Origin: Natronomonas moolapensis 8.8.11
GTDB taxonomy: Archaea; Halobacteriota; Halobacteria; Halobacteriales; Haloarculaceae
Reading direction: 5' to 3'
DNA length: 64,000 nt
NCBI RefSeq assembly: GCF_000591055.1
Contig: NC_020388.1
Span: 372,001 to 436,000, forward strand
Part shown: positions 1 to 64,000 of the stretch, piece by piece
Position numbering within the stretch: the first letter of the stretch is position 1
Layout of the letters: each line of letters begins with the position of its first letter
The notes under the pieces: model-generated
Seen by the model: the letters and a program-made list of their open reading frames with translations, nothing else
What the model was told of the DNA's origin: nothing
The model's database searches: none
Translations under genes and position numbers: made by a program

Positions 1-1
1 G

Positions 2-490
2 GGCGAATCCGATGGCGAGACGACCGTCGGCGGGCTGGCGACGCGGGAGATCAACACGGTGTACCAGGCCACGCCGCTACCGGTCGCCGAGCGGGAGCTC
101 TCCTATGCCGACGTCGCCTACGCCGTCGTCCTCGACGACGACGGCAGACAGACTGGGATGCTCACCGAGGTCGACATCATCGAGGTCGCCCACGTCGTCC
201 AGGGCGAGTCCGACCCCGGCGACGCCGTCGCGAACCAGGACGACGAGTGGATGTGGGAGGGGATCAAAGCCGTCGGCAGTCGGTCGATCCCGACGCTGAA
301 CGTCGAGATTCCCTCGACCGCGGTCTCGGAGTTCATGAGCGAGGACCTCATCACGGTCCCGAAGACCCGGACCGCACGCGAGACCGCCCAGTCGATGCTG
401 TCGAACGACATCGAGCAGATCCCGCTGCTCTCGGGTGACGAACTCGTCGGCATCGTCCGGGACGTCGACCTTCTGGAGGCGCTCGTATGA
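2..490 (+). CDS. CBS-domain pair protein (5' end outside window)
   Basis: The reading frame is already open at the window edge, so the N-terminus is missing. The visible part holds the end of one CBS domain (around the DDDGRQTGMLTEVDIIEV stretch) and a complete second one ending in GDELVGIVRDVDLLEAL. CBS pairs bind adenine nucleotides and usually act as energy or redox sensors; no catalytic domain is visible here. The stop codon overlaps the glyS start (487-490), so the two genes are translationally coupled. Its cellular target cannot be inferred from sequence. Confidence 0.9.
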   Translation, partial: GESDGETTVGGLATREINTVYQATPLPVAERELSYADVAYAVVLDDDGRQTGMLTEVDIIEVAHVVQGESDPGDAVANQDDEWMWEGIKAVGSRSIPTLNVEIPSTAVSEFMSEDLITVPKTRTARETAQSMLSNDIEQIPLLSGDELVGIVRDVDLLEALV

Positions 491-2223
491 GCGAGACGGC
501 GGCTCTCGCCGAACTCGCGAAGCGCCGCGGGTTCTTTTTCGCCTCCAACGGGGCGTACGGCGGCACCGCCGGCTTCTACACGTACGGTCCGGAGGGCGCG
601 GCGCTCAAGCGAAACCTCGAGGACTCCTGGCGCGATCTGTTCGTCCGCGAGCTCGGCAACGTCGAACTCGAAGCGCCGACGGTGATGCCCGAGGCGGTGT
701 TCGAGGCCTCCGGGCACCTCGACGGCTTCGACGACATGATCGTCGAGTGCGCCGCGTGCGGCGCCACCCACCGCGCCGACCACCTCGTCGAGGACGCGGT
801 CGCCGACGTCGAGGACGCCGAGGCGCTCGGGACCGAACGGGTCGGCGAACTCGTCGCCGAACACGACATCGTCTGCCCGTTGTGTGGCGCCGCCCTCGCC
901 GACGAGCCAATCGAGGCGTTCAACCTCATGTTCGGGACGAACATCGGCCCCGGATCGGCCTCCCCCGGCTACCTCCGCCCCGAGACGGCACAGGGGATCT
1001 TCGTCGAGTTCCCCCGCCTGAAGGAGTACGCCAGAAACCAACTCCCCTTCGGCGTCGCCCAGATCGGGCGGGCCTACCGGAACGAGATCTCCCCCCGGCG
1101 GGCACTGGTCCGCGTCCGGGAGTTCACCCAGGCCGAACTCGAACACTTCATCGACCCCGAACGCGACGACCCCCCGATCGAACGGGTCGCGGACGTCGAG
1201 GTGCCGCTGTACTCCGCCTCCGCGCAGAACGCCGACGACGGCGGCGTCGAAACCCACACCGTCCGGTCGGCGCTCGAGGCGGGCATCCTCGAGAGCGAGT
1301 GGGTCGCGTACTACCTCGGGCGGGCGATGGCGTTCTACGAGCGGATCGGGATCGACATGGACCGGTTCCGGTACCGACAACACCTCGCCGGCGAGCGGGC
1401 CCACTACGCCGCCGACTGTTGGGACGCCGAGACCGAACTCGGCGGCAACTGGATCGAGGTGACCGGCTTCGCCTACCGGTCGGACTACGATCTCTCGAAA
1501 CACGGCGAGTATTCCGAGGACTCGTTTACCCTCTTTCGGCAGTATGACGAGCCGAAGACCGTCGAGCGCGCGGTCGTCGATCCGGACATGAGCTATCTCG
1601 GCCCGGAGTTCGGCGGCGACGCGGCCGCGATCGCCGAGGCACTCGAGGCGCTCGTCGGCCGGGACCGGCCGGCGTTCGACGGCGACGAGGTCGGCGTCGA
1701 ACTCGACGGCGAGTGCTACACCGTCCCCGTCGAGAAGACCGGCTTCGCCGTCGAGGAACGGACGGAGGCGGGCGAGCACATCACCCCACACGTCGTCGAA
1801 CCCTCTTTCGGCGTCGACCGTCTCGTCTACAGCGTCTTGATCCACGCCCTTGAGACCGACACCGTGGACGGCGAGGAGCGGTCGTTCCTCGAACTCCCGG
1901 CGTCGATGGCCCCGACGACGGTCGCCGTCTTCCCGCTGATGACGAAGGACGGCCTCGGCGACCGCGCCCGCTCGATCGCCGATCGGCTCCGCGCGGAGGG
2001 CTTCGAGGTCAGCTACGACGACACCGGGAACATCGGGCGGCGCTATCGCCGACAGGACGAGGTCGGGACGCCCTACTGCGTCACCGTCGACTACGAGACC
2101 CAAGAGGACGACACCGTGACGATCCGAGAGCGGGACTCGACGACACAGACCCGCGTGCCGACGGCGAAGCTTCCCGAAGCGATCCGCCGCCTCGTCGACG
2201 GGGCAACGCTGTCGGCGCTGTGA
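487..2223 (+). CDS. glyS: Glycyl-tRNA synthetase (class II, archaeal/eukaryotic type)
   Basis: Charges tRNA-Gly with glycine in the cytoplasm. The 578-residue length fits the homodimeric archaeal/eukaryotic type. The N-terminus (RGFFFASNGAYGG, GFYTYGPEGAALKRN) is typical of GlyRS. Two Cys-x2-Cys pairs (CAACGA and CPLCGA) about 40 residues apart probably form a zinc site in an insertion. Class II motif 2 is visible (IGRAYRNEISPRRALVRVREFTQAELEHF) and motif 3 lies near GVDRLVYSVL. The C-terminal third (VAVFPLMTKDGLGD onward) is the anticodon-binding domain. The ATG overlaps the stop of the CBS gene upstream. Confidence 0.97.
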   Translation: MSETAALAELAKRRGFFFASNGAYGGTAGFYTYGPEGAALKRNLEDSWRDLFVRELGNVELEAPTVMPEAVFEASGHLDGFDDMIVECAACGATHRADHLVEDAVADVEDAEALGTERVGELVAEHDIVCPLCGAALADEPIEAFNLMFGTNIGPGSASPGYLRPETAQGIFVEFPRLKEYARNQLPFGVAQIGRAYRNEISPRRALVRVREFTQAELEHFIDPERDDPPIERVADVEVPLYSASAQNADDGGVETHTVRSALEAGILESEWVAYYLGRAMAFYERIGIDMDRFRYRQHLAGERAHYAADCWDAETELGGNWIEVTGFAYRSDYDLSKHGEYSEDSFTLFRQYDEPKTVERAVVDPDMSYLGPEFGGDAAAIAEALEALVGRDRPAFDGDEVGVELDGECYTVPVEKTGFAVEERTEAGEHITPHVVEPSFGVDRLVYSVLIHALETDTVDGEERSFLELPASMAPTTVAVFPLMTKDGLGDRARSIADRLRAEGFEVSYDDTGNIGRRYRRQDEVGTPYCVTVDYETQEDDTVTIRERDSTTQTRVPTAKLPEAIRRLVDGATLSAL

Positions 2224-2420
2224 TCGACTCCCGGGGACCATCCGCTGATCACCGCGGCTATCGCGGCCGACGCGGTCGGCGGGGGGACCGTCCTCGCCGA
2301 GACGATGCCGGCCGTCGCGGTCGGGTACGTCCTCGTAATGAGCACCCTCGGGACGATGCTCATGCAGTACGCGTCGTTCTTCGAGCGGTTCGTCGTCGAC
2401 GGGTGGTCGGTCTCCCGATA
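2224..2420 (+). pseudogene. Possible C-terminal remnant of a membrane protein, in frame after glyS
   Basis: Beyond the glyS stop the same frame stays open to a TAG at 2418-2420. It reads as a hydrophobic, coding-like stretch (AVAVGYVLVMSTLGTM, then QYASFFERFVVDGW) with no ATG or GTG before the middle of the stretch. It looks like the tail of a lost membrane-protein gene. I do not recognise the family; it could also be chance open frame in GC-rich DNA. Confidence 0.3.
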
Positions 2421-2433
2421 GACGCGGACGAAT

Positions 2434-2482
2434 GGCAAACAGGCGGCGCGCTCCGCTCGGCGATCCGTGCGCCGCGCTCTCG
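2434..2482 (+). repeat. Hairpin repeat, copy A
   Basis: A 49-base segment that aligns without gaps to 46555-46603 (about three quarters identical). In each copy the left GGCGGC(A/G)C and right GTG(C/T)GCCGC arms pair. This copy lies about 140 bases before the hef start codon. It does not resemble any transposon end I recognise. Confidence 0.5.
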
Positions 2483-2537
2483 TCCCGGCGGATCGCCGAC
2501 GATCTATCACACGATGGGCGGGTCTGCCCCCGTCCGG

Positions 2538-2595
2538 GTATATAAATCATCGGGCCGGTCCGTCCACTTTCACCGCGGCGGCCGAACGCTTATAC
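2538..2595 (+). promoter_or_regulatory. TATA boxes upstream of hef
   Basis: A TTATAC box at 2590-2595 sits 26-31 bases before the hef ATG, the spacing of a leaderless archaeal transcript. A second, stronger TATATAAA-like box is near 2540. Either or both may drive hef. The remaining intergenic bases up to 2620 show nothing else. Confidence 0.55.
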
Positions 2596-2620
2596 GCGGA
2601 AGCGCCGAATCCACGCGTAG

Positions 2621-5128
2621 ATGGCGACAGCCTCCGGCGAAACGGAGTACATCGAGGGACCGCTCCTCGCCGACGGCCTGCTCGAGAGACGAAACTACCA
2701 GCTCAGCCTGGCCGAGACCGCGGCCTCGGATCACACGCTCGTCTGTCTGCCGACCGGGCTCGGGAAGACGGCCGTCAGCCTGCTCGTCACCGCCGAGCGG
2801 CTGGCCGAGCACGGCGGCACGTCGTTGCTCCTCGCGCCGACGAAGCCACTCGTCCAACAGCACGCTGCGTTCTACCGCGAGGCGCTCTCGGTCGACGACG
2901 ACGACATTGTCGTCTTCACTGGCGCGGTTCGCCCCGACGACCGCGCTGCTCTCTGGGAATCCACACGGGTCGTCTGTGCGACGCCGCAGGTGATCGAAAA
3001 CGACCTCGTCGGCAACCGCATTTCGCTTTCGGACGTGACGCATCTCACCGTCGACGAGTGTCACCGCGCGACCGGCAACTACGCCTACAACTACATCGCC
3101 GACCGCTACCACGCCGACGCCGAAACGCCGCTCGTCACCGGGATGAGCGCCTCCCCCGGCGGCGACAAAGAGGAGATCCTGACCGTCTGTGACAACCTCG
3201 GACTGTGCGACGTGGCGGTCATGACCGAAGACGACGCCGACGTGGCCGCCCACACCCACGACACCGACGTCGAGTGGGAGCGCATCGAACTCCCCGACAC
3301 CGTCATCGAGATCCGCGACGCGCTCAACGACGTGATCTCCGAGCGGCTGCACAAACTGAAGGGCCTCGGCGTGACGAACTCGACGGATCCGAGTATGTCC
3401 CAATCGCAGCTCAACGCGATCCGAGCGAAGCTCCAAGAGCTGATCAACAACGACAGCTCGGAGGGGTACAAGGGAATGAGCGCGCACGCCGAGATCATGA
3501 AGCTCCGGCGGGCCGTCGAGCTGGTCGAGACCCAAAGCGTCGAGTCGTTGCGGCGGTACTTCGAGCGCCAACGCGAGGACGCCAAATCCTCGGGGGCGTC
3601 GAAGGCCAGCCAGCGCTTCGTCAGCGACCCCCGGGTCAAGGAGGCGATGCGCCGCGCGGAGGCGTTCGACGACCTTCACCCGAAGTTCCGCCGGGCCCGC
3701 ATCCTGCTCGCGCAGACGCTTGGGATTGAGGACGGCGAACGGGTCATCGTCTTCACCGAGTCCCGCGACACCGCGGAGACGCTGACGGCGTTCCTCGGCG
3801 AGCACTTCTCGACGCGCCGGTTCGTCGGCCAGGGGGACAAAGAGGGCTCCGACGGCATGACCCAGACCGAACAGAAGGACACCCTCGACGCGTTCCGGAA
3901 CGGCGAGTTCGAGGTGCTGGTCTCGACGTCGGTCGCCGAGGAGGGTCTCGACGTCCCGGACGTCGACCTCGTCCTGTTTTACGAGCCGGTGCCGAAGGGC
4001 ATCCGTTCGATCCAGCGGAAGGGGCGAACCGGGCGGGCCAGCGACGGCCGCGTGGTCGTGCTCCTCGCCGAGGACACCCGCGACGAGGCGTTCTTTTGGA
4101 TCTCGCGCAACGAGGAAAAGCGGATGGAAAAGGAACTCCGGAAGCTGAAGGACCTCGAAGGGGAGATCGAATCGGAGATCCGAACCCAGGTCGGGATCGA
4201 CGAGTTTGACGCCCCCGACGGCGCGGGTGCGGCCGCCGGCCGGAACGGGAGCGGGGACGCCGGAGCCGCCGCGGACCCCGACGAAACGGGTCCCACCGGC
4301 ACCGACACCGAGACCGACGCGCGCGATCAGGCCGGGCTCGCCGACTTCGCCGGGACAGCCCCGGACGCCACCCCCGACGACCGGACGCCGTCGAACGGAG
4401 CGGGGCCGGCTCCCGACGGACCGGATTCCGGGCCGGACGCCCCGGAGTCGGCGGTCGCCGAACCGGCGGCCGAAGGGGTCGAGGTCGTCGCCGACCAGCG
4501 CGAACTCGACGCCCACATCGCCCGCGACCTCTCGACCCGGGAGGGGATCGAAACGCGGCTCGAGACGCTCGAGGTCGGCGACTACGTCCTCTCGGATCGG
4601 GTCGTTGTCGAGCGCAAGGCGGTCGAGGACTTCCTCGAGACGCTCGTCGGCGGCGACCGGTCGCTGTTCGAGCAGGTCGGCGCGGCCGCCCGCCACTACG
4701 CCCGGCCGGTCGTGATCATCGAGGGCGAGCGCCTCTACGAGGCCCGGAACGTCCACCCGAACGCGATCCGGGGCGCGATCGCCTCGCTCGCGGTCGATTT
4801 CGGCGCGAGCGTCCTCCGGACGACCGACGCCGACGACACCGCCGACCTGCTCGAGGTGATCGCCCGCCGAGAGCAGGAGACCGACGACCGGAGCGTCTCG
4901 GTCCACGGCGAGAAGGGTGGCAAGACGCTGGCGGAACAACAGGAGTACGTTGTCGGGGCGGTCGCCGAGGTCGGCCCCGTCACGGCGCGGGCGCTCTTGG
5001 CGCACTTCGGCAGCGTCGAGGCTGTCATGGGCGCGACGGAAGAAGAGCTCCTCGCGGTCGATGGCGTCGGCGAGGTGACGGCCGACCGGATCCGAACGGT
5101 GACCGCGAGCCCCTACCCCGAAGGGTGA
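2621..5128 (+). CDS. hef: Hef helicase/nuclease (XPF/FANCM family)
   Basis: A fused SF2 helicase and XPF/MUS81-type nuclease that processes stalled forks and branched DNA. Walker A PTGLGKT is at residues 44-50 and the DECH box at 145-148. The C-terminal helicase lobe contains EEGLDVPDVDLVLFYEP and QRKGRTGRA. A Gly/Pro/Asp-rich linker (about residues 530-615) precedes the ERCC4 nuclease, whose GD...ERKAVED signature lies near residues 650-670. Tandem helix-hairpin-helix motifs end the protein (ALLAHFGSVEAVMGA, VDGVGEVTADRI). All catalytic motifs appear intact at 835 residues, so this is a full-length archaeal Hef. Confidence 0.97.
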   Translation: MATASGETEYIEGPLLADGLLERRNYQLSLAETAASDHTLVCLPTGLGKTAVSLLVTAERLAEHGGTSLLLAPTKPLVQQHAAFYREALSVDDDDIVVFTGAVRPDDRAALWESTRVVCATPQVIENDLVGNRISLSDVTHLTVDECHRATGNYAYNYIADRYHADAETPLVTGMSASPGGDKEEILTVCDNLGLCDVAVMTEDDADVAAHTHDTDVEWERIELPDTVIEIRDALNDVISERLHKLKGLGVTNSTDPSMSQSQLNAIRAKLQELINNDSSEGYKGMSAHAEIMKLRRAVELVETQSVESLRRYFERQREDAKSSGASKASQRFVSDPRVKEAMRRAEAFDDLHPKFRRARILLAQTLGIEDGERVIVFTESRDTAETLTAFLGEHFSTRRFVGQGDKEGSDGMTQTEQKDTLDAFRNGEFEVLVSTSVAEEGLDVPDVDLVLFYEPVPKGIRSIQRKGRTGRASDGRVVVLLAEDTRDEAFFWISRNEEKRMEKELRKLKDLEGEIESEIRTQVGIDEFDAPDGAGAAAGRNGSGDAGAAADPDETGPTGTDTETDARDQAGLADFAGTAPDATPDDRTPSNGAGPAPDGPDSGPDAPESAVAEPAAEGVEVVADQRELDAHIARDLSTREGIETRLETLEVGDYVLSDRVVVERKAVEDFLETLVGGDRSLFEQVGAAARHYARPVVIIEGERLYEARNVHPNAIRGAIASLAVDFGASVLRTTDADDTADLLEVIARREQETDDRSVSVHGEKGGKTLAEQQEYVVGAVAEVGPVTARALLAHFGSVEAVMGATEEELLAVDGVGEVTADRIRTVTASPYPEG

Positions 5129-5280
5129 ACCGGGGCCCCCGGCGCCGCTGCCCCGCACGCCGACCGGCCCACGAGCACCGCCGCAGGCTCGAGACGCTCT
5201 CTCGCGCCCCGGCGGCCGAGCGAGCCGCATCGTCTCCCGGGGGGATCGGCATCGACCCGAAGCCCGTCTACTGGGCTGTC

Positions 5281-6057
5281 TCAGAGCCGTCTGACGGTCT
5301 CGAGCGTCTCGGCGGCCTCGCGGGCGGCCGCTAAGAGCTCACGTTTCCGGCCGACGTCGCGTGTCCCCTCGGCCCGGCGGGTGAGCGAGGCGACCTCCTC
5401 GACGAGCGTCCGTTCGGTCTCCTGGAGGCTCCCGCGTTCTGATCGCGGTCCCCCGGCCGGCGACCGCGTCCGGTTTCGCTTCCCGCTCCCGGCGTCGGCG
5501 TCGGATCCCGAACGGTCGGCAGGGGGTTCGGCGTCGCTCGTCGCCGGCGGGTCGACGCGGGCCGGGCGGCGGTCCCGCGAGGGAGTCGGCGGGGCGCTCC
5601 CGGTCGGCTCGGGGGGCTCCTCGTCTGCCCCTCGGTCGGCCTCGTCGGCCGGTTCGGGGGTCCGGTTCGTCGCGGGTTCGGACCGTGGGTCGGTTCGACC
5701 GTCCGTCTCCGCCTCCGAGCCGGCCGCCGCATCGTCGCCCGCGCGGTCGGCCGTGGGCTCGGCGTCGGCATCGACGTCCGCCGACGCGCCCGCGTTCGCC
5801 TCGGAGTCCGCGGCCGCCGATTCCTCGCCGCCGCGCAGTTCGCCGTCCTCGGTGACCTCCCGCTCGCAGGTGGGACAGAACGACCGGCCGTCGTAGCGGA
5901 ACACCGGCGACTGACACGCCGGACAGTGGCGGTTCGTCATCGTCGCCCCCTGCAGGAGGAGTTCGCTCATCCGCTCGGAGGCTTCCCGTTTCTCTTTGTC
6001 CCGCTCGTACTTCTCGCGGAGTTTCTCGCGTTCGGCCTCCCGATCGAAGTCGCTCAT
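5281..6057 (-). CDS. Zinc-ribbon protein, autoantigen p27 (SSSCA1/ZNRD2) family
   Basis: A 258-residue protein. The N-terminus is a highly charged helix (MSDFDREAEREKLREKYERD), followed by a C2-C2 zinc ribbon (CPACQSP ... CPTCERE, about residues 45-65) characteristic of the Sjogren autoantigen p27 family. The middle is a long low-complexity acidic, Ala/Pro-rich linker, and the C-terminus is a helix (LLAAAREAAETLETVRRL). The open frame extends further upstream, but the ATG at 6057 is chosen because the conserved N-terminal helix begins there. Function in archaea is unknown; it is convergent with hef. Confidence 0.8.
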   Translation of the reverse strand: MSDFDREAEREKLREKYERDKEKREASERMSELLLQGATMTNRHCPACQSPVFRYDGRSFCPTCEREVTEDGELRGGEESAAADSEANAGASADVDADAEPTADRAGDDAAAGSEAETDGRTDPRSEPATNRTPEPADEADRGADEEPPEPTGSAPPTPSRDRRPARVDPPATSDAEPPADRSGSDADAGSGKRNRTRSPAGGPRSERGSLQETERTLVEEVASLTRRAEGTRDVGRKRELLAAAREAAETLETVRRL

Positions 6058-6143
6058 ACGCGTTCGAACGCCGCGTTGCCGCAAAAGGACTGCGCTCGAC
6101 GCCGCCGAAAAGACTGCCTCGACGCCACGTCGTCGACCGGCGG

Positions 6144-6150
6144 TTTTTAA
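6144..6150 (+). promoter_or_regulatory. TATA box of the PUA-domain gene
   Basis: TTTTTAA lies 25-31 bases before the ATG at 6175, implying a leaderless transcript. This spacing is the main reason for choosing 6175 over the ATG 21 bases upstream. Confidence 0.65.
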
Positions 6151-6174
6151 TCGATGAGGCGACCAACGGGGGGT

Positions 6175-6654
6175 ATGCAGGTGAAATCCCGCCATCACCT
6201 CCGATCCGACGAGATCGCCGATCTGGAGGCCACCCTCGCCGATCAACTCGGGATCGACCTCGACGGCGACAGCTACGAGCGCGTCGAGTTCAGCGACGTC
6301 GACCGGGAGGTCGTCCTCGTCGACGGCGATCCCCTCGTCGCCTCCTTCGGCGGCGACCTGTTCGTGACCGTCCGGGGGGCCAATGCTCACTCGCCCGAGG
6401 GCCACGTCGTCACCGTCGACTCGGGGGCGATCTCGTTCGTCTCCGACGGCGCGAACGTGATGCGGCCCGGCATCACCGAGGCGACAGACGACATCGAGTC
6501 GGGCGACCTCGTCGTCGTCGTCGAGGAGGCCCACGGCAAGGCGTTGGCGGTCGGCCGCGCCGAAACCGACGGCTCGGACATGGTCGGCGACTCTGGCCGC
6601 GTCGTCGAATCGCTGCACCGCGTCGGCGACGAACTCTACGAGTTCCACGTATAA
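6175..6654 (+). CDS. PUA-domain RNA-binding protein
   Basis: A 159-residue protein with an N-terminal pre-PUA region (MQVKSRHHLRSDEIADLEATL) and a C-terminal PUA domain (about residues 75-155). Its core is visible as VMRPGITEATDDIESGDLVVVVEEAHGKALAVGRA. Related small archaeal PUA proteins (COG2016-like, related to the MCT-1/Tma20 group) are predicted to bind RNA, probably in translation or tRNA handling. The start at 6175 fits the TATA spacing and removes a poorly conserved MRRPTGG extension. Confidence 0.88.
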   Translation: MQVKSRHHLRSDEIADLEATLADQLGIDLDGDSYERVEFSDVDREVVLVDGDPLVASFGGDLFVTVRGANAHSPEGHVVTVDSGAISFVSDGANVMRPGITEATDDIESGDLVVVVEEAHGKALAVGRAETDGSDMVGDSGRVVESLHRVGDELYEFHV

Positions 6655-6801
6655 ACTACCCTACCCTACTTCGCTCGGGGGCAATGGCCCCGCTCGCCCG
6701 TTGAGGCCGGAGGCTCCGCCTCGAACTCGCTGATTGTCCCGGCCCCCGTCGCCCCCGTGTCGGACGTAAGACCTATGCCACCGGCAACCGCTGTCGACAA
6801 T

Positions 6802-7155
6802 ATGGGACTCATGAGCAAGCTCCTCGGCGGCGGTTCGGCGAGCACCGAGGACTACGTCGAACTCGACGTCGACGACTTCGACGCCGACGCGTCCACGGCG
6901 CGGGTACAGATCCGCTTCGCCGAGATCAGCGACAAGAACGACGTTATCGACATCAAAGACGTCGTCTACGACGGCGACATCGTCGTCGCCGACATCATTC
7001 GACACACGACCAGCGACCGGACGATGGAGCACATCACGGACGAACTGAAGCAGGTCGCCCGCGAGGTCGGCGGCGACATCGTCCAAAAGGAGGACGACCA
7101 GCTCATCATCACGCCCGGCGGCGTCGGCATCTCGCGCTCGAAAATCGGGCGATAA
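6802..7155 (+). CDS. sepF: SepF cell-division protein
   Basis: A 117-residue protein starting MGLMSKLLGGG, a short amphipathic segment compatible with membrane attachment, then an acidic linker and the SepF fold (VQIRFAEISDKNDVIDIKDVVYDGDIVVADI...GGDIVQKEDDQLIITPGGVGISRSKIG). In haloarchaea SepF anchors FtsZ to the membrane at mid-cell. The frame is open 45 bases further upstream, but family members start at MGL(M). A hairpin-rich stretch separates it from the PUA gene, so it probably has its own promoter. Confidence 0.92.
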   Translation: MGLMSKLLGGGSASTEDYVELDVDDFDADASTARVQIRFAEISDKNDVIDIKDVVYDGDIVVADIIRHTTSDRTMEHITDELKQVAREVGGDIVQKEDDQLIITPGGVGISRSKIGR

Positions 7156-7170
7156 CCCGTTTCTCGCCCC

Positions 7171-7824
7171 TCACAGCTCCTCGTAGGGCTGGACGACGAC
7201 GAAGCCCTCGGTCCCCTCGAAGTTCATCTGGAAGCGCTCGCCGGACTCCTGGCCGATCATATCCGAGAGGTTCCTGTTGACTTCGACCTCGGGGGAGGTC
7301 CGGTTCCACGCGACGGTGGCGCTCGGGTCGGTCGAGACCGGGGGTTCGACGACGAGCGGGTCGCCGTGGGTCGTGAGCGCGACGTGACCCGGTCCCTGCA
7401 GGTAGACGTTTGTGAACCCGCCCGCGAACGCGCCGGCGAGGCTGTCGAGCGTGCCGATCTCGTAGGAGACGTCCGACTCGAAGGCGAGGACGTCCTCCCC
7501 GTTGACCGTGAGCGAGTCCCCGGAGCCGAGCTGGAGGATCTGGACGTTCTTCTCGTGGTCGGCGAGGTACACGTGGCCGGTCCCCTCCACGTTCATGATC
7601 GGCGTCCCCTCCCCGGTCGCGGCTTCCTTGAGAAAACCGGTGATGCCGCCCTCGGGTGAGGCCTGGCCGGTGAAGGAGAGATCGCCGGTGTAGGCGATCA
7701 TCGAGCCGGCTTTCGCCATCACCGAGCCGTCGACGTCGACGTCGAGAGTGTAGCTGTTCTCCAGTTCGAACGTCTCGTCGGTCTCCGCCGGTGCGTGTCG
7801 GGTCTTGAACTGATCGATATTCAT
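7171..7824 (-). CDS. AIM24 family protein
   Basis: A 217-residue beta-rich protein of the AIM24 (TRAP-like fold) family, shown by LENSYTLDVDVDGSVMAKAGSMIAYTGDLSF, the Gly-rich middle (GTGHVYLADHEKNVQILQLGSGDSLTVNGEDVLAFE) and the GGFTNVYLQGPGHVALTTHG segment. The biochemical role in prokaryotes is unknown; yeast AIM24 supports mitochondrial membrane complexes. It is convergent with sepF, with only 15 bases between the stops. Confidence 0.88.
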   Translation of the reverse strand: MNIDQFKTRHAPAETDETFELENSYTLDVDVDGSVMAKAGSMIAYTGDLSFTGQASPEGGITGFLKEAATGEGTPIMNVEGTGHVYLADHEKNVQILQLGSGDSLTVNGEDVLAFESDVSYEIGTLDSLAGAFAGGFTNVYLQGPGHVALTTHGDPLVVEPPVSTDPSATVAWNRTSPEVEVNRNLSDMIGQESGERFQMNFEGTEGFVVVQPYEEL

Positions 7825-8118
7825 ACTGGTGGGGAGCCCTCGGTGGCTCGCCCGGTGGTTGTCCCCGACGCGGTATGAACCGCGCGGTAATTAAAACGCT
7901 GATTCGAGCCACCGGGACGGACGGAGGACGCAGGACCGTGCGGCCCGATATGGCGGGTGTGAGACGGACGTGGGAACTACCTCCCGGAACAAACAGAAGA
8001 CACGCATCGTTTCCATCCTCCGGGGGTGTGGTGCTCGACCACGGCTGGCAGCCGGGCGCGAGGCGTCCGTCGCCCCCGCACGCGCCATTTATCAGCCCGC
8101 TCGACGAACCCGGAACTG

Positions 8119-8916
8119 ATGGCCCACATCGAGAGCCTCCGGGTGTACCCGCTCAAGGGTTTCGACGCGGTGGACGTCGAGTCGATCGAAATAACCGACG
8201 CCGGGACGGTCGAGGGGGACCGCGAGTACGCCCTCGTCGACCCGGACGGTGCGGGCGACGGCGACGCCGAACGGGTACTCAACGGCAAACAGATCTCGAA
8301 CGTCCACGAGGTCACCGTCGGGTTCGATTGCGGGCGGGCGGTGATCGAACTCTCCACCGACGCGGGCGAGCGATCCCGCTTCGACCTCGCGACCGAACGC
8401 GGGGCGGCGAGCGAGTGGTTCGGCGAGTTCGTCGGCCGTTCGGTCGAGTTGCGCCGTCGCGACCCGCCGTCGTTCGTCGACCGGCCGGCTCTGGGACCGT
8501 CGGTGATAAGCACCGCCACGCTCGAAGCGGTGGCGTCGTGGTTCGACGACGTCACTCTCGAGGGGGCCCGCCGCCGGTTCCGCGCCAACGTCGAGGTAGG
8601 CGGCGTCCCGGCGTTTTGGGAAGACCGGTTCCTCGGCGACGGGCCGGGGTTCGAGGCGGGCGGCGTCCGTTTCGAGGGGGCCAAACCCTGCGGGCGCTGT
8701 GAAATCCCTTCGAGGGACCCGGACACCGGCGACCGCATCGACGGCTTCCGCGGCCGGTTCGTCGAGCGCCGCGAGGCGACGTTCCCCGAGTGGGCCGATC
8801 CCGACGCCTTCGAACACCTCTACGCCGTGATGATCCTCACGAACGTCCCGGCAGCTTCCCGCGGTCAAACGCTCCGCGTCGGCGACGACGTCTCCCTCGA
8901 CGGCCGCGGGGGGTGA
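8119..8916 (+). CDS. MOSC-domain protein (mARC-like molybdenum cofactor binding)
   Basis: A 265-residue protein with an N-terminal MOSC_N beta-barrel (MAHIESLRVYPLKGFDAVDVESIEI) and a MOSC domain ending in the conserved GAKPCGRCEIPSRDPDTG. The Cys in that motif corresponds to the cofactor-ligating Cys of MOSC proteins. Relatives reduce N-hydroxylated compounds or carry sulfur for cofactors; the substrate here is unknown. The longer frame starting at 8026 is rejected because the family begins at the MxxIxxLxxYPLKG motif. Confidence 0.88.
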   Translation: MAHIESLRVYPLKGFDAVDVESIEITDAGTVEGDREYALVDPDGAGDGDAERVLNGKQISNVHEVTVGFDCGRAVIELSTDAGERSRFDLATERGAASEWFGEFVGRSVELRRRDPPSFVDRPALGPSVISTATLEAVASWFDDVTLEGARRRFRANVEVGGVPAFWEDRFLGDGPGFEAGGVRFEGAKPCGRCEIPSRDPDTGDRIDGFRGRFVERREATFPEWADPDAFEHLYAVMILTNVPAASRGQTLRVGDDVSLDGRGG

Positions 8917-8958
8917 GACGGGTCCGCATCGCTGGCCGGACCCCCGGGCGGACGGCCC

Positions 8959-9351
8959 TCACCGGCGCAGAAAGGACGGGAGGTCGAGACGCTCCGGGGG
9001 GCCCTCCCTCCGATCGCCGGCGTCGGGCGATCGGATCGCGTCCGGAACGCCGTCGGCCGCATCTGCCGCGGTTCCCGCGTTCGGTCTGTCGCCGTCGAGC
9101 TCGGACGTCACGAGCCGGTCCCAGATCTCCTCGTCGTCCGCGTCCGCCTCGAGGTCGAGCGCCTTCGCCCGCCCCTCGTCGTAGGCGAGTTCGACGATGC
9201 TCTCGTCGTAGGCGTCGGGGGTGTCCCGTCTGAGCCGGTCGTACTCGCCCGCGTCGGGGCTGCCACACACCGACGCGACGCCGAGGGCGTAGGCGCGTTC
9301 GAGAATCTCCTCGCTGGTGTAGGTGTCCTCGTCGAAGTATCGATCGTACAT
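8959..9351 (-). CDS. Haloarchaeal hypothetical protein coupled to a RAD55-like ATPase
   Basis: A 130-residue acidic protein (MYDRYFDEDTYTSEEILERAYALGVAS...) with no enzymatic motif that I can identify; the C-terminal third looks disordered. Its ATG follows directly on the stop codon of the upstream ATPase gene with no gap (9351/9352), so the two are almost certainly co-transcribed. It may be an accessory partner of the ATPase, which is inference from position only. Confidence 0.75.
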   Translation of the reverse strand: MYDRYFDEDTYTSEEILERAYALGVASVCGSPDAGEYDRLRRDTPDAYDESIVELAYDEGRAKALDLEADADDEEIWDRLVTSELDGDRPNAGTAADAADGVPDAIRSPDAGDRREGPPERLDLPSFLRR

Positions 9352-10041
9352 CTACGGTCCCCGTCCCGTCCCGACCCGGAGGCCGTCGTCGCCGAACTCG
9401 AGGTCGTGGATGTCGGTGTCGATCCTCGTGCCCCGCATCTTCAGGACCTGGATCCCCCGCTGCATCCCGCCGTCCTCGAGGAAGTTGTGCATGAAGACGA
9501 CGCCGTGGGCGAGGTAGTGTTCGTCGGTGTAGGCGGTCGGATCCGTCATCTCGGAGATCAACACGACGGTCGCGTCGGTCCGTTTCAGCGACGTCAGAAA
9601 CTGGATCGTGTTGTTCTCGGTGTCCGAGAGGAAGTGCTCGAGGAGCATCGTCGAGTCGACGACGACGCGTTCGATCCCGTTCGACTCGATGAACCCGGTG
9701 AGGCGGTTGACGAGACTCGAGGCGTCGCGGTGTTTCCCCGGCGGCTGGAACAGCCGCTTGCCCTCGGCGGAGAACACGTCGACGAAGCTCACGCGGTCGG
9801 TTTCGACGGCCCGCTCGAACCCGAACCCGTGTCCGGACATGTCCTCGATGATGTCCGCGCGGGACTCGTGCATGCTCACGAAGAGGCCGCTTTCCCCCTG
9901 TTTGGCCCCCTCGACCAGGAACTGTGTCGACAACGTGGTCTTTCCGCTCCCCGGGGGACCGGACACCACGTAGAGCCGACGAGCCGGCATCCCGCCACCG
10001 ACGAGGTCGTCGAGCCCCGAAACGCCGCTTGAAACGCGCAT
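9352..10041 (-). CDS. RAD55/KaiC-like ATPase
   Basis: A 229-residue single-domain RecA-fold ATPase. It has the RAD55/KaiC N-terminal signature VSSGVSGLDDLVGGGMPARRLYVVSGPPGSGKTTL (Walker A at about residues 28-36), the sensing segment GLFVSMHESRADI, and the Walker B-like IERVVVDSTMLL. Haloarchaea have many such single-domain proteins, implicated in signalling or regulation rather than recombination. It is transcribed divergently from glpK. Confidence 0.88.
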   Translation of the reverse strand: MRVSSGVSGLDDLVGGGMPARRLYVVSGPPGSGKTTLSTQFLVEGAKQGESGLFVSMHESRADIIEDMSGHGFGFERAVETDRVSFVDVFSAEGKRLFQPPGKHRDASSLVNRLTGFIESNGIERVVVDSTMLLEHFLSDTENNTIQFLTSLKRTDATVVLISEMTDPTAYTDEHYLAHGVVFMHNFLEDGGMQRGIQVLKMRGTRIDTDIHDLEFGDDGLRVGTGRGP

Positions 10042-10161
10042 ATCGAAGACGTGTCGATCTCAAATATAACACCTCCCACCGACTCAGTGCTCGAAGCACC
10101 CCCGCCCAGGGGAAGCATTATAATCGCGGACGGGATACGTCGGTTTACGTTGTGTCGCCAG

Positions 10162-10194
10162 ATGATCGGAACGACCCCTGCCACACACCGATGA
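10162..10194 (+). other. Possible leader ORF of glpK
   Basis: A 10-codon frame (MIGTTPATHR) starts at 10162 and ends with a TGA that overlaps the glpK ATG as ATGA (10191-10194). This arrangement could couple glpK translation to the leader. A single short frame like this can arise by chance. Confidence 0.25.
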
Positions 10195-11717
10195 CGAAGC
10201 CCTATGTCGGCGCGATCGATCAGGGAACCACCGGGACCCGTTTTATGCTCTTCGACCGGGGCGGGCACGTGATCGCCAACGCCTACGAGCAACACGAACA
10301 GATCTACCCCGAACCCGGCTGGGTCGAACACGATCCCGTCGAAATCTGGCGGAACGCCAAAGCGGTCGTCTCACGGGGGCTCTCGGTCGCCGGCCTCGAC
10401 GCCGAGCAGCTGGCGGCGCTGGGGATCACGAACCAACGCGAGACGACCGTCGTCTGGGACAAAAAAAGCGGCAAGCCGGTGTACAACGCCTTGGTCTGGC
10501 AGGACCGCCGGACGGTCGATCGTGTCGAGGAACTCGACGCGGAGACGGTCGCGGCGATCCGAAAAAAGACCGGCCTGCAGCCCGACGCGTACTTCTCGGC
10601 GAGCAAAGTCGAGTGGATCCTCGACAACGCCGACCCGATCAAACTCCGGCGGACCCGCCCCGAGGACGTACGGACCCGGGCCGAATCCGGCGAGTTGCTG
10701 TTCGGAACGATCGACTCGTGGCTCATTTACAACCTGACGGGCAACCACGTCACCGACGTTTCCAACGCCTCCCGGACGATGCTGTATAACATCCACGACC
10801 TCGCGTGGGACGAGACGCTGCTTGTGGAGTTCGACGTGCCGGAGGCGATGTTGCCGGAGGTGCGGCCCTCCTCCGACGAGGACCTCTACGGCCACACCGA
10901 TCCCGACGGCTTCTTGAATGCGGAGGTCCCCGTCGCCGGTGCGCTCGGCGACCAGCAGGCGGCGCTGTTCGGCCAGACCTGTTTCGACGCGGGCGACGCG
11001 AAAAACACCTACGGGACGGGATCGTTTTATCTGATGAACACGGGCAAGGAGGCCGTCTCCTCCGACAACGGGCTGTTGACGACGATCGGCTTTCAACGCT
11101 CCGGCGAGCCCGTCCAGTACGCCCTCGAAGGTTCCGTCTTCGTCACCGGGGCCGCCATCGAGTGGCTCGAGGACGTCGGCCTCGTGGGCGACCCCCTCGA
11201 AACCGCCACGCTGGCCCGCTCCGTCGACTCGACCGAGGGGGTGTACGTCGTGCCGGCGTTTACCGGGCTGGGAGCGCCCCGCTGGGACGCCCGCGCCCGC
11301 GGGGCGATCGTGGGAGTAACCCAGAGCACGAAAAAAGAACACGTCGTGCGGGCGACGCTGGAGTCGATCGCGTATCAGACGAGAGACATCGCGGAGGCGA
11401 TGGAGGCGGATTCGGGCGTCGAGACGACGTCGCTGCGCGTCGACGGGGGCGCAGTCAAGAACAACTTCCTCTGTCAACTCCAGGCTGACATCATCCAGAC
11501 GGAGATCGTCCGCCCCGAAGTCGACGAGACGACGGCGTTGGGGTCGGCTTACGCCGCCGGTCTCGCGGTCGGCTACTGGGACGACATCGAGGAGTTGCGG
11601 TCGAACTGGCAAGTCGACCGGGAGTTCGACCCCGAGATGGACGCCGACGACGCCGACAGGATGTACGACCGATGGGACGACGCCGTCGAACGATCGCTCG
11701 ATTGGGACCGGGCGTAG
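10191..11717 (+). CDS. glpK: Glycerol kinase
   Basis: Phosphorylates glycerol to glycerol-3-phosphate, a main carbon source for haloarchaea living beside glycerol-producing algae. The 508-residue protein shows the FGGY kinase features: phosphate-1 motif GAIDQGTTGTRFMLFD at the N-terminus, NQRETTVVWDKKSGKPVYNALVWQDRR, and the C-terminal LRVDGGAVKNNFLCQLQADI ATP-site region. The long open frame upstream is not used; the start at 10191 matches the family N-terminus. No glycerol-3-phosphate dehydrogenase gene is adjacent. A TTATAAT box lies near 10117. Confidence 0.97.
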   Translation: MTKPYVGAIDQGTTGTRFMLFDRGGHVIANAYEQHEQIYPEPGWVEHDPVEIWRNAKAVVSRGLSVAGLDAEQLAALGITNQRETTVVWDKKSGKPVYNALVWQDRRTVDRVEELDAETVAAIRKKTGLQPDAYFSASKVEWILDNADPIKLRRTRPEDVRTRAESGELLFGTIDSWLIYNLTGNHVTDVSNASRTMLYNIHDLAWDETLLVEFDVPEAMLPEVRPSSDEDLYGHTDPDGFLNAEVPVAGALGDQQAALFGQTCFDAGDAKNTYGTGSFYLMNTGKEAVSSDNGLLTTIGFQRSGEPVQYALEGSVFVTGAAIEWLEDVGLVGDPLETATLARSVDSTEGVYVVPAFTGLGAPRWDARARGAIVGVTQSTKKEHVVRATLESIAYQTRDIAEAMEADSGVETTSLRVDGGAVKNNFLCQLQADIIQTEIVRPEVDETTALGSAYAAGLAVGYWDDIEELRSNWQVDREFDPEMDADDADRMYDRWDDAVERSLDWDRA

Positions 11718-11795
11718 CGACCCGCCCGACCGGTCCGACTCCCCCGGCGATCCGAACCGATCGGCTCCGACGTCGCCGTGGCGACCCGCCCGGTC

Positions 11796-12752
11796 TCATC
11801 GATCGATCCCGCCGCCGTCCTCACTCGAGACGAGCGACCGGACCGCTTCGGCTGGAACGCTCGCCATGTCGCCTTCGGTGGTTCGCTTCAGCGCGGCCGT
11901 TGCGACGCCCCACGCCAGCGCGTCCGGGACGTCCTCGCCGGCCAGCCGGCGCGCGAGATAGCCGCCCACGAGGGCGTCCCCGGAGCCGACCGGGTCGACC
12001 GTGTCGGTCTCGAAGGCGGCCTGCTCGTGGACGGCGCCGTCGTCGACCGCGAGCGCGCCCGCCTCCCCCCGCGTGACGACGACCTGCTCGAAGCCGTACG
12101 CCCCGGCGAGTTGCCGGGCGATATCCTCGGCGTCCCCCTCGATTCCGAACACCCGCCGGCCGTCCCGCTCGGCGACGAACAGCACGTCGACGTGCTCGAG
12201 GAGGCCTGCAAGCGTCCGTTCGGCCTCGCGCTCGGACCACAGCTTCGACCGGTAGTTGACGTCGAAGGCGGTGGTGACGCCCGCCTCGGCGGCCACCGCG
12301 AGTAGCGTTTCGGTCGTCTCCGCCGCCTGGTCCGACAGCGCCGGCGTGATCCCCGACGCCAGGAACGTCTCCGCCGTCCGGACGACCGACTGTGGGAGCT
12401 CGGTCGGTTCGAGGCTCCGGATCGGCGTTCCCGCCCGGTCGTAGACGACGGTCGGGTCCCGGGGGGCGCTCCCGTGCTCGAAGTAATAGGTGCCGACGCG
12501 GCCCTCGTCGGTCCGGACGACCTCCGGGTCGACCCCCTCGCCGCGCAGGGCGTGGACGACCCGTTCGCCGAGGGGCGACCGCGGGAGCGCCGAGAGCCAC
12601 ATCGTGTCGGTCCCGAGCGCCGCGGCCGCGGCCGCGACGTTGCTCTCTGCGCCCCCGACCGCGACGTCGAGGCGGTCGGTCCGCGAGAGCCGGCGGCCGC
12701 GGGGCGGGGAGAGCCGCAACATCGCCTCCCCGAAGGTGACGAGGTCGCTCAC
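11796..12752 (-). CDS. kdgK: 2-keto-3-deoxygluconate kinase (PfkB family)
   Basis: Phosphorylates 2-keto-3-deoxygluconate to KDPG in the semi-phosphorylative Entner-Doudoroff pathway. It is a PfkB-family sugar kinase of 318 residues: the N-terminal motif GGAESNVAAAAAALG and the C-terminal signature DTVDPVGSGDALVGGYLA with the catalytic Asp. The start is GTG at 12752, overlapping the 3' end of the dehydratase gene by 4 bases, so the pair forms an operon. The assignment to KDG rather than another ketose rests on the neighbouring dehydratase, aldolase and glucose dehydrogenase genes. Confidence 0.9.
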   Translation of the reverse strand: MSDLVTFGEAMLRLSPPRGRRLSRTDRLDVAVGGAESNVAAAAAALGTDTMWLSALPRSPLGERVVHALRGEGVDPEVVRTDEGRVGTYYFEHGSAPRDPTVVYDRAGTPIRSLEPTELPQSVVRTAETFLASGITPALSDQAAETTETLLAVAAEAGVTTAFDVNYRSKLWSEREAERTLAGLLEHVDVLFVAERDGRRVFGIEGDAEDIARQLAGAYGFEQVVVTRGEAGALAVDDGAVHEQAAFETDTVDPVGSGDALVGGYLARRLAGEDVPDALAWGVATAALKRTTEGDMASVPAEAVRSLVSSEDGGGIDR

Positions 12753-13984
12753 GCGTCGTCGAAGAGCGTCTCCCCGTCGACGAGGTGTTCGCCGACGGCG
12801 TTCATATCGAGCGTCACCCCGAGTCCCGGACGCTCCGGGACCTCGATCCGGCCGTCCTCGATGACGTCCTCCTCGACCAGTTCGTCCCACCACCCGAGTT
12901 CGTAGGAGTGATACTCCACGGCCAACGCGTTCGGGATCGCCGCCCCGACGTGGGCGCTCGCCATCGTCCCGACCGGCGAGGCGACGTTGTGCATGGCGAC
13001 GGGGACGTAGTACTGGTTGGCGACGTCGGCGATCTTGCGCGTCTCGCGCATCCCGCCGACCTTCGGCAGGTCTGGCGCGACGATGTCGACGCCGCCGTCC
13101 TCTATGAGTCGCCGGTGCTCGGTGACGCGATAGCGGTTCTCGCCGGCCGCGATCGGCGTGACCGTCGACTCCGTGACGTCCGTCTGGACCTCGAGGTTCT
13201 CCGGGGGAACGGGGTCCTCGAGCCACCAGACGTCGTGTTCCTCTATGGCCGCGGCGAGGCGCTTTGCCGACCCGCCCGAGAACGTCCAGTGACAGTCGAA
13301 GGCGACGTCCGCGCGGTCTCGAACCCGCTCTGTGACCCGCTCGACGATCTCGGCTTTGTGTCGGATCTCGCCGGGCCGGAGGTGGCGGTTCGCCCGGTCT
13401 TTCTCGTGGCCCGAGGGCACGTCGAGATCGAACTTCAGCGCGTCGTAGCCCAGCTCCTCGACGACCCGTTCGGCCTCGTCGGCGCACGCCTCGGGGTCGG
13501 CTTCCGCCTCGGTGTGGCAGTCGCAGTAGACGCGGACGTCGTCGCGGTACTTCCCGCCCAACAGCTGATACGCCGGCACGCCGAGGAGCTTCCCGGCGAG
13601 GTCGTGCAACGCGAGTTCGATCCCCGAGATCGCGGTGACCGTGACGCCCTCGACGGAGCCCTCCCCGGACGTCTTCTGGATCAGGTGCTCGTAGAGGCGG
13701 TCGATGTCGAGGGGGTTCTCGCCGAGGAGAAACGGCGTCATCCGCGCTATCAGCTCGGGGACGCCGGCACCCCAGTAGGCCTCGCCGGTCCCCGTCACGC
13801 CCGCGTCGGTGTACACCCGGACCAGCGTCCACGGGAAGTTCCCGTCGACCATCGTCGTCTGGACGTCCGTGATCTCGACGTCGCGGGCCCCCCGCGAGCC
13901 AGCGAGCCCCATCGCCTCCCCGGAGAGGTCCCGCATCGTGTACTCCGCGTTCGGGTCGTGCAGCGAGCCGTAGTCGGGGCTCAT
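12749..13984 (-). CDS. gnaD: D-gluconate dehydratase (enolase superfamily)
   Basis: Converts gluconate to 2-keto-3-deoxygluconate. The 411-residue protein has the mandelate-racemase/enolase architecture: N-terminal capping domain (VEITDVQTTMVDGNFPWTLVRVYTD), KFDLDVP barrel strand, and metal ligands in VAFDCHWTFSG, WWLEDPVPPEN and AAGENRYRV. A His (AMHNVASPVG) is placed as general base. Sister enzymes act on xylonate; gluconate is preferred here because kdgK overlaps the gene and kdgA and gdh follow. Transcription probably starts from the nearest box of the TATA array, 34-40 bases upstream of the ATG. Confidence 0.88.
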   Translation of the reverse strand: MSPDYGSLHDPNAEYTMRDLSGEAMGLAGSRGARDVEITDVQTTMVDGNFPWTLVRVYTDAGVTGTGEAYWGAGVPELIARMTPFLLGENPLDIDRLYEHLIQKTSGEGSVEGVTVTAISGIELALHDLAGKLLGVPAYQLLGGKYRDDVRVYCDCHTEAEADPEACADEAERVVEELGYDALKFDLDVPSGHEKDRANRHLRPGEIRHKAEIVERVTERVRDRADVAFDCHWTFSGGSAKRLAAAIEEHDVWWLEDPVPPENLEVQTDVTESTVTPIAAGENRYRVTEHRRLIEDGGVDIVAPDLPKVGGMRETRKIADVANQYYVPVAMHNVASPVGTMASAHVGAAIPNALAVEYHSYELGWWDELVEEDVIEDGRIEVPERPGLGVTLDMNAVGEHLVDGETLFDDA

Positions 13985-14009
13985 CTGCCCGCCACCCCGC
14001 CTCCGGCCC

Positions 14010-14135
14010 GGCCGTGATTTATAAGTCCAGAGTCGGGGTTTCGGTCTCCTCGGCCGTGATTTATAAATGCCGCGGCGGGGCCTCGGGATCCCCGGACGGG
14101 ATTTATAAACCCCGTCCCCGCGTTCGTCCGCTCGG
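14010..14135 (-). repeat. 42-bp phased TATA-box array between gnaD and kdgA
   Basis: Three degenerate units each carry GG(C/A)CG(T/G)GATTTATAA. The TTTATAA cores lie at 14018, 14060 and 14102, exactly 42 bases apart. A fourth, unphased TTTATAA is at 14250. The first core is correctly placed for gnaD on the minus strand. The remainder of the 364-base gap (13985-14348) holds no gene that I can support. Confidence 0.7.
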
Positions 14136-14348
14136 TGCCGTCCGTGTCGGTCGTGTTCTGTGTGTGGATCATGCGTTCGTTTCCCGTCGGTGTGGGCGCG
14201 GCTCCCGCCGGTCCGACGGGAGTGCTCGTCCGCGATCGACGCCGGTCCGTTTATAAGGGTTCGCCGGCCCGCGGGCCACGCCGGTCCCCGTACGGATCCC
14301 GCCGCGGCGGCCGGTGTGTCGCCCCCCGCGTCCTCGCGTGTCGTCCAT

Positions 14349-15278
14349 CTATATCAACCCGAGGTCCGCGAGTTCCGTTCGCAGTCGCTCGCGGCCGTCG
14401 TCGTCCATCGTCCGGAGGGGCGCACGCAGGCCGCCGACGTCGAACCCCGGTTCCCGCAACGAGAGTGCGGCCTTGACGCCCGCCATGTACGGTCCCCGCT
14501 TGAGCGCCGTCCGGACGTCGAAGACCGTCGACTGGAGCCGCCGCGCCTCGGTCTCGTCCCCGTCGACGTGGGCGTCGTAGAGCGACGCGACGAGCCCCGG
14601 AAAGACGTTGGCGACGGCGCTGACCAGCCCGCCACACCCCAACTGCAACCCGGGGAGCAAAAGCGAATCCGAGCCGACGAGAAACCGCAACTCCGGGTTG
14701 GCGTCGATCGCCTGCGCCAGCCACGGGACGTCCTTCGAGGAGTCCTTCAGGCCCGCGACGCCGTCGACGTCCGCGATTCTCGAGAGCGTCTCTAGCGACA
14801 GCCGGTTGCCGGTCTTGCTCGGGATGTGATAGACGTAGACGGGTACGTCGACCGCCTCGGCGACGGCCCGGTAGTGGGCGACCGCCCCGTCGCCGTCGAG
14901 GGGATAGTAGTACGGCGTGACGGCGACGACGCCGTCGACGCCCGCCCCGGCCGCGTGTTCGGCGTGTTCGACCGTTTCGCGGGTGCTCGGCGCGCCGACG
15001 CCGGCGATCACCGGCGCGTCGACGCCCCCGGCGACGGCCTCGACGACCCGACGGCGCTCCCCCGCGGTCAACAGCGCGAACTCGCCGTTGGTCCCCAGCG
15101 GGAACACGGCGTCCGCGCCGCCGTCGACGACGAAGCGCGCGTGGGCGACCGTCGCGTCCGTATCGAGGTCCCCCGCCGCGTCGAAGGCGGTCAGCGTCGG
15201 CGGGACGACCCCCGAAAGCTCCGGGGCTGCCCCGGGCTCGGTTCCGCGATCCGCGTCGGCGTCCCCCGGATCACCCAT
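14349..15278 (-). CDS. kdgA: KDG/KDPG aldolase, DapA (DHDPS) family
   Basis: Cleaves 2-keto-3-deoxy(6-phospho)gluconate to pyruvate and glyceraldehyde(-3-phosphate). The DHDPS-family signature is clear: GTNGEFALLTAGERRRVVE, the Tyr segment VDVPVYVYHIPSKTG, and the Schiff-base Lys in GVAGLKDSSKD. The product is 309 residues from the ATG at 15278; a further in-frame ATG at 15317 would add 13 poorly conserved residues. Substrate is inferred from the adjacent dehydratase, kinase and glucose dehydrogenase. Like kdgK-gnaD it is on the minus strand but separated by 364 bases, so it probably has its own promoter. Confidence 0.87.
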   Translation of the reverse strand: MGDPGDADADRGTEPGAAPELSGVVPPTLTAFDAAGDLDTDATVAHARFVVDGGADAVFPLGTNGEFALLTAGERRRVVEAVAGGVDAPVIAGVGAPSTRETVEHAEHAAGAGVDGVVAVTPYYYPLDGDGAVAHYRAVAEAVDVPVYVYHIPSKTGNRLSLETLSRIADVDGVAGLKDSSKDVPWLAQAIDANPELRFLVGSDSLLLPGLQLGCGGLVSAVANVFPGLVASLYDAHVDGDETEARRLQSTVFDVRTALKRGPYMAGVKAALSLREPGFDVGGLRAPLRTMDDDGRERLRTELADLGLI

Positions 15279-15444
15279 CGCTACGCCCCCGCCCCCGGCC
15301 GGGATCGGGACGGCCACTCCGGCGTGATCTCGCGGCCCCTCCGTTCGGAGACGCGACGGTCCGTTCGTCTCGGCCGCGGGGTCTCGGTTCGTCCGCTTCG
15401 GGAGAGGGCTGTTCGTCCGTCAGTTTCGTGTCGGGCGTTTTCCT

Positions 15445-16758
15445 TCATTCGTCGAGGGCGGCCAGGCGGTTGAGCGCGTAGGCGGTTCTGAGCACGTCGG
15501 GGGCGTCGCCGCGGGCGAACCGGAGGTCGTCGGTCCCGGCGACGTGCGTTATGACGTCGGGCGAGGAGTGTTCGGGGGCGGCGGCGATCCCGGCGTCGTG
15601 TTCGTCGACCCACTCCATCACGCGGAGGTCGCTCTTGGAGTCGCCCATGACGAGCGCGAAGGGGTCTTCGATGCCGAGCACCTCGAAGGCGGCCTCCACG
15701 CCGGCGGCCTTGTCGAGTTCGAGCGAGCCGATCTCCGCGGCGTCGGCCTCGTAGTAGGCCACGTCGATCCGGTCGAACGCCGCCGCGAACGCCTCGGGGA
15801 CGTCCGCACGCGTCGTGTCGGGCTCCTCGTCGGTGGCGGCCAGCACGGCCGCGATCTCCGGGTCGTCGGCGGCGTAGTAGGCCCGGGCGAACCCCGCCGT
15901 CGCCGCCCCGACGTCGGTCCCGGGGTCCGCGTTCGCCTTCGCTTCCGTGTCCGTTTCGTTCTCACCGTTCCGGTCGGCGTCGACGACGGCTGCGACGCTG
16001 TCCTCTAGGAGGTCGAGGAGGTAGACGAGCGCGCGCTCGATGACGCGCTCGGCGTCCTCGCTTGCGGTCTCGAAGTTGGGTTTGAGGGTGACGTTGAACT
16101 CGTTGCCCTGGAGGTGACACCCACGGCGCAGGTCCGGCGGCGCGTCCGAGAGCACGCGCGTCCGGACGCCGTTGAAGATGTCCCGCACGTCCGCCCCGAG
16201 CGTCTCGTAGCGGAGCCGCTTCGTGTCGGGGCCGTGGCCGGGCGTGAACACTCCGGTCCCGGCCTCGTAAACGACGCTGACGGTCCCCGAGTGGACCATC
16301 CTGCTGCCGAGCCCCTGGATGAGAAAGCCCTTGACGTTCTCGAGGGTCTGGCCCGTACAGATGACGATCGGCACCCCGTCCTCGTGGAACCGGGTCAACA
16401 GGTGCAGCGTCTCCCGCGGGATTTCGTTGTCGGTGTTGCCGGCCGACCGGAGCGTCTCGTCGACGTCGAGGACGAGGACGTTGACGCCCCGATCGTACTT
16501 GCTGTAGAGGTCCAGCGCCCCGAACGCCTGCTCGCGCGTCGCCGACGCCGCCAACTCCGCGTAGGTGTCGCCGACGAGCGGGAAGCTGTCTCTGACGTCG
16601 TCCTTTCGGTCGTCGAGTTCCGCGTTGATCTCCTGCCACTGGTTGAGCGTCACGCGGGAGTCAACGGGTGGGAACAGGTCGACGAACTCCTGGTAGGCCC
16701 GGAGGGTCTCGGTGTCGAACTCCTCGTAGAGTCGGTACAGCAGGTCGTAACGTTCCAT
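15445..16758 (-). CDS. HAD-superfamily phosphatase-like protein
   Basis: A 437-residue protein. An N-terminal helical segment (about residues 1-85) precedes the HAD core: motif I NVLVLDVDETLRS, motif II IVICTGQTLENVKG, and motif III/IV LVMGDSKSDLRVMEW near the C-terminus. A charged low-complexity insert (about residues 260-285) interrupts the fold. I do not recognise a specific substrate. Its place between kdgA and gdh suggests a role in sugar-phosphate turnover or repair, which is inference. It is divergent from gdh, sharing a 99-base promoter region. Confidence 0.75.
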   Translation of the reverse strand: MERYDLLYRLYEEFDTETLRAYQEFVDLFPPVDSRVTLNQWQEINAELDDRKDDVRDSFPLVGDTYAELAASATREQAFGALDLYSKYDRGVNVLVLDVDETLRSAGNTDNEIPRETLHLLTRFHEDGVPIVICTGQTLENVKGFLIQGLGSRMVHSGTVSVVYEAGTGVFTPGHGPDTKRLRYETLGADVRDIFNGVRTRVLSDAPPDLRRGCHLQGNEFNVTLKPNFETASEDAERVIERALVYLLDLLEDSVAAVVDADRNGENETDTEAKANADPGTDVGAATAGFARAYYAADDPEIAAVLAATDEEPDTTRADVPEAFAAAFDRIDVAYYEADAAEIGSLELDKAAGVEAAFEVLGIEDPFALVMGDSKSDLRVMEWVDEHDAGIAAAPEHSSPDVITHVAGTDDLRFARGDAPDVLRTAYALNRLAALDE

Positions 16759-16809
16759 GTGTGGTGTGTGGCCCGGACGAACCGTCCGGGGGCGTTCGGA
16801 TGCAAGGTT

Positions 16810-16834
16810 TACTCGGATAAGGATAAGCATTTTC
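16810..16834 (+). promoter_or_regulatory. gdh promoter with imperfect TrmB-like site
   Basis: TACT at 16810-16813 is followed after 7 bases by GGATA, resembling the TrmB consensus that I recall from Halobacterium (TACT-N7/8-GAGTA) with two mismatches in the right half. A weak AT-rich box (CATTTT) follows at about -30 from the gdh ATG. The match is suggestive only. Confidence 0.35.
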
Positions 16835-16857
16835 CCTCCGCCCGGCGACGGTGGCGT

Positions 16858-17919
16858 ATGAAAGCCATCGGAGTCGAGCCGGGCGAGGGACGGCCCCGGA
16901 TCCTCGAGGTGCCGCGACCGACGCCGGGGGCGGGGGAGGTCCTGGTTCGGACCCACCGGGTCGGCGTCGACGGCACGGACCACGAGGTGATCGCCGGCAA
17001 CCACGGCAGCCCGCCGCCGGGCGAGGAGCACCTGATACTGGGCCACGAGGCGGTCGGCGTCGTCGAGGACCCCAACGGGAGCGGCTTCTCCCGCGGCGAG
17101 TTCGTCGTCCCGACCGTCCGCCGGCCGCCGCCCGGGGGCGAAAACGAGTACTTCGAGCGCGGTGAGGCCGACATGGCGCCCCCGGAGGCGACCCTCGAGC
17201 GCGGCATCGACGGCGCGCACGGCTTCATGAGCGAGTATTTTACCAGCCCCGCCGAGTGTCTGCTTTCCGTCCCGCCCGAAACGGCGCCGTGGGGGTTTCT
17301 GGTCGAGCCGATCAGCATCTCCGAGAAGGCCCTCGAGCTCGCCGCGGCCTCGCGTTCGTCGTTCGGGTGGGACCCCGAGACCGCGCTCGTCCTCGGGAAC
17401 GGCTCGCTCGGGCTGGTGACGGTCGCGATGCTCGTCGAGCGCTTCGAGGTGTACTGTCTCGGCCGCAGCGACCGCCCCGACCCGACGATCGACGTCCTCG
17501 AACGGCTGGGCGCGACCTACGTCGACTCCCGGGAGACCCCCGTCCCGGAGGTTCCGTCGGCCCACGAACCGGCCGACCTCGTCTACGAGGCGACCGGGTA
17601 CGCCAAACACGCCTTCGAGAGCATCGACGCGCTCGCTCCGAACGGCGTCGCGGCGCTGCTCGGCGTCCCGGAGCCGTGGAGCTTCGAGATCGACGGCGGC
17701 CGACTCCACAAGGCGCTCGTCATGGAGAACAAGGCCATCGTCGGCAGCGTCAACTCCGGTCCCGCCCACTTCCGTGCGGCGATCGAGCGGCTCGGGGGGT
17801 TTCCCGAGTGGTTCCCCGAGGCGTTCGTCACCACGGTCGCCCCCTTCGACTCGTTCGAAGCGGCCTTCGAGCGCACGGACGGGACGATCAAGACCGCGGT
17901 GGCCTTCGACGAGCCGTGA
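16858..17919 (+). CDS. gdh: Glucose 1-dehydrogenase (zinc-dependent, MDR family)
   Basis: Oxidises glucose to gluconolactone with NAD(P)+, the first step of the haloarchaeal Entner-Doudoroff route. The 353-residue protein has the medium-chain fold with the zinc ligands described for the Haloferax enzyme at the same positions: Asp38 (VGVDGTDHE), His63 (LGHEAVG) and Glu150 (LVEPISISEK). The Rossmann motif GNGSLG is at 180-185. TAECL-type structural-zinc Cys residues are absent, as in its haloarchaeal relatives. It is followed after 58 bases by the trmB-like regulator. Confidence 0.95.
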   Translation: MKAIGVEPGEGRPRILEVPRPTPGAGEVLVRTHRVGVDGTDHEVIAGNHGSPPPGEEHLILGHEAVGVVEDPNGSGFSRGEFVVPTVRRPPPGGENEYFERGEADMAPPEATLERGIDGAHGFMSEYFTSPAECLLSVPPETAPWGFLVEPISISEKALELAAASRSSFGWDPETALVLGNGSLGLVTVAMLVERFEVYCLGRSDRPDPTIDVLERLGATYVDSRETPVPEVPSAHEPADLVYEATGYAKHAFESIDALAPNGVAALLGVPEPWSFEIDGGRLHKALVMENKAIVGSVNSGPAHFRAAIERLGGFPEWFPEAFVTTVAPFDSFEAAFERTDGTIKTAVAFDEP

Positions 17920-17948
17920 GACGCCGGCGTCGTTCGCCCACGACAACC

Positions 17949-17956
17949 CATATTAG
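17949..17956 (+). promoter_or_regulatory. TATA box of trmB
   Basis: CATATTAG lies 22-29 bases before the ATG at 17978, giving a leaderless transcript and supporting that start over the ATG 9 bases upstream. Confidence 0.55.
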
Positions 17957-17977
17957 GACCCGGTCTGAGTGTCACGT

Positions 17978-19036
17978 ATGGCCGACGAGGAGTTGTCCGG
18001 TGATCTCTCGCGGTTGGGCGAGCGCTTCGACTTCGGCGAGTACGAGATCGGCGCGTACCTCGCCGTCCTCGAACACGGGAGTCTCACCGCCTCGGAGATC
18101 GCCGAGACGACGGACATCCCCCAACCCCGGGTGTACGACACCGTTCGAAGCCTCGCCGACAACGGCTTCGTCGAACTCCGCGATTCGCGACCCCTCGAGG
18201 TGCTCGCGGTCGATCCCGAGGAGGCCTTCGGCGACGCCCGCACGACCCTCGAAGAGTTGATCGAGAGCCTCGAGTACCGATACACCGCGCCCTCCCGGGA
18301 CGCCGAGGCCGTCTCGCTCGTCACCTCGCGGCGGACCATCCTCCGGTACGTCGAGGACGTCATCGCGAGCGCCGACTACGAACTCGTCCTCTCGTTGACG
18401 CCCGACCTCCTGGGTCGCTTCGAGTCCGAACTGACGGCCAAACAGGACGCCGGCGTCACGATCGAGTTGCTCCTCTCGCCGAGCACCGACGTCCCCGATC
18501 CGGATTGCTTCGATTACACGCGCGTCGCGACAATCGCTCGCTCGCGACGCGGCGTCACGACGCCGCTCGTCGCCGTCGCCGACGGGACGTACTCGGTGTA
18601 CACCACGCGCGCGGCGTTGCGGAGTCGCGGCGACGACTACGGCGTCGTTTTCAACCGTTCGGAACTCGGCTTTCTGGTGTTGGGGCTGTTGAACACGGTC
18701 GTCTGGCCGTCGTCGACGACGCTGGCCGAGAGCCGGCGCGAACGCCCGTTCCCGCGGCGGTACGCGACGATCCGGCGTTGCGTGCGCGACATCGAAAACG
18801 GCGATGGCCGGTTCTACGCCTCCGTCCGCGGCCGCGACGTCGAGTCCGGGCAGTTCCGGACCGTCGAGGGGGCGGTCGTCGACATCAGCGCGAGCGTCGA
18901 CCGCGGGACCGCCGCCATCACGCTCGACCTCGGCGACAAGACGCTGGACGTCGGCGGCCAGGCCGCCGCCTTCGAGGACATCGAGGCCCACGAGTTGGTC
19001 ATCGACCGCGAGGCTCCGCCGGCGCTCGACCCCTAA
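17978..19036 (+). CDS. trmB: TrmB-family transcriptional regulator
   Basis: A 352-residue sugar-sensing regulator. The N-terminal winged helix (about residues 8-75) contains YEIGAYLAVLEHGSLTASEIAETTDIPQPRVYDTVRSLADNGFVEL. It is followed by a coiled segment and the TrmB effector-binding region (EAVSLVTSRRTILRYVEDVIASADYELVLSLTP), ending in a beta-rich C-terminal domain. In Halobacterium a TrmB protein controls gluconeogenic and glycolytic genes in response to glucose. Its position between gdh and gapN-pyk strongly suggests that it regulates this cluster. Confidence 0.92.
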   Translation: MADEELSGDLSRLGERFDFGEYEIGAYLAVLEHGSLTASEIAETTDIPQPRVYDTVRSLADNGFVELRDSRPLEVLAVDPEEAFGDARTTLEELIESLEYRYTAPSRDAEAVSLVTSRRTILRYVEDVIASADYELVLSLTPDLLGRFESELTAKQDAGVTIELLLSPSTDVPDPDCFDYTRVATIARSRRGVTTPLVAVADGTYSVYTTRAALRSRGDDYGVVFNRSELGFLVLGLLNTVVWPSSTTLAESRRERPFPRRYATIRRCVRDIENGDGRFYASVRGRDVESGQFRTVEGAVVDISASVDRGTAAITLDLGDKTLDVGGQAAAFEDIEAHELVIDREAPPALDP

Positions 19037-19074
19037 GCGGGGAACGTTCCCGGCGGGCGCCCGGCGTTCCGGCG

Positions 19075-19169
19075 GCCGCCCCGAGCGTCGCGTGTCCCTT
19101 CGTGTCGTCGGCCCGGTAGCCGCCCCGAGCGTCGCGTGTCCCTTCGTGTCGTCGGCCCGGTAGCCGCCC
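19075..19169. repeat. 44-bp tandem repeat (2.2 copies)
   Basis: Two perfect 44-base copies (19075-19118 and 19119-19162), starting GCCGCCCCGAGCGTCGCG, are followed by 7 bases of a third. They lie in the 314-base gap between trmB and gapN. Perfect identity in intergenic DNA points to a recent slippage or duplication event. Apart from this and the gapN promoter the gap holds no gene. Confidence 0.85.
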
Positions 19170-19302
19170 GCCCGGTCGGCGGGACCGCCCGGACGCCGGC
19201 GGCCCGCGTCGATCCGCGCCCCCGACTCGAATACGCCACCGATAGCGTCTCGTACCGTCGTCTCCCGGTGTCCGCTCCGCTCCTCACCGGTGGTGTATTC
19301 TT

Positions 19303-19328
19303 TATTCTATCGTGAGTAAATTTTTTGT
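19303..19328 (+). promoter_or_regulatory. gapN-pyk promoter with TrmB-like palindrome
   Basis: TATT-N7-GAGTA (19303-19318) differs by one base from the Halobacterium TrmB consensus as I recall it. It abuts an AT-rich TATA element (AAATTTTTT, about 19318-19326) 25-33 bases before the ATG at 19351. The site overlaps the upstream edge of the promoter, as expected for direct control by the neighbouring TrmB protein. Confidence 0.55.
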
Positions 19329-19350
19329 TCCCTCGCGACAACCGTAGGGT

Positions 19351-20787
19351 ATGGCTACCGACTCTACGCTCAATCACGACGAACTCTACATCGAGGGGCG
19401 CTGGACCCCGACCGCCGACCGCATCGACGTGACCGACCTCACCGACGACACCACGTTTGCGAGCGTCTCGGCCGCGACGCCCGCCGACGCCGAGGACGCC
19501 CTCGCCGCCGCGCAGGCGGCCGAGGTCGAGATGCGCGAGACGACCGTCGTCCAGCGCGCCGAGTGGGTCACTGCTATCGCCGACGGGATCGAGGCCCGAA
19601 AGGCCGAACTCGCCGACGTGATCGTCAGGGAGGCCGGCAAGCCGATCTCGAGTGCGCGCGGCGAGGTCGACGCCGCCGCCGAACGGTTCCGCCGGGCCGC
19701 CGAGGAGGCCCGGTCGCTGAAGGGCGAATACATCGAGGGGACGACCGAGGGCCACGAGGGCTGGCGCGCGATCGTCCGGCACGAACCGGTGGGGACCGCC
19801 CTCTGTATCACGCCGTACAACTACCCCCTCTCGACGACGGCCCTGCAGGTCGCCCCCGCGCTCGCGGCGGGCAACGCGGTCATCCTGAAGCCGGCGTCGA
19901 AGACGCCCATCAGCGCCGCCATCCTCGCCGAGATCATCGTCGACGCCGCCGATGACCTGCCCGAGGGGGCCTTCGGGTTCGTCCCCGGCCGAGCGAGCGA
20001 GATCGGCGACGTGCTCGCGGGCGACGACCGGATCGACGCCATCGCGATGACGGGTTCCTCGGGCGCGGGCAAACACGTCGCCGGAGTCAGCGGGATGGTC
20101 GAACTCCACATGGAGCTGGGCGGCAACGCGCCCGCGATCGTCTTCCCCGACGCCGACCTCGAGGCGGCCTCGTCGGCGGCGGCCTCGGGCTCGCTGAAGT
20201 ACGCCGGCCAGCGGTGCTCGGCCGTCTCGCGCGTGCTCGTCCACGAGGACGCCCACGACGAGCTGGTCGACCGGATCGACGCGGAAATGGATGGCTTCGA
20301 GCCCGGCGACCTCTTCGACGAGGAGACCTCTCTCGGCCCGCTCATCTCCCACGAGCAGGCCGAGTGGGTCGAGGAGCTCGTCGAGGACGCCCTCGATCGG
20401 GGCGCGACGCTCGTCCGCGGGGGCGCCCGCTCCGGGCGGTTCTTCGAGCCGACGCTGCTCGCGGACGTCCCCCAGGACGCCCGCATCGTCCACGAGGAGC
20501 AGTTCGGTCCCGTCGTCGCCGTGACGACCTTCGACGACGAGGCCGGGGCGCTCGAGGTCGCCAACGGCGGATCGCTCGGTCTCGACGCGGCCGTCTTCAC
20601 GGCGGACTACGATCGCGCGATGCGCGTGGCCGACCGCCTCGAGGTCGGCGGCGTCCGGATCAACGGCGCGCCGAGTCACGGTCTCGGGGACATCCCCTTC
20701 GGCGGGACGAAGGACTCGGGGATCGGCCGGGAGGGCATCGGCTACACGATCGAGGCCTTCCTCGAACGCAAGAGCATCATCCTCTGA
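19351..20787 (+). CDS. gapN: Aldehyde dehydrogenase, GapN type (non-phosphorylating GAPDH)
   Basis: Probably oxidises glyceraldehyde-3-phosphate directly to 3-phosphoglycerate with NAD(P)+. The 478-residue ALDH has the cofactor region (CITPYNYPL, MTGSSGAGKHVAG), the general base Glu (HMELGGNAP) and the catalytic Cys (YAGQRCSAVSRVLVH). GapN-like substrate choice is inferred from similarity and from overlap with pyk; a glyceraldehyde dehydrogenase role for an unphosphorylated branch is the alternative. The stop overlaps the pyk start (TGATG at 20785-20789), so the two are one operon. Confidence 0.87.
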   Translation: MATDSTLNHDELYIEGRWTPTADRIDVTDLTDDTTFASVSAATPADAEDALAAAQAAEVEMRETTVVQRAEWVTAIADGIEARKAELADVIVREAGKPISSARGEVDAAAERFRRAAEEARSLKGEYIEGTTEGHEGWRAIVRHEPVGTALCITPYNYPLSTTALQVAPALAAGNAVILKPASKTPISAAILAEIIVDAADDLPEGAFGFVPGRASEIGDVLAGDDRIDAIAMTGSSGAGKHVAGVSGMVELHMELGGNAPAIVFPDADLEAASSAAASGSLKYAGQRCSAVSRVLVHEDAHDELVDRIDAEMDGFEPGDLFDEETSLGPLISHEQAEWVEELVEDALDRGATLVRGGARSGRFFEPTLLADVPQDARIVHEEQFGPVVAVTTFDDEAGALEVANGGSLGLDAAVFTADYDRAMRVADRLEVGGVRINGAPSHGLGDIPFGGTKDSGIGREGIGYTIEAFLERKSIIL

Positions 20788-22529
20788 TGCGCCGAGCCAA
20801 GATCGTCTGCACGCTGGGGCCCGCCTCCGACGACTCCGAGACGATACAGGGCCTCGCCGACGCCGGGATGTCCGTCGCCCGGCTGAACGCCAGCCACGGG
20901 ACGATCGAGCACCGCGAGGCGGTCATCGAGCGCGTCGACGGCGCCGCCGGTGTCGACGGCGCTCCCGTCGCGACGCTTCTGGACGTTCCCGGTCCCGAGA
21001 TCCGGACCGCCCCGCTCGGGGAGGGCGAGTCGGTGGCGGTCCCGACGGGAGCGACGCGCCGTCTCGCCGAGGGCGAGACGGTCGACGGCGACGTCATCGG
21101 TCTTTCGGCGTCGATCGCTGCCGTCGAAGCGGGCGATCGCGTCCTGCTCGACGACGGTCGGATCGAAACGACCGTCGAGCGCGTCGAGGGCGAAACGGCC
21201 GTCGTCGTCGTCGATTCGGGGGGCCAACTGGGCGGCCGCAAGGGCGTCAACGTCCCCGGCGTCGACCTCGGGTTGGAGTTCGTCAACGAGAGCGACCGCG
21301 AGGAGCTGCGGCTGGCCGCCGAGGCCGGCGTCGACTACGTCGCCGCGAGCTTCGTCGGCTCCGCGGCGGACGTCTACGCCGTCAACGCCACCCTAGAGGA
21401 GTTCGGCGCCGACATCCCGGTGATCGCGAAGATCGAGCGCGCCGAGGCCGTCGATCGCATCGACGAGATCCTCGAAGCGGCCGACGGCGTGATGATCGCC
21501 CGCGGGGACCTCGGCGTCGAGTGCCCACTCGAGCGCGTCCCGTTGATTCAAAAACGGATCGTCCGGAAGGCCCAGGCGGCGGGCGTCCCGGCGATCACCG
21601 CCACCGAGATGCTCGACTCGATGATCGAGGCCCGCCGGCCGACGCGGGCGGAGGCCTCCGACGTCGCAAACGCCGTCCTGGACGGCACCGACGCCGTGAT
21701 GCTGTCGGGCGAGACCGCGATCGGCGACGATCCTGTCAACGTCGTCGAAACGATGGCCCGCATCGTCGCGGACGTCGAATCGAGCGACGAGTACGCCGAG
21801 TCCCGCGAGAACCGCGTCCCCCCGGCCGGCGAGCCCCGGACGGACGCCATCGCGCGCTCGGCGCGGTATCTCGCCCGCGACGTCGACGCCGAGGCGGTCG
21901 TCACCGTCACCGAGTCGGGGTACACCGCCCACAAGGTCGCGAAGTACCGCCCGGCGGTGCCCATCGTCGCGGTGACGCCCGACGACGCCGTCCGCCGACG
22001 GCTGGCGCTGCGCTGGGGCGTCCTCCCCCGATACCGGCCCTCCCCCGCCGACGGCGCGACGGAACTCATCGAGTCGGCGGCGTCGGAGGCCATCGACGCC
22101 GGCGTGATCGACAGCGGCGACACCGTCGTCGTCCTCGCCGGGATGATGACCGAACTGGAGGGCGCGAACACCACGAACACGATGAAGGTCCACGTCGCCG
22201 CCGAGGTGCTCGCCAGCGGCCGTGGGGTGTGTGCCGGTCGCGCCGTCGGCCCGGCGCTTGTCGCCCCCGACGGCGACCTCGCGGGCTGCCCTGACGGCGC
22301 CGTGGTCGTCCTCCCCGGCGACTTCGAGGGGGAGTTCACCGGCGATCTCGCCGCCATCGGGGCGATCGTCACCGCCCAGTCGGGGATGACCAGTTATCCG
22401 GCCATGATCGCCCGCGAGCTGGGGGTGCCGATGGTCGGCGACGCCACGCTGTCGCTGTCGGGCGGGGACGTCGTCACCGTCGACGGCGACCGCGGCGTCG
22501 TCTACGAGGCCGCGGTCGACGAGCGCTGA
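20787..22529 (+). CDS. pyk: Pyruvate kinase with C-terminal PEP-utiliser-like domain
   Basis: Converts phosphoenolpyruvate and ADP to pyruvate and ATP. The 580-residue protein begins RRAKIVCTLGPASD, carries the B domain, the active-site Lys in VIAKIERAEAVDRIDEI, the metal region GVMIARGDLGVE and the C-domain. The last ~100 residues form a swivelling PEP-utiliser-type domain (IVTAQSGMTSYPAMIARELGVPMVGDA), where Tyr replaces the phospho-accepting His, so this domain is probably regulatory or structural. It is co-transcribed with gapN. Confidence 0.96.
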   Translation: MRRAKIVCTLGPASDDSETIQGLADAGMSVARLNASHGTIEHREAVIERVDGAAGVDGAPVATLLDVPGPEIRTAPLGEGESVAVPTGATRRLAEGETVDGDVIGLSASIAAVEAGDRVLLDDGRIETTVERVEGETAVVVVDSGGQLGGRKGVNVPGVDLGLEFVNESDREELRLAAEAGVDYVAASFVGSAADVYAVNATLEEFGADIPVIAKIERAEAVDRIDEILEAADGVMIARGDLGVECPLERVPLIQKRIVRKAQAAGVPAITATEMLDSMIEARRPTRAEASDVANAVLDGTDAVMLSGETAIGDDPVNVVETMARIVADVESSDEYAESRENRVPPAGEPRTDAIARSARYLARDVDAEAVVTVTESGYTAHKVAKYRPAVPIVAVTPDDAVRRRLALRWGVLPRYRPSPADGATELIESAASEAIDAGVIDSGDTVVVLAGMMTELEGANTTNTMKVHVAAEVLASGRGVCAGRAVGPALVAPDGDLAGCPDGAVVVLPGDFEGEFTGDLAAIGAIVTAQSGMTSYPAMIARELGVPMVGDATLSLSGGDVVTVDGDRGVVYEAAVDER

Positions 22530-22535
22530 GGGGGG

Positions 22536-22919
22536 TCACGATTCCGCGCTGCCTGCGTCCACGAGCCCCGTGAGCAGCGCCGTCGCGCTGGCCCGGTTCG
22601 TCGCCAGCGGAACGCCGCGGACGTCGCAGATCCGCAACAGCGCGGAGATGTCCGGCTCGTGGGGTTGGGCGGTCATCGGGTCCCGAAAGAAGATCACCGC
22701 ATCGCAGTCGCCGGTGACGATCTCGGCCCCGATCATCAGGTCGCCCCCGAGCGGTCCCGACTCCAGTCGGGTGACGGACAGCCCCGTCTCGTCGTTGAGC
22801 CGCCCGCCCGTGGTCCCCGTCCCGATGAGGTCGTTCGCCGCGAGGATCGACTCGTGCTCTTTCGCCCACTCGACCATCGAGGGCTTCTCGTCGTCGTGTG
22901 CAATGAGCGCGATGCGCAT
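22536..22919 (-). CDS. mgsA: Methylglyoxal synthase
   Basis: Converts dihydroxyacetone phosphate to methylglyoxal and phosphate, a bypass of lower glycolysis. The 127-residue length and the motifs fit the family: MRIALIAHDDEKPSMVEWA, the phosphate loop GTGTTGGRL, and VIFFRDPMTAQPHEPDISALLRICDVRGVPLATNRASA with the conserved Asp and His residues. It is convergent with pyk (6 bases apart), so it extends the central-carbon theme of the cluster. Confidence 0.95.
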   Translation of the reverse strand: MRIALIAHDDEKPSMVEWAKEHESILAANDLIGTGTTGGRLNDETGLSVTRLESGPLGGDLMIGAEIVTGDCDAVIFFRDPMTAQPHEPDISALLRICDVRGVPLATNRASATALLTGLVDAGSAES

Positions 22920-23214
22920 ACCAGACCCACTCGGGGTCCCCTATTGAACCCCTCGGCGGGACGGCCGCCCCGGCCGGGTCGAGCGTGTCCGTCGACGCCA
23001 TCTCGACGCCCGACGGATCGCCGTGTCCCCGCCTCCGTCGTTGTCACCGTGGCGAGCGGAACCCCACTGCTTCAGGTTATAAGCATGTCGACGCCAGTTT
23101 CGGGGATCTGCCGGGATCGTAGCCATGCAGGTGTCGTTTCTGCTTGCCGAGAACATCGCGGCTCCGCTGGCTGACAAATCATCTTGTGTCCGCGATCATA
23201 TTATCGTACGTATA

Positions 23215-23454
23215 ATGATTGACCGACGTTCCGAGCGCGACTGGCTCACTTCGCATCTCACTGGCAGTGAGCGTCAACTCCTCGTCCTGTACGGTCGGCG
23301 GCGCACTGGGAAGACGACGCTCGTGACGAACGCGCTTGACACCGTCCCTTCGAACTCCGTATATTACCTCTGTAACCAGCGCGGCCCGGCACACAACGCC
23401 CAAGCGTTCGCAACGCAGTGTGCCGAAGCCCTGGACGATATTGCGCCTTCGCGG
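23215..23454 (+). pseudogene. Truncated archaeal-type ATPase (N-terminal fragment)
   Basis: About 80 residues of an archaeal ATPase (PF01637-like) start at the ATG at 23215: MIDRRSERDWLTSHL, Walker A LYGRRRTGKTTLV, then SVYYLCNQRGPAHNAQAFATQC. The similarity breaks at about 23445-23455 and the frame ends after a short unrelated tail at 23481, so sensor and C-terminal domains are lost. It is preceded by an AT-rich promoter-like stretch (TATTATCGTACGTATAATG). Composition and context suggest an acquired gene that was cut by a later rearrangement. Confidence 0.75.
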
Positions 23455-23728
23455 TCTGGCTCACAAGGACGGCCGCGATGAGGAACCCGAGCCCGCAACG
23501 ACGCCCCATGACGGCGAGGACGCCGCCGTAGTGGTGGCCGCGGACGGGCCACGAGACGCCGTAGATCGCGACGGCGACCGCGAGCAGCCGGCGGTCGGCC
23601 GCCCGGATCGTCTCGAAGGTCGTCGCCGGATCGAACAGCCGCGCCGCGGCGACCGCGCCCAGACCGACGACGAGAAGTGTCAGGTGTCCCCGGGTGAGGA
23701 GCCGTCCGTTCCCGCCGCCGGTCGGTCG
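23455..23728 (-). pseudogene. Truncated hydrophobic membrane-protein fragment
   Basis: On the minus strand a frame open from 23728 reads as a membrane protein (HLTLLVVGLGAVAAARLFDP, LLAVAVAIYGVSWPVRGHHYGG, CGLGFLIAAVLVSQTA). It then runs into the antisense of the ATPase fragment at about 23450. No ATG, GTG or TTG is available at its 5' end, so both ends look damaged. I do not recognise the family. The residual TATA box and palindrome at 23745-23766 probably belonged to this gene. Confidence 0.5.
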
Positions 23729-23744
23729 TCAATGCGTTGGTTCG

Positions 23745-23760
23745 TTTAGGTCTACCTAAA
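23745..23760. promoter_or_regulatory. DtxR/SirR-type palindromic operator
   Basis: TTTAGGTCTACCTAAA is a perfect inverted repeat (7-base arms, 2-base centre). It matches the TTAGG...CCTAA pattern of binding sites for DtxR-family metal regulators in haloarchaea. It overlaps an AT-rich TATA-like element (23757-23766) that fits the truncated minus-strand membrane gene. The operator appears to have outlived its gene, unless it controls 23925-24137. Confidence 0.55.
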
Positions 23761-23924
23761 AATTTAACCCTGCCGGTGTTCGACGGGCGACGGCTCCATC
23801 CGGCCCGCGGAACGCTCACTTCCCGGCCGCCCGTCTCCCGGGAGTCACGGTCGCTCCCCGAGGACGGACCCGTGTGGCACCCTCGTCCGAAACGCTCAAT
23901 CCGGACGCCTGATTTCGGCCGAAC

Positions 23925-24137
23925 ATGGCCCGAGACACAGCGCTGGAGGTCGCCGACATCGACGCCGAGTTCCTCTGTCCTTCCGACACCGACGTCCGGA
24001 ACGACGGCGACGGCATTCGCGTTCGCCTGGCCGTACCCGATTCCGAGACCGGCGACGGCCTGGTGTTCGAAACCGCCGTCGAGTCGGTCGAAACAGTCGA
24101 CTTCGAGTTGCCGCTGGACGACGAGCACTACGACTAG
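23925..24137 (+). CDS. Small haloarchaeal hypothetical protein
   Basis: A 70-residue acidic protein (MARDTALEVADIDAEFLCPSDTDVRND...). It has no signal, membrane segment or known motif; the alternating polar/hydrophobic pattern predicts beta strands. The codon composition looks like that of real haloarchaeal genes. Its stop overlaps the stop of the convergent HAD gene (24134-24137). Function unknown. Confidence 0.6.
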   Translation: MARDTALEVADIDAEFLCPSDTDVRNDGDGIRVRLAVPDSETGDGLVFETAVESVETVDFELPLDDEHYD

Positions 24138-24760
24138 GCCAGTTCGTCCACCCGCCGGACCCGACGGTCGCCGACTACACAACAGCCCCGGCGCTCGTGG
24201 CCGTGCCGCTCGACGTGGGCCGCCTCGAGACCGGCGTTCCACGCCGCGCCGACGTCGCCGGGTGTATCGCCGACGAGGACGCCCCGCCCCGACCCGGCGT
24301 CGGCCGCCGACAGCGCCCGCCGAACCGGCTCCGGGTCGGGCTTCCACCCCGTCTCGGCGTCACAACAGACCACCGCGTCGAACCAATCGCGGATGTCAAG
24401 CGCCGACAACACCGGGGCTGTCAGGTACTGCTGACAATGGGTGACGAGCGCCGTCGGCGCGTCGAGTTCGCCGACGACGGCTGCGTCCTCGTGCAGGAAG
24501 GTCGCTTCCGCGCGGGCGGCCGCGTCCTCTTCGTCGTGAAAGACCGACCAAAAGCGGTCGGGGTCGATCCCCCACGCCCGGAGGTGCTCGCCGCGGTCGC
24601 CGCCGAAGCCGTGCCAGAGCGTCTCGGCCTGTCGCCCAGTGAAGCCGTAGCCCAGTCGGTCTCCGACCCGACCCATCACCTCGTGAACGTAGTTGGGGTC
24701 GACGTCGACCAGCGTGCCGTCGAGGTCGAAGACCCACCGGTCGTAGGCGGCGTGGCTCAT
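24134..24760 (-). CDS. HAD-superfamily hydrolase (phosphatase-like)
   Basis: A 208-residue HAD subfamily IA-type hydrolase: motif I RWVFDLDGTLVDVDP at the N-terminus, a helical cap (residues ~20-95), motif II ALVTHCQQYL, motif III Lys in ETGWKPDPEPVRRAL and motif IV VLVGDTPGDVGAAWNAG. All four catalytic motifs are present. The substrate is not predictable; phosphoglycolate phosphatase-like activity is typical of this group. Confidence 0.85.
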   Translation of the reverse strand: MSHAAYDRWVFDLDGTLVDVDPNYVHEVMGRVGDRLGYGFTGRQAETLWHGFGGDRGEHLRAWGIDPDRFWSVFHDEEDAAARAEATFLHEDAAVVGELDAPTALVTHCQQYLTAPVLSALDIRDWFDAVVCCDAETGWKPDPEPVRRALSAADAGSGRGVLVGDTPGDVGAAWNAGLEAAHVERHGHERRGCCVVGDRRVRRVDELA

Positions 24761-25064
24761 CCGCCGATGTGTAGGCGGTCCGCGGTAAAATGCGTTGTGG
24801 GCGACCGGAGGGAGCGACGCGAGTCGCTGTCGATCGGCCGCCCCGAACCGGGGCCGCCCTACCCCACACCGATCGCCGTCCCGCCGGCGGCCTCCCGGGA
24901 GGTGTCGACGATCACCCTGACAACGCGGGTGAGGTACGTGGCCACGAGGCTACCGCCCCGGAACCCGAACGCCTCCGTGTGGCGACGGAGAGTCTCCGTG
25001 CGGCGGCGGGGCGCCAGCCGGGATTCGAGGACGGATATAAATTACGGGCGCGCCTACCGCCCGC
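24761..25064. other. Intergenic region with TATA box for the next gene
   Basis: A 304-base gap. The only signal I can support is a TATAAATTA box at about 25036-25043, 22-29 bases before the ATG at 25065, indicating a leaderless transcript. Confidence 0.5.
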
Positions 25065-25763
25065 ATGGACGTACTCGGCGACGCCATCGCACGCGACCGC
25101 CGCTCCGATCGGCCCGCTCTCGACGTGCCGGCAGCCGGCCGACACTACGACTATCGGCGGTTCTGCACGAGCGCCTGGAAGACGGGGAACTTCCTTCGTC
25201 TCCTCGGCGTACGCGAAGGGGTCGGCGTCGCCGTCGCCGACGACCCGACCGCCGAACCCGTTCTGACGCTGTACGGGGCGGCGGCCCTCGGCGGAGTCGT
25301 CCGGTTCGGCCCGCCCGCCGAACTCGACGACGCGACGCGCGCGCTGGTCGTCCCCGCGGCCGACCTCGACGCCCACGCCGTCGGTCCAGCCACGAAGCGA
25401 GTCGTGTACGGCGATCCACCGTCCGACCCCGCCGTCTCGTACTTCGAGCGCGACGTCTGGAGCGAGAACCCGACGGAGCCGCCGAACCCCCCCGAGCCGT
25501 CGGACCCGCTGCTCCGGACGGGCGGGAAACAGTACAGCCACGGCGAGGTGCTGTCGGCGGCGCGGTCGGTCGTCGACGACCACGGGATCGGGCCGGACGG
25601 CACCGTCGCCGTCCGCGGCTCGTTCACGTCACCGGCGGTCGTCGTGGCCGGCCTCGTCGCGCCCGTCGTCGCCGGTGCACGACTCTCGGTCGGTCCCGAG
25701 AGCGAGGGTGATCTCGTCGTCGGCGGCCGCGACGACGACGTCGGCGCGCTCGGACTTCAGTGA
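25065..25763 (+). CDS. Short AMP-binding (ANL-superfamily) N-domain-like protein
   Basis: A 232-residue protein that resembles the N-terminal subdomain of acyl-CoA synthetases (DRRSDRPALDVPAAGRHYDYRRFCTSAWKTGNFLRLLGVREGVGVAV, then LTLYGAAALGGVVRFG). It lacks the (S/T)SGTTGxPK loop and the whole C-terminal domain, so it cannot be a standard adenylating enzyme. Such short proteins occur in other haloarchaea as far as I recall, so this may be a stable derived family rather than a broken gene. A Glu/Pro/Asn-rich linker lies at about residues 130-150. Confidence 0.6.
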   Translation: MDVLGDAIARDRRSDRPALDVPAAGRHYDYRRFCTSAWKTGNFLRLLGVREGVGVAVADDPTAEPVLTLYGAAALGGVVRFGPPAELDDATRALVVPAADLDAHAVGPATKRVVYGDPPSDPAVSYFERDVWSENPTEPPNPPEPSDPLLRTGGKQYSHGEVLSAARSVVDDHGIGPDGTVAVRGSFTSPAVVVAGLVAPVVAGARLSVGPESEGDLVVGGRDDDVGALGLQ

Positions 25764-25887
25764 TCGCGAAGCGGGGGCCGACCTCCGACCCTCGCGTTCC
25801 CCCGCCGTCACGCCGGGGATTGATGCGTCCGGACCCCGAAAGGCCCGGTATGATCGGGGCACTCGGACGCGGACGGAGGCGACACGG

Positions 25888-26583
25888 ATGACACGCGGTT
25901 CGGACGGGACGGACGCCCCCGACACCCCAGGGGCGTACCCAACCGTTCCCCACGAGCGGCTTCTCGACGAGGGGTGGGAGCTTCGTTCAAAGACCGAGGA
26001 GACTGTCTTCCGGATGCCCGCGGCGTCGGTCGTCGGCTACACGCTGTTTTACGAGGACGCCCGATTGCGCGGGGCGATCGAAGCCACCGACGCGGTCGAA
26101 CCGCCAGCCGAGGCCGGCGAGAACCACCTCGTCACCGCGAGCGGGGACGGCACCTGGCGGTTCTTCTTTGCGACCCGGCTGTCGTTTCGACCGCCGCTGG
26201 CCCCCGGGATCGGCCCGGCGTCGCTGCGCCCGACGGTCGCGAGCCAAGCGAAGCGGACCTTCGCCGACGACCTCGAGTCGCGGGGGTTCGAGGACGTCGA
26301 GAGCGGCCGGAGCCAGCGGTTCCGAACCGACTCGGGCGACCGGGTGCGGCTCCGGAAGTTCACCGCGTATCTCCCCCTCGGGGGCGACGAGGCGACCCCG
26401 GAACGGATCGACGTCGAGGGCTGGCTCGCGGTCTGGACGACTGACGGGGCCTTCCGGATCGCTGGCGGGGCCTACCCCGTCTCCGGGATCGAGTCCCTCC
26501 TCGGGTCGGCGTCGGACGCCCCGCCGACCGATTCGGGGGCCTTTCGCGAGGAGTTGCTTTCGTTGATCCGGGCGGTCCGCTGA
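25888..26583 (+). CDS. Haloarchaeal hypothetical protein
   Basis: A 231-residue soluble protein starting at the ATG at 25888 (MTRGSDGTDAPDTPGAYPTVPHERLLDEGWELRSKTEETVFRMP). It appears beta-rich with Arg-containing strands (TWRFFFATRLSFRPPL, VRLRKFTAYLPLGG). No catalytic motif or membrane segment is visible. I do not recognise the family. The 125 bases upstream hold no gene. Confidence 0.7.
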   Translation: MTRGSDGTDAPDTPGAYPTVPHERLLDEGWELRSKTEETVFRMPAASVVGYTLFYEDARLRGAIEATDAVEPPAEAGENHLVTASGDGTWRFFFATRLSFRPPLAPGIGPASLRPTVASQAKRTFADDLESRGFEDVESGRSQRFRTDSGDRVRLRKFTAYLPLGGDEATPERIDVEGWLAVWTTDGAFRIAGGAYPVSGIESLLGSASDAPPTDSGAFREELLSLIRAVR

Positions 26584-26727
26584 TTTCGATCCGAGACCTC
26601 AATGTGGGGCACGACAGTACGCCGCGGTGTGCCCCGCCGCGAGCCGTCGCGGCGACCGGGCCGCAACGTACCTCCGGGACAAGCTCCGGGGCACCCGGCC
26701 TGTTCCGCCTGTAGGATCGGACGGCCG

Positions 26728-27135
26728 CTATCGGCTCCAGACCGTCGTGAGAGCGAGGCCGGCCGCGATCAGCGAAAAGGCCAAAAGCGAGAGGTTCGGG
26801 ATCGAAAGCAGGCCCAGCAGTTCGTACTGGACGCTCCCACAGCCGCCACTCGAGCAGGTCGCCGCCGGCCGGGACTGCAGATAGGAGTGATAGGCGGCGA
26901 CGGCACCGCCGCCGACGGCGAGAGGCAGCGCCGTTCGTCGGACACCGATCCGATCCTCGTAGGCGGCGACGCCCAACACGACGACTAGAGGATACATCGC
27001 GATGCGCTGGATCCAGCAGAGTTCACACGAGTACAGACCCAGGACCTCGCTGAAATAGAGGCTACCGGCGGTCGCGACCGTCGCGACCACCGTACAGGCG
27101 GCGAGGACGGCCCGGGAGGCGGACGGTGGGTGCAT
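26728..27135 (-). CDS. dsbB: Disulfide bond formation protein B
   Basis: A 135-residue membrane protein with four predicted helices that reoxidises a DsbA-type thioredoxin with quinone. The first Cys pair is in the loop LGLYSCELCWIQRIAMYPL (CELC) and the second in AATCSSGGCGSVQYE, both DsbB hallmarks. The frame is open further upstream, but the ATG at 27135 begins just before the first helix (RAVLAACTVVATVATAGSLYF). A ggggcac/gtgcccc inverted repeat in the 144-base gap below may act as a terminator between the convergent genes. Confidence 0.93.
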   Translation of the reverse strand: MHPPSASRAVLAACTVVATVATAGSLYFSEVLGLYSCELCWIQRIAMYPLVVVLGVAAYEDRIGVRRTALPLAVGGGAVAAYHSYLQSRPAATCSSGGCGSVQYELLGLLSIPNLSLLAFSLIAAGLALTTVWSR

Positions 27136-27310
27136 TCGTGAGGGCTCGTCTCCGACAGAGGGTAGCGGTCGCCCCGGCATCGCCTTTTCGGCTCGGGATC
27201 GCCCCGGATTCGACGCCGCCGCACCGGAGACGTCGGCTATCGCCATCCCCGTGAGTGGTCGGACGCGACACGCAGAGGCGGGCGCATAGAGGCAGGCGCC
27301 GGTGTAGGGA

Positions 27311-27889
27311 TCAGCCGTCGGGAGGCCCCGACGCAGCCTCCGAGCGTTCCCCGACGGCTTCCTGTACGCCGACCCAGTTTGCGACGGCCCCTGACGGTCC
27401 CTCGAACGGGACGAGCGAAACCCGGTTCCGGAACGGGGTGCCGTCACGGCGATGGTTCCGTAGCTCGACAGTCACTGGCTCCCATGTCCCAATTGCCTCG
27501 GCGAGGTCGGCGACGGGACCGGGGCGCGTCTCCGGGACCTGGAGCAGCCGGAGGTTCTCGCCGCGGACCGCGGAGAGGGAGTAGCCAGTCACCGCTCGGA
27601 ACGTCCGGTTCGCATAGATCGTCGGGGTGTCCTGAAACGCCGGGCCAGCGAGTGTGAGCCCGACGGACGCGTCGCCGAGCACCCACAGCCGCCAGACGAG
27701 GTCCCGCTCCAGCGGACTCAACGCGTCGAACTCCGGGAGGTCCCCGGGGCCGTCGAACGCCTCCGGGGATCCCGCCCGCTCGATCCGGTCGGCGGCGACC
27801 GAACCGCACGCGCGGAGGTCGACGACGCGTTTCCGGAACGCAGCCGCGTCGGCCCGAAGGCACTCGAGGAGGGCTTCTCTGTGGGACAT
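27311..27889 (-). CDS. PAS/LOV-like sensor protein without the photoactive Cys
   Basis: A 192-residue protein. An N-terminal helical region (about residues 1-75) is followed by a PAS domain: TPTIYANRTFRAVTGYSLSAVRGENLRLLQVPETRP and TVELRNHRRDGTPFRNRVSLVPFEG. The segment GENLRLLQ aligns with the LOV flavin motif GxNCRFLQ, but Leu stands where the adduct-forming Cys should be. It may still bind a flavin or other ligand. No output domain is present, as in several haloarchaeal bat-like or stand-alone PAS proteins. Confidence 0.8.
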   Translation of the reverse strand: MSHREALLECLRADAAAFRKRVVDLRACGSVAADRIERAGSPEAFDGPGDLPEFDALSPLERDLVWRLWVLGDASVGLTLAGPAFQDTPTIYANRTFRAVTGYSLSAVRGENLRLLQVPETRPGPVADLAEAIGTWEPVTVELRNHRRDGTPFRNRVSLVPFEGPSGAVANWVGVQEAVGERSEAASGPPDG

Positions 27890-28023
27890 GTGCCTCGGAT
27901 CGTCCGTAGGTGGGTGTGGATCAAACGCCTGTCGGCTTCGGTGCCCGCTTCGGGAGTCCGTCGGCCGCGCCGAGCCGCGACGACGGGCGACAGTGACAAG
28001 CGAGTCGGGTCCCTATCGCACGT

Positions 28024-28209
28024 ATGAACGAGGGAAACTACACGGTCTCGTTTGCGGTACCACACAGCTTGACCGACGGCGACAACACCGAGCTCTCGAT
28101 CCGCGAGTACGACGACTTCGGGAGCATGTACGAGTTCGAACTCCTCGACGGATCGACGCGGTCCGTCGGTAAACAGCTCGTCTCGGAGATCACGCCGGTC
28201 GAGGAGTAG
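28024..28209 (+). CDS. Small haloarchaeal hypothetical protein
   Basis: A 61-residue acidic protein (MNEGNYTVSFAVPHSLTDGDNTELSIREYDDFGSMYEFEL...). It looks soluble with beta strands. No motif is recognised. The start is the first ATG and is well spaced from the divergent PAS gene. Confidence 0.6.
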   Translation: MNEGNYTVSFAVPHSLTDGDNTELSIREYDDFGSMYEFELLDGSTRSVGKQLVSEITPVEE

Positions 28210-28270
28210 CCCCCGAGCACGCCGACGGCGTTCGGCCGACCGGACGCGACGGCAAGCTCAAGCGCGCTGG

Positions 28271-28705
28271 ATGCGTATCGATACCATAATTCGCACCCTC
28301 CTGGCCACGCTCGGTGCGGGTATGGCGCTGTTTCCGAACGGGATCCTGCGCGGCTACGAACGGGTCGCCTTCGAGAACCCCGACGACGCGACGGCGAAGC
28401 CGTGGCTTCCCGCCGCGATACGCGCCGAGGGCGTCATCTACGTCCTGCTCTGTGTGCTCGGCGGGGCGGCCTACGGAGCGTTCGTCCGTCTCGCCGGGGG
28501 CGTCGGCTTGGTCGTGGCCTGCGTCCCGCGGCGGTACCTCGGCTGGGGCGGCCGCCTCGCCTACGAGCGTCCCGAGGAGCTCCGGTGGCGCGAGGGGTTC
28601 GTGACAGCCGTTCGGGGGCTCGGGATCCTCCTCGTGGCCCTCGCCGTCCGGCGCGTGCGCCGGGGCGACTCGAAGGTCGAAGCGGGCTTCGAGCCCGACG
28701 GGTAG
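28271..28705 (+). CDS. Hypothetical membrane protein
   Basis: A 144-residue protein with three to four predicted membrane segments (TLLATLGAGMALFPNG, GVIYVLLCVLGGAAYGAFV, GGVGLVVACV, VRGLGILLVALAV) and a basic/acidic C-terminal tail. No known family is recognised. It is convergent with the histidine kinase, whose stop is only 2 bases away. Confidence 0.65.
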   Translation: MRIDTIIRTLLATLGAGMALFPNGILRGYERVAFENPDDATAKPWLPAAIRAEGVIYVLLCVLGGAAYGAFVRLAGGVGLVVACVPRRYLGWGGRLAYERPEELRWREGFVTAVRGLGILLVALAVRRVRRGDSKVEAGFEPDG

Positions 28706-28706
28706 T

Positions 28707-30359
28707 TCAACGGAGCGAGACGTCAGTCAGCCGGATCGAGAGCCGATCCCCCTCGGGTGCGGCGATCGACCAGCCGTGCAGCGTCGAGAGCGTCCAGGCG
28801 TTCGCCAACAGCACGCGCGAATCCTCGCCGGCCTCCCGACCGTATCTGAACAGCTGTTCGGGGGTGTCCGTCGAGAACGGCTCCCCGTCGCTGTCGACCA
28901 CCAGCGCGTCGGTGCCGTCGCGCCGAACCCGGACGCTCGTCGCCCCGCGTTCGCGGTGGAGTCGGAACAACAGCCGGAACAACTCGACACACCGCGTCCC
29001 GTCGGCGACGACGCCGGTGTCGGCGACACCCTCGAGCGTCAACGCAGTGGTATCGTCGGGCCACGCGTCCGAAAGGACCGACTCGAGGGGGCGTTCGCTC
29101 GTCTCCGCGATCGGCGTCCCGTACCGGAGGATGTCGATAAAGTCGTCGGTAACGACGTCGATCCGTTCGGCCGCCTCGATCGCCGCCCCGATCCGTCGGT
29201 TGTGGCGTTCGAGGGGACCGGATTCGATCGCGTCGGCGGCGTCGATTTCCTCCTCGAGCACCCGGAGGTTCCCGAGCACGATCGCGATCGGGTTTCGGAG
29301 TTCGTGGGCGATCGCCTCGGAGACCGATCTGACGTGTTCGGTCTGTTGTTGGAGGCTGCGGCGCCGGGCCTCGAGTTCGGTGACGTCAGAGAGGACGACC
29401 GCGCGTCCGATGGCCTCCTCGCCGAGGGTAATCCGTCGTCGGTCGATCCGGTAGCTGCGGGCGTCCCCATCGCGGTCCAATTCGACCGTCGCGTCCTCGG
29501 CGTCGGCCACGCGTGGAGCGATCGCCGAAAACGGATCGCCGACGCGCTCGGGGAGGTCGGGAAAGACGCACTCGGCGCTTTCGTTGTAATCGACGACGCG
29601 GCCGTCGGCGTCGGTGAGAAAGAGGAGATCGGGGAGTTGATCCGGGAGCTGTCGGCGCGCGGGGACGTGGACGGCCATGAAGCGCTCTCGGGCGACGGTC
29701 ACGACCCCGACGGCGAAGACGGCGGCCCCGATCGGCTCGTAGTACAACAACAAAAGCGACTCGGGCCACCACGCCGAGAGGAGCTTCGGGGCGACCGGCA
29801 GCCCGATAGCGACGGTGAGTACGGCGACGTTCGTCGTGTCGAGGGTCGACTCGTGGTACGTCTCGAACAACAGATAGAGCCCGACGCCCGAGCCGACGTA
29901 CGCCAGCGCCGTGATGGTCCAATAGAGGGGCCCGGCTTCGGGCGCGAAGTGGACGAACGGATCGGACGCGACCGTCGGTTCGAAGTACGCCCCGTGGAGC
30001 GGGTTGGTCGCCTTCAGCGCGAGAATCGCCCCGACGAGGCCAGCAGCGACGAACTGGAGACGCCTGTCGAGGTGGTAGGCGTGCCCGGCGTAGGCCGAAC
30101 AGAACCACAACCAGACGACGACGGTCGAGATGCCCACCCCGAGCCCGAAAACGTAGCTCGCGTACATCACTATCCTGGGAACCGACAGCAAAGTCGGGAC
30201 TACCGTGAGAGCCCACGTGCCGGTCAACACGAGCAGGAGGGTGAGCGGCCGTCGAATCACGGGTGCCTCGAACGACCGCGCCCGGTGGGCGCCCCAGAAA
30301 CAGCCGACGGCCGCGAGGAGAAACGCAGCGAGGTAGGGCGCAGCCGAGTCCCAAAACAT
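28707..30359 (-). CDS. Membrane sensor histidine kinase (7TM-PAS-HisKA-HATPase)
   Basis: A 550-residue kinase. The N-terminus carries seven predicted membrane helices (histidine-kinase 7TM type, residues ~5-225), then a PAS domain (LPDLLFLTDADGRVVDYNESAECVFPDLPERVGDPF, about residues 240-335) and the HisKA domain with H-box SEAIAHELRNPIAIVLGNL. The HATPase region is recognisable only weakly (RLLFRLHRERGATSVRVRRDGTDALVVDSDGEPF; FRYGREAGEDSRVLLANAWTLSTLHGW); the usual N-box Asn and DxGxG are not obvious. No response regulator is adjacent, as is common in haloarchaea. Confidence 0.87.
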   Translation of the reverse strand: MFWDSAAPYLAAFLLAAVGCFWGAHRARSFEAPVIRRPLTLLLVLTGTWALTVVPTLLSVPRIVMYASYVFGLGVGISTVVVWLWFCSAYAGHAYHLDRRLQFVAAGLVGAILALKATNPLHGAYFEPTVASDPFVHFAPEAGPLYWTITALAYVGSGVGLYLLFETYHESTLDTTNVAVLTVAIGLPVAPKLLSAWWPESLLLLYYEPIGAAVFAVGVVTVARERFMAVHVPARRQLPDQLPDLLFLTDADGRVVDYNESAECVFPDLPERVGDPFSAIAPRVADAEDATVELDRDGDARSYRIDRRRITLGEEAIGRAVVLSDVTELEARRRSLQQQTEHVRSVSEAIAHELRNPIAIVLGNLRVLEEEIDAADAIESGPLERHNRRIGAAIEAAERIDVVTDDFIDILRYGTPIAETSERPLESVLSDAWPDDTTALTLEGVADTGVVADGTRCVELFRLLFRLHRERGATSVRVRRDGTDALVVDSDGEPFSTDTPEQLFRYGREAGEDSRVLLANAWTLSTLHGWSIAAPEGDRLSIRLTDVSLR

Positions 30360-30442
30360 ACCTGATACGTACTTGCTAAACCGTTTTCAATATATTGGAG
30401 TTGACAAAACGGGCGCGTGGACGCTGGAAGGCGACACGACGG

Positions 30443-30520
30443 AACCGCACCTGCAGGTCGACGGCCGGAGCCGCACCTGTAGGTCGACGGCCGAAACCGC
30501 ACCTGCAGGTCGACGAGGCA
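30443..30520. repeat. 26-bp direct repeat, three copies
   Basis: Three consecutive 26-base units start at 30443, 30469 and 30495, each containing CCGCACCTG(C/T)AGGTCGACG. A shortened fourth (GATGCAGGTCAGCG) follows. Each unit has the palindrome ACCTGCAGGT (one copy has a T variant). The array lies in the 229-base gap between the histidine kinase start and the haloacid-dehalogenase gene stop. The period is not a multiple of three and I see no gene covering it. Confidence 0.85.
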
Positions 30521-30588
30521 CCGATGCAGGTCAGCGGGTCGCGTTGCCGACCCCGGTCTCGCGTGTGCCCACAGGGACACAGTTCACA

Positions 30589-31272
30589 TCAAACCCCAAG
30601 CGCGTCGGCGAACTCGTGAAAGCCCTCGACGGTCAGGTCCGGTTCCGGCCCGTAGGGTCCCCACGGTTCGCCGGTCCGGTCGAGGCGAACGCCGAACATC
30701 CCGGCGTGCATCGACCCCTGGACGTCGAAACTCGGGCCAGCGACGTGGGCGATCGATCCGATCGGCGTCCCCGTCCGAGCGGCGGCGTGGCGGTAGATCT
30801 CGGCGTCGGGTTTGAACGTCTCGACCTCGTGGGCGCTCACCGTGTCCTCGATCAACTCGCCGATGCCGGCGTGGTCAACCATCGAGGCGAGCATTTCTGG
30901 GTTGCCGTTGGAGACGACGTAGACGGGGTAGCCACCCTCGACGAGCCGCCCGATCCCGTCCCTGACGTCGCCGAAGACCTCGAGTTCGTGATACACCGAG
31001 AGGACCTCCTCGACGACGTCGTCGGCCAACTCGACGCCGTGGGCCGCGAGCGCGTACCGGAGCGCGTCGCGGTTCATATCGTAGAAGGGCTGGTAGCCGT
31101 CGACGAAGTTGCCGACCATCGTGTACTCGATGGACTTGCTCCGCCAGACGTCGGAGATCGATTCGGTCGCCTCGACGTGGTCGTCGAGGGCGTCGACGGC
31201 CGCCGAGGGGTCGACGAGCGTTCCGTAGGAGTCGACGGTGACCGTCTCGACCGCGTCGGGATCGAAGGACAT
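30589..31272 (-). CDS. Haloacid dehalogenase type II-like HAD hydrolase
   Basis: A 227-residue HAD protein: motif I VETVTVDSYGTLVDPS, the helical cap, motif II VYVVSNGNPEMLASM, motif III Lys in EVETFKPDAEIYRHAA, and HVAGPSFDVQGSMHAGMFGVRLDR. The SNG(N/D) motif and the Ser/Asn pair of the last motif fit type II haloacid dehalogenases, which hydrolyse 2-haloalkanoates through the Asp nucleophile. Whether the substrate is a haloacid or a phosphate ester cannot be settled from sequence. Confidence 0.85.
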   Translation of the reverse strand: MSFDPDAVETVTVDSYGTLVDPSAAVDALDDHVEATESISDVWRSKSIEYTMVGNFVDGYQPFYDMNRDALRYALAAHGVELADDVVEEVLSVYHELEVFGDVRDGIGRLVEGGYPVYVVSNGNPEMLASMVDHAGIGELIEDTVSAHEVETFKPDAEIYRHAAARTGTPIGSIAHVAGPSFDVQGSMHAGMFGVRLDRTGEPWGPYGPEPDLTVEGFHEFADALGV

Positions 31273-31355
31273 ACTCGAGGAGTCGACCGCCGTTTATAAA
31301 ATAGTGGGGTGGGCGTGTCCCGGAAATTTACTACCGGGAGCGACGACGGACGGGT

Positions 31356-31913
31356 ATGCGCCTGTTCGTGAGCGTCGACCTCGACGGACTCGCCGACGTA
31401 CAGGGACCGCTTTCCGGGCTGTCGGGACTGCGGCTTACGGACCCGGGGCAGGCCCACGTCACGATGCAGTTTCTCGGCGAGGGCGACCACGACGTCGCGG
31501 CGCTCGTCGCGGCGCTGGAACGCGCCGTCGAGGATGCCGACGTGGGGGCCACCGGAGCCGACGACGGGGAGTTCGAGGCGACGTTCGAGGGGGTCGGCGC
31601 GTTCCCCTCCCCGGAGCACGTCCGAGTCGTCTGGCTCGGCGTCGGCCGGGGAGCGAGCGAGCTGACCGCCCTCCATCGCCGGATCGAGGCCGAGACGACC
31701 GCCCTCGGTTACGACGCGTCGGCCCACGAGTTCACCCCGCACGTCACCCTCGCGCGGATGGACAACGCGACCTCGATGGGCGCGGTCCGGTCGTTCCTCG
31801 AATCGGCCGCCCCCGAGATCGGGCCGCTACACGTCGAAGACCTGCGGCTCACCGAGAGTACGTTGACGCCCGAGGGCCTGGAGTATCGGACCGTCGCCCG
31901 GATCGAGCTCTAA
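31356..31913 (+). CDS. thpR: RNA 2',3'-cyclic phosphodiesterase
   Basis: A 185-residue 2H-phosphoesterase, the LigT/ThpR family, which opens 2',3'-cyclic phosphates on RNA. Both HxT(x) motifs are present: HVTMQFLGE near residue 37 and HVTLARM near residue 129. The start MRLFVSVDL is canonical. It is divergent from the dehalogenase gene and 37 bases ahead of gndA. Confidence 0.93.
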   Translation: MRLFVSVDLDGLADVQGPLSGLSGLRLTDPGQAHVTMQFLGEGDHDVAALVAALERAVEDADVGATGADDGEFEATFEGVGAFPSPEHVRVVWLGVGRGASELTALHRRIEAETTALGYDASAHEFTPHVTLARMDNATSMGAVRSFLESAAPEIGPLHVEDLRLTESTLTPEGLEYRTVARIEL

Positions 31914-31950
31914 TCACAACCCTCACCTGGGGGGCCGCCGACTCGTCGGT

Positions 31951-32850
31951 ATGGAACTCGGAGTCATCGGCTTAGGGCGGATGGGGCAGATCGTCGTCGA
32001 CCGCGTGCTCGCCGACGACCACGACGTCGTCGCGTTCGACCTCGACAGCGAGGCGGTCGAGGCGGCCGCGTCGGCCGGTGCGACGCCCGCGGAGTCGATC
32101 GAGGACTTGGTCTCGAAGCTCCCCGAACGAAAGCGGATCTGGCTCATGGTCCCCGCGGGCGACGCCGTCGACGCGACGCTCGCGGAACTCGACCCGCTGC
32201 TCGACGCCGAAGACGCCGTGGTCGACGGCGGTAACTCCCACTTCGAGCGCTCGATCGACCGCGGCGAGACGCTCGAAGCGGCCTACCTCGACTGTGGGAC
32301 CTCCGGCGGCCCCGCGGGCGCGGAGCTCGGGTTCTCGCTCATGATCGGGGGTCCCGAGTGGGCATACGAGGACCTCGCTCCCGTCTTCGACGCCGTCGCG
32401 ACCGGGCCGGCGGGCCACGACCATATGGGGCCGCAGGGGGCGGGTCATTACGTCAAAATGGTCCACAACGGCGTCGAGTACGCGCTGATGCAGGCCTACG
32501 GTGAGGGCTTCGAGTTGCTCTCGGAGGGCCGCTACGACCTCGACATGGAGTCCATCGCGCGCACCTGGAACAACGGGGCGGTGATCCGGTCGTGGCTGCT
32601 CGAACTCTGCGAGGAGGCGTTCCGCGAGGAGGGGTCGGACCTCGGCGACGTCGACGACCACGTCGCCGGTGGGTCGACGGGCACCTGGACCGTCGAGGAG
32701 GCGCTCGAACAGGAGGTCTCGATCCCGCTCATTTACGAGGCGCTCGGGGAGCGTTTCGACTCCCGCGTCGAGGGGGGCAAGTTCTCTCGGCGGCTGGCGA
32801 ACCGGTTGCGGTACGGGTTCGGCCGCCACGAAGTCAAACGCCGCGAGTGA
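31951..32850 (+). CDS. gndA: 6-phosphogluconate dehydrogenase (decarboxylating, short type)
   Basis: Oxidatively decarboxylates 6-phosphogluconate to ribulose-5-phosphate, the step by which haloarchaea make pentoses. The 299-residue short type shows Rossmann GLGRMG (residues 7-12), VVDGGNSHFERSI, the substrate motif CGTSGGPAGAELG and the catalytic Lys in GHYVKMVHNGVEYALMQAYGEGFE. The C-terminus (FGRHEVKRRE) is complete. The gene probably shares a transcript with thpR. Confidence 0.95.
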   Translation: MELGVIGLGRMGQIVVDRVLADDHDVVAFDLDSEAVEAAASAGATPAESIEDLVSKLPERKRIWLMVPAGDAVDATLAELDPLLDAEDAVVDGGNSHFERSIDRGETLEAAYLDCGTSGGPAGAELGFSLMIGGPEWAYEDLAPVFDAVATGPAGHDHMGPQGAGHYVKMVHNGVEYALMQAYGEGFELLSEGRYDLDMESIARTWNNGAVIRSWLLELCEEAFREEGSDLGDVDDHVAGGSTGTWTVEEALEQEVSIPLIYEALGERFDSRVEGGKFSRRLANRLRYGFGRHEVKRRE

Positions 32851-32953
32851 GGAGGGGGCTCCGGCGTACCGGGCAGTCCGTGCGCCGCCCGTGCCGTGCG
32901 CCGCCCGGCGGCTTCGACCCAACAGCGAAGTTCGAGCGGGCGCGAGTACCGCT

Positions 32954-33787
32954 GTGCCCTCCACCGAATGGTCCTACGACGCCGCCACGTCGCGGAGCCT
33001 TCGGCTCCTCTCGCACCTCCCGGTAGCCGCCTTTGGGGGTGTGTTCCTGCCCGCCGCCGGCGCGAGCGTCGCGTTCGTACTCGCCGATCCGGGCGTGCTC
33101 CGCTCGCCGTTCGTGTTACTCGTCGCCCTCCTCGCCCTCGTCGGCGGGCCGACGTCGCTTCTGTACCTGTGGCCGATGCTCGCCGACCCCGACCAGCGAC
33201 CGACCCGGTCGGCGTTCTCGGGGACCGACAGGAGCCTGTTCACCGCCCGGAGTGTCGTTGCCGCCGCGGTTGCGGGGGCGCTCGCCGTGGTGGCGCTCGT
33301 CGCCGTCGGTGCCCCCTTCGAGGCTGTCTACGGCCTCGTCGTGGGCTGTGTGTTCTCGCCGATCCTCGTCGCGGTGGCGACGACGACGGGGCAACTCGAC
33401 GACGGGGAACTCACGATCAACCGGCGGGAGGTCCCTCTGCATCGCCTCACGGGTGTGCGGTCGATCCGCGTCCGGGGCGTCGTCGTGCTGTGGCTCTTCT
33501 ACGCCCCCAGGAGCGGGCTCTTCGTGCCGCGGGCGGCCGCCGTCCCCGCCGACGCCGGCGTCGGGGCGATTCGTGGGGCGCTCGAAGCCGGAATCGAAGC
33601 CGACCCGGAGCTTGAGCCGCCGGATCGGGCGGTGCAGGCGGTCGGGGTCGTGATGGGGGCGCTCTTTCTCGCGTTCGGGGCGGCGGCGTACGTGGCGCTC
33701 GACGAACCGGCCGTGGGACTCTACGTCGCCGCCGTCGCCGGGGGGATGGGGGCGTTTCTGTGCCTTCTCGGGATACGGGGCGTTTGA
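32954..33787 (+). CDS. Haloarchaeal membrane protein of unknown function
   Basis: A 277-residue protein with about six hydrophobic segments (LPVAAFGGVFLPAAGASVAFVL, PFVLLVALLALVGGPTSLLYL, VVAAAVAGALAVVALVAVGAP, VVGCVFSPILVAV, and two near the C-terminus). The soluble part resembles a PH-like membrane domain (LTINRREVPLHRLTGVRSIRVRGVVVLWLFY). The start is taken as GTG at 32954, because the open frame upstream is Arg-rich antisense-like sequence. Function unknown. Confidence 0.65.
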   Translation: MPSTEWSYDAATSRSLRLLSHLPVAAFGGVFLPAAGASVAFVLADPGVLRSPFVLLVALLALVGGPTSLLYLWPMLADPDQRPTRSAFSGTDRSLFTARSVVAAAVAGALAVVALVAVGAPFEAVYGLVVGCVFSPILVAVATTTGQLDDGELTINRREVPLHRLTGVRSIRVRGVVVLWLFYAPRSGLFVPRAAAVPADAGVGAIRGALEAGIEADPELEPPDRAVQAVGVVMGALFLAFGAAAYVALDEPAVGLYVAAVAGGMGAFLCLLGIRGV

Positions 33788-33888
33788 ACGCCTCCAGAAC
33801 CGCCCGGCCGGCGAGTCGACCCCGCCGGCTGGGCAATTATTGCCGTAACTCTCGGTTATAGATGTATTGAGAGATATGCGTACTATAC

Positions 33889-35166
33889 ATGAACGACGAG
33901 CAGTTGGGCTTCGGGACGCGGTGTCTCCACGTCGGGCAGGGTCCCGACCCGACGACGGGGGCGGCCGCACCACCGATCTATCAGACCTCCTCGTATGAGT
34001 TTCCCGACGCCGACACGGCGGCCGCACGATACGCCCTGGAGGACGAGGGAAACGTCTACTCGCGGATTGCGAACCCGACGGTCCGGGCGCTCGAGGAGCG
34101 GTTGGCCTCTCTCGAGGGCGGCGTCGACGCCCTCGCGACCGCCTCCGGGATGGGTGCACTCGACGCGGCGACGCTCGTGTTGGCGGAGGCGGGCGACAAC
34201 GTCGTCTGCGCGTCGTCGGTGTACGGCGGCACCCACGCGTATCTGTCTCACACTGCCGCCCGCCGGGGGATCGAGGCCCGCTTCGTCGACACGCTCGACC
34301 CGGAGGCCTACGCCGAGGCGATCGACGCGGACACCGCTTACGTCCACTGCGAGACGATCGCCAACCCCGCCCTCGTGACGCCGCCGTTCGAGGCGATCGC
34401 CGAGGTGGCGCGCGAGGCGGGCGTCCCGCTGTTCGTCGACAACACCTTCGGGACGCCGGCGCTGTGTCGGCCGCTCGAACACGGCGCGGATCTCGTCTGG
34501 GACTCGACGACCAAGTGGATCCACGGGTCGGGAACGACCCTCGGCGGGATCCTCGTCACCGACGGCTCCTTTCCGTTCGCCGAGTACCCCGAAAAATACC
34601 CCGAGATCGCCGCGCCGAACCCCGCCTTCGACGGCGTGAACTTCGCGGCGCGCTTCGGCGACCGGGCGCTGACGATGGCGGCCCGCCAGCGCGGGACCCG
34701 GAGCCTCGGCGACCAGCAGTCGCCCTTCGACGCGTGGGTGACGATGCAAGGCGTCGAGACGCTGCCGCTGCGGATGGAACGGCACTGCGAGAACGCGATG
34801 GCCATCGCCGAGTACCTCGAGGCCCACCCCGCCGTCTCGTGGGTGTCCTACCCCGGCCTGCCCGACCACGAGACCCACGACCTCGCCTCGGAGTACCTGG
34901 AGGGCGGCTACGGCGGCATGATCGCCCTCGGCCTCGCGTCGGGCTACGACGCCGCCAAACGGCTGTGCGAGGAGACCGACCTCGCGACGTTCCTCGCAAA
35001 CATCGGCGACGCGCGGACGCTCGTCGTCCACCCGGCCTCGACGACGCACGCCCAGTTGAGCGAGGCCGAACAGCGCGCCGCCGGGGTCGCCCCCGAGATG
35101 ATTCGGCTCTCGGTCGGCATCGAGGACGTCGACGACATCCTCGCGGACCTCGACGGGGTCTTATAA
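33889..35166 (+). CDS. metY: O-acetylhomoserine sulfhydrylase (first copy)
   Basis: A PLP-dependent Cys/Met-metabolism enzyme (425 residues) that makes homocysteine from O-acetylhomoserine and sulfide. Diagnostic segments are [27 protein letters not shown], the YSRIANPT phosphate-binding motif, [21 protein letters not shown] and the PLP Lys in [17 protein letters not shown]. The C-terminal [13 protein letters not shown] and RLSVGIED are standard. It lies directly upstream of metX and is paralogous to 38248-39537 over its full length. Confidence 0.93.
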
Positions 35167-35201
35167 ATATGTGTGGCGCAAACTCCGACGCACAACCGAC
35201 G

Positions 35202-35279
35202 ATGGACGCGATCGATGCGATGCCGCGACCGAGGCGATACCGCGACCGGGACGATACCACGGGCGGGCGGCCGTCATGA
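35202..35279 (+). other. Possible leader ORF coupled to metX
   Basis: A 25-codon frame ([21 protein letters not shown]...) begins at 35202 and ends with a TGA that overlaps the metX ATG as ATGA (35276-35279). An in-frame ATG at 35169 would lengthen it to 36 codons. A TTATAAA box at 35161-35167, overlapping the metY stop, is placed to start transcription just before it. It could be a translated leader or only chance. Confidence 0.35.
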
Positions 35280-36481
35280 GCGACGGCCCGGAGACGGTTT
35301 CGCTGGGCGAGTTCACATTCGAGTGCGGGGAGTCGATCCCCGAGTTAGAAGTCGCCTACGAGACCTACGGCGAGTTCACCGGCGACAACGCCGTACTGGT
35401 CTGTCACGCACTTACGGGGAGCGCCCACGTCGCGGGGGGACGTCGCCGAACCGACACCGCGGGGCAGGCCCACGCGTGGTGGGACGACATCGTCGGTCCA
35501 GGCAAGGCCGTCGATACTACTGAGTACTACGTCGTCTGTGCGAACGTACCGGGGTCGTGTTATGGCTCCTCGGGGCCGCCCACCGTCGATCCCGAGACGG
35601 GTGAGCCGTGGGGGACGGCGTTCCCGGCGGTCACGGTCGGCGATTGGACGCGCGCGCAGCGACGCCTGCTCGATCACCTCGGAGTCCCGAACCTCCACTC
35701 GGTCGTCGGCGGCTCAGTCGGCGGGATGAACGTCCTCGAGTGGGCCAAACGCCACCCCGATCACCTCGATCGGGCGGTCGTCGTCGCCGCCGCGGCGCGG
35801 CTGGACGCCCAGTGTCTCGCGCTCGACGCGATCGCCCAGCGGGCGATCACCACCGATCCGAACTGGGCGGGTGGGGACTACTACGGCGACGACCCGCCGA
35901 CGCAGGGGCTGGCGCTCGCCCGCCAGATCGGTCACGTGATGTACCTCTCGAAGTCTTCGATGGAGGACAAATTCGGCCGGCGCTCGGCGGGGATGGACGC
36001 CGGACGCGACAGCTTCGAGATGGACCCCGCCGCCGGCTTCTTCCCCTACCGGGAGGTCGAGTCCTACCTCGACTACCAAGGCGAGAAGTTCGCCCAGCGC
36101 TTCGACGCCAACGCCTATCTGTACCTGACGCGGGCGATGGACAACTACGACCTCGCCTCGGGATACGACGGCGACGCCGACGCGCTGGCGGCCTTCGACG
36201 GCGAGGCGCTTCTCGTCTCCTTCACCGGCGATTGGCACTTCACAGTCGAGCAATCGGAGGCGCTGGCGGAGGCGTTCCGGGCGACCGAGGCGGCCGTCGC
36301 CCACCACGTCGTCGACTCCGAGCACGGCCACGACGCCTTCCTCGTCGAACCCGACCGTGTCGGCCCGCCCGTCGCCGACTTCCTCGAGTCGGGCGTCGCC
36401 GGCAAGGCCGTCTCCGACACGGCCGAGGGCGACGAGGGCGACGAGTTCGCGCCGGTCCACAACAGCCTTTTTTCGAACTGA
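35276..36481 (+). CDS. metX: Homoserine O-acetyltransferase
   Basis: Activates homoserine with acetyl-CoA, supplying the metY enzymes. The 401-residue alpha/beta-hydrolase has [44 protein letters not shown], the nucleophile elbow [15 protein letters not shown] (Ser), the YRE...[29 protein letters not shown] segment and the catalytic His near SEHGHDAFL. The open frame extends 35 codons upstream, but the ATG at 35276 matches the family N-terminus. It probably forms one transcription unit with the upstream metY. Confidence 0.94.
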
Positions 36482-36631
36482 ACGGTTCGGGCGGCCGCCC
36501 GCCGCGTCGCTCCCAGCGACTCGAGGGTGGACCCCGGGGATCCCGGATTAGTATATGAATGTGTGGTCGCGATCGCCGTGGCCAGACGGGCGAAACTACT
36601 TATTTCCCGGGGTGTCGAAAGGGCGTATACC

Positions 36632-36673
36632 ATGCGAAGCGATCGACCGACGCCGAGGGGTACACAGCCGTGA
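36632..36673 (+). other. Possible leader ORF before the beta-propeller gene
   Basis: A 13-codon frame (MRSDRPTPRGTQP) starts at the only ATG correctly spaced from the TTATTT box at 36600-36605. It ends in a TGA overlapping the proposed GTG start as GTGA (36670-36673). Either translation is coupled through it, or the true protein begins here with a sequencing-level frameshift. Confidence 0.35.
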
Positions 36674-37995
36674 CGCGCGCGCGTCTCGACCGACGCACGG
36701 TCCTCGTGGGCCTGGCCGCCGGCGGGGCGCTCCCGTCGGCCTCGGGGGCGGCCCTCGCCCAGAACGCCGCCGGGCCGACGGCGTACGTCAGCACCCGGGA
36801 CGGTCGCGTCCACGCCGTCGGGACCGACACCGGGACACAGCGGTGGGCGTTCGATACGGACTCGCGCGCCGTCTCCGCCCCGGCCGTCGGGGACGGATCG
36901 ACGTACGTCGGCTCCGCCGACGGCAACGTGTACAGTGTCGACGCGGCCGACGGAACCGAACAGTGGGCCTTCGACACCGGCCGGGGCGTCCGCGCGTCGC
37001 CGGTCACGACCGGCGAGACGGTGTTTTGCGGATCGGGGGACGGGGAGCTGTACGCCATCGACGCGGCGACCGGCGAGGAGCGGTGGGCGTTCGCGACCGG
37101 TGACGAGATCGTTTCGACGCCGATCGTCGGGCCGGAGGCGGTGTACGTCGCTTCCATGGACGGCTCGCTGTACGCGATCGACCGGACGAGCGGGACACAG
37201 CAGTGGGCGTACGCGACCTCGATTCCGATCCCGCACTCCCCGACCGTCGCCGGCGACGCCATCTACGTCACCGACAACAACACCAACCTGCACGCGGTCG
37301 ACCTGCGAACCGGCGCGGGGAACTGGTCGTACACCCGGGTGGATCGCTCGATCACCACTCCGCCCGCGGTCGCCGGCGGAACGGTGTACTTCGGCACCGC
37401 GGGCGGCGACATCCACCGGATCGACGCCGCGACGGGCGAACGCGAGTGGCGACCCTACGACGTCTTCGGCGTCCCGGTGTCGCCGCTGGAGACCGCCGAC
37501 GGCGTCATCTACTTCGGCACCGACAACGGCAATATCGTGGCGTTCGATACGGGGGCCGAGGAGAACCGATGGCGGTACCAGACCGACGGCGACGTCCGGT
37601 CGTGGCCGGCCGTCGTCGACGGGACGGTGTACGCCGGGAGCGACGACGGGACGTTCTATGCGCTCGACGCCGCCTCGGGCGAGACGCGCTGGACCCACCG
37701 CGCCGGGGCGGCCATCCGGTCTGCCCCGAGCGTCGCCCGATCGCCCGGCGACGGCTTCGGCGCGCGTTCACGGCTGCTGTTCGAACCGCGAGGGGCCGGC
37801 CCCGAGGCGACGGCGACCCCGGCCGGCGAGGGCGGTGGCTCCGGCGGGTCGGGCGGCTCCGGCGGAAGCGCCGACACGCCGGAACCGGGCTTTGCGGCGC
37901 CGATCGAGGATCAGGGGCTGTTCTCCACCGGGGGAGCCGCACTCGGCGTCGGCGGCCTCGGACTGTGGTGGTTGCTCCGGGGCGGCGACGAGTAA
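36670..37995 (+). CDS. Exported PQQ-like beta-propeller protein with C-terminal anchor
   Basis: A 441-residue protein. The N-terminus (RARLDRRTVLVGLAAGGALPSASGAALAQ) reads as a Tat signal with twin Arg. About eight PQQ/WD-like blades follow, each with (Y/F)VGS.DG..YS.DA.DG...W.F-type repeats. A Gly/Ser linker (about residues 390-405) leads to a C-terminal membrane helix (STGGAALGVGGLGLWWLLRGG). It should sit on the outer face of the membrane. BamB-like scaffolding or a quinoprotein-like role are possibilities; no PQQ ligands can be assigned with confidence. Placement between metX and the second metY is unexplained. The start could instead be the in-frame ATG at 36559. Confidence 0.8.
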   Translation: MTRARLDRRTVLVGLAAGGALPSASGAALAQNAAGPTAYVSTRDGRVHAVGTDTGTQRWAFDTDSRAVSAPAVGDGSTYVGSADGNVYSVDAADGTEQWAFDTGRGVRASPVTTGETVFCGSGDGELYAIDAATGEERWAFATGDEIVSTPIVGPEAVYVASMDGSLYAIDRTSGTQQWAYATSIPIPHSPTVAGDAIYVTDNNTNLHAVDLRTGAGNWSYTRVDRSITTPPAVAGGTVYFGTAGGDIHRIDAATGEREWRPYDVFGVPVSPLETADGVIYFGTDNGNIVAFDTGAEENRWRYQTDGDVRSWPAVVDGTVYAGSDDGTFYALDAASGETRWTHRAGAAIRSAPSVARSPGDGFGARSRLLFEPRGAGPEATATPAGEGGGSGGSGGSGGSADTPEPGFAAPIEDQGLFSTGGAALGVGGLGLWWLLRGGDE

Positions 37996-38017
37996 CACGG
38001 AACTGGCACGCAGTTTG

Positions 38018-38223
38018 TTTATATATACCACGTTCCGCGATGCGGTGGCGCGCGCTCTCTGCTGTGCCCGAGGCAGGCGGCGAGCGAGGCGAACGCGAGC
38101 GAGCCGACCCCCGAGGGTCGGCCCGAACCCACACGAAACGGAGCGCACACGAACACAGAGCGCAGCGCACGCGATCGCGTCAGCGATCACGGCGACGGTC
38201 GCCGCCGATGGGGGATATTAATA
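38018..38223 (+). promoter_or_regulatory. Two promoters and a structured leader before the second metY
   Basis: A strong TTTATATATA box at 38018-38027 would start a transcript about 200 bases before the coding region. The leader contains a perfect 8-bp stem with 4-base loop (38103-38122, GCCGACCC/GGGTCGGC) and a smaller GATCGC/GCGATC stem near 38173-38188. A second box, ATATTAATA (38215-38223), lies 25-33 bases before the ATG at 38248 and would give a leaderless mRNA. No protein-coding frame convincingly fills the leader. Confidence 0.55.
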
Positions 38224-38247
38224 CCCCGCAGAACGCTGTTCGAATAT

Positions 38248-39537
38248 ATGTTCGAGAAGGACGACCTCTACACGAACGCGCTGCACGCCGGCCAGCAGGC
38301 CGACCCGGCCACGGGCGCTCGAGCGCCGCCGATCTACCAGACGACGTCCTACGAGTTCGAGGACGCCGACCACGCCGCCGATCTGTTCGGACTCCGCGAG
38401 GTCGGCAACATCTACTCGCGCATCATGAACCCGACCAACGCGGTCCTCGAGGAGCGGCTGGCGGCGCTCGAGGGCGGCGTGGCGGGCCTCGCCACCTCGT
38501 CGGGGATGGCGTCATTCGATCTGGCGACGTTCATCCTCGCCTCGGCGGGCGACAACATCGTCTCGTCGTCGTCGCTGTACGGGGGCACGTACACGTACCT
38601 GACTCACACCGTCGAGCGCCGGGGTGTCGAGACGCGGTTCGTCGACACGCTCGATTACGACGCCTACGAGGAGGCGATCGACGAGGACACGGCCTACGTC
38701 CACTGCGAGACGATCGGCAACCCCGCCCTGGTGACGCCCGATATCGAGCGGCTCGCCGATATCGCCCACGACGCCGGCGTCCCGCTGTTCGTCGACAACA
38801 CGTTCGCGACGCCGGCGCTGTGCCGGCCGATCGAGCACGGCGCGGACATCGTCTGGAACTCGACGACGAAGTGGATCCACGGCTCCGGCACCACCGTCGG
38901 CGGCATCCTGATCGACGGGGGGTCGTTCCCGTGGGCCGACCACGCCGATCGGTTTCCCGAGGTGGCAAAGCCCAACCCCGCCTACCACGGGATCAACTTC
39001 GCCGAGACGTTCGGCGACGCGGCGTTCGCCTACGCGGCCCGGACGCGCGGGCTTCGTGACCTCGGCAACCAGCAATCGCCCTTCGATGCGTGGGCAACGA
39101 TCCAGGGGCTCGAGTCGCTGCCGATGCGGATGGAACGGCACTGCGAGAACGCGATGGCCGTCGCGGAGTTCCTCGACGACCACCCCGAAACGTCGTGGGT
39201 CAGCTACCCCGGCCTCGAGGGACACGAGACGCACGCGGAGGCAAGCGAGTACCTCGACGGCGGCTACGGGGGTATGATCACCTTCGGGCTGGAGGACGGC
39301 TACGAGGCCGCCAAGGATATGGTCGACAACGTCAAACTCGCGAGCCTGCTGGCGAACGTCGGCGACGCGAAGACGCTCATCATCCACCCCGCCTCGACGA
39401 CGCACCAACAACTCACCGACGAGGAAAAACAGGCCAGCGGCGTCACGGACGACCTCGTTCGGCTCTCGGTCGGGCTGGAGGACACCGACCGCATCATCGA
39501 TGATCTCGATTCGGCGATCGAGGCGGCGACGAACTGA
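38248..39537 (+). CDS. O-acetylhomoserine sulfhydrylase (second copy)
   Basis: A 429-residue PLP enzyme paralogous to the metY at 33889. Shared marks are [81 protein letters not shown], and the C-terminal IIHPASTTHQQLTDEEK and LSVGLEDTDRI. The two copies differ throughout, so this is not a recent duplication. It may serve a different sulfur donor or a different substrate (O-acetylserine, or homocysteine synthase versus transsulfuration), which the sequence does not settle. It has its own promoter. Confidence 0.92.
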   Translation: MFEKDDLYTNALHAGQQADPATGARAPPIYQTTSYEFEDADHAADLFGLREVGNIYSRIMNPTNAVLEERLAALEGGVAGLATSSGMASFDLATFILASAGDNIVSSSSLYGGTYTYLTHTVERRGVETRFVDTLDYDAYEEAIDEDTAYVHCETIGNPALVTPDIERLADIAHDAGVPLFVDNTFATPALCRPIEHGADIVWNSTTKWIHGSGTTVGGILIDGGSFPWADHADRFPEVAKPNPAYHGINFAETFGDAAFAYAARTRGLRDLGNQQSPFDAWATIQGLESLPMRMERHCENAMAVAEFLDDHPETSWVSYPGLEGHETHAEASEYLDGGYGGMITFGLEDGYEAAKDMVDNVKLASLLANVGDAKTLIIHPASTTHQQLTDEEKQASGVTDDLVRLSVGLEDTDRIIDDLDSAIEAATN

Positions 39538-39566
39538 GCCGAGAGATCGCTGTCGTTCCGTAGGGC

Positions 39567-39848
39567 CTATCCGTCATAAAACAGCGCCACGGCCACTCCG
39601 GCGATGGCGGCCGTGACGTAGGCCGGACGCTCCGCGACGGCCGATGCGAACCGGGTTGCGGTCGCCGTGTCGAGGGCGACCCCGCCGGCGTCGGCGCCGC
39701 TCCCGCCCCCGACACCGAGCGCGACCGAAGTCAAAAGCGCCGCGAGCGCGCCGAGGGCGACCACCACGCCGGTCGCGCTCACCGGGTTGTCGTCGGTCCA
39801 GTCGACAAAGCGATACAGCGGCGCGACCACGATCCGGCGGAGTCCCAT
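39567..39848 (-). CDS. Small membrane protein of unknown function
   Basis: A 93-residue protein from the ATG at 39848 (MGLRRIVVAPLYRFVDWTDDNPVSATG) with two predicted membrane helices (VVVALGALAALLTSVALGV and YVTAAIAGVAVALFYDG). The frame continues upstream into the transposon remnant, so the shorter start is preferred. It is convergent with the second metY. The family is not recognised. Confidence 0.6.
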   Translation of the reverse strand: MGLRRIVVAPLYRFVDWTDDNPVSATGVVVALGALAALLTSVALGVGGGSGADAGGVALDTATATRFASAVAERPAYVTAAIAGVAVALFYDG

Positions 39849-39910
39849 CGCTGTCGCTACGCGTCCGCCGAAATAAAACCGCACGGGTCGTTCCGCCACA
39901 GGTTCACAGT

Positions 39911-40245
39911 GTGACATCCTCCCGCGGGTAAAGCCGCGGGCCTCCCACCCGGTGTTGGCCGGGCAGGTCAATCCCGACGGTTGGGAGTCTACGGTTTGCT
40001 GGACAGTCAGCCAGTGGCTTTGCCACGAAGCCGTTACTCGTACCCCGGAGAGGGCTTCGAGGTACCTGATTGTTTAGTGACTGTCGGCGTGGTCGGCTTA
40101 CTGTTTGTTTCCGGCTATGAACCGTGGCGACCACCGAGTCAACCGCCAGTTCTCCACGCACGACGTACGGCACGATGGCTTGTAACGTAAATTGTCGGAT
40201 TCACCTGGTGGCTAAAGCCACCAGTATTCTCCTCGAATCTCTATA
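39911..40245 (-). mobile_element. IS200/IS605-type remnant (MITE-like)
   Basis: A stretch of about 335 bases bounded by two hairpins with TAAAG-type loops. The low end holds the CCCGCGG/CCGCGGG stem preceded by TGACATCCTCCC, the same right-end motif as the intact tnpB element at 58050. The high end holds the CTGGTGGC/GCCACCAG stem. Oriented on the minus strand, it lacks tnpA and tnpB; only short meaningless frames remain. It is probably an internally deleted copy that needs transposase in trans. Confidence 0.7.
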
Positions 40246-40249
40246 AACA

Positions 40250-40695
40250 GGTGAGCCGGACCCTCGATGGCCGTTTCCTTCTGGATCCTGGTCGCGTTCG
40301 CGTCGCCTCCCGTCTCCTCTCGCCCCGTTCTCGGCGTCCGCGCGCTCTCGGCCCACGGTGACGGTGACGGCGGCCGGGCCCCCGGCGACGGCGGTCGTCG
40401 CGACGGCGCCCACCAACCGCCCGAAGGAGCCGTTCGGATCGGCGCCGTGGCCGCCGGTGGCGACGCGATCGGCGTCGTGTCGGTCGGCATACAGGAGGGT
40501 GGTTTCGGCGGGGCCGCCAGCCTCGACGGCGCTCTCGACCCCCGGTCCTCTGTCGCCGCCCGCGACCGTGCCCGTCCGATCAGCCGGTCGGCTCGCCGCG
40601 CAGAGCCGATCCGTTCGTCGTCTAGCTCCAACACGCCGCCCTCGCCCGTGCCGGCGTTCAGCGGCGTGGGGACGCTCGAGACGATCATCGGACAC
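40250..40695 (-). pseudogene. Decayed universal-stress-protein-like gene
   Basis: Two minus-strand frames share the coding signal. The first starts MIVSSVPTPLNAGTGEGGVLELDDER (ATG at 40688). The second continues as ESAVEAGGPAETTLLYADRHDADRVATGGHGADPNGSFGRLVGAVATTAV, which resembles the C-terminal half of a UspA domain (GxHG, then SVA-like helix). A frameshift around 40570 separates them, and the conserved ATP-loop spacing is disturbed. The neighbouring IS remnant fits a decaying locus. Confidence 0.45.
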
Positions 40696-40745
40696 TCGAC
40701 CCTCGACGACGCGTACGCGAGGGCGTCCGCCGGGAGCGGCGGCCC

Positions 40746-41378
40746 TCAGAGCACGCCTTCGTCCTCGAACAGTTCCCGCAGCCGGACCATCGAGGAGACG
40801 ACCACGTCACAGTGAGGCTCGACGGCCGGCTTCGGCTCGTAGCCGACCGCGAGCCCCGCGACCTCGAGCATCGGGAGGTCGTTCGCCCCGTCGCCGACCG
40901 CGACCGTGTCGGCCATGTCGACGCCCACCTCGGCGGCGAGGTCGGCGAGGGCGTCGTCCTTCGTGCCCTCGATCAGCGGTCCCTCGGCCGCGCCGGTTAG
41001 CGCGCCGTTCCGGATCGGCAGCCGGTTGGCGACGATCGTGTCGACGGAGCTTCGAGTGGATTCGAGCGCCTGCTCGACGCCGGTCTCGAACCCACCGGTC
41101 AGGATGGCGACGTGGTGGCCCGCCGCCGACAGAGCGTCGAGGACGTCGCCGGTTCCGGGGCGCAACGCGACCCGACCGAAGGCGGCCTCGACCCGCTCCT
41201 CGTCGAGCCCGTCGAGCAGGTCGGCGCGGGCGTAGAGGCTCTCGGCGTACGAGAGCTCGTCGTTCATGGCCTGCTCCGTGATCTCGTCGATCTCCCCGGC
41301 GACTCCGGCTTCCTCGCCGAGCAACACCGTCATCTCCGAATCGGAGAGCGTCCCGTCGAAGTCGAACGCGATGAGCAT
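40746..41378 (-). CDS. serB: Phosphoserine phosphatase
   Basis: Hydrolyses phosphoserine to serine, the last step of the pathway begun by SerA next door. The 210-residue HAD phosphatase shows motif I LIAFDFDGTLSDSEMTVLLGEEAGV, motif II AILTGGFETGVEQAL, the Lys in IEGTKDDALADLA and motif III/IV TVAVGDGANDLPMLEVAGLAVGYEPKP, all SerB-like. The ATG at 41378 is used; the upstream frame extension is not conserved. It is divergent from serA. Confidence 0.92.
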   Translation of the reverse strand: MLIAFDFDGTLSDSEMTVLLGEEAGVAGEIDEITEQAMNDELSYAESLYARADLLDGLDEERVEAAFGRVALRPGTGDVLDALSAAGHHVAILTGGFETGVEQALESTRSSVDTIVANRLPIRNGALTGAAEGPLIEGTKDDALADLAAEVGVDMADTVAVGDGANDLPMLEVAGLAVGYEPKPAVEPHCDVVVSSMVRLRELFEDEGVL

Positions 41379-41668
41379 ACGATCGCTGCGGGCCCGGGGA
41401 TCACAAATCGTCCGGTTCGCCGGTTCCGTCGCCGTCGCTCGTGGCTCTGTCTCTGTTGGCCCCATCGACGCCGTCCACGTCACCGCTAGCCCCGAATCCG
41501 GCACTCGGCAGGCGAGACACCGCCTGCGCGAGAACGTATACGTAGACGTGCACCCGGGATCGCTGTGGCTCGAATATAGCCGTATATATGCGTATAACGC
41601 GGCGATCGCCGTCCCTACGGCAGACCGATGAAGAAAGCGTTATCCCTCGCGCACGGAAGCTTACGCGC
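41379..41668. promoter_or_regulatory. serB-serA divergent control region
   Basis: A 290-base intergenic region with an unusual AT-rich core (about 41535-41600): CGTATACG at 41538-41545, then AATATAG, CCGTATATATGCG and GTATAAC within 30 bases. These alternating TA steps are candidates for the serB promoter and for operator sites shared by both genes. A GTTATCC element at about 41639 lies some 30 bases before the serA ATG. Confidence 0.4.
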
Positions 41669-43249
41669 ATGAAGGTGCTGGTCACGGACCCGATTTCGGA
41701 TGCTGGGCTCGATGTCCTCCGGGACACCGATCACGAGGTCGCCACGGCCTACGACGCCGCCGGCGAGACACTGCTCGATGCGGTCGCCGACGCGAACGCG
41801 CTCATCGTCCGTTCCGGGACGGAGGTGACGCGCGATCTCCTTGAGGCCGCACCGGACCTCGTCATCGTCGGCCGCGCGGGCATCGGCGTGGACAACATCG
41901 ACATCGACGCGGCGACCGATCACGGCGTCATCGTTGCCAACGCCCCCGAGGGCAACGTGCGGGCGGCCGCCGAACACACCGTCGCGATGGCCTTCGCCAC
42001 CGCGCGGTCGATACCGCAGGCCCACACCCGACTCAAGGGCGGCGAGTGGGCCAAAGGGGAGTTCCTCGGGACCGAGCTCAACGGCAAGACGCTCGGGGTC
42101 GTCGGTCTGGGTCGGGTCGGCCAGGAGGTCGCGAAGAAACTCGACTCGGTCGGGATGGAGCTGATCGCCTTCGATCCCTACATCTCCGAGGAGCGCGCCG
42201 AGCAACTCGGCGCCGAACTCGCCGACCTCGAGACGACGCTCGAGCGGGCGGACGTGTTGACGATCCATACGCCGCTGACGCCGGAGACGGCCAACATGAT
42301 CGGGGAGGCCGAATTGGCCGAGATGGAGGGCGGCTACGTCGTCAACTGCGCCCGCGGCGGCATCGTCGACGAGGCCGCCCTCGCCGAGGCCGTCGACGAC
42401 GGCATCGTTGCCGGGGCCGCACTCGACGTGTTCGCCGAGGAGCCACTCCCGTCGGACAGCCCGCTTTTGGAGGTCGAGGACGTCGTCGTCACGCCGCATC
42501 TGGGCGCGTCGACCGAGGCGGCCCAGGAGAACGTCGCCGTCTCGACGGCCGAGCAGGTGCTCGCCGCCTTCGAAGGCGAACCCGTCATGAACGCCCTGAA
42601 CGCCCCGTCGATGGACGAGTCGGCGTTCCCCCGCGTCGAACCCTACATCGAACTCGCCGAAACCGCGGGCAAGATCGCGGTCCAGCTTCTCGACAGTCGC
42701 GTCGAGACCGTCGAAATCAGCTACGAGGGCGACATCGCCGAGGAGGACGTCGACATCGTCACCGCCTCCGCGCTCAAGGGCGTTTTTCAGCCGCTGGAGT
42801 GGCAGGTCAACGCGGTCAACGCCCCCCGGATCGCCGAGGAGCGCGGGATCGAGGTCTCGGAGACGAAACGTCACCAAGCCGAGGACTTCCAGTCGCTCGT
42901 CACCGTCACCGTCGGCGATGGCGATCGCGGGATCGGTGTCTGCGGGACGCTGTTCGCCGACGACGACGCCCGCATCGTCAGGGTCGACGGCTACCGCGTC
43001 GACGCCATCCCGGGCGGACAGATGATGGTCGCCCGAAACACCGACGAGCCGGGCGTCATCGGCCACATCGGGACCGTGATGGGCAAATACGACGTGAACA
43101 TCGCCGGTATGTTCAACGCCCGGGAGGTCCACGGCGGCGAGGCGCTGACGGTGTACAACGTCGATCAAGTGGTGCCGGACGCGGCCCGCGAGGAGCTCGA
43201 GTCCGACGAACGGATCACGGAGACGAAGTACATCAGCCTGAACGGCTGA
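41669..43249 (+). CDS. serA: D-3-phosphoglycerate dehydrogenase
   Basis: Oxidises 3-phosphoglycerate to 3-phosphohydroxypyruvate, the first step of serine synthesis. The 526-residue long type has the substrate domain (MKVLVTDPISDAGLDVL), the NAD motif GVVGLGRVGQEVAKKL, the catalytic Arg/Glu/His set (NCARGGIVDEAAL, DVVVTPHLGASTEAAQ), an intervening domain (residues ~310-450) and a C-terminal ACT domain (MMVARNTDEPGVIGHIGTVMGKYDVNIAGM) for feedback by serine. The in-frame ATG at 41588 is too far upstream for the promoter. Confidence 0.96.
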   Translation: MKVLVTDPISDAGLDVLRDTDHEVATAYDAAGETLLDAVADANALIVRSGTEVTRDLLEAAPDLVIVGRAGIGVDNIDIDAATDHGVIVANAPEGNVRAAAEHTVAMAFATARSIPQAHTRLKGGEWAKGEFLGTELNGKTLGVVGLGRVGQEVAKKLDSVGMELIAFDPYISEERAEQLGAELADLETTLERADVLTIHTPLTPETANMIGEAELAEMEGGYVVNCARGGIVDEAALAEAVDDGIVAGAALDVFAEEPLPSDSPLLEVEDVVVTPHLGASTEAAQENVAVSTAEQVLAAFEGEPVMNALNAPSMDESAFPRVEPYIELAETAGKIAVQLLDSRVETVEISYEGDIAEEDVDIVTASALKGVFQPLEWQVNAVNAPRIAEERGIEVSETKRHQAEDFQSLVTVTVGDGDRGIGVCGTLFADDDARIVRVDGYRVDAIPGGQMMVARNTDEPGVIGHIGTVMGKYDVNIAGMFNAREVHGGEALTVYNVDQVVPDAAREELESDERITETKYISLNG

Positions 43250-43314
43250 CTCCGCTCGCTCGGCCGGCGGACACAAAGGACGGAGTTTTACCGCCCCGGA
43301 ATCAACACCGACCA

Positions 43315-44553
43315 ATGAGCGAAGACGGCGAGCAGTCCGAGAAACAAAAATACGAGTTCCAGAAGGTCATCGAGGAGCTCGACGACTACTCGGGGTCGGG
43401 GACCCAACTCGTCACGATCTACATCCCGGAGGACAGGCTGATAAGCGACGTCGTCGCCCACGTCACCCAAGAGCACAGCGAAGCGTCGAACATCAAATCC
43501 AAGCAGACCCGAACCGCGGTCCAGGACGCCCTCAAGAGCATCAAGGATCGCCTGAAATACTACGACGTTCATCCCCCAGAGAACGGGATGGTGCTCTTCT
43601 CGGGGGCGGTCGATTCGGGTGGCGGCCGAACGGAGATGGTGACCGAGGTGCTCGAGTCCCCACCCGACCCGATCGAGTCGTTCCGGTATCACTGCGACTC
43701 GCACTTTCTGACCGAGCCGCTCCAGGAGATGCTCGGCGACAAGGGCCTCTACGGGCTCGTCGTCCTCGACCGTCGGGAGGCTAACGTCGGCTGGCTGAAG
43801 GGCAAACGCGTCGAGCCGGTCAAGTCCGCCTCCTCGCTCGTCCCCGGCAAGCAGCGAAAGGGCGGCCAGTCGGCCCAGCGGTTCGCCCGGCTCCGCCTCG
43901 AAGCGATCGACAACTTCTATCAGGAGGTCGCCGGCATGGCCGACGACCTCTTCGTGCCGAAGCGTCACGAGATGGACGGCATCCTGGTCGGCGGTCCCTC
44001 GCCGACGAAAGACGAGTTCCTCGACGGCGAGTATCTCCATCACGAACTCGGCGACATGGTGCTCGGGAAGTTCGACGTCTCATACACCGACGAGTCCGGG
44101 CTCTATGACCTCGTCGATGCCGCCGAGGACGTCCTCGCCGAGACGGAGGTAATGAAGGACAAAGCCGAGATGGAGGAGTTCTTCGAGCAGCTCCACGACG
44201 GCGGGAAGGCGACCTACGGCTTCGATGCGACCAGACAGAACCTCATGATGGGTTCGGTCGACCGGCTCTTGATAAGCGAGGATCTCCGGAAAGCGGTCGT
44301 CACCTACGACTGTGGCGGCCGCGAGGAGTTCGAACTCGTCGACAACCGCGCGGAGACGCCGACACACACCTGCGAGAACGGCGGCGAGGGCGAGGCCGTC
44401 GAGCGCGAGGACGCCATCGACCACCTCATGGACCTGGCCGAACAGCGCGGCTCGGAGGTGAAGTTCATTTCGACGGACTTCGAGAAGGGCGAACAGTTGC
44501 TGACGGCGTTCGGCGGGATCGCCGGTATCCTCCGGTACTCGACCGGCGTCTGA
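43315..44553 (+). CDS. prf1: Peptide chain release factor aRF1
   Basis: Recognises all three stop codons and triggers peptide release. The 412-residue eRF1-family protein has NIKSKQTR (the NIKS codon-recognition loop) in domain 1, GKQRKGGQSAQRFARLR with the universal GGQ in domain 2, and the C-terminal domain that binds ABCE1/aEF1A-like partners, including the zinc-like TYDCGGREE...HTCENGG segment. A TTTTA element at 43286-43290 gives a leaderless start at 43315; the long frame upstream is antisense-like. Confidence 0.97.
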   Translation: MSEDGEQSEKQKYEFQKVIEELDDYSGSGTQLVTIYIPEDRLISDVVAHVTQEHSEASNIKSKQTRTAVQDALKSIKDRLKYYDVHPPENGMVLFSGAVDSGGGRTEMVTEVLESPPDPIESFRYHCDSHFLTEPLQEMLGDKGLYGLVVLDRREANVGWLKGKRVEPVKSASSLVPGKQRKGGQSAQRFARLRLEAIDNFYQEVAGMADDLFVPKRHEMDGILVGGPSPTKDEFLDGEYLHHELGDMVLGKFDVSYTDESGLYDLVDAAEDVLAETEVMKDKAEMEEFFEQLHDGGKATYGFDATRQNLMMGSVDRLLISEDLRKAVVTYDCGGREEFELVDNRAETPTHTCENGGEGEAVEREDAIDHLMDLAEQRGSEVKFISTDFEKGEQLLTAFGGIAGILRYSTGV

Positions 44554-44601
44554 GGCCGCAACGAGTGAATCTTTTTCAACACTGCCGCGAAAGAACTCCG
44601 C

Positions 44602-45720
44602 GTGAGCACGCTCGTCGTCTACGTCGACCGCAGCGGTGAGGTGTGTCACGACGGCCCCGTCGTCGGGTGGGAGGCCGTCCAGGCGCTCGTGACCGACGTC
44701 GGCCTCGAGGATCCCGAGGACAGCCGGGTCAACTGCCTACTGGAAGCCCTCCACGTCGCCCGCGACCTCCGGGACGGGGGCGAGAAGGCGGTCGTGGCGG
44801 TCGTTCCCGGCGGTGGCGACGGGATCAACAGCCACCGCGCCGTCGCCCGTGGCGTCGAGCGGCTCCGCTCGGAACACGACCTCGACGGCGCCATCGTCGT
44901 GACCGATTCGGCTGGCGACGAGCGCCTCGTCCCCATCATCGAGAGCCGCGTCCGGGTCGACGCGGTCGATCGGGTCGTCGTCCGTCAGTCCCACGACATC
45001 CAGTCGACGTACTACCTGCTGAAGCAGTTCCTCGGCGACGAGGAGTTACGTGGGACAGTGTTAGTCCCTATCGGGGCCGCGCTGTTGGCGTTCCCGCTGC
45101 TTTTGTTGTTCGCTGACCTCGCGGTGGCGGTATCGGCCATCGCCGGCGTCATCGGCCTGTTCTTGCTTTATAAGGGCCTCGGCGTTGACGCGTTCGTCTC
45201 GACGCTGCCCCTGCGGATCAAGGAGGGCCTCTACTCGGGGCAGGTGTCGCTCGTCACCTACGTCGTCGGTGCCGGATTGGCCCTCATCGGCGTCTTCGCC
45301 GGCGGGATCCGGGCGGCCGGGATGGGCGGCGGCGATCTGCTCGTCGGCCTGCGGTTTCTCTTCGACAGCGTTCCGTGGATGGCCGCGGCCGCAATGGCGG
45401 CGGCGACGGGACGGCTCGTCGACGGCCTCCTCGGCGACGAGGGGGTCTCGAGCGCGCTGATGAACCTTCCGTTCGGCGTCGTCGCCGTCGGGCTCGTCGT
45501 CCGTGGCTTCACCGGCTACTTCCTCGAACGGTCCACTGCCATCGACCCGCTCGCCGTTCCAGCCGTAGAGGCCGGCGTGGTCTCCGTCGACGGGTTCGTC
45601 GTCTCGATTTGGGGCCGACTCGCGCTCTACGTCGCCGTCGGCGTTCTCGTCAGCCTCGTCGGCGTCGGCTTCACATCGCGAATGACGAACGATCGGTCGC
45701 TCGAGGAGCTTCCGGAGTGA
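44602..45720 (+). CDS. DUF373 family membrane protein
   Basis: A 372-residue archaeal protein. The N-terminal soluble part (MSTLVVYVDRSGEVCHDGPVVGWEAV, VVPGGGDGINSHRAVARGVERL) is followed by six or so membrane helices (residues ~150-365). The family is archaeal and uncharacterised. The start is GTG, 48 bases after prf1, so it probably shares that transcript. Confidence 0.88.
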   Translation: MSTLVVYVDRSGEVCHDGPVVGWEAVQALVTDVGLEDPEDSRVNCLLEALHVARDLRDGGEKAVVAVVPGGGDGINSHRAVARGVERLRSEHDLDGAIVVTDSAGDERLVPIIESRVRVDAVDRVVVRQSHDIQSTYYLLKQFLGDEELRGTVLVPIGAALLAFPLLLLFADLAVAVSAIAGVIGLFLLYKGLGVDAFVSTLPLRIKEGLYSGQVSLVTYVVGAGLALIGVFAGGIRAAGMGGGDLLVGLRFLFDSVPWMAAAAMAAATGRLVDGLLGDEGVSSALMNLPFGVVAVGLVVRGFTGYFLERSTAIDPLAVPAVEAGVVSVDGFVVSIWGRLALYVAVGVLVSLVGVGFTSRMTNDRSLEELPE

Positions 45721-45783
45721 CCGCGGCCGGACATGTCGCCGGGCGATCGACGACGGTTTAGCCGTCGCTCGGGTACGCCCGGT

Positions 45784-46509
45784 ATGAACCCGTGGGTGAG
45801 CCTCTTTTCGGGCGGGAAAGACTCCTCGTGGGCGCTGTACCGCGCGCTACAGCGCGGAGCGCCCCTCGAGCGATTGGTTACCGTCCACCCGAGCGGCGAC
45901 TCGTACATGTATCACGTCCCGGCGACCGAACTCGCCGGACTCGCCGCCGAAAGCATCGGCATCCCGCTCGTCGACGTCCGGCCGGCGGACTTCGACGCGA
46001 CCGCCGACTCCGCGGAGGGGTCGGGCGAGCGCGGCGACCGCGAACTCGAGCCGCTCGAGGCGGCCCTCGAGGACCTCGCCGCGGAACTGGGCGGGATCGG
46101 CGGCGTCACTGCCGGTGCTGTCGAGAGCAGCTACCAGACCGATCGGATCCGGGGGATGTGCGACCGCCTCGACGCGGAGCTGTTCGCGCCGCTGTGGCGA
46201 GCGGACCCAAGGGAGTTAGCCGACTCGATGCTCGAGGCCGGCTTCGAGATCACCGTCGTCCGGGTCGCGGCGGCGGGGCTCGATGAGTCGTGGCTCGGGC
46301 GGCGACTCGACGCCGAGGCGTTTGCGGACCTCGAACGGATCGGCGAGGAACGCGGCGTCCACCTCCTCGGGGAGGGAGGGGAGTTCGAGACGCTCGTCAC
46401 CGACGGCCCGCACATGGACCGGCCCATCCGGCTCGAGTACGACACCGAGTTCGACGGGATGCGCGGGACGGTGCGAATCACCGACGCGTGGCTCGGCGCC
46501 TCCGAATAG
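45784..46509 (+). CDS. dph6: Diphthine-ammonia ligase-like ATP pyrophosphatase
   Basis: Catalyses (by family) the final amidation of diphthamide on elongation factor 2. The 241-residue N-type PP-loop protein starts MNPWVSLFSGGKDSSWALYRAL (SGGKDS loop), and the later LFAPLWRADPRELADSMLEAGFEITVVRVAAAGLDESWLGR and LGEGGEFETLVTDGP segments are diagnostic of the Dph6/MJ0570 family. The ATG at 45784 is selected because the family begins right before the PP-loop. Confidence 0.92.
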   Translation: MNPWVSLFSGGKDSSWALYRALQRGAPLERLVTVHPSGDSYMYHVPATELAGLAAESIGIPLVDVRPADFDATADSAEGSGERGDRELEPLEAALEDLAAELGGIGGVTAGAVESSYQTDRIRGMCDRLDAELFAPLWRADPRELADSMLEAGFEITVVRVAAAGLDESWLGRRLDAEAFADLERIGEERGVHLLGEGGEFETLVTDGPHMDRPIRLEYDTEFDGMRGTVRITDAWLGASE

Positions 46510-46554
46510 AACCGAGCGGGGGCGAACCGGCCTCGTAGTGGTGTCGGGCGGAGT

Positions 46555-46603
46555 GGCGAACAGGCGGCACGGACGCTACGACGACCCGTGTGCCGCGCTC
46601 GCG
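46555..46603 (+). repeat. Hairpin repeat, copy B
   Basis: The second copy of the 49-base element at 2434-2482, aligned without gaps. Here the arms GGCGGCACGG and CCGTGTGCCGC pair, leaving a loop of about 12 bases. It lies about 160 bases before the nucleotidyltransferase ATG, similar to the distance of copy A from hef. The rest of the 253-base gap holds an AACACTTATC promoter element (about 46731) and no gene. Confidence 0.5.
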
Positions 46604-46762
46604 GAAGGTTCCGGTCGCGTCGGGGGGTGCCCACGTCCCCGCAACCGCCTCGGCGGGCCGTCGCGTCGGTCAGGTCACGCCGTCGGTGGCCCCGTCTTCG
46701 TATGTAAATCCGCGGGCGACGGACGAAAAAACACTTATCGGCGGCTGCTGTCGGTCGAACCA

Positions 46763-47734
46763 ATGAAAGCAGTCGTCCTCGCCGGGGGGTACGCGACGCG
46801 TCTGTGGCCCGTCACTAAACACCGGCCGAAAATGTTGTTGCCGGTCGGCAACACGACGGTGATCGACCGGATCTTCGAGTCGCTCGAGGCTGACGACCGG
46901 ATCGAGTCGGTGTACGTCTCGACGAACGAGCGCTTCGCCTCGGCGTTCGAGACCCATCTTGAGGACAGCGACTTCGAGAAGCCGACACTCTCGGTCGAGG
47001 AAACGACCGACGAAGACGAGAAGTTCGGCGTCGTCGGCGCGCTCGCCCAGCTCGTCGACCGCGAGGGGATCGACGACGACCTGCTCGTCGTCGCGGGCGA
47101 CAACCTCATTGGATTCGACCTCCCGGCGTTCGTCGATTTCTTCGAAGCCGGCGGCACGGCGAGTCTCGCCGCCTACGACGTCGGCGACCGCGAGAAGGCC
47201 AAATCCTATGGTCTCGTGGAGCTGGACGGCGACCGCGTGGTCGACTTCCAGGAGAAACCCGACGAGCCAAAGAGTACGCTCGTCTCGATCGCCTGCTATG
47301 GCTTTTCCCGCGAGTCGCTCCGCTTCGAGGAGTACCTCGAAGACGGGAACAACCCCGACGAGCCAGGGTGGTTTATTCAGTGGCTCCAGCGCCGCGAGGC
47401 GGTCCGCGCGTTCGTCTTCGAGGAGCCGTGGTTCGATATCGGGACGCCCCAGTCGTACCTCGACGCGGTCGCCTGGGAACTCGACGGCGACAGCGTCATC
47501 GCCGAGTCGGCGCGCGTCGAACGATCGACGATCGGCGAGAACGTCCACGTGATGCCCGACGCGGAGATCGTCGACTCGACGCTCGACGGCTCGCTCGTCT
47601 TCGAGGGGGCCACCATCGAGGGGTGTGAGATCCACGACACGATCATCGACCGGGAGACTCACATCGAGGACGTCGACCTCGCGGGCGCGCTCATCGGTGC
47701 GCACACGCAGTTGCGGAACGGCGACGACGGGTGA
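46763..47734 (+). CDS. Sugar-phosphate nucleotidyltransferase
   Basis: Forms NDP-sugars from sugar-1-phosphate and NTP for S-layer or archaellin glycosylation and polysaccharides. The 323-residue protein carries the signature MKAVVLAGGYATRLWPVTKHRPKMLLPVGNTTVIDRI, a nucleotide-binding core and C-terminal left-handed beta-helix hexapeptides (VERSTIGENVHVMPDAEIVDSTLDGSLVFEGATIEGCEI). It resembles glucose-1-phosphate thymidylyl/uridylyltransferases; the exact sugar is not predictable. Confidence 0.9.
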   Translation: MKAVVLAGGYATRLWPVTKHRPKMLLPVGNTTVIDRIFESLEADDRIESVYVSTNERFASAFETHLEDSDFEKPTLSVEETTDEDEKFGVVGALAQLVDREGIDDDLLVVAGDNLIGFDLPAFVDFFEAGGTASLAAYDVGDREKAKSYGLVELDGDRVVDFQEKPDEPKSTLVSIACYGFSRESLRFEEYLEDGNNPDEPGWFIQWLQRREAVRAFVFEEPWFDIGTPQSYLDAVAWELDGDSVIAESARVERSTIGENVHVMPDAEIVDSTLDGSLVFEGATIEGCEIHDTIIDRETHIEDVDLAGALIGAHTQLRNGDDG

Positions 47735-47850
47735 GGACAGGCATCGGGCTGGAGTAGGCTGCCCCACGCGATCGTGTGGAGCGGGGAGCAGCCATCGGTC
47801 CGCTCGGAGAGCGCCGATACCGTTTTTTCGCCCGCCGGCGAACCGGGTGC

Positions 47851-48141
47851 ATGGAGGGCACAGAGCAGACCACTCGACAGCGGATCGCGGCGTTGCTCCG
47901 CGAGGAGCCCGCCGAGGCCGGCCGCATCGCGACCGAGTTCGGGATCACGGCGGCCGCGGCGCTGTCACACGTCGAACACATCGCGAAATCCCTGGAGGGT
48001 ACCGACGAGCAACTGCTCGCGGCACCGCCGGAGTGTCTGGAGTGTGGGTTCGCAGACTTCGACGACCTGATCAACCGACCCTCGAGGTGCCCCGAGTGTA
48101 AAGCCGAGAGCGTCGCCGAACCGACGTTCACCGTCCGGTGA
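47851..48141 (+). CDS. HTH and zinc-ribbon transcription regulator-like protein
   Basis: A 96-residue protein. An N-terminal winged-helix (RIAALLREEPAEAGRIATEFGITAAAALSHVEHIAKSL) precedes a C-terminal zinc ribbon with CLECGFADF and CPECKAES. This matches the COG3357-type predicted archaeal transcription regulators. The start at 47851 is taken because the domain begins there, and the TATA-less upstream extension is Arg-rich. It lies upstream of the moxR operon but its target is unknown. Confidence 0.85.
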   Translation: MEGTEQTTRQRIAALLREEPAEAGRIATEFGITAAAALSHVEHIAKSLEGTDEQLLAAPPECLECGFADFDDLINRPSRCPECKAESVAEPTFTVR

Positions 48142-48273
48142 GGACTCGTCGGTTGCGTGGCGGTCCCTGCCGGCCCCGCAGTGCTTACGTCGATGGAGGC
48201 CGTTCAAACGGTAATGAGACGTGCTGACGCATCGGGAGGCGAGGGCTCGGCCGCCGCCGGCGGCTAGCCACCG

Positions 48274-49245
48274 ATGACCGACGCGAGCGAGGCGGCCGAC
48301 GGGACGGCGCTCGGAGGGGCCATCGACGCCGAGCGCGCCGGTGAGATCGCGCGCGCGGTCGTCGAGAACGTCCGGGGCGTCATCGTGGGCAACGACGAGG
48401 CGATCGAGTTGCTCGTCGCCGGCTTCCTCGGCGGCGGTCATGTACTCGTCGAGGACGTCCCGGGGGTCGGAAAGACGATGCTGGCGCGCGCGCTCGCGGC
48501 GTCCGTCGAGTGCTCCTTCGAGCGCGTTCAGTTCACGCCCGACCTGCTCCCCGCCGACATCACCGGCACGAACGTCTACAACCGCAAGAGCGAGTCTTTC
48601 GAGTTCCGACCGGGACCGATCTTCGCGAACGTCGTGCTGGCCGACGAGATCAACCGCGCCCCGCCGAAGACGCAGGCGGCGATGCTCGAGGCGATGGCGG
48701 AGACCCAGGTCACCGTCGACGGCCGGACGCACCCGATGTCCGACCCCTTCGCTGTCGTCGCGACCCAGAACTCGATCGAACGCGAGCGAACGTACGAACT
48801 CCCCGCGGCGGAACTCGATCGGTTCATGCTCCGGTTGCGACTGGGGTATCCTGACGCCGACGAGGAGGCGACCGTCATCGATCGGGCGATCGGCGGCCAC
48901 GCCATCGAGGCGGTGACGCCGGTCGCGTCGACAGACGAACTGCGAGCCGTCCGGGCGGCAGCCGACAACGTCGAGGTCCGAGAACCGCTCCGGGCGTACG
49001 TTGCCCGGATCGCTCGCTACACCCGCGAGCACGCCGCGTTGGGCGCGAGTCCCCGAGGGTCGATCGCGCTGGTCCGGGCCGCACAGGGGCGGGCGATTAT
49101 CGGGTCCCGCCCGTACGCCGTCCCCGACGATGTACAGGCGATGGCCCCGCACGTCCTCCCACACCGGCTCCGGACCGACCGCGGCGACACCGACGCCGAA
49201 GGAATCGTCTCCGACGCCCTCGAGTCGGTGCCGGTGGAGGTGTAG
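48274..49245 (+). CDS. MoxR-family AAA+ ATPase
   Basis: A 323-residue AAA+ ATPase of the MoxR/RavA branch: GVIVGNDEAIELLVAGFLGGGHVLVEDVPGVGKTMLARALA (Walker A), VLADEINRAPPKTQAAMLEAM (Walker B), FAVVATQNSIERERTYELPAAELDRFM (sensor 1) and the lid. MoxR proteins act as chaperones that mature or insert metal into partner proteins, usually DUF58/VWA proteins encoded beside them, as here. It is followed 2 bases later by the DUF58 gene. Confidence 0.93.
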   Translation: MTDASEAADGTALGGAIDAERAGEIARAVVENVRGVIVGNDEAIELLVAGFLGGGHVLVEDVPGVGKTMLARALAASVECSFERVQFTPDLLPADITGTNVYNRKSESFEFRPGPIFANVVLADEINRAPPKTQAAMLEAMAETQVTVDGRTHPMSDPFAVVATQNSIERERTYELPAAELDRFMLRLRLGYPDADEEATVIDRAIGGHAIEAVTPVASTDELRAVRAAADNVEVREPLRAYVARIARYTREHAALGASPRGSIALVRAAQGRAIIGSRPYAVPDDVQAMAPHVLPHRLRTDRGDTDAEGIVSDALESVPVEV

Positions 49246-49247
49246 CC

Positions 49248-50297
49248 GTGACCGCTCTCCGTCGGATTCGCCCGACGCGCCGGGGAACCGGCGTCGCCTT
49301 CGCCGTCGCCTTCGCCGGCGCCATCGCCGCGCTCGGGGGCACCCGGTCGCTCGACGCGGTCGCCGTCCCCGCCGCCGTTGCGTTGGTGGTCGGCGCGGCA
49401 CAACTGGCGCGCGCCGACCGCCCACGGGTCCGGCGGACGGACCCCGAACCGGGCGCGCCCGGGGAGCGACGCGCCGTGACGGTGTCGGTCGACTCCGCGG
49501 TCCCCTGTACCGTCGTCGAGCCGGTCGGCGAGAAGCTCGCGGTTGTCGACACCCCGGGCGGTCGGGGCGAGGGGGCAGATCGTCCGGGGGGAGAGACCGA
49601 GGTGATAGAGGCCGTCGGCCACGGTGGCACCTTCGAGTACGCCGTCGAACTCGGTCGTCGGGGGGAACATCGACTCGGCCCGGCCCGCTGTCGGCTCGTC
49701 GATTCGCTGGGGCTGTTCCGGGCTACGGTCCCCACCGAGGGCGGCACGACGGCGCTCGTTCACCCCGAGATTCGGGCGATCGACCCGACCGCGCTGCCGG
49801 CGACGGGCCGGGAGCCGTACGGCGACGACCGATCGACGTTCGATCGGCTCCGCGAATACACCCCCGGCGATTCCCTCCGCGACATCCACTGGCGGGCGAG
49901 CGCGAAGCGACCGGACGAGGGGTTTCTGATCGCGGAGTACAGCGGTCGCTCCGGAAGCGCGGGGATCACGCTCGTCGGCGAGTCCGGGCGAGGCGGGGCC
50001 GACGCGATGGCGTCGGCGGTCGCGAGCCTCGCGGTCCACCTCGTCGCGGCCGGGGAGACGGTCACCGTCGTCGTCCCCGACGGCGAGCGATCCGCCCGCC
50101 CCGGCGAGACAGGGGGCGTCCTCCGAGTGCTCGCGCTGACCGACGGCGGCGAGTGTACTGCCGCCGAACGGGCCCGGGCGGACGTCCGGGTTCGGGCCGA
50201 GGGCGGAGCGGCGACGGTCACGGCCTCGGACCGGAGCGTCGGGTTCGACGCCCTCTCGACGCCTCCGAGCCGAAAGAGAGGGGAGGTACCGGGATGA
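49248..50297 (+). CDS. DUF58 domain-containing protein
   Basis: A 349-residue partner of the MoxR ATPase, starting at GTG 49248. Two N-terminal membrane helices (GVAFAVAFAGAIAALGG, AVPAAVALVVGAAQLA) are followed by an Ig/beta-like region and the DUF58 core: LREYTPGDSLRDIHWRASAKRPDEGFLIAEYSG. This core resembles a VWA-like fold but a complete MIDAS is not evident. The stop overlaps the start of the transglutaminase gene (ATGA at 50294-50297). Confidence 0.92.
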   Translation: MTALRRIRPTRRGTGVAFAVAFAGAIAALGGTRSLDAVAVPAAVALVVGAAQLARADRPRVRRTDPEPGAPGERRAVTVSVDSAVPCTVVEPVGEKLAVVDTPGGRGEGADRPGGETEVIEAVGHGGTFEYAVELGRRGEHRLGPARCRLVDSLGLFRATVPTEGGTTALVHPEIRAIDPTALPATGREPYGDDRSTFDRLREYTPGDSLRDIHWRASAKRPDEGFLIAEYSGRSGSAGITLVGESGRGGADAMASAVASLAVHLVAAGETVTVVVPDGERSARPGETGGVLRVLALTDGGECTAAERARADVRVRAEGGAATVTASDRSVGFDALSTPPSRKRGEVPG

Positions 50298-52486
50298 GCG
50301 TCGGCGCGGGACGGGCACTCGCCTCGCTTCGGGCCGCAACCGGACGGGCAACCACCGCAGTCGGGCGTCGGGCGGCCCGCCTGCTCGCGCTCGGGGGCGT
50401 CGCCGCGGTGCTCGGCGCCTCGGTGGCCGTGCTGTACGGGGTCGTCGTCGTCACCGGCGACCCGGGGACGTTCTCGCTCGTCGTCGCCGGGGCGGCCCTC
50501 GCCGGGACGCTCGCCGCGAGGCTGGTTCGGCCGCGCACGGCGACGCTACTCGCGCTCGCCGTCGGCGGTCTCGGGGGGCATCTGTACCTCCGATCGCTGC
50601 CCAGCGGCGTCGAGTTCCTCGCCGTGCTCGTGCCGATGCTCGGGGACGCCGCCGCGTTGTTGTCGGGGCTGTCGATTCTCCGGATCGTCAACGCCGACCT
50701 CTGGGCGCTCTCGGCGGTCCCGGTGCCGGTGTTTTTGTCGTGGTATCTCGCCCTCCGGCGGCGCTACGTCGCCGCGAGCGCGGTAGCGGGGACCGCACTC
50801 GGCGTGTTGGCGCTGACCGGAGACGCGACGACCGCCGAGACGCTCGCGGGGGCCGTCGGCGCGACGGTCGCCGCCGCCGTCGGGGACTGCGATCGCCGGG
50901 GCGAACGGCTCGGAAACGCCGACGGCGTCGTCGTCGTGATCGCGGCGATGCTCGTCACGACGCTGTTCGTCGGCGCCCTTCCGGGCGCGTTCGGTTCGGC
51001 CCTGCCGGGCGGCGGCGACGACGGGTCGACGATCGAGTCGAGCCTGCTGTACGCCGGCGACAGTCTCGCCGTCGCCGGATCGATCGACCTCTCGCCGGAG
51101 CGTCGATACGTCGTCGAGGCCGAGGAGCCGGCCTACTGGCGGGTCGGCACCTACGACCGATACACCGGTGAGGGGTGGGTCCGGAGCGGCTCGACCCGGG
51201 GGTACGACGGCCGACTCGCGGGGCCGCCGGGCGAGAGCCGGACGCTCGAACAGACCTACACCGCCGCGTCGTCGATCGCGACGCTGCCGGCGGCCCGGCG
51301 GCCGACACGCATCGGGGACGTTCCGGTGCCGGTCCGAGTCACGGACGGCGGGAGCTTCGAGCCGGCGAGCCCGCTGCAGCCCGGCGAGTCCTACCGCGTC
51401 GACAGCGAGATTCCCACTGGGCGGCCCGAGGAGTTCCGGGCGGCGGGCACCGACTACCCCGAGAGCGTCGAGACGCGATACACCCAACTGCCGAGCGACA
51501 CGCCGGATCGGGTCGCCGAGCGGACGGCGCGGCTGACCGCGAACGCCGAGAACCCCTACGACACCGCCCGGGTGCTCGAGTACTGGTTCCGAACGGAATA
51601 CGAGTACAGCCTCGACGTCGATCGCCCCCGGGGGAACGTCGCCGACGGCTTTCTGTTCGGGATGGAGTCGGGCTACTGTGTGTACTTCGCGACGACGATG
51701 GTGACGATGCTTCGGACCCAGGGGATTCCGGCCCGCTTCGCCGTCGGCTACACGCCCGGCGAGGCGGTCGCCGACGACGAGTGGATCGTCCGGGGATACA
51801 ACTCCCACGCGTGGGCCGAGGTGTATCTCCCGGGCCACGGCTGGATCGAGTTCGATCCGACGCCCCCGACGCCCCGCGAGGCGACCGAGCGGGCGGTTCT
51901 CGGCGACGACGACTCCCAGGGGGCGACGACGGGGACCGAAACGGTCGACTCGACGGATGTGGCAGGGGGCGAGGCGGCAGACACACCGACGCCCGGCGTC
52001 GGGGGGACGGGCGACGTCGGCGTCGATCCGGTCGCGGCGGCGGATCGACGCGCGGACGGAGACGACCGTTCGCTGCTCCCGTCGGTCCCGCTGCCGGGCC
52101 GGGAAGCGGTGGGTGTCGCGCTCGTCGCCGCACTCGTTTTCCTCACCGCCCGTCGCCGCGGTCTCGGACGGCGCGTCTACCGGGCGGTCTGGCTCCGGCG
52201 GCTCCCGCGAGGCGACCCTGGCGACGTGGTCGTCGGCGCGTACCGACGAGCCGTCTACCTCGAGGAGCGCCGTGGAGAGGAGATGTGCCCAAGCGAGACG
52301 CCAAGGGGGTTTCTCGACGGGGACGAACGCCTCGAGCGGATCGCCGAGCGATACGAGCGAGCGCGCTACGGCGGCGGCGTCGACGCGACGGCCGCGGCCG
52401 GGGCACGGTCGGATCTGGCTGATCTGCTCGCGGAGCGCTCTCGGGTGCCGTGGCGTCGCGAACCGCCCGAGGAGGGGTCCCGATAG
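50294..52486 (+). CDS. Transglutaminase-like membrane protein
   Basis: A 730-residue membrane protein. About seven helices at the N-terminus (residues ~25-240) lead to a large outside loop with a transglutaminase-like domain. The triad is Cys462 (SGYCVYFATTMVTMLR), His505 (NSHAWAEVYLPGHGW) and Asp521 (IEFDPTPP). A Thr/Asp-rich linker precedes one last helix (AVGVALVAALVFLTA) and a cytoplasmic DUF4129-like tail. Together with MoxR and DUF58 it forms the widespread moxR-DUF58-transglutaminase module whose role is unknown in haloarchaea; cell-envelope protein processing is the usual guess. The ATG overlaps the DUF58 stop. Confidence 0.9.
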   Translation: MSVGAGRALASLRAATGRATTAVGRRAARLLALGGVAAVLGASVAVLYGVVVVTGDPGTFSLVVAGAALAGTLAARLVRPRTATLLALAVGGLGGHLYLRSLPSGVEFLAVLVPMLGDAAALLSGLSILRIVNADLWALSAVPVPVFLSWYLALRRRYVAASAVAGTALGVLALTGDATTAETLAGAVGATVAAAVGDCDRRGERLGNADGVVVVIAAMLVTTLFVGALPGAFGSALPGGGDDGSTIESSLLYAGDSLAVAGSIDLSPERRYVVEAEEPAYWRVGTYDRYTGEGWVRSGSTRGYDGRLAGPPGESRTLEQTYTAASSIATLPAARRPTRIGDVPVPVRVTDGGSFEPASPLQPGESYRVDSEIPTGRPEEFRAAGTDYPESVETRYTQLPSDTPDRVAERTARLTANAENPYDTARVLEYWFRTEYEYSLDVDRPRGNVADGFLFGMESGYCVYFATTMVTMLRTQGIPARFAVGYTPGEAVADDEWIVRGYNSHAWAEVYLPGHGWIEFDPTPPTPREATERAVLGDDDSQGATTGTETVDSTDVAGGEAADTPTPGVGGTGDVGVDPVAAADRRADGDDRSLLPSVPLPGREAVGVALVAALVFLTARRRGLGRRVYRAVWLRRLPRGDPGDVVVGAYRRAVYLEERRGEEMCPSETPRGFLDGDERLERIAERYERARYGGGVDATAAAGARSDLADLLAERSRVPWRREPPEEGSR

Positions 52487-52488
52487 TG

Positions 52489-52496
52489 TTTAATAC
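52489..52496 (+). promoter_or_regulatory. TATA box of the aIF1 gene
   Basis: TTTAATAC lies 26-33 bases before the ATG at 52522, directly after the transglutaminase stop, so aIF1 has its own promoter. Confidence 0.6.
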
Positions 52497-52521
52497 AGCC
52501 GTCGTGTAAGCCCGAATTGTA

Positions 52522-52815
52522 ATGTCGGAAGTCTGCTCGACGTGTGGACTCCCTGAGGAACTCTGCGTCTGCGAGGACGTCGCCAAAGAGTCCCAGGAGA
52601 TCAACATCCGCATCGACGAGCGCCGATACGGTAAGGAGGTAACGGTCATCGAAGGGTTCGATCCGCGGGACGTCGACATGGATTCGCTGTCGAGCGATCT
52701 GAAATCGAAGTTCGCCTGCGGCGGCACCGTCGAAGACGATTCGATCGAACTCCAGGGCAACCATCTCGGGCGCGTCGAGGATTTCCTGCAGGAGAAGGGG
52801 TTCAATGTCGCCTGA
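52522..52815 (+). CDS. Translation initiation factor aIF1 (SUI1 family)
   Basis: Helps select the start codon on the small ribosomal subunit. The 97-residue protein begins with a zinc-finger-like N-terminus ([15 protein letters not shown]), followed by the SUI1 fold: [63 protein letters not shown], including the KFACGGT loop. The length and sequence match other haloarchaeal aIF1 proteins. Confidence 0.95.
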
Positions 52816-52940
52816 AACCCGATAGCCACGCGTCGAGTACTCGTTTTTGCTTTCTGTCGGCCCGTCGCCGCCGTACCCCTATGCGACACCGACGGTCGCT
52901 CGACCGGGGCGCACACCGGAGCCCGAGCGGCCGAACGCGT

Positions 52941-53300
52941 TCAAAAGGGCGCGTCGGGCCCCTCGCCGCGCGTCGCCGTCGCCTCTCCCTCGGATTCGAC
53001 CTCGTAGGACCATCCCTCGAGTCCGGATTCCAGCGAGTCGACCCGTCCGTCGAAGCTCTCGAAGGAGCCAATGAGTCGCGCCGCCTGCACGCTCGCCTGC
53101 CCGTGCGGACAGACCGTCACGACTCGCTCGTCGCCGTCGAACTCCTCGATCCGCCCGGTCAGTTCCGCGAAGGGGACGTTCTCGCTTCCGGGGATATGCC
53201 GCCGTCTGAACTGCCCCGGCGAGCGGATGTCGACGACCCGCGGCGGCGTCTCGGCGTCCAGCAGTTCCTTTAGCTTCTCGGCGGTAATCTCGCCGTCCAT
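52941..53300 (-). CDS. Rhodanese-like domain protein with altered active loop
   Basis: A single-domain 119-residue rhodanese (VVDIRSPGQFRRRHIPGSENVPFAELTGRIEEF, RVVTVCPHGQAS). Cys64 heads the six-residue active loop CPHGQAS, which is typical of PspE/GlpE-like sulfurtransferases, but Pro and His replace the more usual residues and the GxR motif is absent. It may be a sulfur carrier with a different acceptor. It is convergent with aIF1 and divergent from the pilin gene. Confidence 0.85.
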   Translation of the reverse strand: MDGEITAEKLKELLDAETPPRVVDIRSPGQFRRRHIPGSENVPFAELTGRIEEFDGDERVVTVCPHGQASVQAARLIGSFESFDGRVDSLESGLEGWSYEVESEGEATATRGEGPDAPF

Positions 53301-53510
53301 GAACGGACATACGTCAGCGCGGATTTAAACGGCCGGGTCGCGAGGGGTTTAAATACCGATGGCACCGCACTCTGGCGACACGTCAGGCTCCCTCGCGTTT
53401 AATACGGATATAGTAACCATCGCAAGTGATTACACATCGATCGCACTGCCGTCGTGCGATCGAGTGTGCAGTGTCTTCCGATCGCTACTAAGTGTCGAAA
53501 AATCGAGACG

Positions 53511-54131
53511 ATGACAACGGGTATCGGCGGGAACGAACGGGGGGTCACGTCGGTCGTCGGCGTGGTGATGATCGTCGCGCTGACGATCCTTCTCGCGTCG
53601 GTGGTCGGGGTGTACGCGTTCGGGCTCTCGGAGGACGCGACCGAGACGCCGAACTTCGCCGCCCTCGAGTTGGAGTTCGAGGAGGAACGCGACGTTATCC
53701 GCGACAACGGAAATAAGGAGTACGGCGAGTTCCTCTGGCTGATCGAACTCAGACACACGGGCGGTGAGGTCGTCGACGGCGAGGAGATCGTCGTCCATCT
53801 CGATCACGGCGACCAGCGGGTCACCGGGGAGCTCGACGGGGCGCTGACTGCCGGCGAGACCGTCGAGTTGGCAGTGATCCACAACAACCAGAACGGAGGT
53901 TATTTTCCGGATGGGTACGAAGATTGTGACGGCACAAACGTGGCGTGTCGGCTAGCGGGCGACGACGGGAACTACCCCGAAACGGACCGGATTCAACTCC
54001 GGATGATACACCGACCGTCCGGGACGATCCTCTACGAGGAGACGATCGGCATTTCGGGGACCTACGGCATCTTCAACGGCAACCCCGAGAGCGGCGTCGA
54101 CATCACGGACGAGACGCTGACGTTCGCGTGA
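53511..54131 (+). CDS. Archaeal type IV pilin-like protein
   Basis: A 206-residue protein with a class III signal: GIGGNERGVTSVVGVVMIVALTILLASVVGVYAFGL, where prepilin peptidase should cut before the hydrophobic stretch. The mature part is a soluble beta domain with two Cys (YEDCDGTNVACRLA) that may form a surface disulfide. It is a PilA-like subunit exported through PibD and used for adhesion. The start at 53511 gives the short positively charged leader expected; a TTTAATACGG promoter element is near 53398. Confidence 0.85.
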   Translation: MTTGIGGNERGVTSVVGVVMIVALTILLASVVGVYAFGLSEDATETPNFAALELEFEEERDVIRDNGNKEYGEFLWLIELRHTGGEVVDGEEIVVHLDHGDQRVTGELDGALTAGETVELAVIHNNQNGGYFPDGYEDCDGTNVACRLAGDDGNYPETDRIQLRMIHRPSGTILYEETIGISGTYGIFNGNPESGVDITDETLTFA

Positions 54132-54169
54132 GGTCTCGGACGGTTCCTCTCGTGATGCCCACACACTGT

Positions 54170-54814
54170 TTATAAATTCCCGTCGGCCTGCGCCAACAGC
54201 AACCCCTCGATCGTCGCGTCGTTGGCGGGAGCCGTCCGGGCGAGTTCGAGCGCCTCCTCGACGGGGACGGTCGCGACGTCTAAGAACTCGCTCCCATCGA
54301 GTTTCCGTTCGCCCGGGGAGAACCCCTCGGCCCACACGATCCCGCGGGGGTGCCGCAACACCCCCGTCGAACACCAGAAGTCCTCGAGGAGCTCGACCGA
54401 CTCGGGGACGAGTCCGACCTCCTCCTCGAGTTCGCGCGCGCCGGCGTCGACGTAGTCCTCGCCGTCCTCGACGATGCCGGCGGGCAGTTCATAACAGAGC
54501 CGCTCGATAGCCGGCCGGTACTGTTCGACGAGCACGACCGACGGGCCGGCGGGCGCTCCGTCTGCGTCCTCGACGTTCTCGCCGTCCTCCCGGAGCAGGT
54601 CCGCCTCGAGGCCGAGGCGATCCGGCTCTTCGACGACCGCGACGATCACGACCGCGGGCGGCAGTTCGGCCCAGTAGTACCGTTTCGTCCGGCCGTCCGG
54701 CAACTCGACGAGGTCGTAGCCCCCGTCGTACCAGCCCGTCTCGTACTCGGTTCGAGAGTCGAGCACCGGCCAGTCGTGGTCGGCGGGACTCGGGTCCCCG
54801 GCGTCGCCGGTCAT
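54170..54814 (-). CDS. NUDIX hydrolase
   Basis: A 214-residue NUDIX protein, most similar in layout to ADP-ribose/nucleoside-diphosphate-sugar pyrophosphatases. The complete NUDIX box is GIVEDGEDYVDAGARELEEEVGL (G-x5-E-x7-REL-x2-EE-VG). N-terminal strands include AVVIVAVVEEPDRL. The ATG overlaps the stop of the upstream DUF5809 gene (54811-54814), so it is the third gene of a minus-strand operon with DUF5810 and DUF5809. Confidence 0.9.
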   Translation of the reverse strand: MTGDAGDPSPADHDWPVLDSRTEYETGWYDGGYDLVELPDGRTKRYYWAELPPAVVIVAVVEEPDRLGLEADLLREDGENVEDADGAPAGPSVVLVEQYRPAIERLCYELPAGIVEDGEDYVDAGARELEEEVGLVPESVELLEDFWCSTGVLRHPRGIVWAEGFSPGERKLDGSEFLDVATVPVEEALELARTAPANDATIEGLLLAQADGNL

Positions 54815-55356
54815 TCGTCCGCCTCGCTCCCGTCGCTGCCCGTCCCGCCGTCCCGCCTACTGCTCGCGCCGCCGACGAGTCGGTCCCGGTAGAGCCGGTT
54901 GAACGCCATTCGACGGGCGGTACCGACCGCCGCCTCCGGTTCGTTCTGGAACGTCGCCGCGACCGCGGCCCCGGCGGCGGGCGAGACGTGCCAGGCCACG
55001 CGCTCGACGGCGTCGCTGCCGGCGACCCGGACGTCGCCTGCGAACGCCTCGTGCCAGGCTTCGAAGGTCTCGCTGTCGGCCACCCGGACGGCGAGTGCCT
55101 CGGCGAAGAGCGTCTGTCTGGCGGTCTCGACCACGCTGGCGGTGACCCGCTCGTCGTACTCCGAGCGCTCGAAGTTCATCGCCCGGGCGGTCTCGCGGAC
55201 GACCGACTGCGCCGTCGGCCCGAGGGATTCGTATCTGTCCGCGGCGTCCGCCCAGGAGTCGGGCTCGCAGCGTCCCCGGACCTCGACCTCTGTCGTGGCC
55301 GCGGCGACTCCTTTCTGGTCGTTCCCGCTCGCGTCGGCGGGGCTATCGTCCGGCAT
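54811..55356 (-). CDS. DUF5809-like haloarchaeal protein
   Basis: A 181-residue helical protein (MPDDSPADASGNDQKGVAAATTEVEVRGRCEPDSWADAADRYESLGPTAQSVVRETARAMNF). It resembles the DUF5809 family that I associate with haloarchaea next to DUF5810. The C-terminal part has MAFNRLYRDRL. The gene overlaps its upstream neighbour by 14 bases and its downstream one by 4, a tight operon. Function unknown. Confidence 0.75.
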   Translation of the reverse strand: MPDDSPADASGNDQKGVAAATTEVEVRGRCEPDSWADAADRYESLGPTAQSVVRETARAMNFERSEYDERVTASVVETARQTLFAEALAVRVADSETFEAWHEAFAGDVRVAGSDAVERVAWHVSPAAGAAVAATFQNEPEAAVGTARRMAFNRLYRDRLVGGASSRRDGGTGSDGSEADE

Positions 55357-55879
55357 CGTCCCCGCCGGCGTCCGTACCCGTGTCCCCTTCGGTCTCCGAG
55401 CCGCCACCGTCCGCGCTCTCTCCGCTTTCGTGCATCCGGCGGGTCATCTCGCGGGCCTCCTCGAGCACCGCGGCGGCCTCGTCGTCGATCGGTCCCGAGG
55501 TGTCGACGGCGCCGCCGCGGGAGGGGTCGTGGCCTCCGCTCCCGTGGTGGTGTCCGCCGTGGTCGTGTCCGGCACCGCGACCGTGCTCGCCTCCGGCGTC
55601 GTCGAACAGCGCCCCCGAGCGCTCCGTCGGCGGATCGGACGTCCCGCTCTCGAGACCGCCCGCGGTGTCCTCGAAGAGCTGCGGGAACTCCGTCTCCTCG
55701 ACGCGGTCCGACGCGGCGTCGGCGAGTTCGGCCTCGCCCATCTCGGACCACTTCGGGACGTGCTCGTCGAGCCATGCCTCGTGGTCGTCGTCGCCGAGCA
55801 TCGCCGTGAACGCGAGGTGGTTCGCGAGGTGTCCCGCGTCGGCCTGTGGGTCCGAACAGACGGGGCAAGCGTATCCCAT
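55343..55879 (-). CDS. DUF5810-like zinc-finger protein
   Basis: A 178-residue protein beginning MGYACPVCSDPQADAGHLANHLAFTAMLGDDDHEAWLDEHVP, a C2H2-like or Cys/His-rich motif (CPVC...H...H) typical of DUF5810. The middle is a long Gly/His-rich stretch (GGEHGRGAGHDHGGHHHGSGGHD) that could bind metal or just be disordered. The end is helical (AAAVLEEAREMTRRMHES). Overlap with DUF5809 suggests a shared complex. Confidence 0.78.
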   Translation of the reverse strand: MGYACPVCSDPQADAGHLANHLAFTAMLGDDDHEAWLDEHVPKWSEMGEAELADAASDRVEETEFPQLFEDTAGGLESGTSDPPTERSGALFDDAGGEHGRGAGHDHGGHHHGSGGHDPSRGGAVDTSGPIDDEAAAVLEEAREMTRRMHESGESADGGGSETEGDTGTDAGGDDAGR

Positions 55880-55920
55880 ACGCGTCGTCGGGCCGCCAAC
55901 GGCAAAACGCCTGCGTCCCG

Positions 55921-56397
55921 CTACGGCGACAGGTGCTTGATCAACACGTGGGCGTCCTCGCCGTCGTCGTAGTACCCGGGTACGACGTGGTGGGGTTCGA
56001 AGCCGAACGACGAGTAAAGCCCGCGCGCGGCCTCGTTGCTCCGCCTGACCTCGAGTTTGACCCGCCCGGCACCCGCGGCAGCGAGCGCGCCGAGCGCCCG
56101 CGAGAGGAGCCGACGCCCGAGCCCCCGGCGTCGGTGCCCCCGTGCGACCGCGAGGTCTTTGATGTGGCCGATGGGCACCGCCCCCGATTCGATCGTATCG
56201 CCGACGACGTAGCCGACGATATCCCCCCCGGCCTCGGTCTCGGCTACCAGAAACCCTGGCGCGCCGAGGAACCGCTCGAAGGCGGTGTATGGCCACGGCT
56301 GCTCGAACGAGCGTGCCTCGATCCGGAACACCGACAGGAGGTCCGCACGGACGGCACCCCGGATCTCGCTTCCGGCGCGTGGCTCGGTGCCTCTCAC
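55921..56397 (-). CDS. rimI: Ribosomal protein S18 alanine N-acetyltransferase-like protein
   Basis: A 158-residue GNAT protein: IRGAVRADLLSVFRIEARSFEQPWPYTAFERFL, the acetyl-CoA loop LAVARGHRRRGLGRRLLSRALGAL (RRxGxG), and NEAARGLYSSFGFEPHHVVPGYY. In archaea the enzyme acetylates N-termini of many proteins. The start is GTG at 56397; the frame upstream is not conserved. An IS6-family element begins 78 bases before this start, so the native promoter may be displaced. Confidence 0.88.
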   Translation of the reverse strand: MRGTEPRAGSEIRGAVRADLLSVFRIEARSFEQPWPYTAFERFLGAPGFLVAETEAGGDIVGYVVGDTIESGAVPIGHIKDLAVARGHRRRGLGRRLLSRALGALAAAGAGRVKLEVRRSNEAARGLYSSFGFEPHHVVPGYYDDGEDAHVLIKHLSP

Positions 56398-56475
56398 ACC
56401 CCGGTCGTAGCCGGGATGTCGACATAGGCCTGTCGGCCCCGCGGCTACCGGTACGAACACGGGCGAGCGGGGAGC

Positions 56476-57172
56476 GGTAGTGTTTAGATAAGCTGATTCC
56501 ATGCGAAGGCGAACGCTTGTAACCAATTTTCGGCGGTGCTTGGTTCGACGTGGCTAAACGTATTTGAAAATTGGTTTGTCCGTCGTTTTACTTCGCGAAA
56601 GACACGTTCGACGGCATTCCGATTCCCATGTGTGACGTGTTGGAATCGGAGCCCGTGTCGATGGCAGGCCGCGTGTAACCACGGTGCACCGTCGACGAGA
56701 AAGATCGCGTCGTCAACCTGATGTTTCTCACGCAGTTCTGAGAGAAACATCGAGGATACCGCGTTTGTTCTCGTCGGATAGAGCCGAACATGAAGCAGTC
56801 GGTTCGTGTCGGGATCGACAGCAGCGTACAGCCAATACTGCTCAGAGTTGAGCTGAATCACGGTCTCATCGACCGCAACGTGATTCGGATCGGCACCATC
56901 GGTCGGCTGTAGATCGGCCTTCTGAACCCACCGATGGACGGTGGTTCGATGGCGATCGACACCCAACCTCTCAAGAATCGAAACGGTATCCGAAAGTGAT
57001 AAGCCAGCCAAATGAAGTCGGATACCGAGCTTCATCGCCGGCTCGGGTGTCGCCTCTCGCTCCAGAAAATCTAATTCGATACAACCGCTATCGCCGCTGA
57101 GGCGGTCAAAGCTGAGCATAGAGCACTCAATCTTTTGACCGCCTCACCCTTCGACCTTATCTCAACACCGCC
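56476..57172 (-). mobile_element. IS6-family insertion sequence with 8-bp target duplication
   Basis: A complete 697-base element. Its ends are 19-base imperfect inverted repeats (15 of 19 positions match), GGTAGTGTTTAGATAAGCT on the left and GGCGGTGTTGAGATAAGGT as the reverse complement of the right. The flanks carry the direct repeat CGGGGAGC at 56468-56475 and 57173-57180, the 8-base duplication typical of IS6/IS240. The intact duplication shows a fairly recent insertion. Confidence 0.92.
56484..57119 (-). CDS. IS6-family transposase
   Basis: A 211-residue DDE transposase: an N-terminal HTH (LAGLSLSDTVSILERLGVDRHRTTVHRWVQKA), first Asp in HVAVDETVIQLNSEQYWLYAAVDPDTNRLLHVRLYPTRT, second in IFLVDGAPWLHAA, and Glu in RNAVERVFREVKRRT. 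The three catalytic residues and the ends look intact, so the element may be active. Only 7-8 bases separate the stop from the left terminal repeat. Confidence 0.93.
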   Translation of the reverse strand: MLSFDRLSGDSGCIELDFLEREATPEPAMKLGIRLHLAGLSLSDTVSILERLGVDRHRTTVHRWVQKADLQPTDGADPNHVAVDETVIQLNSEQYWLYAAVDPDTNRLLHVRLYPTRTNAVSSMFLSELREKHQVDDAIFLVDGAPWLHAACHRHGLRFQHVTHGNRNAVERVFREVKRRTNQFSNTFSHVEPSTAENWLQAFAFAWNQLI

Positions 57173-57563
57173 CGGGGAGCAGCCAGAAGATTCATATGCA
57201 TACGATTAGAAGTAGCAGACGCACCCGTTTGGGTGCATCCCCACCCCCCACCCCGTTTTCACGTCCCGTAGCGACGGGTCTGACCGAATATAAACACCGA
57301 TAGATCGGTCGTCGCATAACAGCCGGTCGTACTCTTATAAAACATCGATGGTAGCTACGCTCATCGATCGCGCGGAACCCACGGCGGCCCTCTGACACAC
57401 AAGGCCGGCGACGCGATCGAACCGGCGACGCGACACGGGATGCGCTCTCCGGGCGCGGCGGACGCCTCGGGGCCGGCGAGACGGCGCTCGCGCGGTTCGC
57501 GTCGCTCGGGACGGTGCTGGCGCACGCGAAATAGTCGAGACGCGGCGGCCGACGACGCCGTGG
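57173..57563. other. Intergenic region after the IS6 element
   Basis: A 391-base gap. It holds an AT-rich block next to the IS (TTCATATGCATACG at about 57190), a short stem GCACCC/GGGTGC (about 57222-57237), and two TATA-like boxes (AATATAAAC near 57290 and CTTATAAAAC near 57335) with no convincing gene behind them. The frame ending at the TAG near 57532 (GAGETALARFASLGTVLAHAK) reads coding-like and may be the tail of a lost gene. Confidence 0.4.
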
Positions 57564-58049
57564 TCAGTCGTCGCCGGGCTCGGGCACCGACAGCGTCGTC
57601 GCGTCGCCGGGCTCGAAGCGCCCGTAGTGGACGACCTCCTCGACCGGACGCCGCCCCTTGCGCTCGTTTTCGACGTCGCTTGCGCCCTCTGCGGGGTAGC
57701 CGAGCGTAACGAGCATGACCGGCTCGTACCGGCCGGGGATCTCGAACGCCTCGGCGAGCGCCTCGGGATCGAACCCCTCCATCGGACAGCTCGCGACGCC
57801 GTGGTCCCAGGCGGCGTACATCAGCGTCATCGCCGCCAGCGCGGTCGAGCGGGTCGTCCAGACCCGACGTTCGGACTCGGGCAGCCCGCTCATTTCCGCG
57901 ACGTTCTCGAGGAGGGTATCGCGGACCTCCTCGCTCGGGAGGTACTCCTTGGCCAGCCAGTCGTCGAAGACCGCCTCGGCGTGTGCCATCGGGTCGGTGT
58001 GGCCCAACACGACGACCGCGGTGTCGGCCTCGGTGACGTGCGCCTGGTC
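57564..58049 (-). pseudogene. Nitroreductase-like gene, C-terminal part (split by IS605-type element)
   Basis: This 162-codon segment (DQAHVTEADTAVVVLGHTDPMAHAEAVFDDWLAKEYLP... TRSTALAAMTLMYAAWDHGVASCPMEGFDPEALAEAFEI...) is the C-terminal three quarters of an FMN-dependent nitroreductase. It continues the N-terminal part at 59755-59946 in the same reading frame once the element 58050-59754 is removed. Nitroreductases reduce nitro groups or quinones with NAD(P)H. The gene is inactivated here. Confidence 0.92.
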
Positions 58050-58105
58050 ATGACATCCTCCCCGCCGTGAACGGCGGGGTTTCCTCCGTGGGAGTCTCAG
58101 CCGGT

Positions 58106-59443
58106 CTAAGATCCCCCGGAGGCAACATTCCCGTCACGGTGGACGGTACTCGGGTCTGTGCGCTGTTCTTTGGGACGGTGAGAGTGTGGTGACTCCGACC
58201 ATTCGTGGTCGTCCCACTCGAACCGCACGGGCCGTGCCATCGGCCTGACTGCCTTCTCTGTGTGCCGCTCTAGGAACGTTTCTGAGGCTGTCAGGTCGGC
58301 GTGCCCCTCGAACCCACACGGACAGGTGAGTGTGTCTTGGTGCCGTGTCGTTCGGTCTGTCGAACCACATTGCGGGCACTCTTGACTGGTCCATGCTTCC
58401 GACCGGACTTCCACCGAGATACCGTATTCCTCGGCGGTACATGCCAGTCGCTCGGTGAATTGCTTGAACGCCCAGAAGTTGTGCGTCTTGGCATTGGTTT
58501 TGACTGACCAGTGGGTTTCCAACACGTCGGTCAGGCCACCGATATACACCGTGTCCACGCCTTCGGAATGTAGTCGTTCCAGCAGGTCACGACATAGTGC
58601 TTCTTGAGCATGGTCGCGGCGACGGGTTCGCTTCCGATACAGGCGTTCGATACGCTCGCTACTGTATCGTCCTTCTTCGAGCTTCGACTGTAATCGGGCG
58701 ATTTCTCGTGTCGTCTCGCGGAATCGCTGGAACAACTCGCGGCCTTCGTACAGGTATTGCTCGCCGGTTGTGGTGGTACAGGCGACAAGACTGTTCGCAC
58801 CAATATCCAGAGCGGCCTTCTCTGAGGCCAGTGGAGTGTCCCGTGTCTCGTCAGAAACAGTCACGGGTTGCGAGGCTCTGAAGGTGTTATCAGTCTCGTC
58901 GTACCACAGGTCCAACCGGCCCTGTTTCTCGTAGTCGGGCCAATTCGGGTCGCCAGCGATTTCAAGCCGGAGACGCCCGGTGTGGTCGTATCGGTCTTTC
59001 AAATCGCTCCCGACCAGTATCTCAAGCCGGGACCGCTCGCCCCATTCGACGGTGTACGATGTGTTGCGAATGACGGTCTTGAGAATACGTCCATCGTCCT
59101 CGTTGCCACGGAAGCCCGGTGGTTCCGGGTGTTCCGTGACTGACGTATTCGACTCGTCGTGGTACTTGTTCTTCGTATCGAAGAACCCGCGCCACGCTTC
59201 GCTGTTTTTGCGTATCACCTGTTGGGCGGTAGACGCGCCGAGAACACCTTTGTACTGGCCTTCGAGACGGCCAGTATCGGCGTCCCACACGTCGCCCTCG
59301 AAGCCGCCCTCGTCGTTGTACCGCATGAGGCGCTGGTAGTTGACTTCGTTCCAGAGCGCGGCGGAAGCGTCCAACAGGTCGCGTAGCAGTTGCTTTCCGG
59401 TGTCGGAAAGCGGTCGCACGGCGAACGTGTTGGTTCGCTTCAT
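58106..59443 (-). CDS. tnpB: TnpB-family protein with an altered RuvC motif
   Basis: A 445-residue TnpB/IS1341-type OrfB protein. TnpB proteins are compact RNA-guided nucleases that use a guide RNA from the element's right end. RuvC motif I is [13 protein letters not shown] with Asp213; motif III is GHADLTAS with Asp383; the zinc ribbon is [11 protein letters not shown]...CPCGFEGH. At the expected motif II position ([13 protein letters not shown]) Gly302 stands where canonical members have Glu. The start is the ATG at 59443, before [20 protein letters not shown], and an extended Arg-rich upstream frame is rejected. The C-terminal tail after residue ~400 is longer than usual. Confidence 0.93.
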
Positions 59444-59490
59444 ACCACAATCGTTTTCACGTCGCAGTGTCAAATAAGTCTTGTGTAACA

Positions 59491-59634
59491 ATGCGACCTG
59501 CAATAGATATTTCGTATGGGCTACACGGACGGGTGAAAGACTACGCCGAAGCAAACGATTTGTCGCTCGATGAAGCGTATATCGAAGTGTTGGAAACGGG
59601 ACTCGAAACGTTGGAGACTCAAGACCAGCAGTAA
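59491..59634 (+). CDS. Ribbon-helix-helix-like small protein inside the tnpB element
   Basis: A 47-residue protein divergent from tnpB, with 47 bases between the starts. It reads [39 protein letters not shown], compatible with a short beta strand followed by two helices, as in Arc/MetJ-type DNA-binding antitoxin folds. It lies between tnpB and the left-end hairpin, so it moves with the element. It could repress tnpB or the element, which is inference from position. Confidence 0.7.
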
Positions 59635-59754
59635 TGCGGCAGTTTCTCACGGGAGCTTACACGATTCACGCCCGCCCTGTTCAGTCCTCGGTTCCGACAG
59701 AACGTCGGAACACTCGTCCCTCACGGGAAGGGCGGGACTCTCTCGCTGTTACAG

Positions 59755-59946
59755 GTAGGCGACCTCCCGCAGCGCCGCCTTCCCGTCGTCCTCGCGCAAC
59801 ACGAGGAACTCCCAGGGCTGGAGGTTGTAGCCGGAGGGCGCGAGCGTCGCCGCCTCGAAGATCGACTCGAGGGTGTCCGCCTCGATCGCCTCGTCGTTGT
59901 ATTGGTGTACCGACCGCCGCGTCCGCAGCAGTTCGTCGAACTCCAT
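59755..59946 (-). pseudogene. Nitroreductase-like gene, N-terminal part
   Basis: A 64-codon segment from the ATG at 59946: MEFDELLRTRRSVHQYNDEAIEADTLESIFEAATLAPSGYNLQPWEFLVL, the FMN-contacting RRS(V)x(Q/Y) N-terminus of nitroreductases. It ends at the tnpB element boundary (TAC codon at 59757-59755); read through, the element supplies a stop four codons later. See the C-terminal part at 57564-58049. Confidence 0.92.
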
Positions 59947-60054
59947 ACCCGGTGTATGAATGCAACCAGTATTGGGGGTTCGATCCCGGCGGGACGTACC
60001 CGCTTTCGGCCTGTGTGACACACCACCGAGCGGCGTGAAAGACGGCACCGAGAC

Positions 60055-61158
60055 TCACTCCGGGCGCTCGAGGACCGCCTCGGCGACGTCCTCTATGGCC
60101 GCGATCGGGACGTCGTGTTCGTCGGCGATCGCTTCGCTCTCCGCGGCCGAGAGCCGCTCTTGCCCGTCCCGCCGTGGGGGCGACCCGCCGGAGACTGGAT
60201 CGAGCGTCCCGTCGTTGATATCGAGCGACACCGCGTCCCACCGGGTGTAGTGGCCCATCGCGTCGAAGTACGCCTTCGTCGCCCGCCGCTCGTCGCGCTC
60301 GAAGTCGGCGGTCAGGATCCCCTCCTCGCCGACGAGTGGTCCGGCCTTGACGATGCCGGCGGGGTTGACCAGCATGCTCCCGCCCGACGCGACGTTGAAG
60401 CCGAGTTCGTCCTCGGAGAACGCCTCCGGAACGTCGTCGCTCATGTACGCAGAGCAGGCCGCGACAAACGACTGGGTCTCGAAGGCGTATTCGCGCATCG
60501 CCGGGTAGACGTCGCAGGTCTCGACGGCCCCGGCGTCCTCGGCGCGGGTCTTGTCGCCGGGGTGGCCGTGTTGCTCCCAAAACCCCGGCCAGACGGCGGC
60601 GTGGATCTCCTCGCCCATCGCCGTGAGAGCGGCCTTCGAGAGCGTCATGTGGTTCTCATAGCAGATCAACCCGCCGAGCGTCCCGAGGTCAGTGTCGTAG
60701 GTGGCGAGGCTGGCGGGGTCCCCCCGGCCCCAGATGGCCCGCTCCTCTTGGGTCGGCATCAGCTTTCGGTGTCGACCCATCGACGCGCCGTCGCGGTCGA
60801 AATAGAAAATCGAGTTGTACAGCGTCTCGCTGCCCGGTCGCTCGCTCAGTTCGTTGGCCCCCAACGCGAGGTACAGATCGGCGTCCTCGACGGCGTCGCC
60901 GAGGACGTCGAGAGCCTCGTCGTCCACCGAGAGGCTGTTCTTCTGGAGATCGATCATCAACTCGGTCCATCGCGGGATCGAGACGCTGCCGCGCCAGTAG
61001 GGATACCCCGGAAAGTACGTCTCCGGAAAGACGACGAGGTCTGCGCCCTCCTCGCCGGCCTTCTCGATGTACCGACAGGTCTTGTCGAGAGTCGCCTCCT
61101 TGTCGTGGTACACCGGTTCGATCTGTGCGGCGGCGAGCGTGAACGATTCGGCCGGCAT
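60055..61158 (-). CDS. Nitrilase-family carbon-nitrogen hydrolase
   Basis: A 367-residue nitrilase superfamily protein with the full Glu-Lys-Cys triad: Glu46 (VVFPETYFPGYPYW), Lys132 (HRKLMPTQEE) and Cys166 (GGLICYENHM). The sequence GGLICYENHMTLSKAAL and the length point to branch 1 (true nitrilases, nitrile to acid and ammonia) rather than amidases. The C-terminal extension (residues ~310-367) is poorly conserved. It lies 108 bases upstream of the split nitroreductase on the same strand; whether they functioned together is open. Confidence 0.92.
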   Translation of the reverse strand: MPAESFTLAAAQIEPVYHDKEATLDKTCRYIEKAGEEGADLVVFPETYFPGYPYWRGSVSIPRWTELMIDLQKNSLSVDDEALDVLGDAVEDADLYLALGANELSERPGSETLYNSIFYFDRDGASMGRHRKLMPTQEERAIWGRGDPASLATYDTDLGTLGGLICYENHMTLSKAALTAMGEEIHAAVWPGFWEQHGHPGDKTRAEDAGAVETCDVYPAMREYAFETQSFVAACSAYMSDDVPEAFSEDELGFNVASGGSMLVNPAGIVKAGPLVGEEGILTADFERDERRATKAYFDAMGHYTRWDAVSLDINDGTLDPVSGGSPPRRDGQERLSAAESEAIADEHDVPIAAIEDVAEAVLERPE

Positions 61159-61389
61159 AACGTTGGTTTCTCCGGTCGGACAGATAACTGTGCGGAACGG
61201 TAATACGTGGCGAGCCGTCCGCCCGAACGCCGGACGGAAAGTCGACGGATCGGATACTTGGCCGGCGCCCGAGGCGAGTCATACTGATAGACGAACTCAC
61301 ATAGAACCGACGCACGAGTGATCCACCGGTCACGCCGTCGAACGGCGTGATCCTCGTACATCGTGTGTACATTCGCTCGTCTATCGGCA

Positions 61390-62199
61390 TCAGAACCGCT
61401 CCCACATATAATTCCGAATCCGCTCGACGCGCGCCGCATCGTACGTCCAGACGCTCCGCCAGACGTTCGGGCCGACCTCGACGGCGACGAGCCCCACCCC
61501 CCCAGTGTCGTCTCGCGTGACCGCCGATATCGAATCGAGCGCCGCGTTCCCGTCGGGCGTAAAAACGACGACCCACGAGCGCCGGTACTCGTCGGTCGTC
61601 CCGGCGTGGGTGGTGACGCCGAGGTCGTCGACGACGTCCGGGTCGTCATCGATCCCGTAGACGTGTGTGTCGACGTCGCCCTCGCCGAGCCACCGGTACA
61701 TCCGTTGGGTGCCGTACTCGTCGTCGAGCCGCGAGAGCCGCTGGAAGGTGCTGTGGAGTTCCCCGCTGCCGGCGGTGAGCGCCCGGTGTTCGATAAAGCG
61801 CGAGATCACGACCAACAGCAACTTCTCCTTGGCCTCGGCCGGAAAGCCCGAGACGACGAACTCGACGTCGTGTAGCCCGGTCAACACCTCCGGAAACGTC
61901 CCGCGTTCGGACTGTCGCGTGCTGGTCCGATACCGGTCGACGTTCACCAGGAGGAACGCCTCCTCGAGGGTCGAAAGCGGCGTCGTCGCGACGACCGCCC
62001 CGTCGGCAACGAGGCAGACGAGGTCCTCGGGGCCGTCTGGAATCTGTCGCTCCTCGACGGTCACCGACTGGTCGTCGAACGCCTCAGCGAGCATCTCGAC
62101 GAGCGGTCTCGGCTCCGTACGGTTCACGAGAAGCAGCGTGCGTTCGGAGCCCTCGGCCGCGTCGACGAATCCGGATAGCGATGCCGGTAGCTCGTCCAT
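61390..62199 (-). CDS. DICT sensory domain protein
   Basis: A 269-residue soluble protein. The sequence (TLLLVNRTEPRPLVEMLAEAF, EEAFLLVNVDRYRTSTRQSERGTFPEVLTGLHDVEFVVSGFPAEAKEKLLLVVISRFIEHRALTAGSGELHSTFQRLSRLDDEYGTQRMYRWL) fits the haloarchaeal DICT-domain proteins, sensory modules often tied to phytochrome and two-component systems. No output domain is present. The ATG at 62199 is chosen because the conserved part begins there; the longer frame from 62322 is Arg-rich. Confidence 0.8.
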   Translation of the reverse strand: MDELPASLSGFVDAAEGSERTLLLVNRTEPRPLVEMLAEAFDDQSVTVEERQIPDGPEDLVCLVADGAVVATTPLSTLEEAFLLVNVDRYRTSTRQSERGTFPEVLTGLHDVEFVVSGFPAEAKEKLLLVVISRFIEHRALTAGSGELHSTFQRLSRLDDEYGTQRMYRWLGEGDVDTHVYGIDDDPDVVDDLGVTTHAGTTDEYRRSWVVVFTPDGNAALDSISAVTRDDTGGVGLVAVEVGPNVWRSVWTYDAARVERIRNYMWERF

Positions 62200-62325
62200 C
62201 GTCACAGACCTGGACGCCGTGATAGTTAAATTTCGCCCGGAACTCGCACAAAAGTGTCTGACAGCGCCTCGGTGGACTCGCCGCACGGGACGCGGCGGCG
62301 CCGAACGTCGCCCGGACAGCACGCC

Positions 62326-63405
62326 TCACTCCTCGCGGAGGAGGCGATCGACGATCTCGTCGGGATCGAACCGCTCGATGTCCTCATAGCTCTGGCCGGT
62401 GCCGAGAAAGAGGATCGGCTTCCCGGTGACGTGGGCGATCGAGATCGCGGCCCCACCCTGTGAGTCCGCGTCGGCTTTCGTCAGCACTGTGCCGTCGATC
62501 TCGGCGGCGTCGTCGAACTCCTCGGCACGGTTGGTCGCGTCCTGTCCCGCGACCGCCTCGTCGACGAACAGCGTCATGTCAGGGTCGACGACGCGGTCGA
62601 TCTTTTCGAGCTGGGCCATCAGGTCGTTAGAGGTGTGGAGCCGACCGGCGGTGTCGCCCAACACGACGTCGACGCCGTTGGCGTCGGCGTACTCGACGGC
62701 GTCGTAGATGACCGCCGCGGGGTCGCCGCCCTGCTCGTGGGTGATGATCCTCGTGTCGAGCGCCTCGGCGTGCTCTTCGATCTGTTCGTTCGCGCCCGCC
62801 CGGTAGGTGTCCCCGTTGGCCATCACGGAGGAGAGCCCCCGCGACTCGAGCCACCGCGAGAGCTTCGCGATCGAGGTGGTCTTGCCGACGCCGTTGACGC
62901 CGGTGAAGACGATCACGACGGGCTTTTCAGCCGACCGGAGCCGCTCTTCGAAGTCGAACTGCCCGACGCTTATGACGTCGCGGAGCGCGTCGCCGATCGC
63001 CCGTTCGATGACCTGCTCGCCGGATTCGACCTGTTTTCGGGTGTCACCGACCAGCTGCTCGCGGATGCGGTCGGTGATCTCGCGGGCGACGCCCATCTCG
63101 ACGTCGCCCTGGAGGAGTTCGAGCTCCAGCGACTCGAGCGGCGCCTCGAGTTCCTCCTCGGTGATGACCGTCCGGCCGGTGGCGGCGAGGGCGGCCTTCT
63201 TCGCCAGCCCGGGACCCTCGCCGTCCGCGTCTGGTTCGGACTCGGACTCGGCGTCTGATCCGGGTTCGGCGTCTGGGTCGGACTCAGCGTCGGCTGCCGC
63301 CCCCGCATCGTCCGCCGCCTCCGGTTCGGCCGCGTCCTCGGCGTCCGCCTCGGCCTCGACGTCGCTTTTGAACTTGCCGAGTTTCTCCTTCAGTCCGTCG
63401 AACAT
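62326..63405 (-). CDS. ftsY: Signal recognition particle receptor FtsY
   Basis: The SRP receptor GTPase that delivers ribosome-nascent chains to the translocon. The 359-residue protein has a long acidic N-terminal tail (residues ~10-65), the NG domain with the four-helix N part (EAPLESLELELLQGDVEMGVAREI), G1 VFTGVNGVGKTTSIAKLSRWLE, G3 VDVVLGDTAGRLHTSNDLM and G4 TVLTKADADSQGG. The start at 63405 lies 5 bases from the pfdA stop. It forms the last gene of a rpl18a-pfdA-ftsY operon. Confidence 0.96.
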   Translation of the reverse strand: MFDGLKEKLGKFKSDVEAEADAEDAAEPEAADDAGAAADAESDPDAEPGSDAESESEPDADGEGPGLAKKAALAATGRTVITEEELEAPLESLELELLQGDVEMGVAREITDRIREQLVGDTRKQVESGEQVIERAIGDALRDVISVGQFDFEERLRSAEKPVVIVFTGVNGVGKTTSIAKLSRWLESRGLSSVMANGDTYRAGANEQIEEHAEALDTRIITHEQGGDPAAVIYDAVEYADANGVDVVLGDTAGRLHTSNDLMAQLEKIDRVVDPDMTLFVDEAVAGQDATNRAEEFDDAAEIDGTVLTKADADSQGGAAISIAHVTGKPILFLGTGQSYEDIERFDPDEIVDRLLREE

Positions 63406-63410
63406 CGCCC

Positions 63411-63866
63411 CTACTCGTCGTCCTGCTGCATCTGCTGTTGCATCTGTTGCATCTGCTGTTGTTGGGCCTGCTGGGCCTTGGCCTCGAGGTCTTCGGTCTC
63501 CGCCTCGACCGCCTCGATCTCCTCTTCGAGCTCCGCGATCCGGTCGTCGAGGGTCTCCTTTTTTGTTTCGAGGGAGTCGACCGCGCCGTCGCTGTCGCGC
63601 TCGGCGGCGTAGCCGCCCCCGAGCGTGACGATGACCTCGTCTATGTCTTGGATCTCCGCGCGGACGTAGGCGTCCCCGCCGAGGGGGACCTGCACCGTCG
63701 ACCCCGAATCGAGCGCCTCGATAGCCTCTATGGCCTCGTCGATCTCGCCTTGCTCCCCGCGGACGTTCTCGATCTCGTTTTCGATGGCCTCTTTTTCTTG
63801 TTCCAGGGCCTGCATCTGTTCTTGGATCTGTTGCATCGCGCCGCCACCGCCACCACCGAGGCTCAT
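63411..63866 (-). CDS. pfdA: Prefoldin alpha subunit
   Basis: Part of the hexameric chaperone that binds unfolded proteins at the tips of coiled coils. The 151-residue protein has the two helical arms (QQIQEQMQALEQEKEAIENEIENVRGE and LDDRIAELEEEIEAVEAETEDLEAKAQQ) around a beta hairpin core (GSTVQVPLGGDAYVRAEIQDIDEVIVTLGGGYAAE). A Gln/Met-rich tail ends the protein. The ATG overlaps the L18a stop as ATGA (63863-63866). Confidence 0.94.
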   Translation of the reverse strand: MSLGGGGGGAMQQIQEQMQALEQEKEAIENEIENVRGEQGEIDEAIEAIEALDSGSTVQVPLGGDAYVRAEIQDIDEVIVTLGGGYAAERDSDGAVDSLETKKETLDDRIAELEEEIEAVEAETEDLEAKAQQAQQQQMQQMQQQMQQDDE

Positions 63867-64000
63867 GCGTCCACCCCGTCGATGTCGATCTGGGTGCGCT
63901 TGAGGCCGTGTTGGGAGCCGAAGTTGGTGTAGACGCGCTCTTCGGCCACATCCGCGTTCGGCGCATCGACCGTGGTCTCGAACTCCTGTTCGCCGAAGCG
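63863..64000 (-). CDS. 50S ribosomal protein L18a (LX) (5' end outside window)
   Basis: The last 45 codons of the archaeal L18a/LX protein (FETTVDAPNADVAEERVYTNFGSQHGLKRTQIDIDGVD). The reading frame is open at the window edge, so the start is outside. The gene heads the rpl18a-pfdA-ftsY operon, an order common in haloarchaea. Confidence 0.9.
   Translation of the reverse strand, partial: RFGEQEFETTVDAPNADVAEERVYTNFGSQHGLKRTQIDIDGVDA

Follow-up and report, generated by a model that had tools for sequence, protein, structure and literature searches.

Three TATA boxes 42 bp apart between kdgA and gnaD of Natronomonas moolapensis: a possible species-specific multi-TATA promoter region

Archaeal promoters are usually treated as consisting of one TATA box and one transcription start. 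A literature search on tandem or multiple TATA boxes in archaea, covering papers outside subscription, gave halovirus HF2 as the one close case and no description of helical TATA spacing in haloarchaea. According to the available part of the HF2 paper, promoters of this virus lie in regularly spaced repeats (PMC8707807). As in the array described here, several TATA boxes arise from a motif that is repeated ahead of a start in a haloarchaeal setting (available part of PMC8707807). For Haloferax volcanii, the accessible sections of PMC4983044 give genes with two starts as 7.5% of 1851 expressed genes; more than one promoter per gene, as is proposed below for gnaD, is ordinary in haloarchaea. In the following, the window is the whole 64,000-nt stretch of N. 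moolapensis DNA that was analysed.

Sequence and surroundings of the array

A motif scan of the window found TTTATAA on the plus strand at 14018, 14060, 14102 and 14250, in the gap between kdgA and gnaD. The first three follow one another in steps of 42 bp, in units that read GGCCGTGATTTATAA, GGCCGTGATTTATAA and GGACGGGATTTATAA. Tandem Repeats Finder reported 14007-14109 as a repeat with a period of 42, 2.5 copies and a score of 122 (rank 3 by score among 106 rows). Scan and repeat finder therefore agree with the sequence-only reading that had drawn attention to cores 42 bp apart in a degenerate unit. On both strands of the window together, TTTATAA occurs 13 times, whereas 100 dinucleotide shuffles gave 0.10 occurrences on average.

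The array is an imperfect tandem repeat in which the 18-bp cores were kept and the 24-bp spacers drifted. The gene-proximal core 1 (14007-14024, minus strand) reads CCCGGCCGTGATTTATAA on the plus strand and TTATAAATCACGGCCGGG on the minus strand, and includes the candidate gnaD TATA box. Core 2 (14049-14066) reads CTCGGCCGTGATTTATAA and core 3 (14091-14108) reads CCCGGACGGGATTTATAA; neither is assigned a strand, nor are spacer 1 (14025-14048) and spacer 2 (14067-14090). Boxes 2 and 3 can be read as TTTATAA on either strand. Units 1 and 2 match at 17/18 core and 15/24 spacer positions (Fisher p 0.026), units 2 and 3 at 15/18 and 7/24 (p 0.0007), and units 1 and 3 at 16/18 and 8/24 (p 0.0004). 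Part of the spacer is common to units 1 and 2, hence a tandem duplication is the most likely origin of the array, and some of the spacing needs no explanation beyond duplication. The two 42-bp spacings each correspond to a multiple of ~10.5 bp, i.e. 4.0 DNA turns, which places the array in the phased class described below. The fourth core that had been listed with the others is present as TTTATAA (14250-14256, no strand assigned), but lies beyond the 42-bp repeat, 148 bp on, which is not a multiple of 42, and has no conserved flank.

The exact extended core TTATAAATCNCGNCC occurs in the whole genome only at the three array units, and a search for further copies of the array elsewhere in this genome gave only 34 weak partial DNA matches (best E 0.027). 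A copy of a dispersed intergenic repeat of the kind seen in Halorubrum is therefore not supported. The Halorubrum-type repeat was seen in G099 and G093 (L191-L210; the genus includes Halorubrum aquaticum), and it reaches tens of copies in some genomes. The Halorubrum TTTATAA pairs are numerous but represent copies of this repeat, with spacings of 34 and 51 bp, out of helical phase. At one locus of G099 (L200, C5:86374-86468), five TTATAAA boxes follow one another in exact 22-bp steps with near-identical spacers.

The surroundings form an Entner-Doudoroff cluster; growth on glucose has been reported for one strain of the species (PMC3623002). The gnaD-like gene (12749-13984, minus strand; enolase superfamily, MR_MLE domains) lies directly downstream of the array and the kdgA-like gene (14349-15278, minus strand; DHDPS/KDG aldolase family) directly upstream. 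Nearby are a KDG/KDGal kinase gene (11796-12752, minus strand; haloarchaeal equivalog, 455.9 bits, cut-off 440) and trmB (17969-19036, plus strand; haloarchaeal equivalog, 591.6 bits, cut-off 500). No NCBIfam equivalog for gnaD or kdgA scored above its cut-off, and both gene names are taken from the sequence-only reading. As both genes flanking the array lie on the minus strand, it is not a divergent promoter. The gap that separates trmB from an aldehyde dehydrogenase gene includes a perfect 44-bp tandem repeat (19075-19169, 2.2 copies) that has no TATA box.

The gnaD start and the locus in relatives

The boxes of the array match the TTTATAWA-type TATA element of the haloarchaeal core promoter. 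Box 1 lies 40 bp from the gnaD ATG, as compared with 26-32 bp between TATA box and start for clear leaderless starts in a sample from the same genome. The distance thus exceeds the leaderless mode, which counts against a promoter, and a short leader of perhaps ~9-15 nt would be needed. The fit of box 1 to the gnaD start that had been claimed is therefore only a rough one, similar to that of the MC1 promoters considered below, in which 42-46 bp separate the proximal box from the ATG. In the available part of the Haloferax volcanii data, leaderless transcripts make up 72% of coding transcripts, and leaders of at least 6 nt are rare within the tabulated 20 (PMC4983044).

It had also been suggested that the array might serve the regulator TrmB. 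The operator motif TACT-N7-8-GAGTA (taken from the accessible part of PMC4158304) is missing upstream of gnaD at 13901-14348, and likewise upstream of gnaD in Natronomonas sp. LN261; a TrmB operator is thus not supported as the identity of the array. A TrmB-type operator is present within 120 bp upstream of gnaD in 20/80 relatives vs 0/480 control windows. In these 20 it stands just before gnaD as TTACT-N8-GAGTAA (e.g. L104, L111, L118, L121, L126 and L128).

At E <= 0.001, gnaD has matches in 59/60 related genomes, a good number of which are distant family members, and the region upstream of gnaD was compared at 80 loci of named genomes, LN261 included. LN261 is the nearest relative (L010 and L076), with gnaD 94% identical, and keeps the order kdgA then gnaD. 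None of TTTATA, TATAAA and TTATAA occurs between kdgA and gnaD in LN261. Measured from the gnaD ATG, the ATG at 14172 is exactly 84 bp farther away than its equivalent in LN261, a difference of 2 x 42 bp or two units, with an ambiguous placement of the gap, as many alignments score alike. A TTTATA pair was found in the 300 bp before gnaD in 0/80 relatives, and any TTTATA or TATAAA in 2/80.

The sequence-only reading had proposed to compare the number of units in related genomes, and would have given the array up if the extra units were absent from all relatives and a single start site were used. The former is the case in all relatives examined, which goes half of the way. The absence of the units is taken to reflect a species-specific gain rather than a meaningless array.

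Paired TATA boxes in the genome and upstream of MC1 genes

The pattern TTTATA-N15-45-TTTATA, with box spacings of 21-51 bp, was searched for throughout the genome, the reversed pattern serving as control. It revealed 64 pairs vs 10 for the control (about six times commoner); after merging both-strand duplicates, 58 pairs at 38 loci were obtained. Their spacings peak at 21-22, 31-34 and 40-44 bp, i.e. with a period of 10.5, and 36/58 pairs fall within 1.6 bp of 21, 31.5 or 42, as compared with 29% if spacings were uniform. When each locus contributed a single pair, comparison with a smoothed null gave a median p of 0.0003 at 10.5 bp and of 0.002 over periods 8-14; with the gnaD array excluded and a uniform null, p is 0.0002 and 0.005, respectively (permutation tests with spacings entered by hand from the listings). 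The gnaD array is one case of a genome-wide tendency of paired TATA boxes to share a DNA face.

Within the genus the tendency is uneven. G004 has 38 pairs vs 8 for the control, with weaker phasing (p 0.005 to 0.12 at 10.5 bp, one pair per locus), and 12 other genomes of the genus gave a p of 0.12 (n=48 among the matches listed, G001, G019, G003, G011 and G008 being outside the count). This weak or non-significant phasing in the rest of the genus counts against a promoter. LN261 has only 5 pairs vs 3, hence the expansion of pairs is not common to the closest relative. N. moolapensis has four TBP genes (8 half-matches at four places; C1:129994, 272864, 1446328 and 1452101), as compared with one each in G004 and LN261 (2 matches at one place each); G016 has 7 matches at four places. 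The idea that arrays follow extra TBP genes was not supported, as G004 has arrays yet TBP matches at one place.

Sorted by gene context, 8 of the 38 clusters lie between convergent genes, 8 between divergent and 14 between tandem ones, and 8 within called frames, according to a simple and crude GC3-based gene caller (the cluster at 754184 was called tandem, and by eye adjoins a convergent ferredoxin-like gene). Promoters would avoid convergent gaps, and with ~1/5 of clusters located there the class need not consist entirely of mRNA promoters; the occurrence of clusters outside promoter positions (8/38 convergent) is evidence against a promoter. RTTTATAWAY is matched by 50/94 boxes in 33 arrays vs 11/46 single boxes (p 0.001), five low-GC loci of 38 having been dropped and boxes within one array not being independent. 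This sharper motif might point to a different binding protein. The idea that all arrays of the genome have a flank in common was rejected, as only the 10-bp box is shared. Eight stretches that had been chosen for their clusters were listed separately from 12 unbiased ones. Near-perfect tandem repeats of 33, 32 and 44 bp with one TTTATATA box per unit were seen at C1:1176869, C1:2645129 and C1:549659 (L179, L233 and L213, respectively). At C1:1241253-1241361 (L219), about six TATA-like boxes ~21 bp apart with unrelated spacers occupy a 236-bp gap between convergent genes.

A pair of TATA boxes was further found upstream of the gene for the MC1 chromosomal protein in 13 genomes, 8 from the genus of the window and 5 from another family (L165-L169 and L240-L247). 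The boxes are 42 bp (8 genomes) or 43 bp (5 genomes) apart, although the searches left the spacing free (27-57 or 21-51 bp). The 24-nt spacers have a mean identity of 38% and are mostly unrelated; two of the 13 loci (L243 and L244) are nearly identical. MC1 was confirmed by PF05854 for the N. moolapensis protein and by sequence likeness for the others. As these 13 promoters were selected for having the pair, they document a fixed spacing among promoters with a pair rather than a general occurrence of such pairs: the exact pattern gave no match in 189/195 genomes of the order, and among the matches listed 12/20 genomes of the genus have no MC1 TATA pair. The MC1 promoter of N. moolapensis itself has no upstream box, which counts against a promoter at the array.

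The geometry of ~42 bp common with the MC1 promoters and the 10.5-bp rhythm of the pairs in this genome make a chance spacing of the array unlikely. The earlier suggestion that the boxes are helically phased, on one face of the DNA, is supported by these two lines of evidence.

Explanations of the array and comparison with known systems

Our tentative preference, held with a little less than even confidence, is for a multi-TATA promoter region that is specific to this species and directed into gnaD, arose by tandem duplication and has kept its spacing in helical register. A 42-bp stretch with a TATA element would have been tandemly duplicated between kdgA and gnaD, and the 18-bp TATA-bearing cores would then have been retained while the spacers drifted. 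TBP may bind several boxes on one helix face, and the region would be read leftwards, on the minus strand, into gnaD. The gene-proximal box is predicted to set the gnaD start with the short leader considered above, while the distal boxes may provide extra upstream starts or aid TBP/TFB loading. As a result, gnaD would gain a promoter of its own, separate from the kdgA transcript, with a putative effect on its expression. Judged from the sequence, the array itself is probably a multi-box promoter, and the purpose proposed for it at gnaD is a candidate role. Likewise, we infer TBP binding, the start sites, the effect on expression and selection for phase at the gnaD locus itself.

The first of two main alternatives, itself rather unlikely, is an operator array, in which a regulator or nucleoid protein distinct from TBP would occupy the 18-bp core (TATA with the CGGCCGTGA flank), or the RTTTATAWAY class, cooperatively along one DNA face and would repress or shape the region. 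The flank beside the TATA box is kept as well (10/11 and 8/11 matches), helical phasing suits side-by-side binding, and both the clusters between convergent genes and the sharper 10-bp motif in array boxes are in line with such binding. However, the restriction of the extended core to the three gnaD units leaves no regulon sharing the flank, no candidate protein was found, and the box fits the general TATA consensus.

The second, a neutral minisatellite, i.e. a tandem duplication within an intergenic gap of an operon that leaves boxes 2 and 3 idle, is unlikely. It would account for the spacer positions common to units 1 and 2 and for the lack of the array in LN261 and all other relatives examined, and several other clusters in this genome are plain 32-, 33- or 44-bp tandem repeats. 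It does not accord with the better conservation of cores than of spacers (p 0.026 to 0.0004), with the phasing over 38 loci, many of which have unrelated spacers, or with the spacing of the MC1 pairs, which is kept without sequence conservation.

Two further explanations are very improbable. The first is a small repeat-bearing protein from the 63-codon frame through the array (13981-14172, minus strand), which reads FIN(H/P)(G/V)R three times, 14 codons (42 bp) apart, and whose TGA overlaps the gnaD ATG, suggestive of translational coupling; the corresponding frame of LN261, with 35 codons, is shorter by exactly 84 nt and likewise has the ATGA overlap, but the repeated residues are absent from it, the N. 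moolapensis frame has no Pfam or NCBIfam match, and the differences between the two species are not concentrated at third codon positions (12/16/10 at positions 1/2/3, vs 18/9/80 in gnaD), hence the frame was judged non-coding and the protein rejected. The second, antisense RNA started rightwards to kdgA from the plus-strand TTTATAA of all four boxes, finds a parallel in several other clusters that point against neighbour genes, but the near-palindromic boxes give no direction and no plus-strand gene or start was identified at the array.

Returning to the multi-box promoter region, a broader proposal is conceivable though doubtful. Some haloarchaeal genomes may carry RTTTATAWAY arrays held on one DNA face over 2, 3 or 4 turns, at promoters and between convergent genes, to which TBP or another protein of TATA-like sites would bind cooperatively in a polymer-like or bent assembly. 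A promoter rule so far undescribed, 'helical spacing of TATA boxes', would then cover both the gnaD array and the MC1 pair. Should the helical register of TATA boxes indeed be maintained, joint action of neighbouring boxes must follow, which would open cooperative TBP binding or multi-box promoters to testing in haloarchaea. A clean test case is offered by the MC1 promoter, where the 42-43-bp pair is conserved, and the gnaD array would illustrate how a multi-box region can arise within one species.

Compared with TrmB-controlled haloarchaeal promoters (available part of PMC4158304), gnaD of N. moolapensis and LN261 has no operator, which is often present just upstream of other haloarchaeal gnaD genes. 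Fixed helical spacing is not described in the accessible sections on the two-start genes of Haloferax volcanii (PMC4983044), whereas the gnaD boxes are 42 bp apart. According to the part of PMC8707807 available, the HF2 repeats are 12 bp long and 14-15 bp apart (~1.5 turns) and are kept across related viruses, whereas the gnaD cores are 18 bp long, 42 bp apart (4.0 turns) and absent in relatives; in HF2, function is ascribed there to no box but the one with the right distance. The MC1 promoters have two boxes and no repeated flank and are kept between species, whereas at gnaD there are three boxes, their flank is repeated, and the arrangement is restricted to one species. They nevertheless resemble the gnaD array in having boxes 42-43 bp apart, a similar geometry between box and ATG, and a free spacer.

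What the first reader, a model, noticed from the sequence alone, without database searches (positions are those of the whole stretch)
58106..59634. TnpB with Gly at the second RuvC position, plus a divergent RHH-like partner in the same element
Seen: motif I Asp213 and motif III Asp383 are present, but the residue aligned with the canonical motif II Glu is Gly302 ([13 protein letters not shown]). The same element carries a divergent 47-residue ribbon-helix-helix-like gene, no tnpA, and paired end hairpins. Known: TnpB needs the Asp-Glu-Asp set to cut, and nuclease-dead TnpB-like proteins acting as RNA-guided repressors exist. Inference: this protein may be an RNA-guided binder, or a nearby Glu (the one after DVL) may substitute, and the small protein may regulate it.
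Basis: partly seen in the sequence, partly recalled or inferred. Interest (0 to 1): 0.75.

Follow-up and report, generated by a model that had tools for sequence, protein, structure and literature searches.

The report
Haloarchaeal TnpB element with divergent repressor-like gene
A small jumping element in a salt-loving archaeon carries an RNA-guided DNA-cutting protein whose key active-site residue has moved rather than been lost, next to a tiny conserved gene that probably switches it down, an arrangement repeated across many haloarchaea.

Summary
TnpB (58106-59443, minus) has Asp213, Gly302 and Asp383, and a divergent 47-residue gene (59491-59634, plus) lies in the same tnpA-less element. 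I mapped the element to 58050-59754, inserted after CTAC in a nitroreductase gene.

The "dead TnpB" reading is not supported. Gly302 is fixed in 109 of 109 clade members, and so is Glu349, six residues before the zinc ribbon: the "Ealt" position of Fanzors and rearranged TnpBs. Of 91 aligned haloarchaeal TnpB rows, 68 have the canonical Glu and no Glu349, 20 have Gly plus Glu349, one lacks both and two are truncated. The suggested Glu309 is not conserved. The guide-RNA right end shows compensatory changes. This is most likely an active nuclease of a known class.

The small gene is the interesting part. It is under purifying selection, and 69 of 70 close relatives have tnpB sequence nearby, divergently transcribed. 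An unrelated ribbon-helix-helix-like family fills the same slot in sister elements, and a third precedes canonical tnpBs. Cas12k transposons show the same layout. I infer an element-encoded repressor of tnpB; I found no report of this pairing in the papers available.

The parts
58050..59754 (-). Whole IS200/IS605-type element (tnpB-only, no tnpA), 1705 bp, left end at 59754, right end at 58050
   Evidence: Intact homologue L190 reads GCTTAC|GATCAGG where the window reads CCTAC|element|GACCAGG; about 130 relatives share a right end stopping at GGAGGATGTCA[T/A], and most readable left ends are preceded by CTAY
59755..59758 (-). Target tetranucleotide CTAC, the presumed TAM, next to the left end
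   Evidence: CTAC or CTAT precedes most left ends that could be read in related copies; its role as TAM is inferred
58106..59443 (-). tnpB, 445 aa; Asp213, Gly302 (canonical Glu lost), Glu349 (alternative Glu), Asp383, zinc ribbon C356/C359/C374/C376
   Evidence: (NCBIfam guided_TnpB 162 bits, cut-off 100)
59491..59634 (+). 47-aa ribbon-helix-helix-like gene (RHH-A), divergent from tnpB
   Evidence: (median dN/dS 0.19)
59444..59490 (.). 47-bp divergent promoter region; AAGACT box and a second GAC nine bases on (about 59482-59469); candidate operator and promoter
   Evidence: AGACT/AGTCT boxes 0.96 per sequence in RHH-A members against 0.18 shuffled and 0.00 in members without RHH-A
58050..58168 (-). 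Right end and presumed omega-RNA 3' scaffold with covarying terminal hairpin; guide would start at 58049 going down
   Evidence: six of the eight terminal-hairpin pairs have 11-15 sequences with both sides changed; weak Rfam HgcC match
59650..59754 (-). Left end with subterminal palindromes
   Evidence: Sequence; same start in related copies
59755..59946 (-). 5' part of the interrupted nitroreductase gene
57564..58049 (-). 3' part of the interrupted nitroreductase gene

Best explanation
A tnpB-only IS200/IS605-type element. TnpB is a catalytically competent RNA-guided nuclease with a relocated RuvC-II glutamate (Ealt class), triad Asp213-Glu349-Asp383, guided by an omega-RNA made from the right end and the flanking host DNA, and cutting CTAC-flanked copies of the empty site so that the element is kept or copied back. 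TnpA would have to act in trans. The 47-residue protein is an RHH dimer that binds the short intergenic region and represses tnpB, and probably its own gene. Shown here: gene layout, boundaries, residue exchange, conservation, covarying RNA end. Inferred: cleavage, TAM role, DNA binding, repression, trans mobilisation.
For: D213, G302, E349 and D383 are invariant in 109 clade members while residue 309 is Glu in only 55. Canonical and alternative Glu exclude each other in 91 aligned haloarchaeal rows (68 DE[PAST]D, 20 DGED, 1 DGPD, 2 truncated; Fisher p 5e-19, rows not independent). E349, six residues, then C356 is the Ealt position (PMC10711439). Fanzor structures put the catalytic Glu in the loop between beta5 and the zinc domain, and SpuFz1 uses D383/E541/D606 (PMC11423790); in the model E349 follows strand 343-348. 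One TnpB of a RuvC-II-rearranged clade cuts dsDNA (PMC10278001). Right-end RNA covaries. RHH-A: 69 of 70 loci have tnpB sequence in the flank, median dN/dS 0.19, structural second look rich in RHH proteins. A second, unrelated family fills the same slot in 16 of 80 sister elements and in the window genome's own paralogue. Boxes between the two genes are specific to RHH-A members. Cas12k elements carry small RHH genes in the same position, or a proven MerR-type repressor, CvkR (PMC9938897).
Against: No activity, RNA or DNA-binding data. AlphaFold mean pLDDT is 65 for TnpB, and the RHH ribbon did not form in the monomer model. RHH-A matches RHH family models only weakly. 30 of 80 sister elements have neither RHH family, so it is dispensable. 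The AGAC boxes may be basal promoter elements rather than an operator. Activity of a haloarchaeal Ealt TnpB has not been shown in any paper I read.
Confidence: 0.65

Rival explanations
1. One reading: nuclease-dead, TldR-like RNA-guided binder, with the small gene as co-regulator.
For: Canonical Glu is Gly302.
Against: Glu349 is invariant at the known alternative catalytic position; exchange is reciprocal; the element keeps transposon ends and disrupts a gene, unlike domesticated repressors.
Confidence: 0.06
2. The RHH protein is a transposition accessory that binds the element's left end for a TnpA acting in trans, as RHH relaxosome proteins (TraM and the like) assist HUH relaxases.
For: Weak TraM and transfer-regulator ArtA matches; gene lies next to the left end; Y1 TnpAs are present elsewhere in the genome.
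Against: Many copies without an RHH gene still have intact ends and CTAY flanks; the conserved boxes lie between the two start codons, not at the left end; RHH-C precedes tnpB in the same direction, close to its start.
Confidence: 0.15
3. RHH genes are hitchhikers or captured antitoxin-like genes with no functional link to TnpB.
For: Related RHH domains occur in larger haloarchaeal proteins away from tnpB; RHH-B is beside tnpB in only 10 of 20 loci.
Against: RHH-A 69 of 70 beside tnpB; fixed divergent geometry with mostly 39-50 bp spacers; purifying selection; three RHH families at the tnpB start.
Confidence: 0.12

Closest known systems
Ealt, D-Phi-G TnpBs (PMC10711439) and RuvC-II-rearranged TnpB clades RII-r3/r5 (PMC10278001)
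   Same: Canonical RuvC-II Glu lost, Glu six residues before the first zinc Cys, hydrophobic residue after the RuvC-I Asp (DIG)
   Different: Haloarchaeal; tnpB-only with a divergent RHH gene; activity untested; which RII-r clade it falls in was not tested
Fanzor and pro-Fanzor
   Same: Relocated glutamate
   Different: DIG instead of DPG at RuvC-I; IS200/IS605-type element in an archaeon
Type V-K CAST with CvkR, Arc_1 or Arc_2 (PMC9938897)
   Same: Small DNA-binding gene, RHH in Arc_1/Arc_2, just upstream of and divergent from a Cas12/TnpB-family effector; different regulator families in the same slot
   Different: There Cas12k in Tn7-like elements; here TnpB in a minimal IS element; CvkR repression is proven there, RHH repression is inferred here; homology of the RHH proteins not tested
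TldR (nuclease-dead TnpB repressors)
   Same: Canonical RuvC-II Glu missing
   Different: A replacement Glu is invariant here and the transposon ends are kept
Haloarchaeal IS1341-type elements with sotRNA/omega-RNA (RF02656, RF02657; PMC8303175, PMC12558985)
   Same: tnpB-only elements in haloarchaea with a structured RNA at the 3' end of tnpB
   Different: No sot0042 or sot2652 match here; no RHH partner described in the passages read

Membership tests
TnpB (IS200/IS605 RNA-guided endonuclease) | Sequence family above curated cut-off | tested here: met
   NCBIfam guided_TnpB 162.1 bits (cut-off 100), Pfam OrfB_IS605 101.8 and Cas12f1-like_TNB 52.8
TnpB (IS200/IS605 RNA-guided endonuclease) | Three acidic RuvC residues and zinc ribbon | tested here: met
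   D213, E349 (relocated), D383; C356/C359/C374/C376; 109 of 109 invariant
TnpB (IS200/IS605 RNA-guided endonuclease) | Structured RNA at the right end of the element | tested here: met
   Conserved, covarying hairpin ending at the element boundary; transcription not tested
TnpB (IS200/IS605 RNA-guided endonuclease) | RNA-guided DNA cleavage | not testable with these tools
   Needs biochemistry
Ealt TnpB | No Glu at canonical RuvC-II site | tested here: met
   Gly302
Ealt TnpB | Glu six residues before the first CxxC | tested here: met
   E349-AWTSQE-C356, invariant
Fanzor / pro-Fanzor | DPG at RuvC-I together with Ealt | tested here: not met
   DIG at 213-215
TldR (nuclease-dead TnpB) | RuvC acidic residue lost without replacement | tested here: not met
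   E349 is present here and in 20 of the 21 full-length Gly-type rows; the exception is L261
TldR (nuclease-dead TnpB) | Loss of transposon ends / domestication | tested here: not met
   Intact ends and target site in a disrupted gene
Ribbon-helix-helix repressor | Beta-alpha-alpha fold in about 45 aa | tested here: inconclusive
   Two helices 7-21 and 26-45 with extended N-terminus, no strand in the monomer; structural second look rich in RHH proteins at Z 3.5-5.4; family matches weak, E 0.005-0.16
Ribbon-helix-helix repressor | Dimer binds operator DNA | not testable with these tools
   Only indirect: boxes specific to RHH-A members
Type V-K CAST regulator (Arc_1/Arc_2) | Homology to Arc_1 or Arc_2 | not tested

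The most novel reading that the evidence does not exclude
Haloarchaeal TnpB elements carry an exchangeable repressor module (RHH gene plus its operator) that forms a homing switch: TnpB is silenced in cells already holding the element and released on entry into a cell without the repressor, cutting the empty allele and driving homing, much like zygotic induction. Several RHH families were recruited independently to this job.
Probability: 0.25. Interest if true: 0.72.

Novelty: new variant of a known kind. Interest (0 to 1): 0.52.

Why it matters
How TnpB, the ancestor of Cas12, is kept from harming its host is little known. A minimal element with its own candidate repressor, in a group with genetic model species, makes that question testable and would extend the regulator logic of Cas12k transposons down to TnpB. 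The residue exchange also warns against calling haloarchaeal TnpBs nuclease-dead because the canonical Glu is missing.

Tried and rejected
Nuclease-dead TnpB: rejected because of the invariant Glu349 and the reciprocal exchange. Glu309 as replacement: Glu in only 55 of 109. Small protein peculiar to this copy: rejected, it recurs in many haloarchaeal genera. RHH-A and RHH-B as one family: profile comparison finds no similarity, though such short families can be too short to show it. RHH-A outside haloarchaea: one weak match (E 2.8e-5) in 247 genomes of the phylum. Viral copies of the TnpB: one locus. Coordinates of the model were not available, so active-site distances could not be measured. 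The PNAS TnpB/Cas12 classification is not held, so the exact rearranged clade was not assigned. A first regex screen for TnpBs failed and was replaced. End comparison with the genome's tnpA elements gave nothing clear. Paper searches for TnpB with ribbon-helix-helix or CopG found no report of the pairing; subscription papers and preprints are largely missing from that library. The AGAC control uses related sequences, so the shuffles overstate significance; the contrast with the two sister groups is the better control. Foldseek hits for the RHH model all have E above 0.7 and count only as a pattern.

Full report
Observation. tnpB runs 59443 to 58106 on the minus strand, 445 aa, a clear TnpB. 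Asp213, Gly302 and Asp383 are as described. A 47-aa ORF at 59491-59634 on the plus strand faces away from tnpB across 47 bp.

Element. The intact nitroreductase homologue L190 reads ...GTCGCTTAC GATCAGG...; the window reads ...GTCGCCTAC, then CTGTAACAG...GGAGGATGTCAT, then GACCAGG.... The element is therefore 58050-59754 with no target duplication, after CTAC. In related copies the right end stops at GGAGGATGTCA[T/A] and is followed by unrelated sequence, and CTAC or CTAT precedes most left ends that the script could read. There is no tnpA inside; the genome has four Y1 TnpAs and 21 matches to the TnpB zinc domain.

Active site. In A1 (25 sequences) and then in 109 clade members D213, G302, E349 and D383 are invariant; residue 309 is E in 55, D in 38, other in 16. 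Among 91 aligned rows (89 loci plus the query and one extra ORF; L001/P0001 and L002/L003 are duplicates) the residues at 213/302/349/383 are DE[PAST]D in 68, DGED in 20, DGPD in one, and two are truncated. So Gly at the canonical site goes with Glu at 349. E349 plus six residues plus C356 is the published Ealt position, and DIG fits the D-Phi-G Ealt clade, not the DPG Fanzor clade (PMC10711439). Fanzor structures place this Glu in the loop between the fifth strand and the zinc domain (PMC11423790); in the AlphaFold model E349 follows strand 343-348, D213 lies near the end of strand 206-214 and D383 near the start of helix 382-394 (pLDDT 65). Foldseek matches the model to AsCas12f, ISDra2 TnpB and Fanzor2. 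One RuvC-II-rearranged TnpB is known to cut dsDNA (PMC10278001). I conclude that the active site is rearranged, not dead.

Guide RNA. The last 118 nt of 36 elements align; the terminal hairpin has eight pairs, six with 11-15 sequences changed on both sides while pairing is kept. Rfam HgcC matches weakly (E 0.0018, below its cut-off). Expression was not tested.

Small gene. P0002 was found in 106 of 293 genomes of the order at E 0.01, a figure that includes distant RHH families. Of 70 loci fetched from its closer matches (about 52% identity or more), 69 have TnpB sequence in the flank, and the pairs read are divergent. From the TnpB side, of 80 loci fetched independently 34 carry RHH-A, 16 carry a different 45-aa RHH-like family (RHH-B) in the same slot, and 30 carry neither. 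The window genome's own closest paralogue (56% identity overall) carries RHH-B. RHH-B is beside tnpB in 10 of 20 loci. A third family, RHH-C, precedes canonical-Glu tnpBs in the same direction, running into the start of the tnpB open frame. RHH-A has median dN/dS 0.19 over 984 usable pairs. On a FastTree tree of 110 TnpBs the three states need 18 changes, with 6-7 forced by well-supported branches for RHH-A and for none. This suggests gain, loss or exchange of the regulator module; I did not test recombination directly.

Operator candidates. Spacers are mostly 39-50 bp, with a minor class near 267 bp. AGACT/AGTCT boxes occur 0.96 times per RHH-A spacer against 0.18 in dinucleotide shuffles, and not at all in the other two groups. 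RHH-B spacers hold a palindrome (ATAGATATTTATATCTAT and variants), and elements without RHH hold a shared TTTCACTTTCAC stretch (by eye).

Precedent. In cyanobacterial V-K CASTs small RHH genes (Arc_1, Arc_2) or MerR-type CvkR sit upstream of cas12k in reverse orientation, and CvkR is a proven repressor (PMC9938897). That makes repression the likeliest role here. Searches for TnpB with RHH or CopG returned no such pairing; the PLSDB gene table names the covered RHH-A genes hypothetical or does not list them.

Verdict. A relocated-Glu TnpB of a known class, plus a conserved divergent RHH partner not described in the papers I could search. New variant of a known kind. My confidence is about 0.9 for the relocated active site and about 0.7 for repression of tnpB by the small protein; 0.65 covers both together.

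Noticed in passing
L261 (G017:C3:147200-150800), 540-aa ORF: Only TnpB of the 91 aligned rows with Gly at the canonical site and Pro at the alternative site (AFGKL, NPEYTSQRC): a genuine candidate nuclease-dead TnpB.
   Followed up: partly
Window-genome loci L004-L008: A second group of relocated-Glu TnpBs (IGKL, SERDTSKTC), five closely similar copies in the same genome, with no RHH gene seen.
   Followed up: partly
L046, L102, L104, L107: A 40-45 aa RHH-like gene runs into the start of canonical-Glu tnpBs in the same direction.
   Followed up: partly
L088-L094: RHH-A-like domain as N-terminus of about 350-400 aa haloarchaeal proteins away from tnpB.
   Followed up: no
L034, L049, L056, L127, L132, L137, L150, L158, L174: A roughly 45-nt palindromic insertion sits in the loop of the right-end hairpin, inside the presumed omega-RNA.
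   Followed up: no
L112-L162, members without an RHH gene: Shared TTTCACTTTCAC...GGCTGAC stretch just upstream of tnpB.
   Followed up: no
58038-58135: Weak Rfam HgcC match at the right end (E 0.0018); HgcC may itself be an omega-RNA-like family.
   Followed up: no
56484-57119: Transposase-like ORF (211 aa) about 0.9 kb from the element, recognised by eye only.
   Followed up: no
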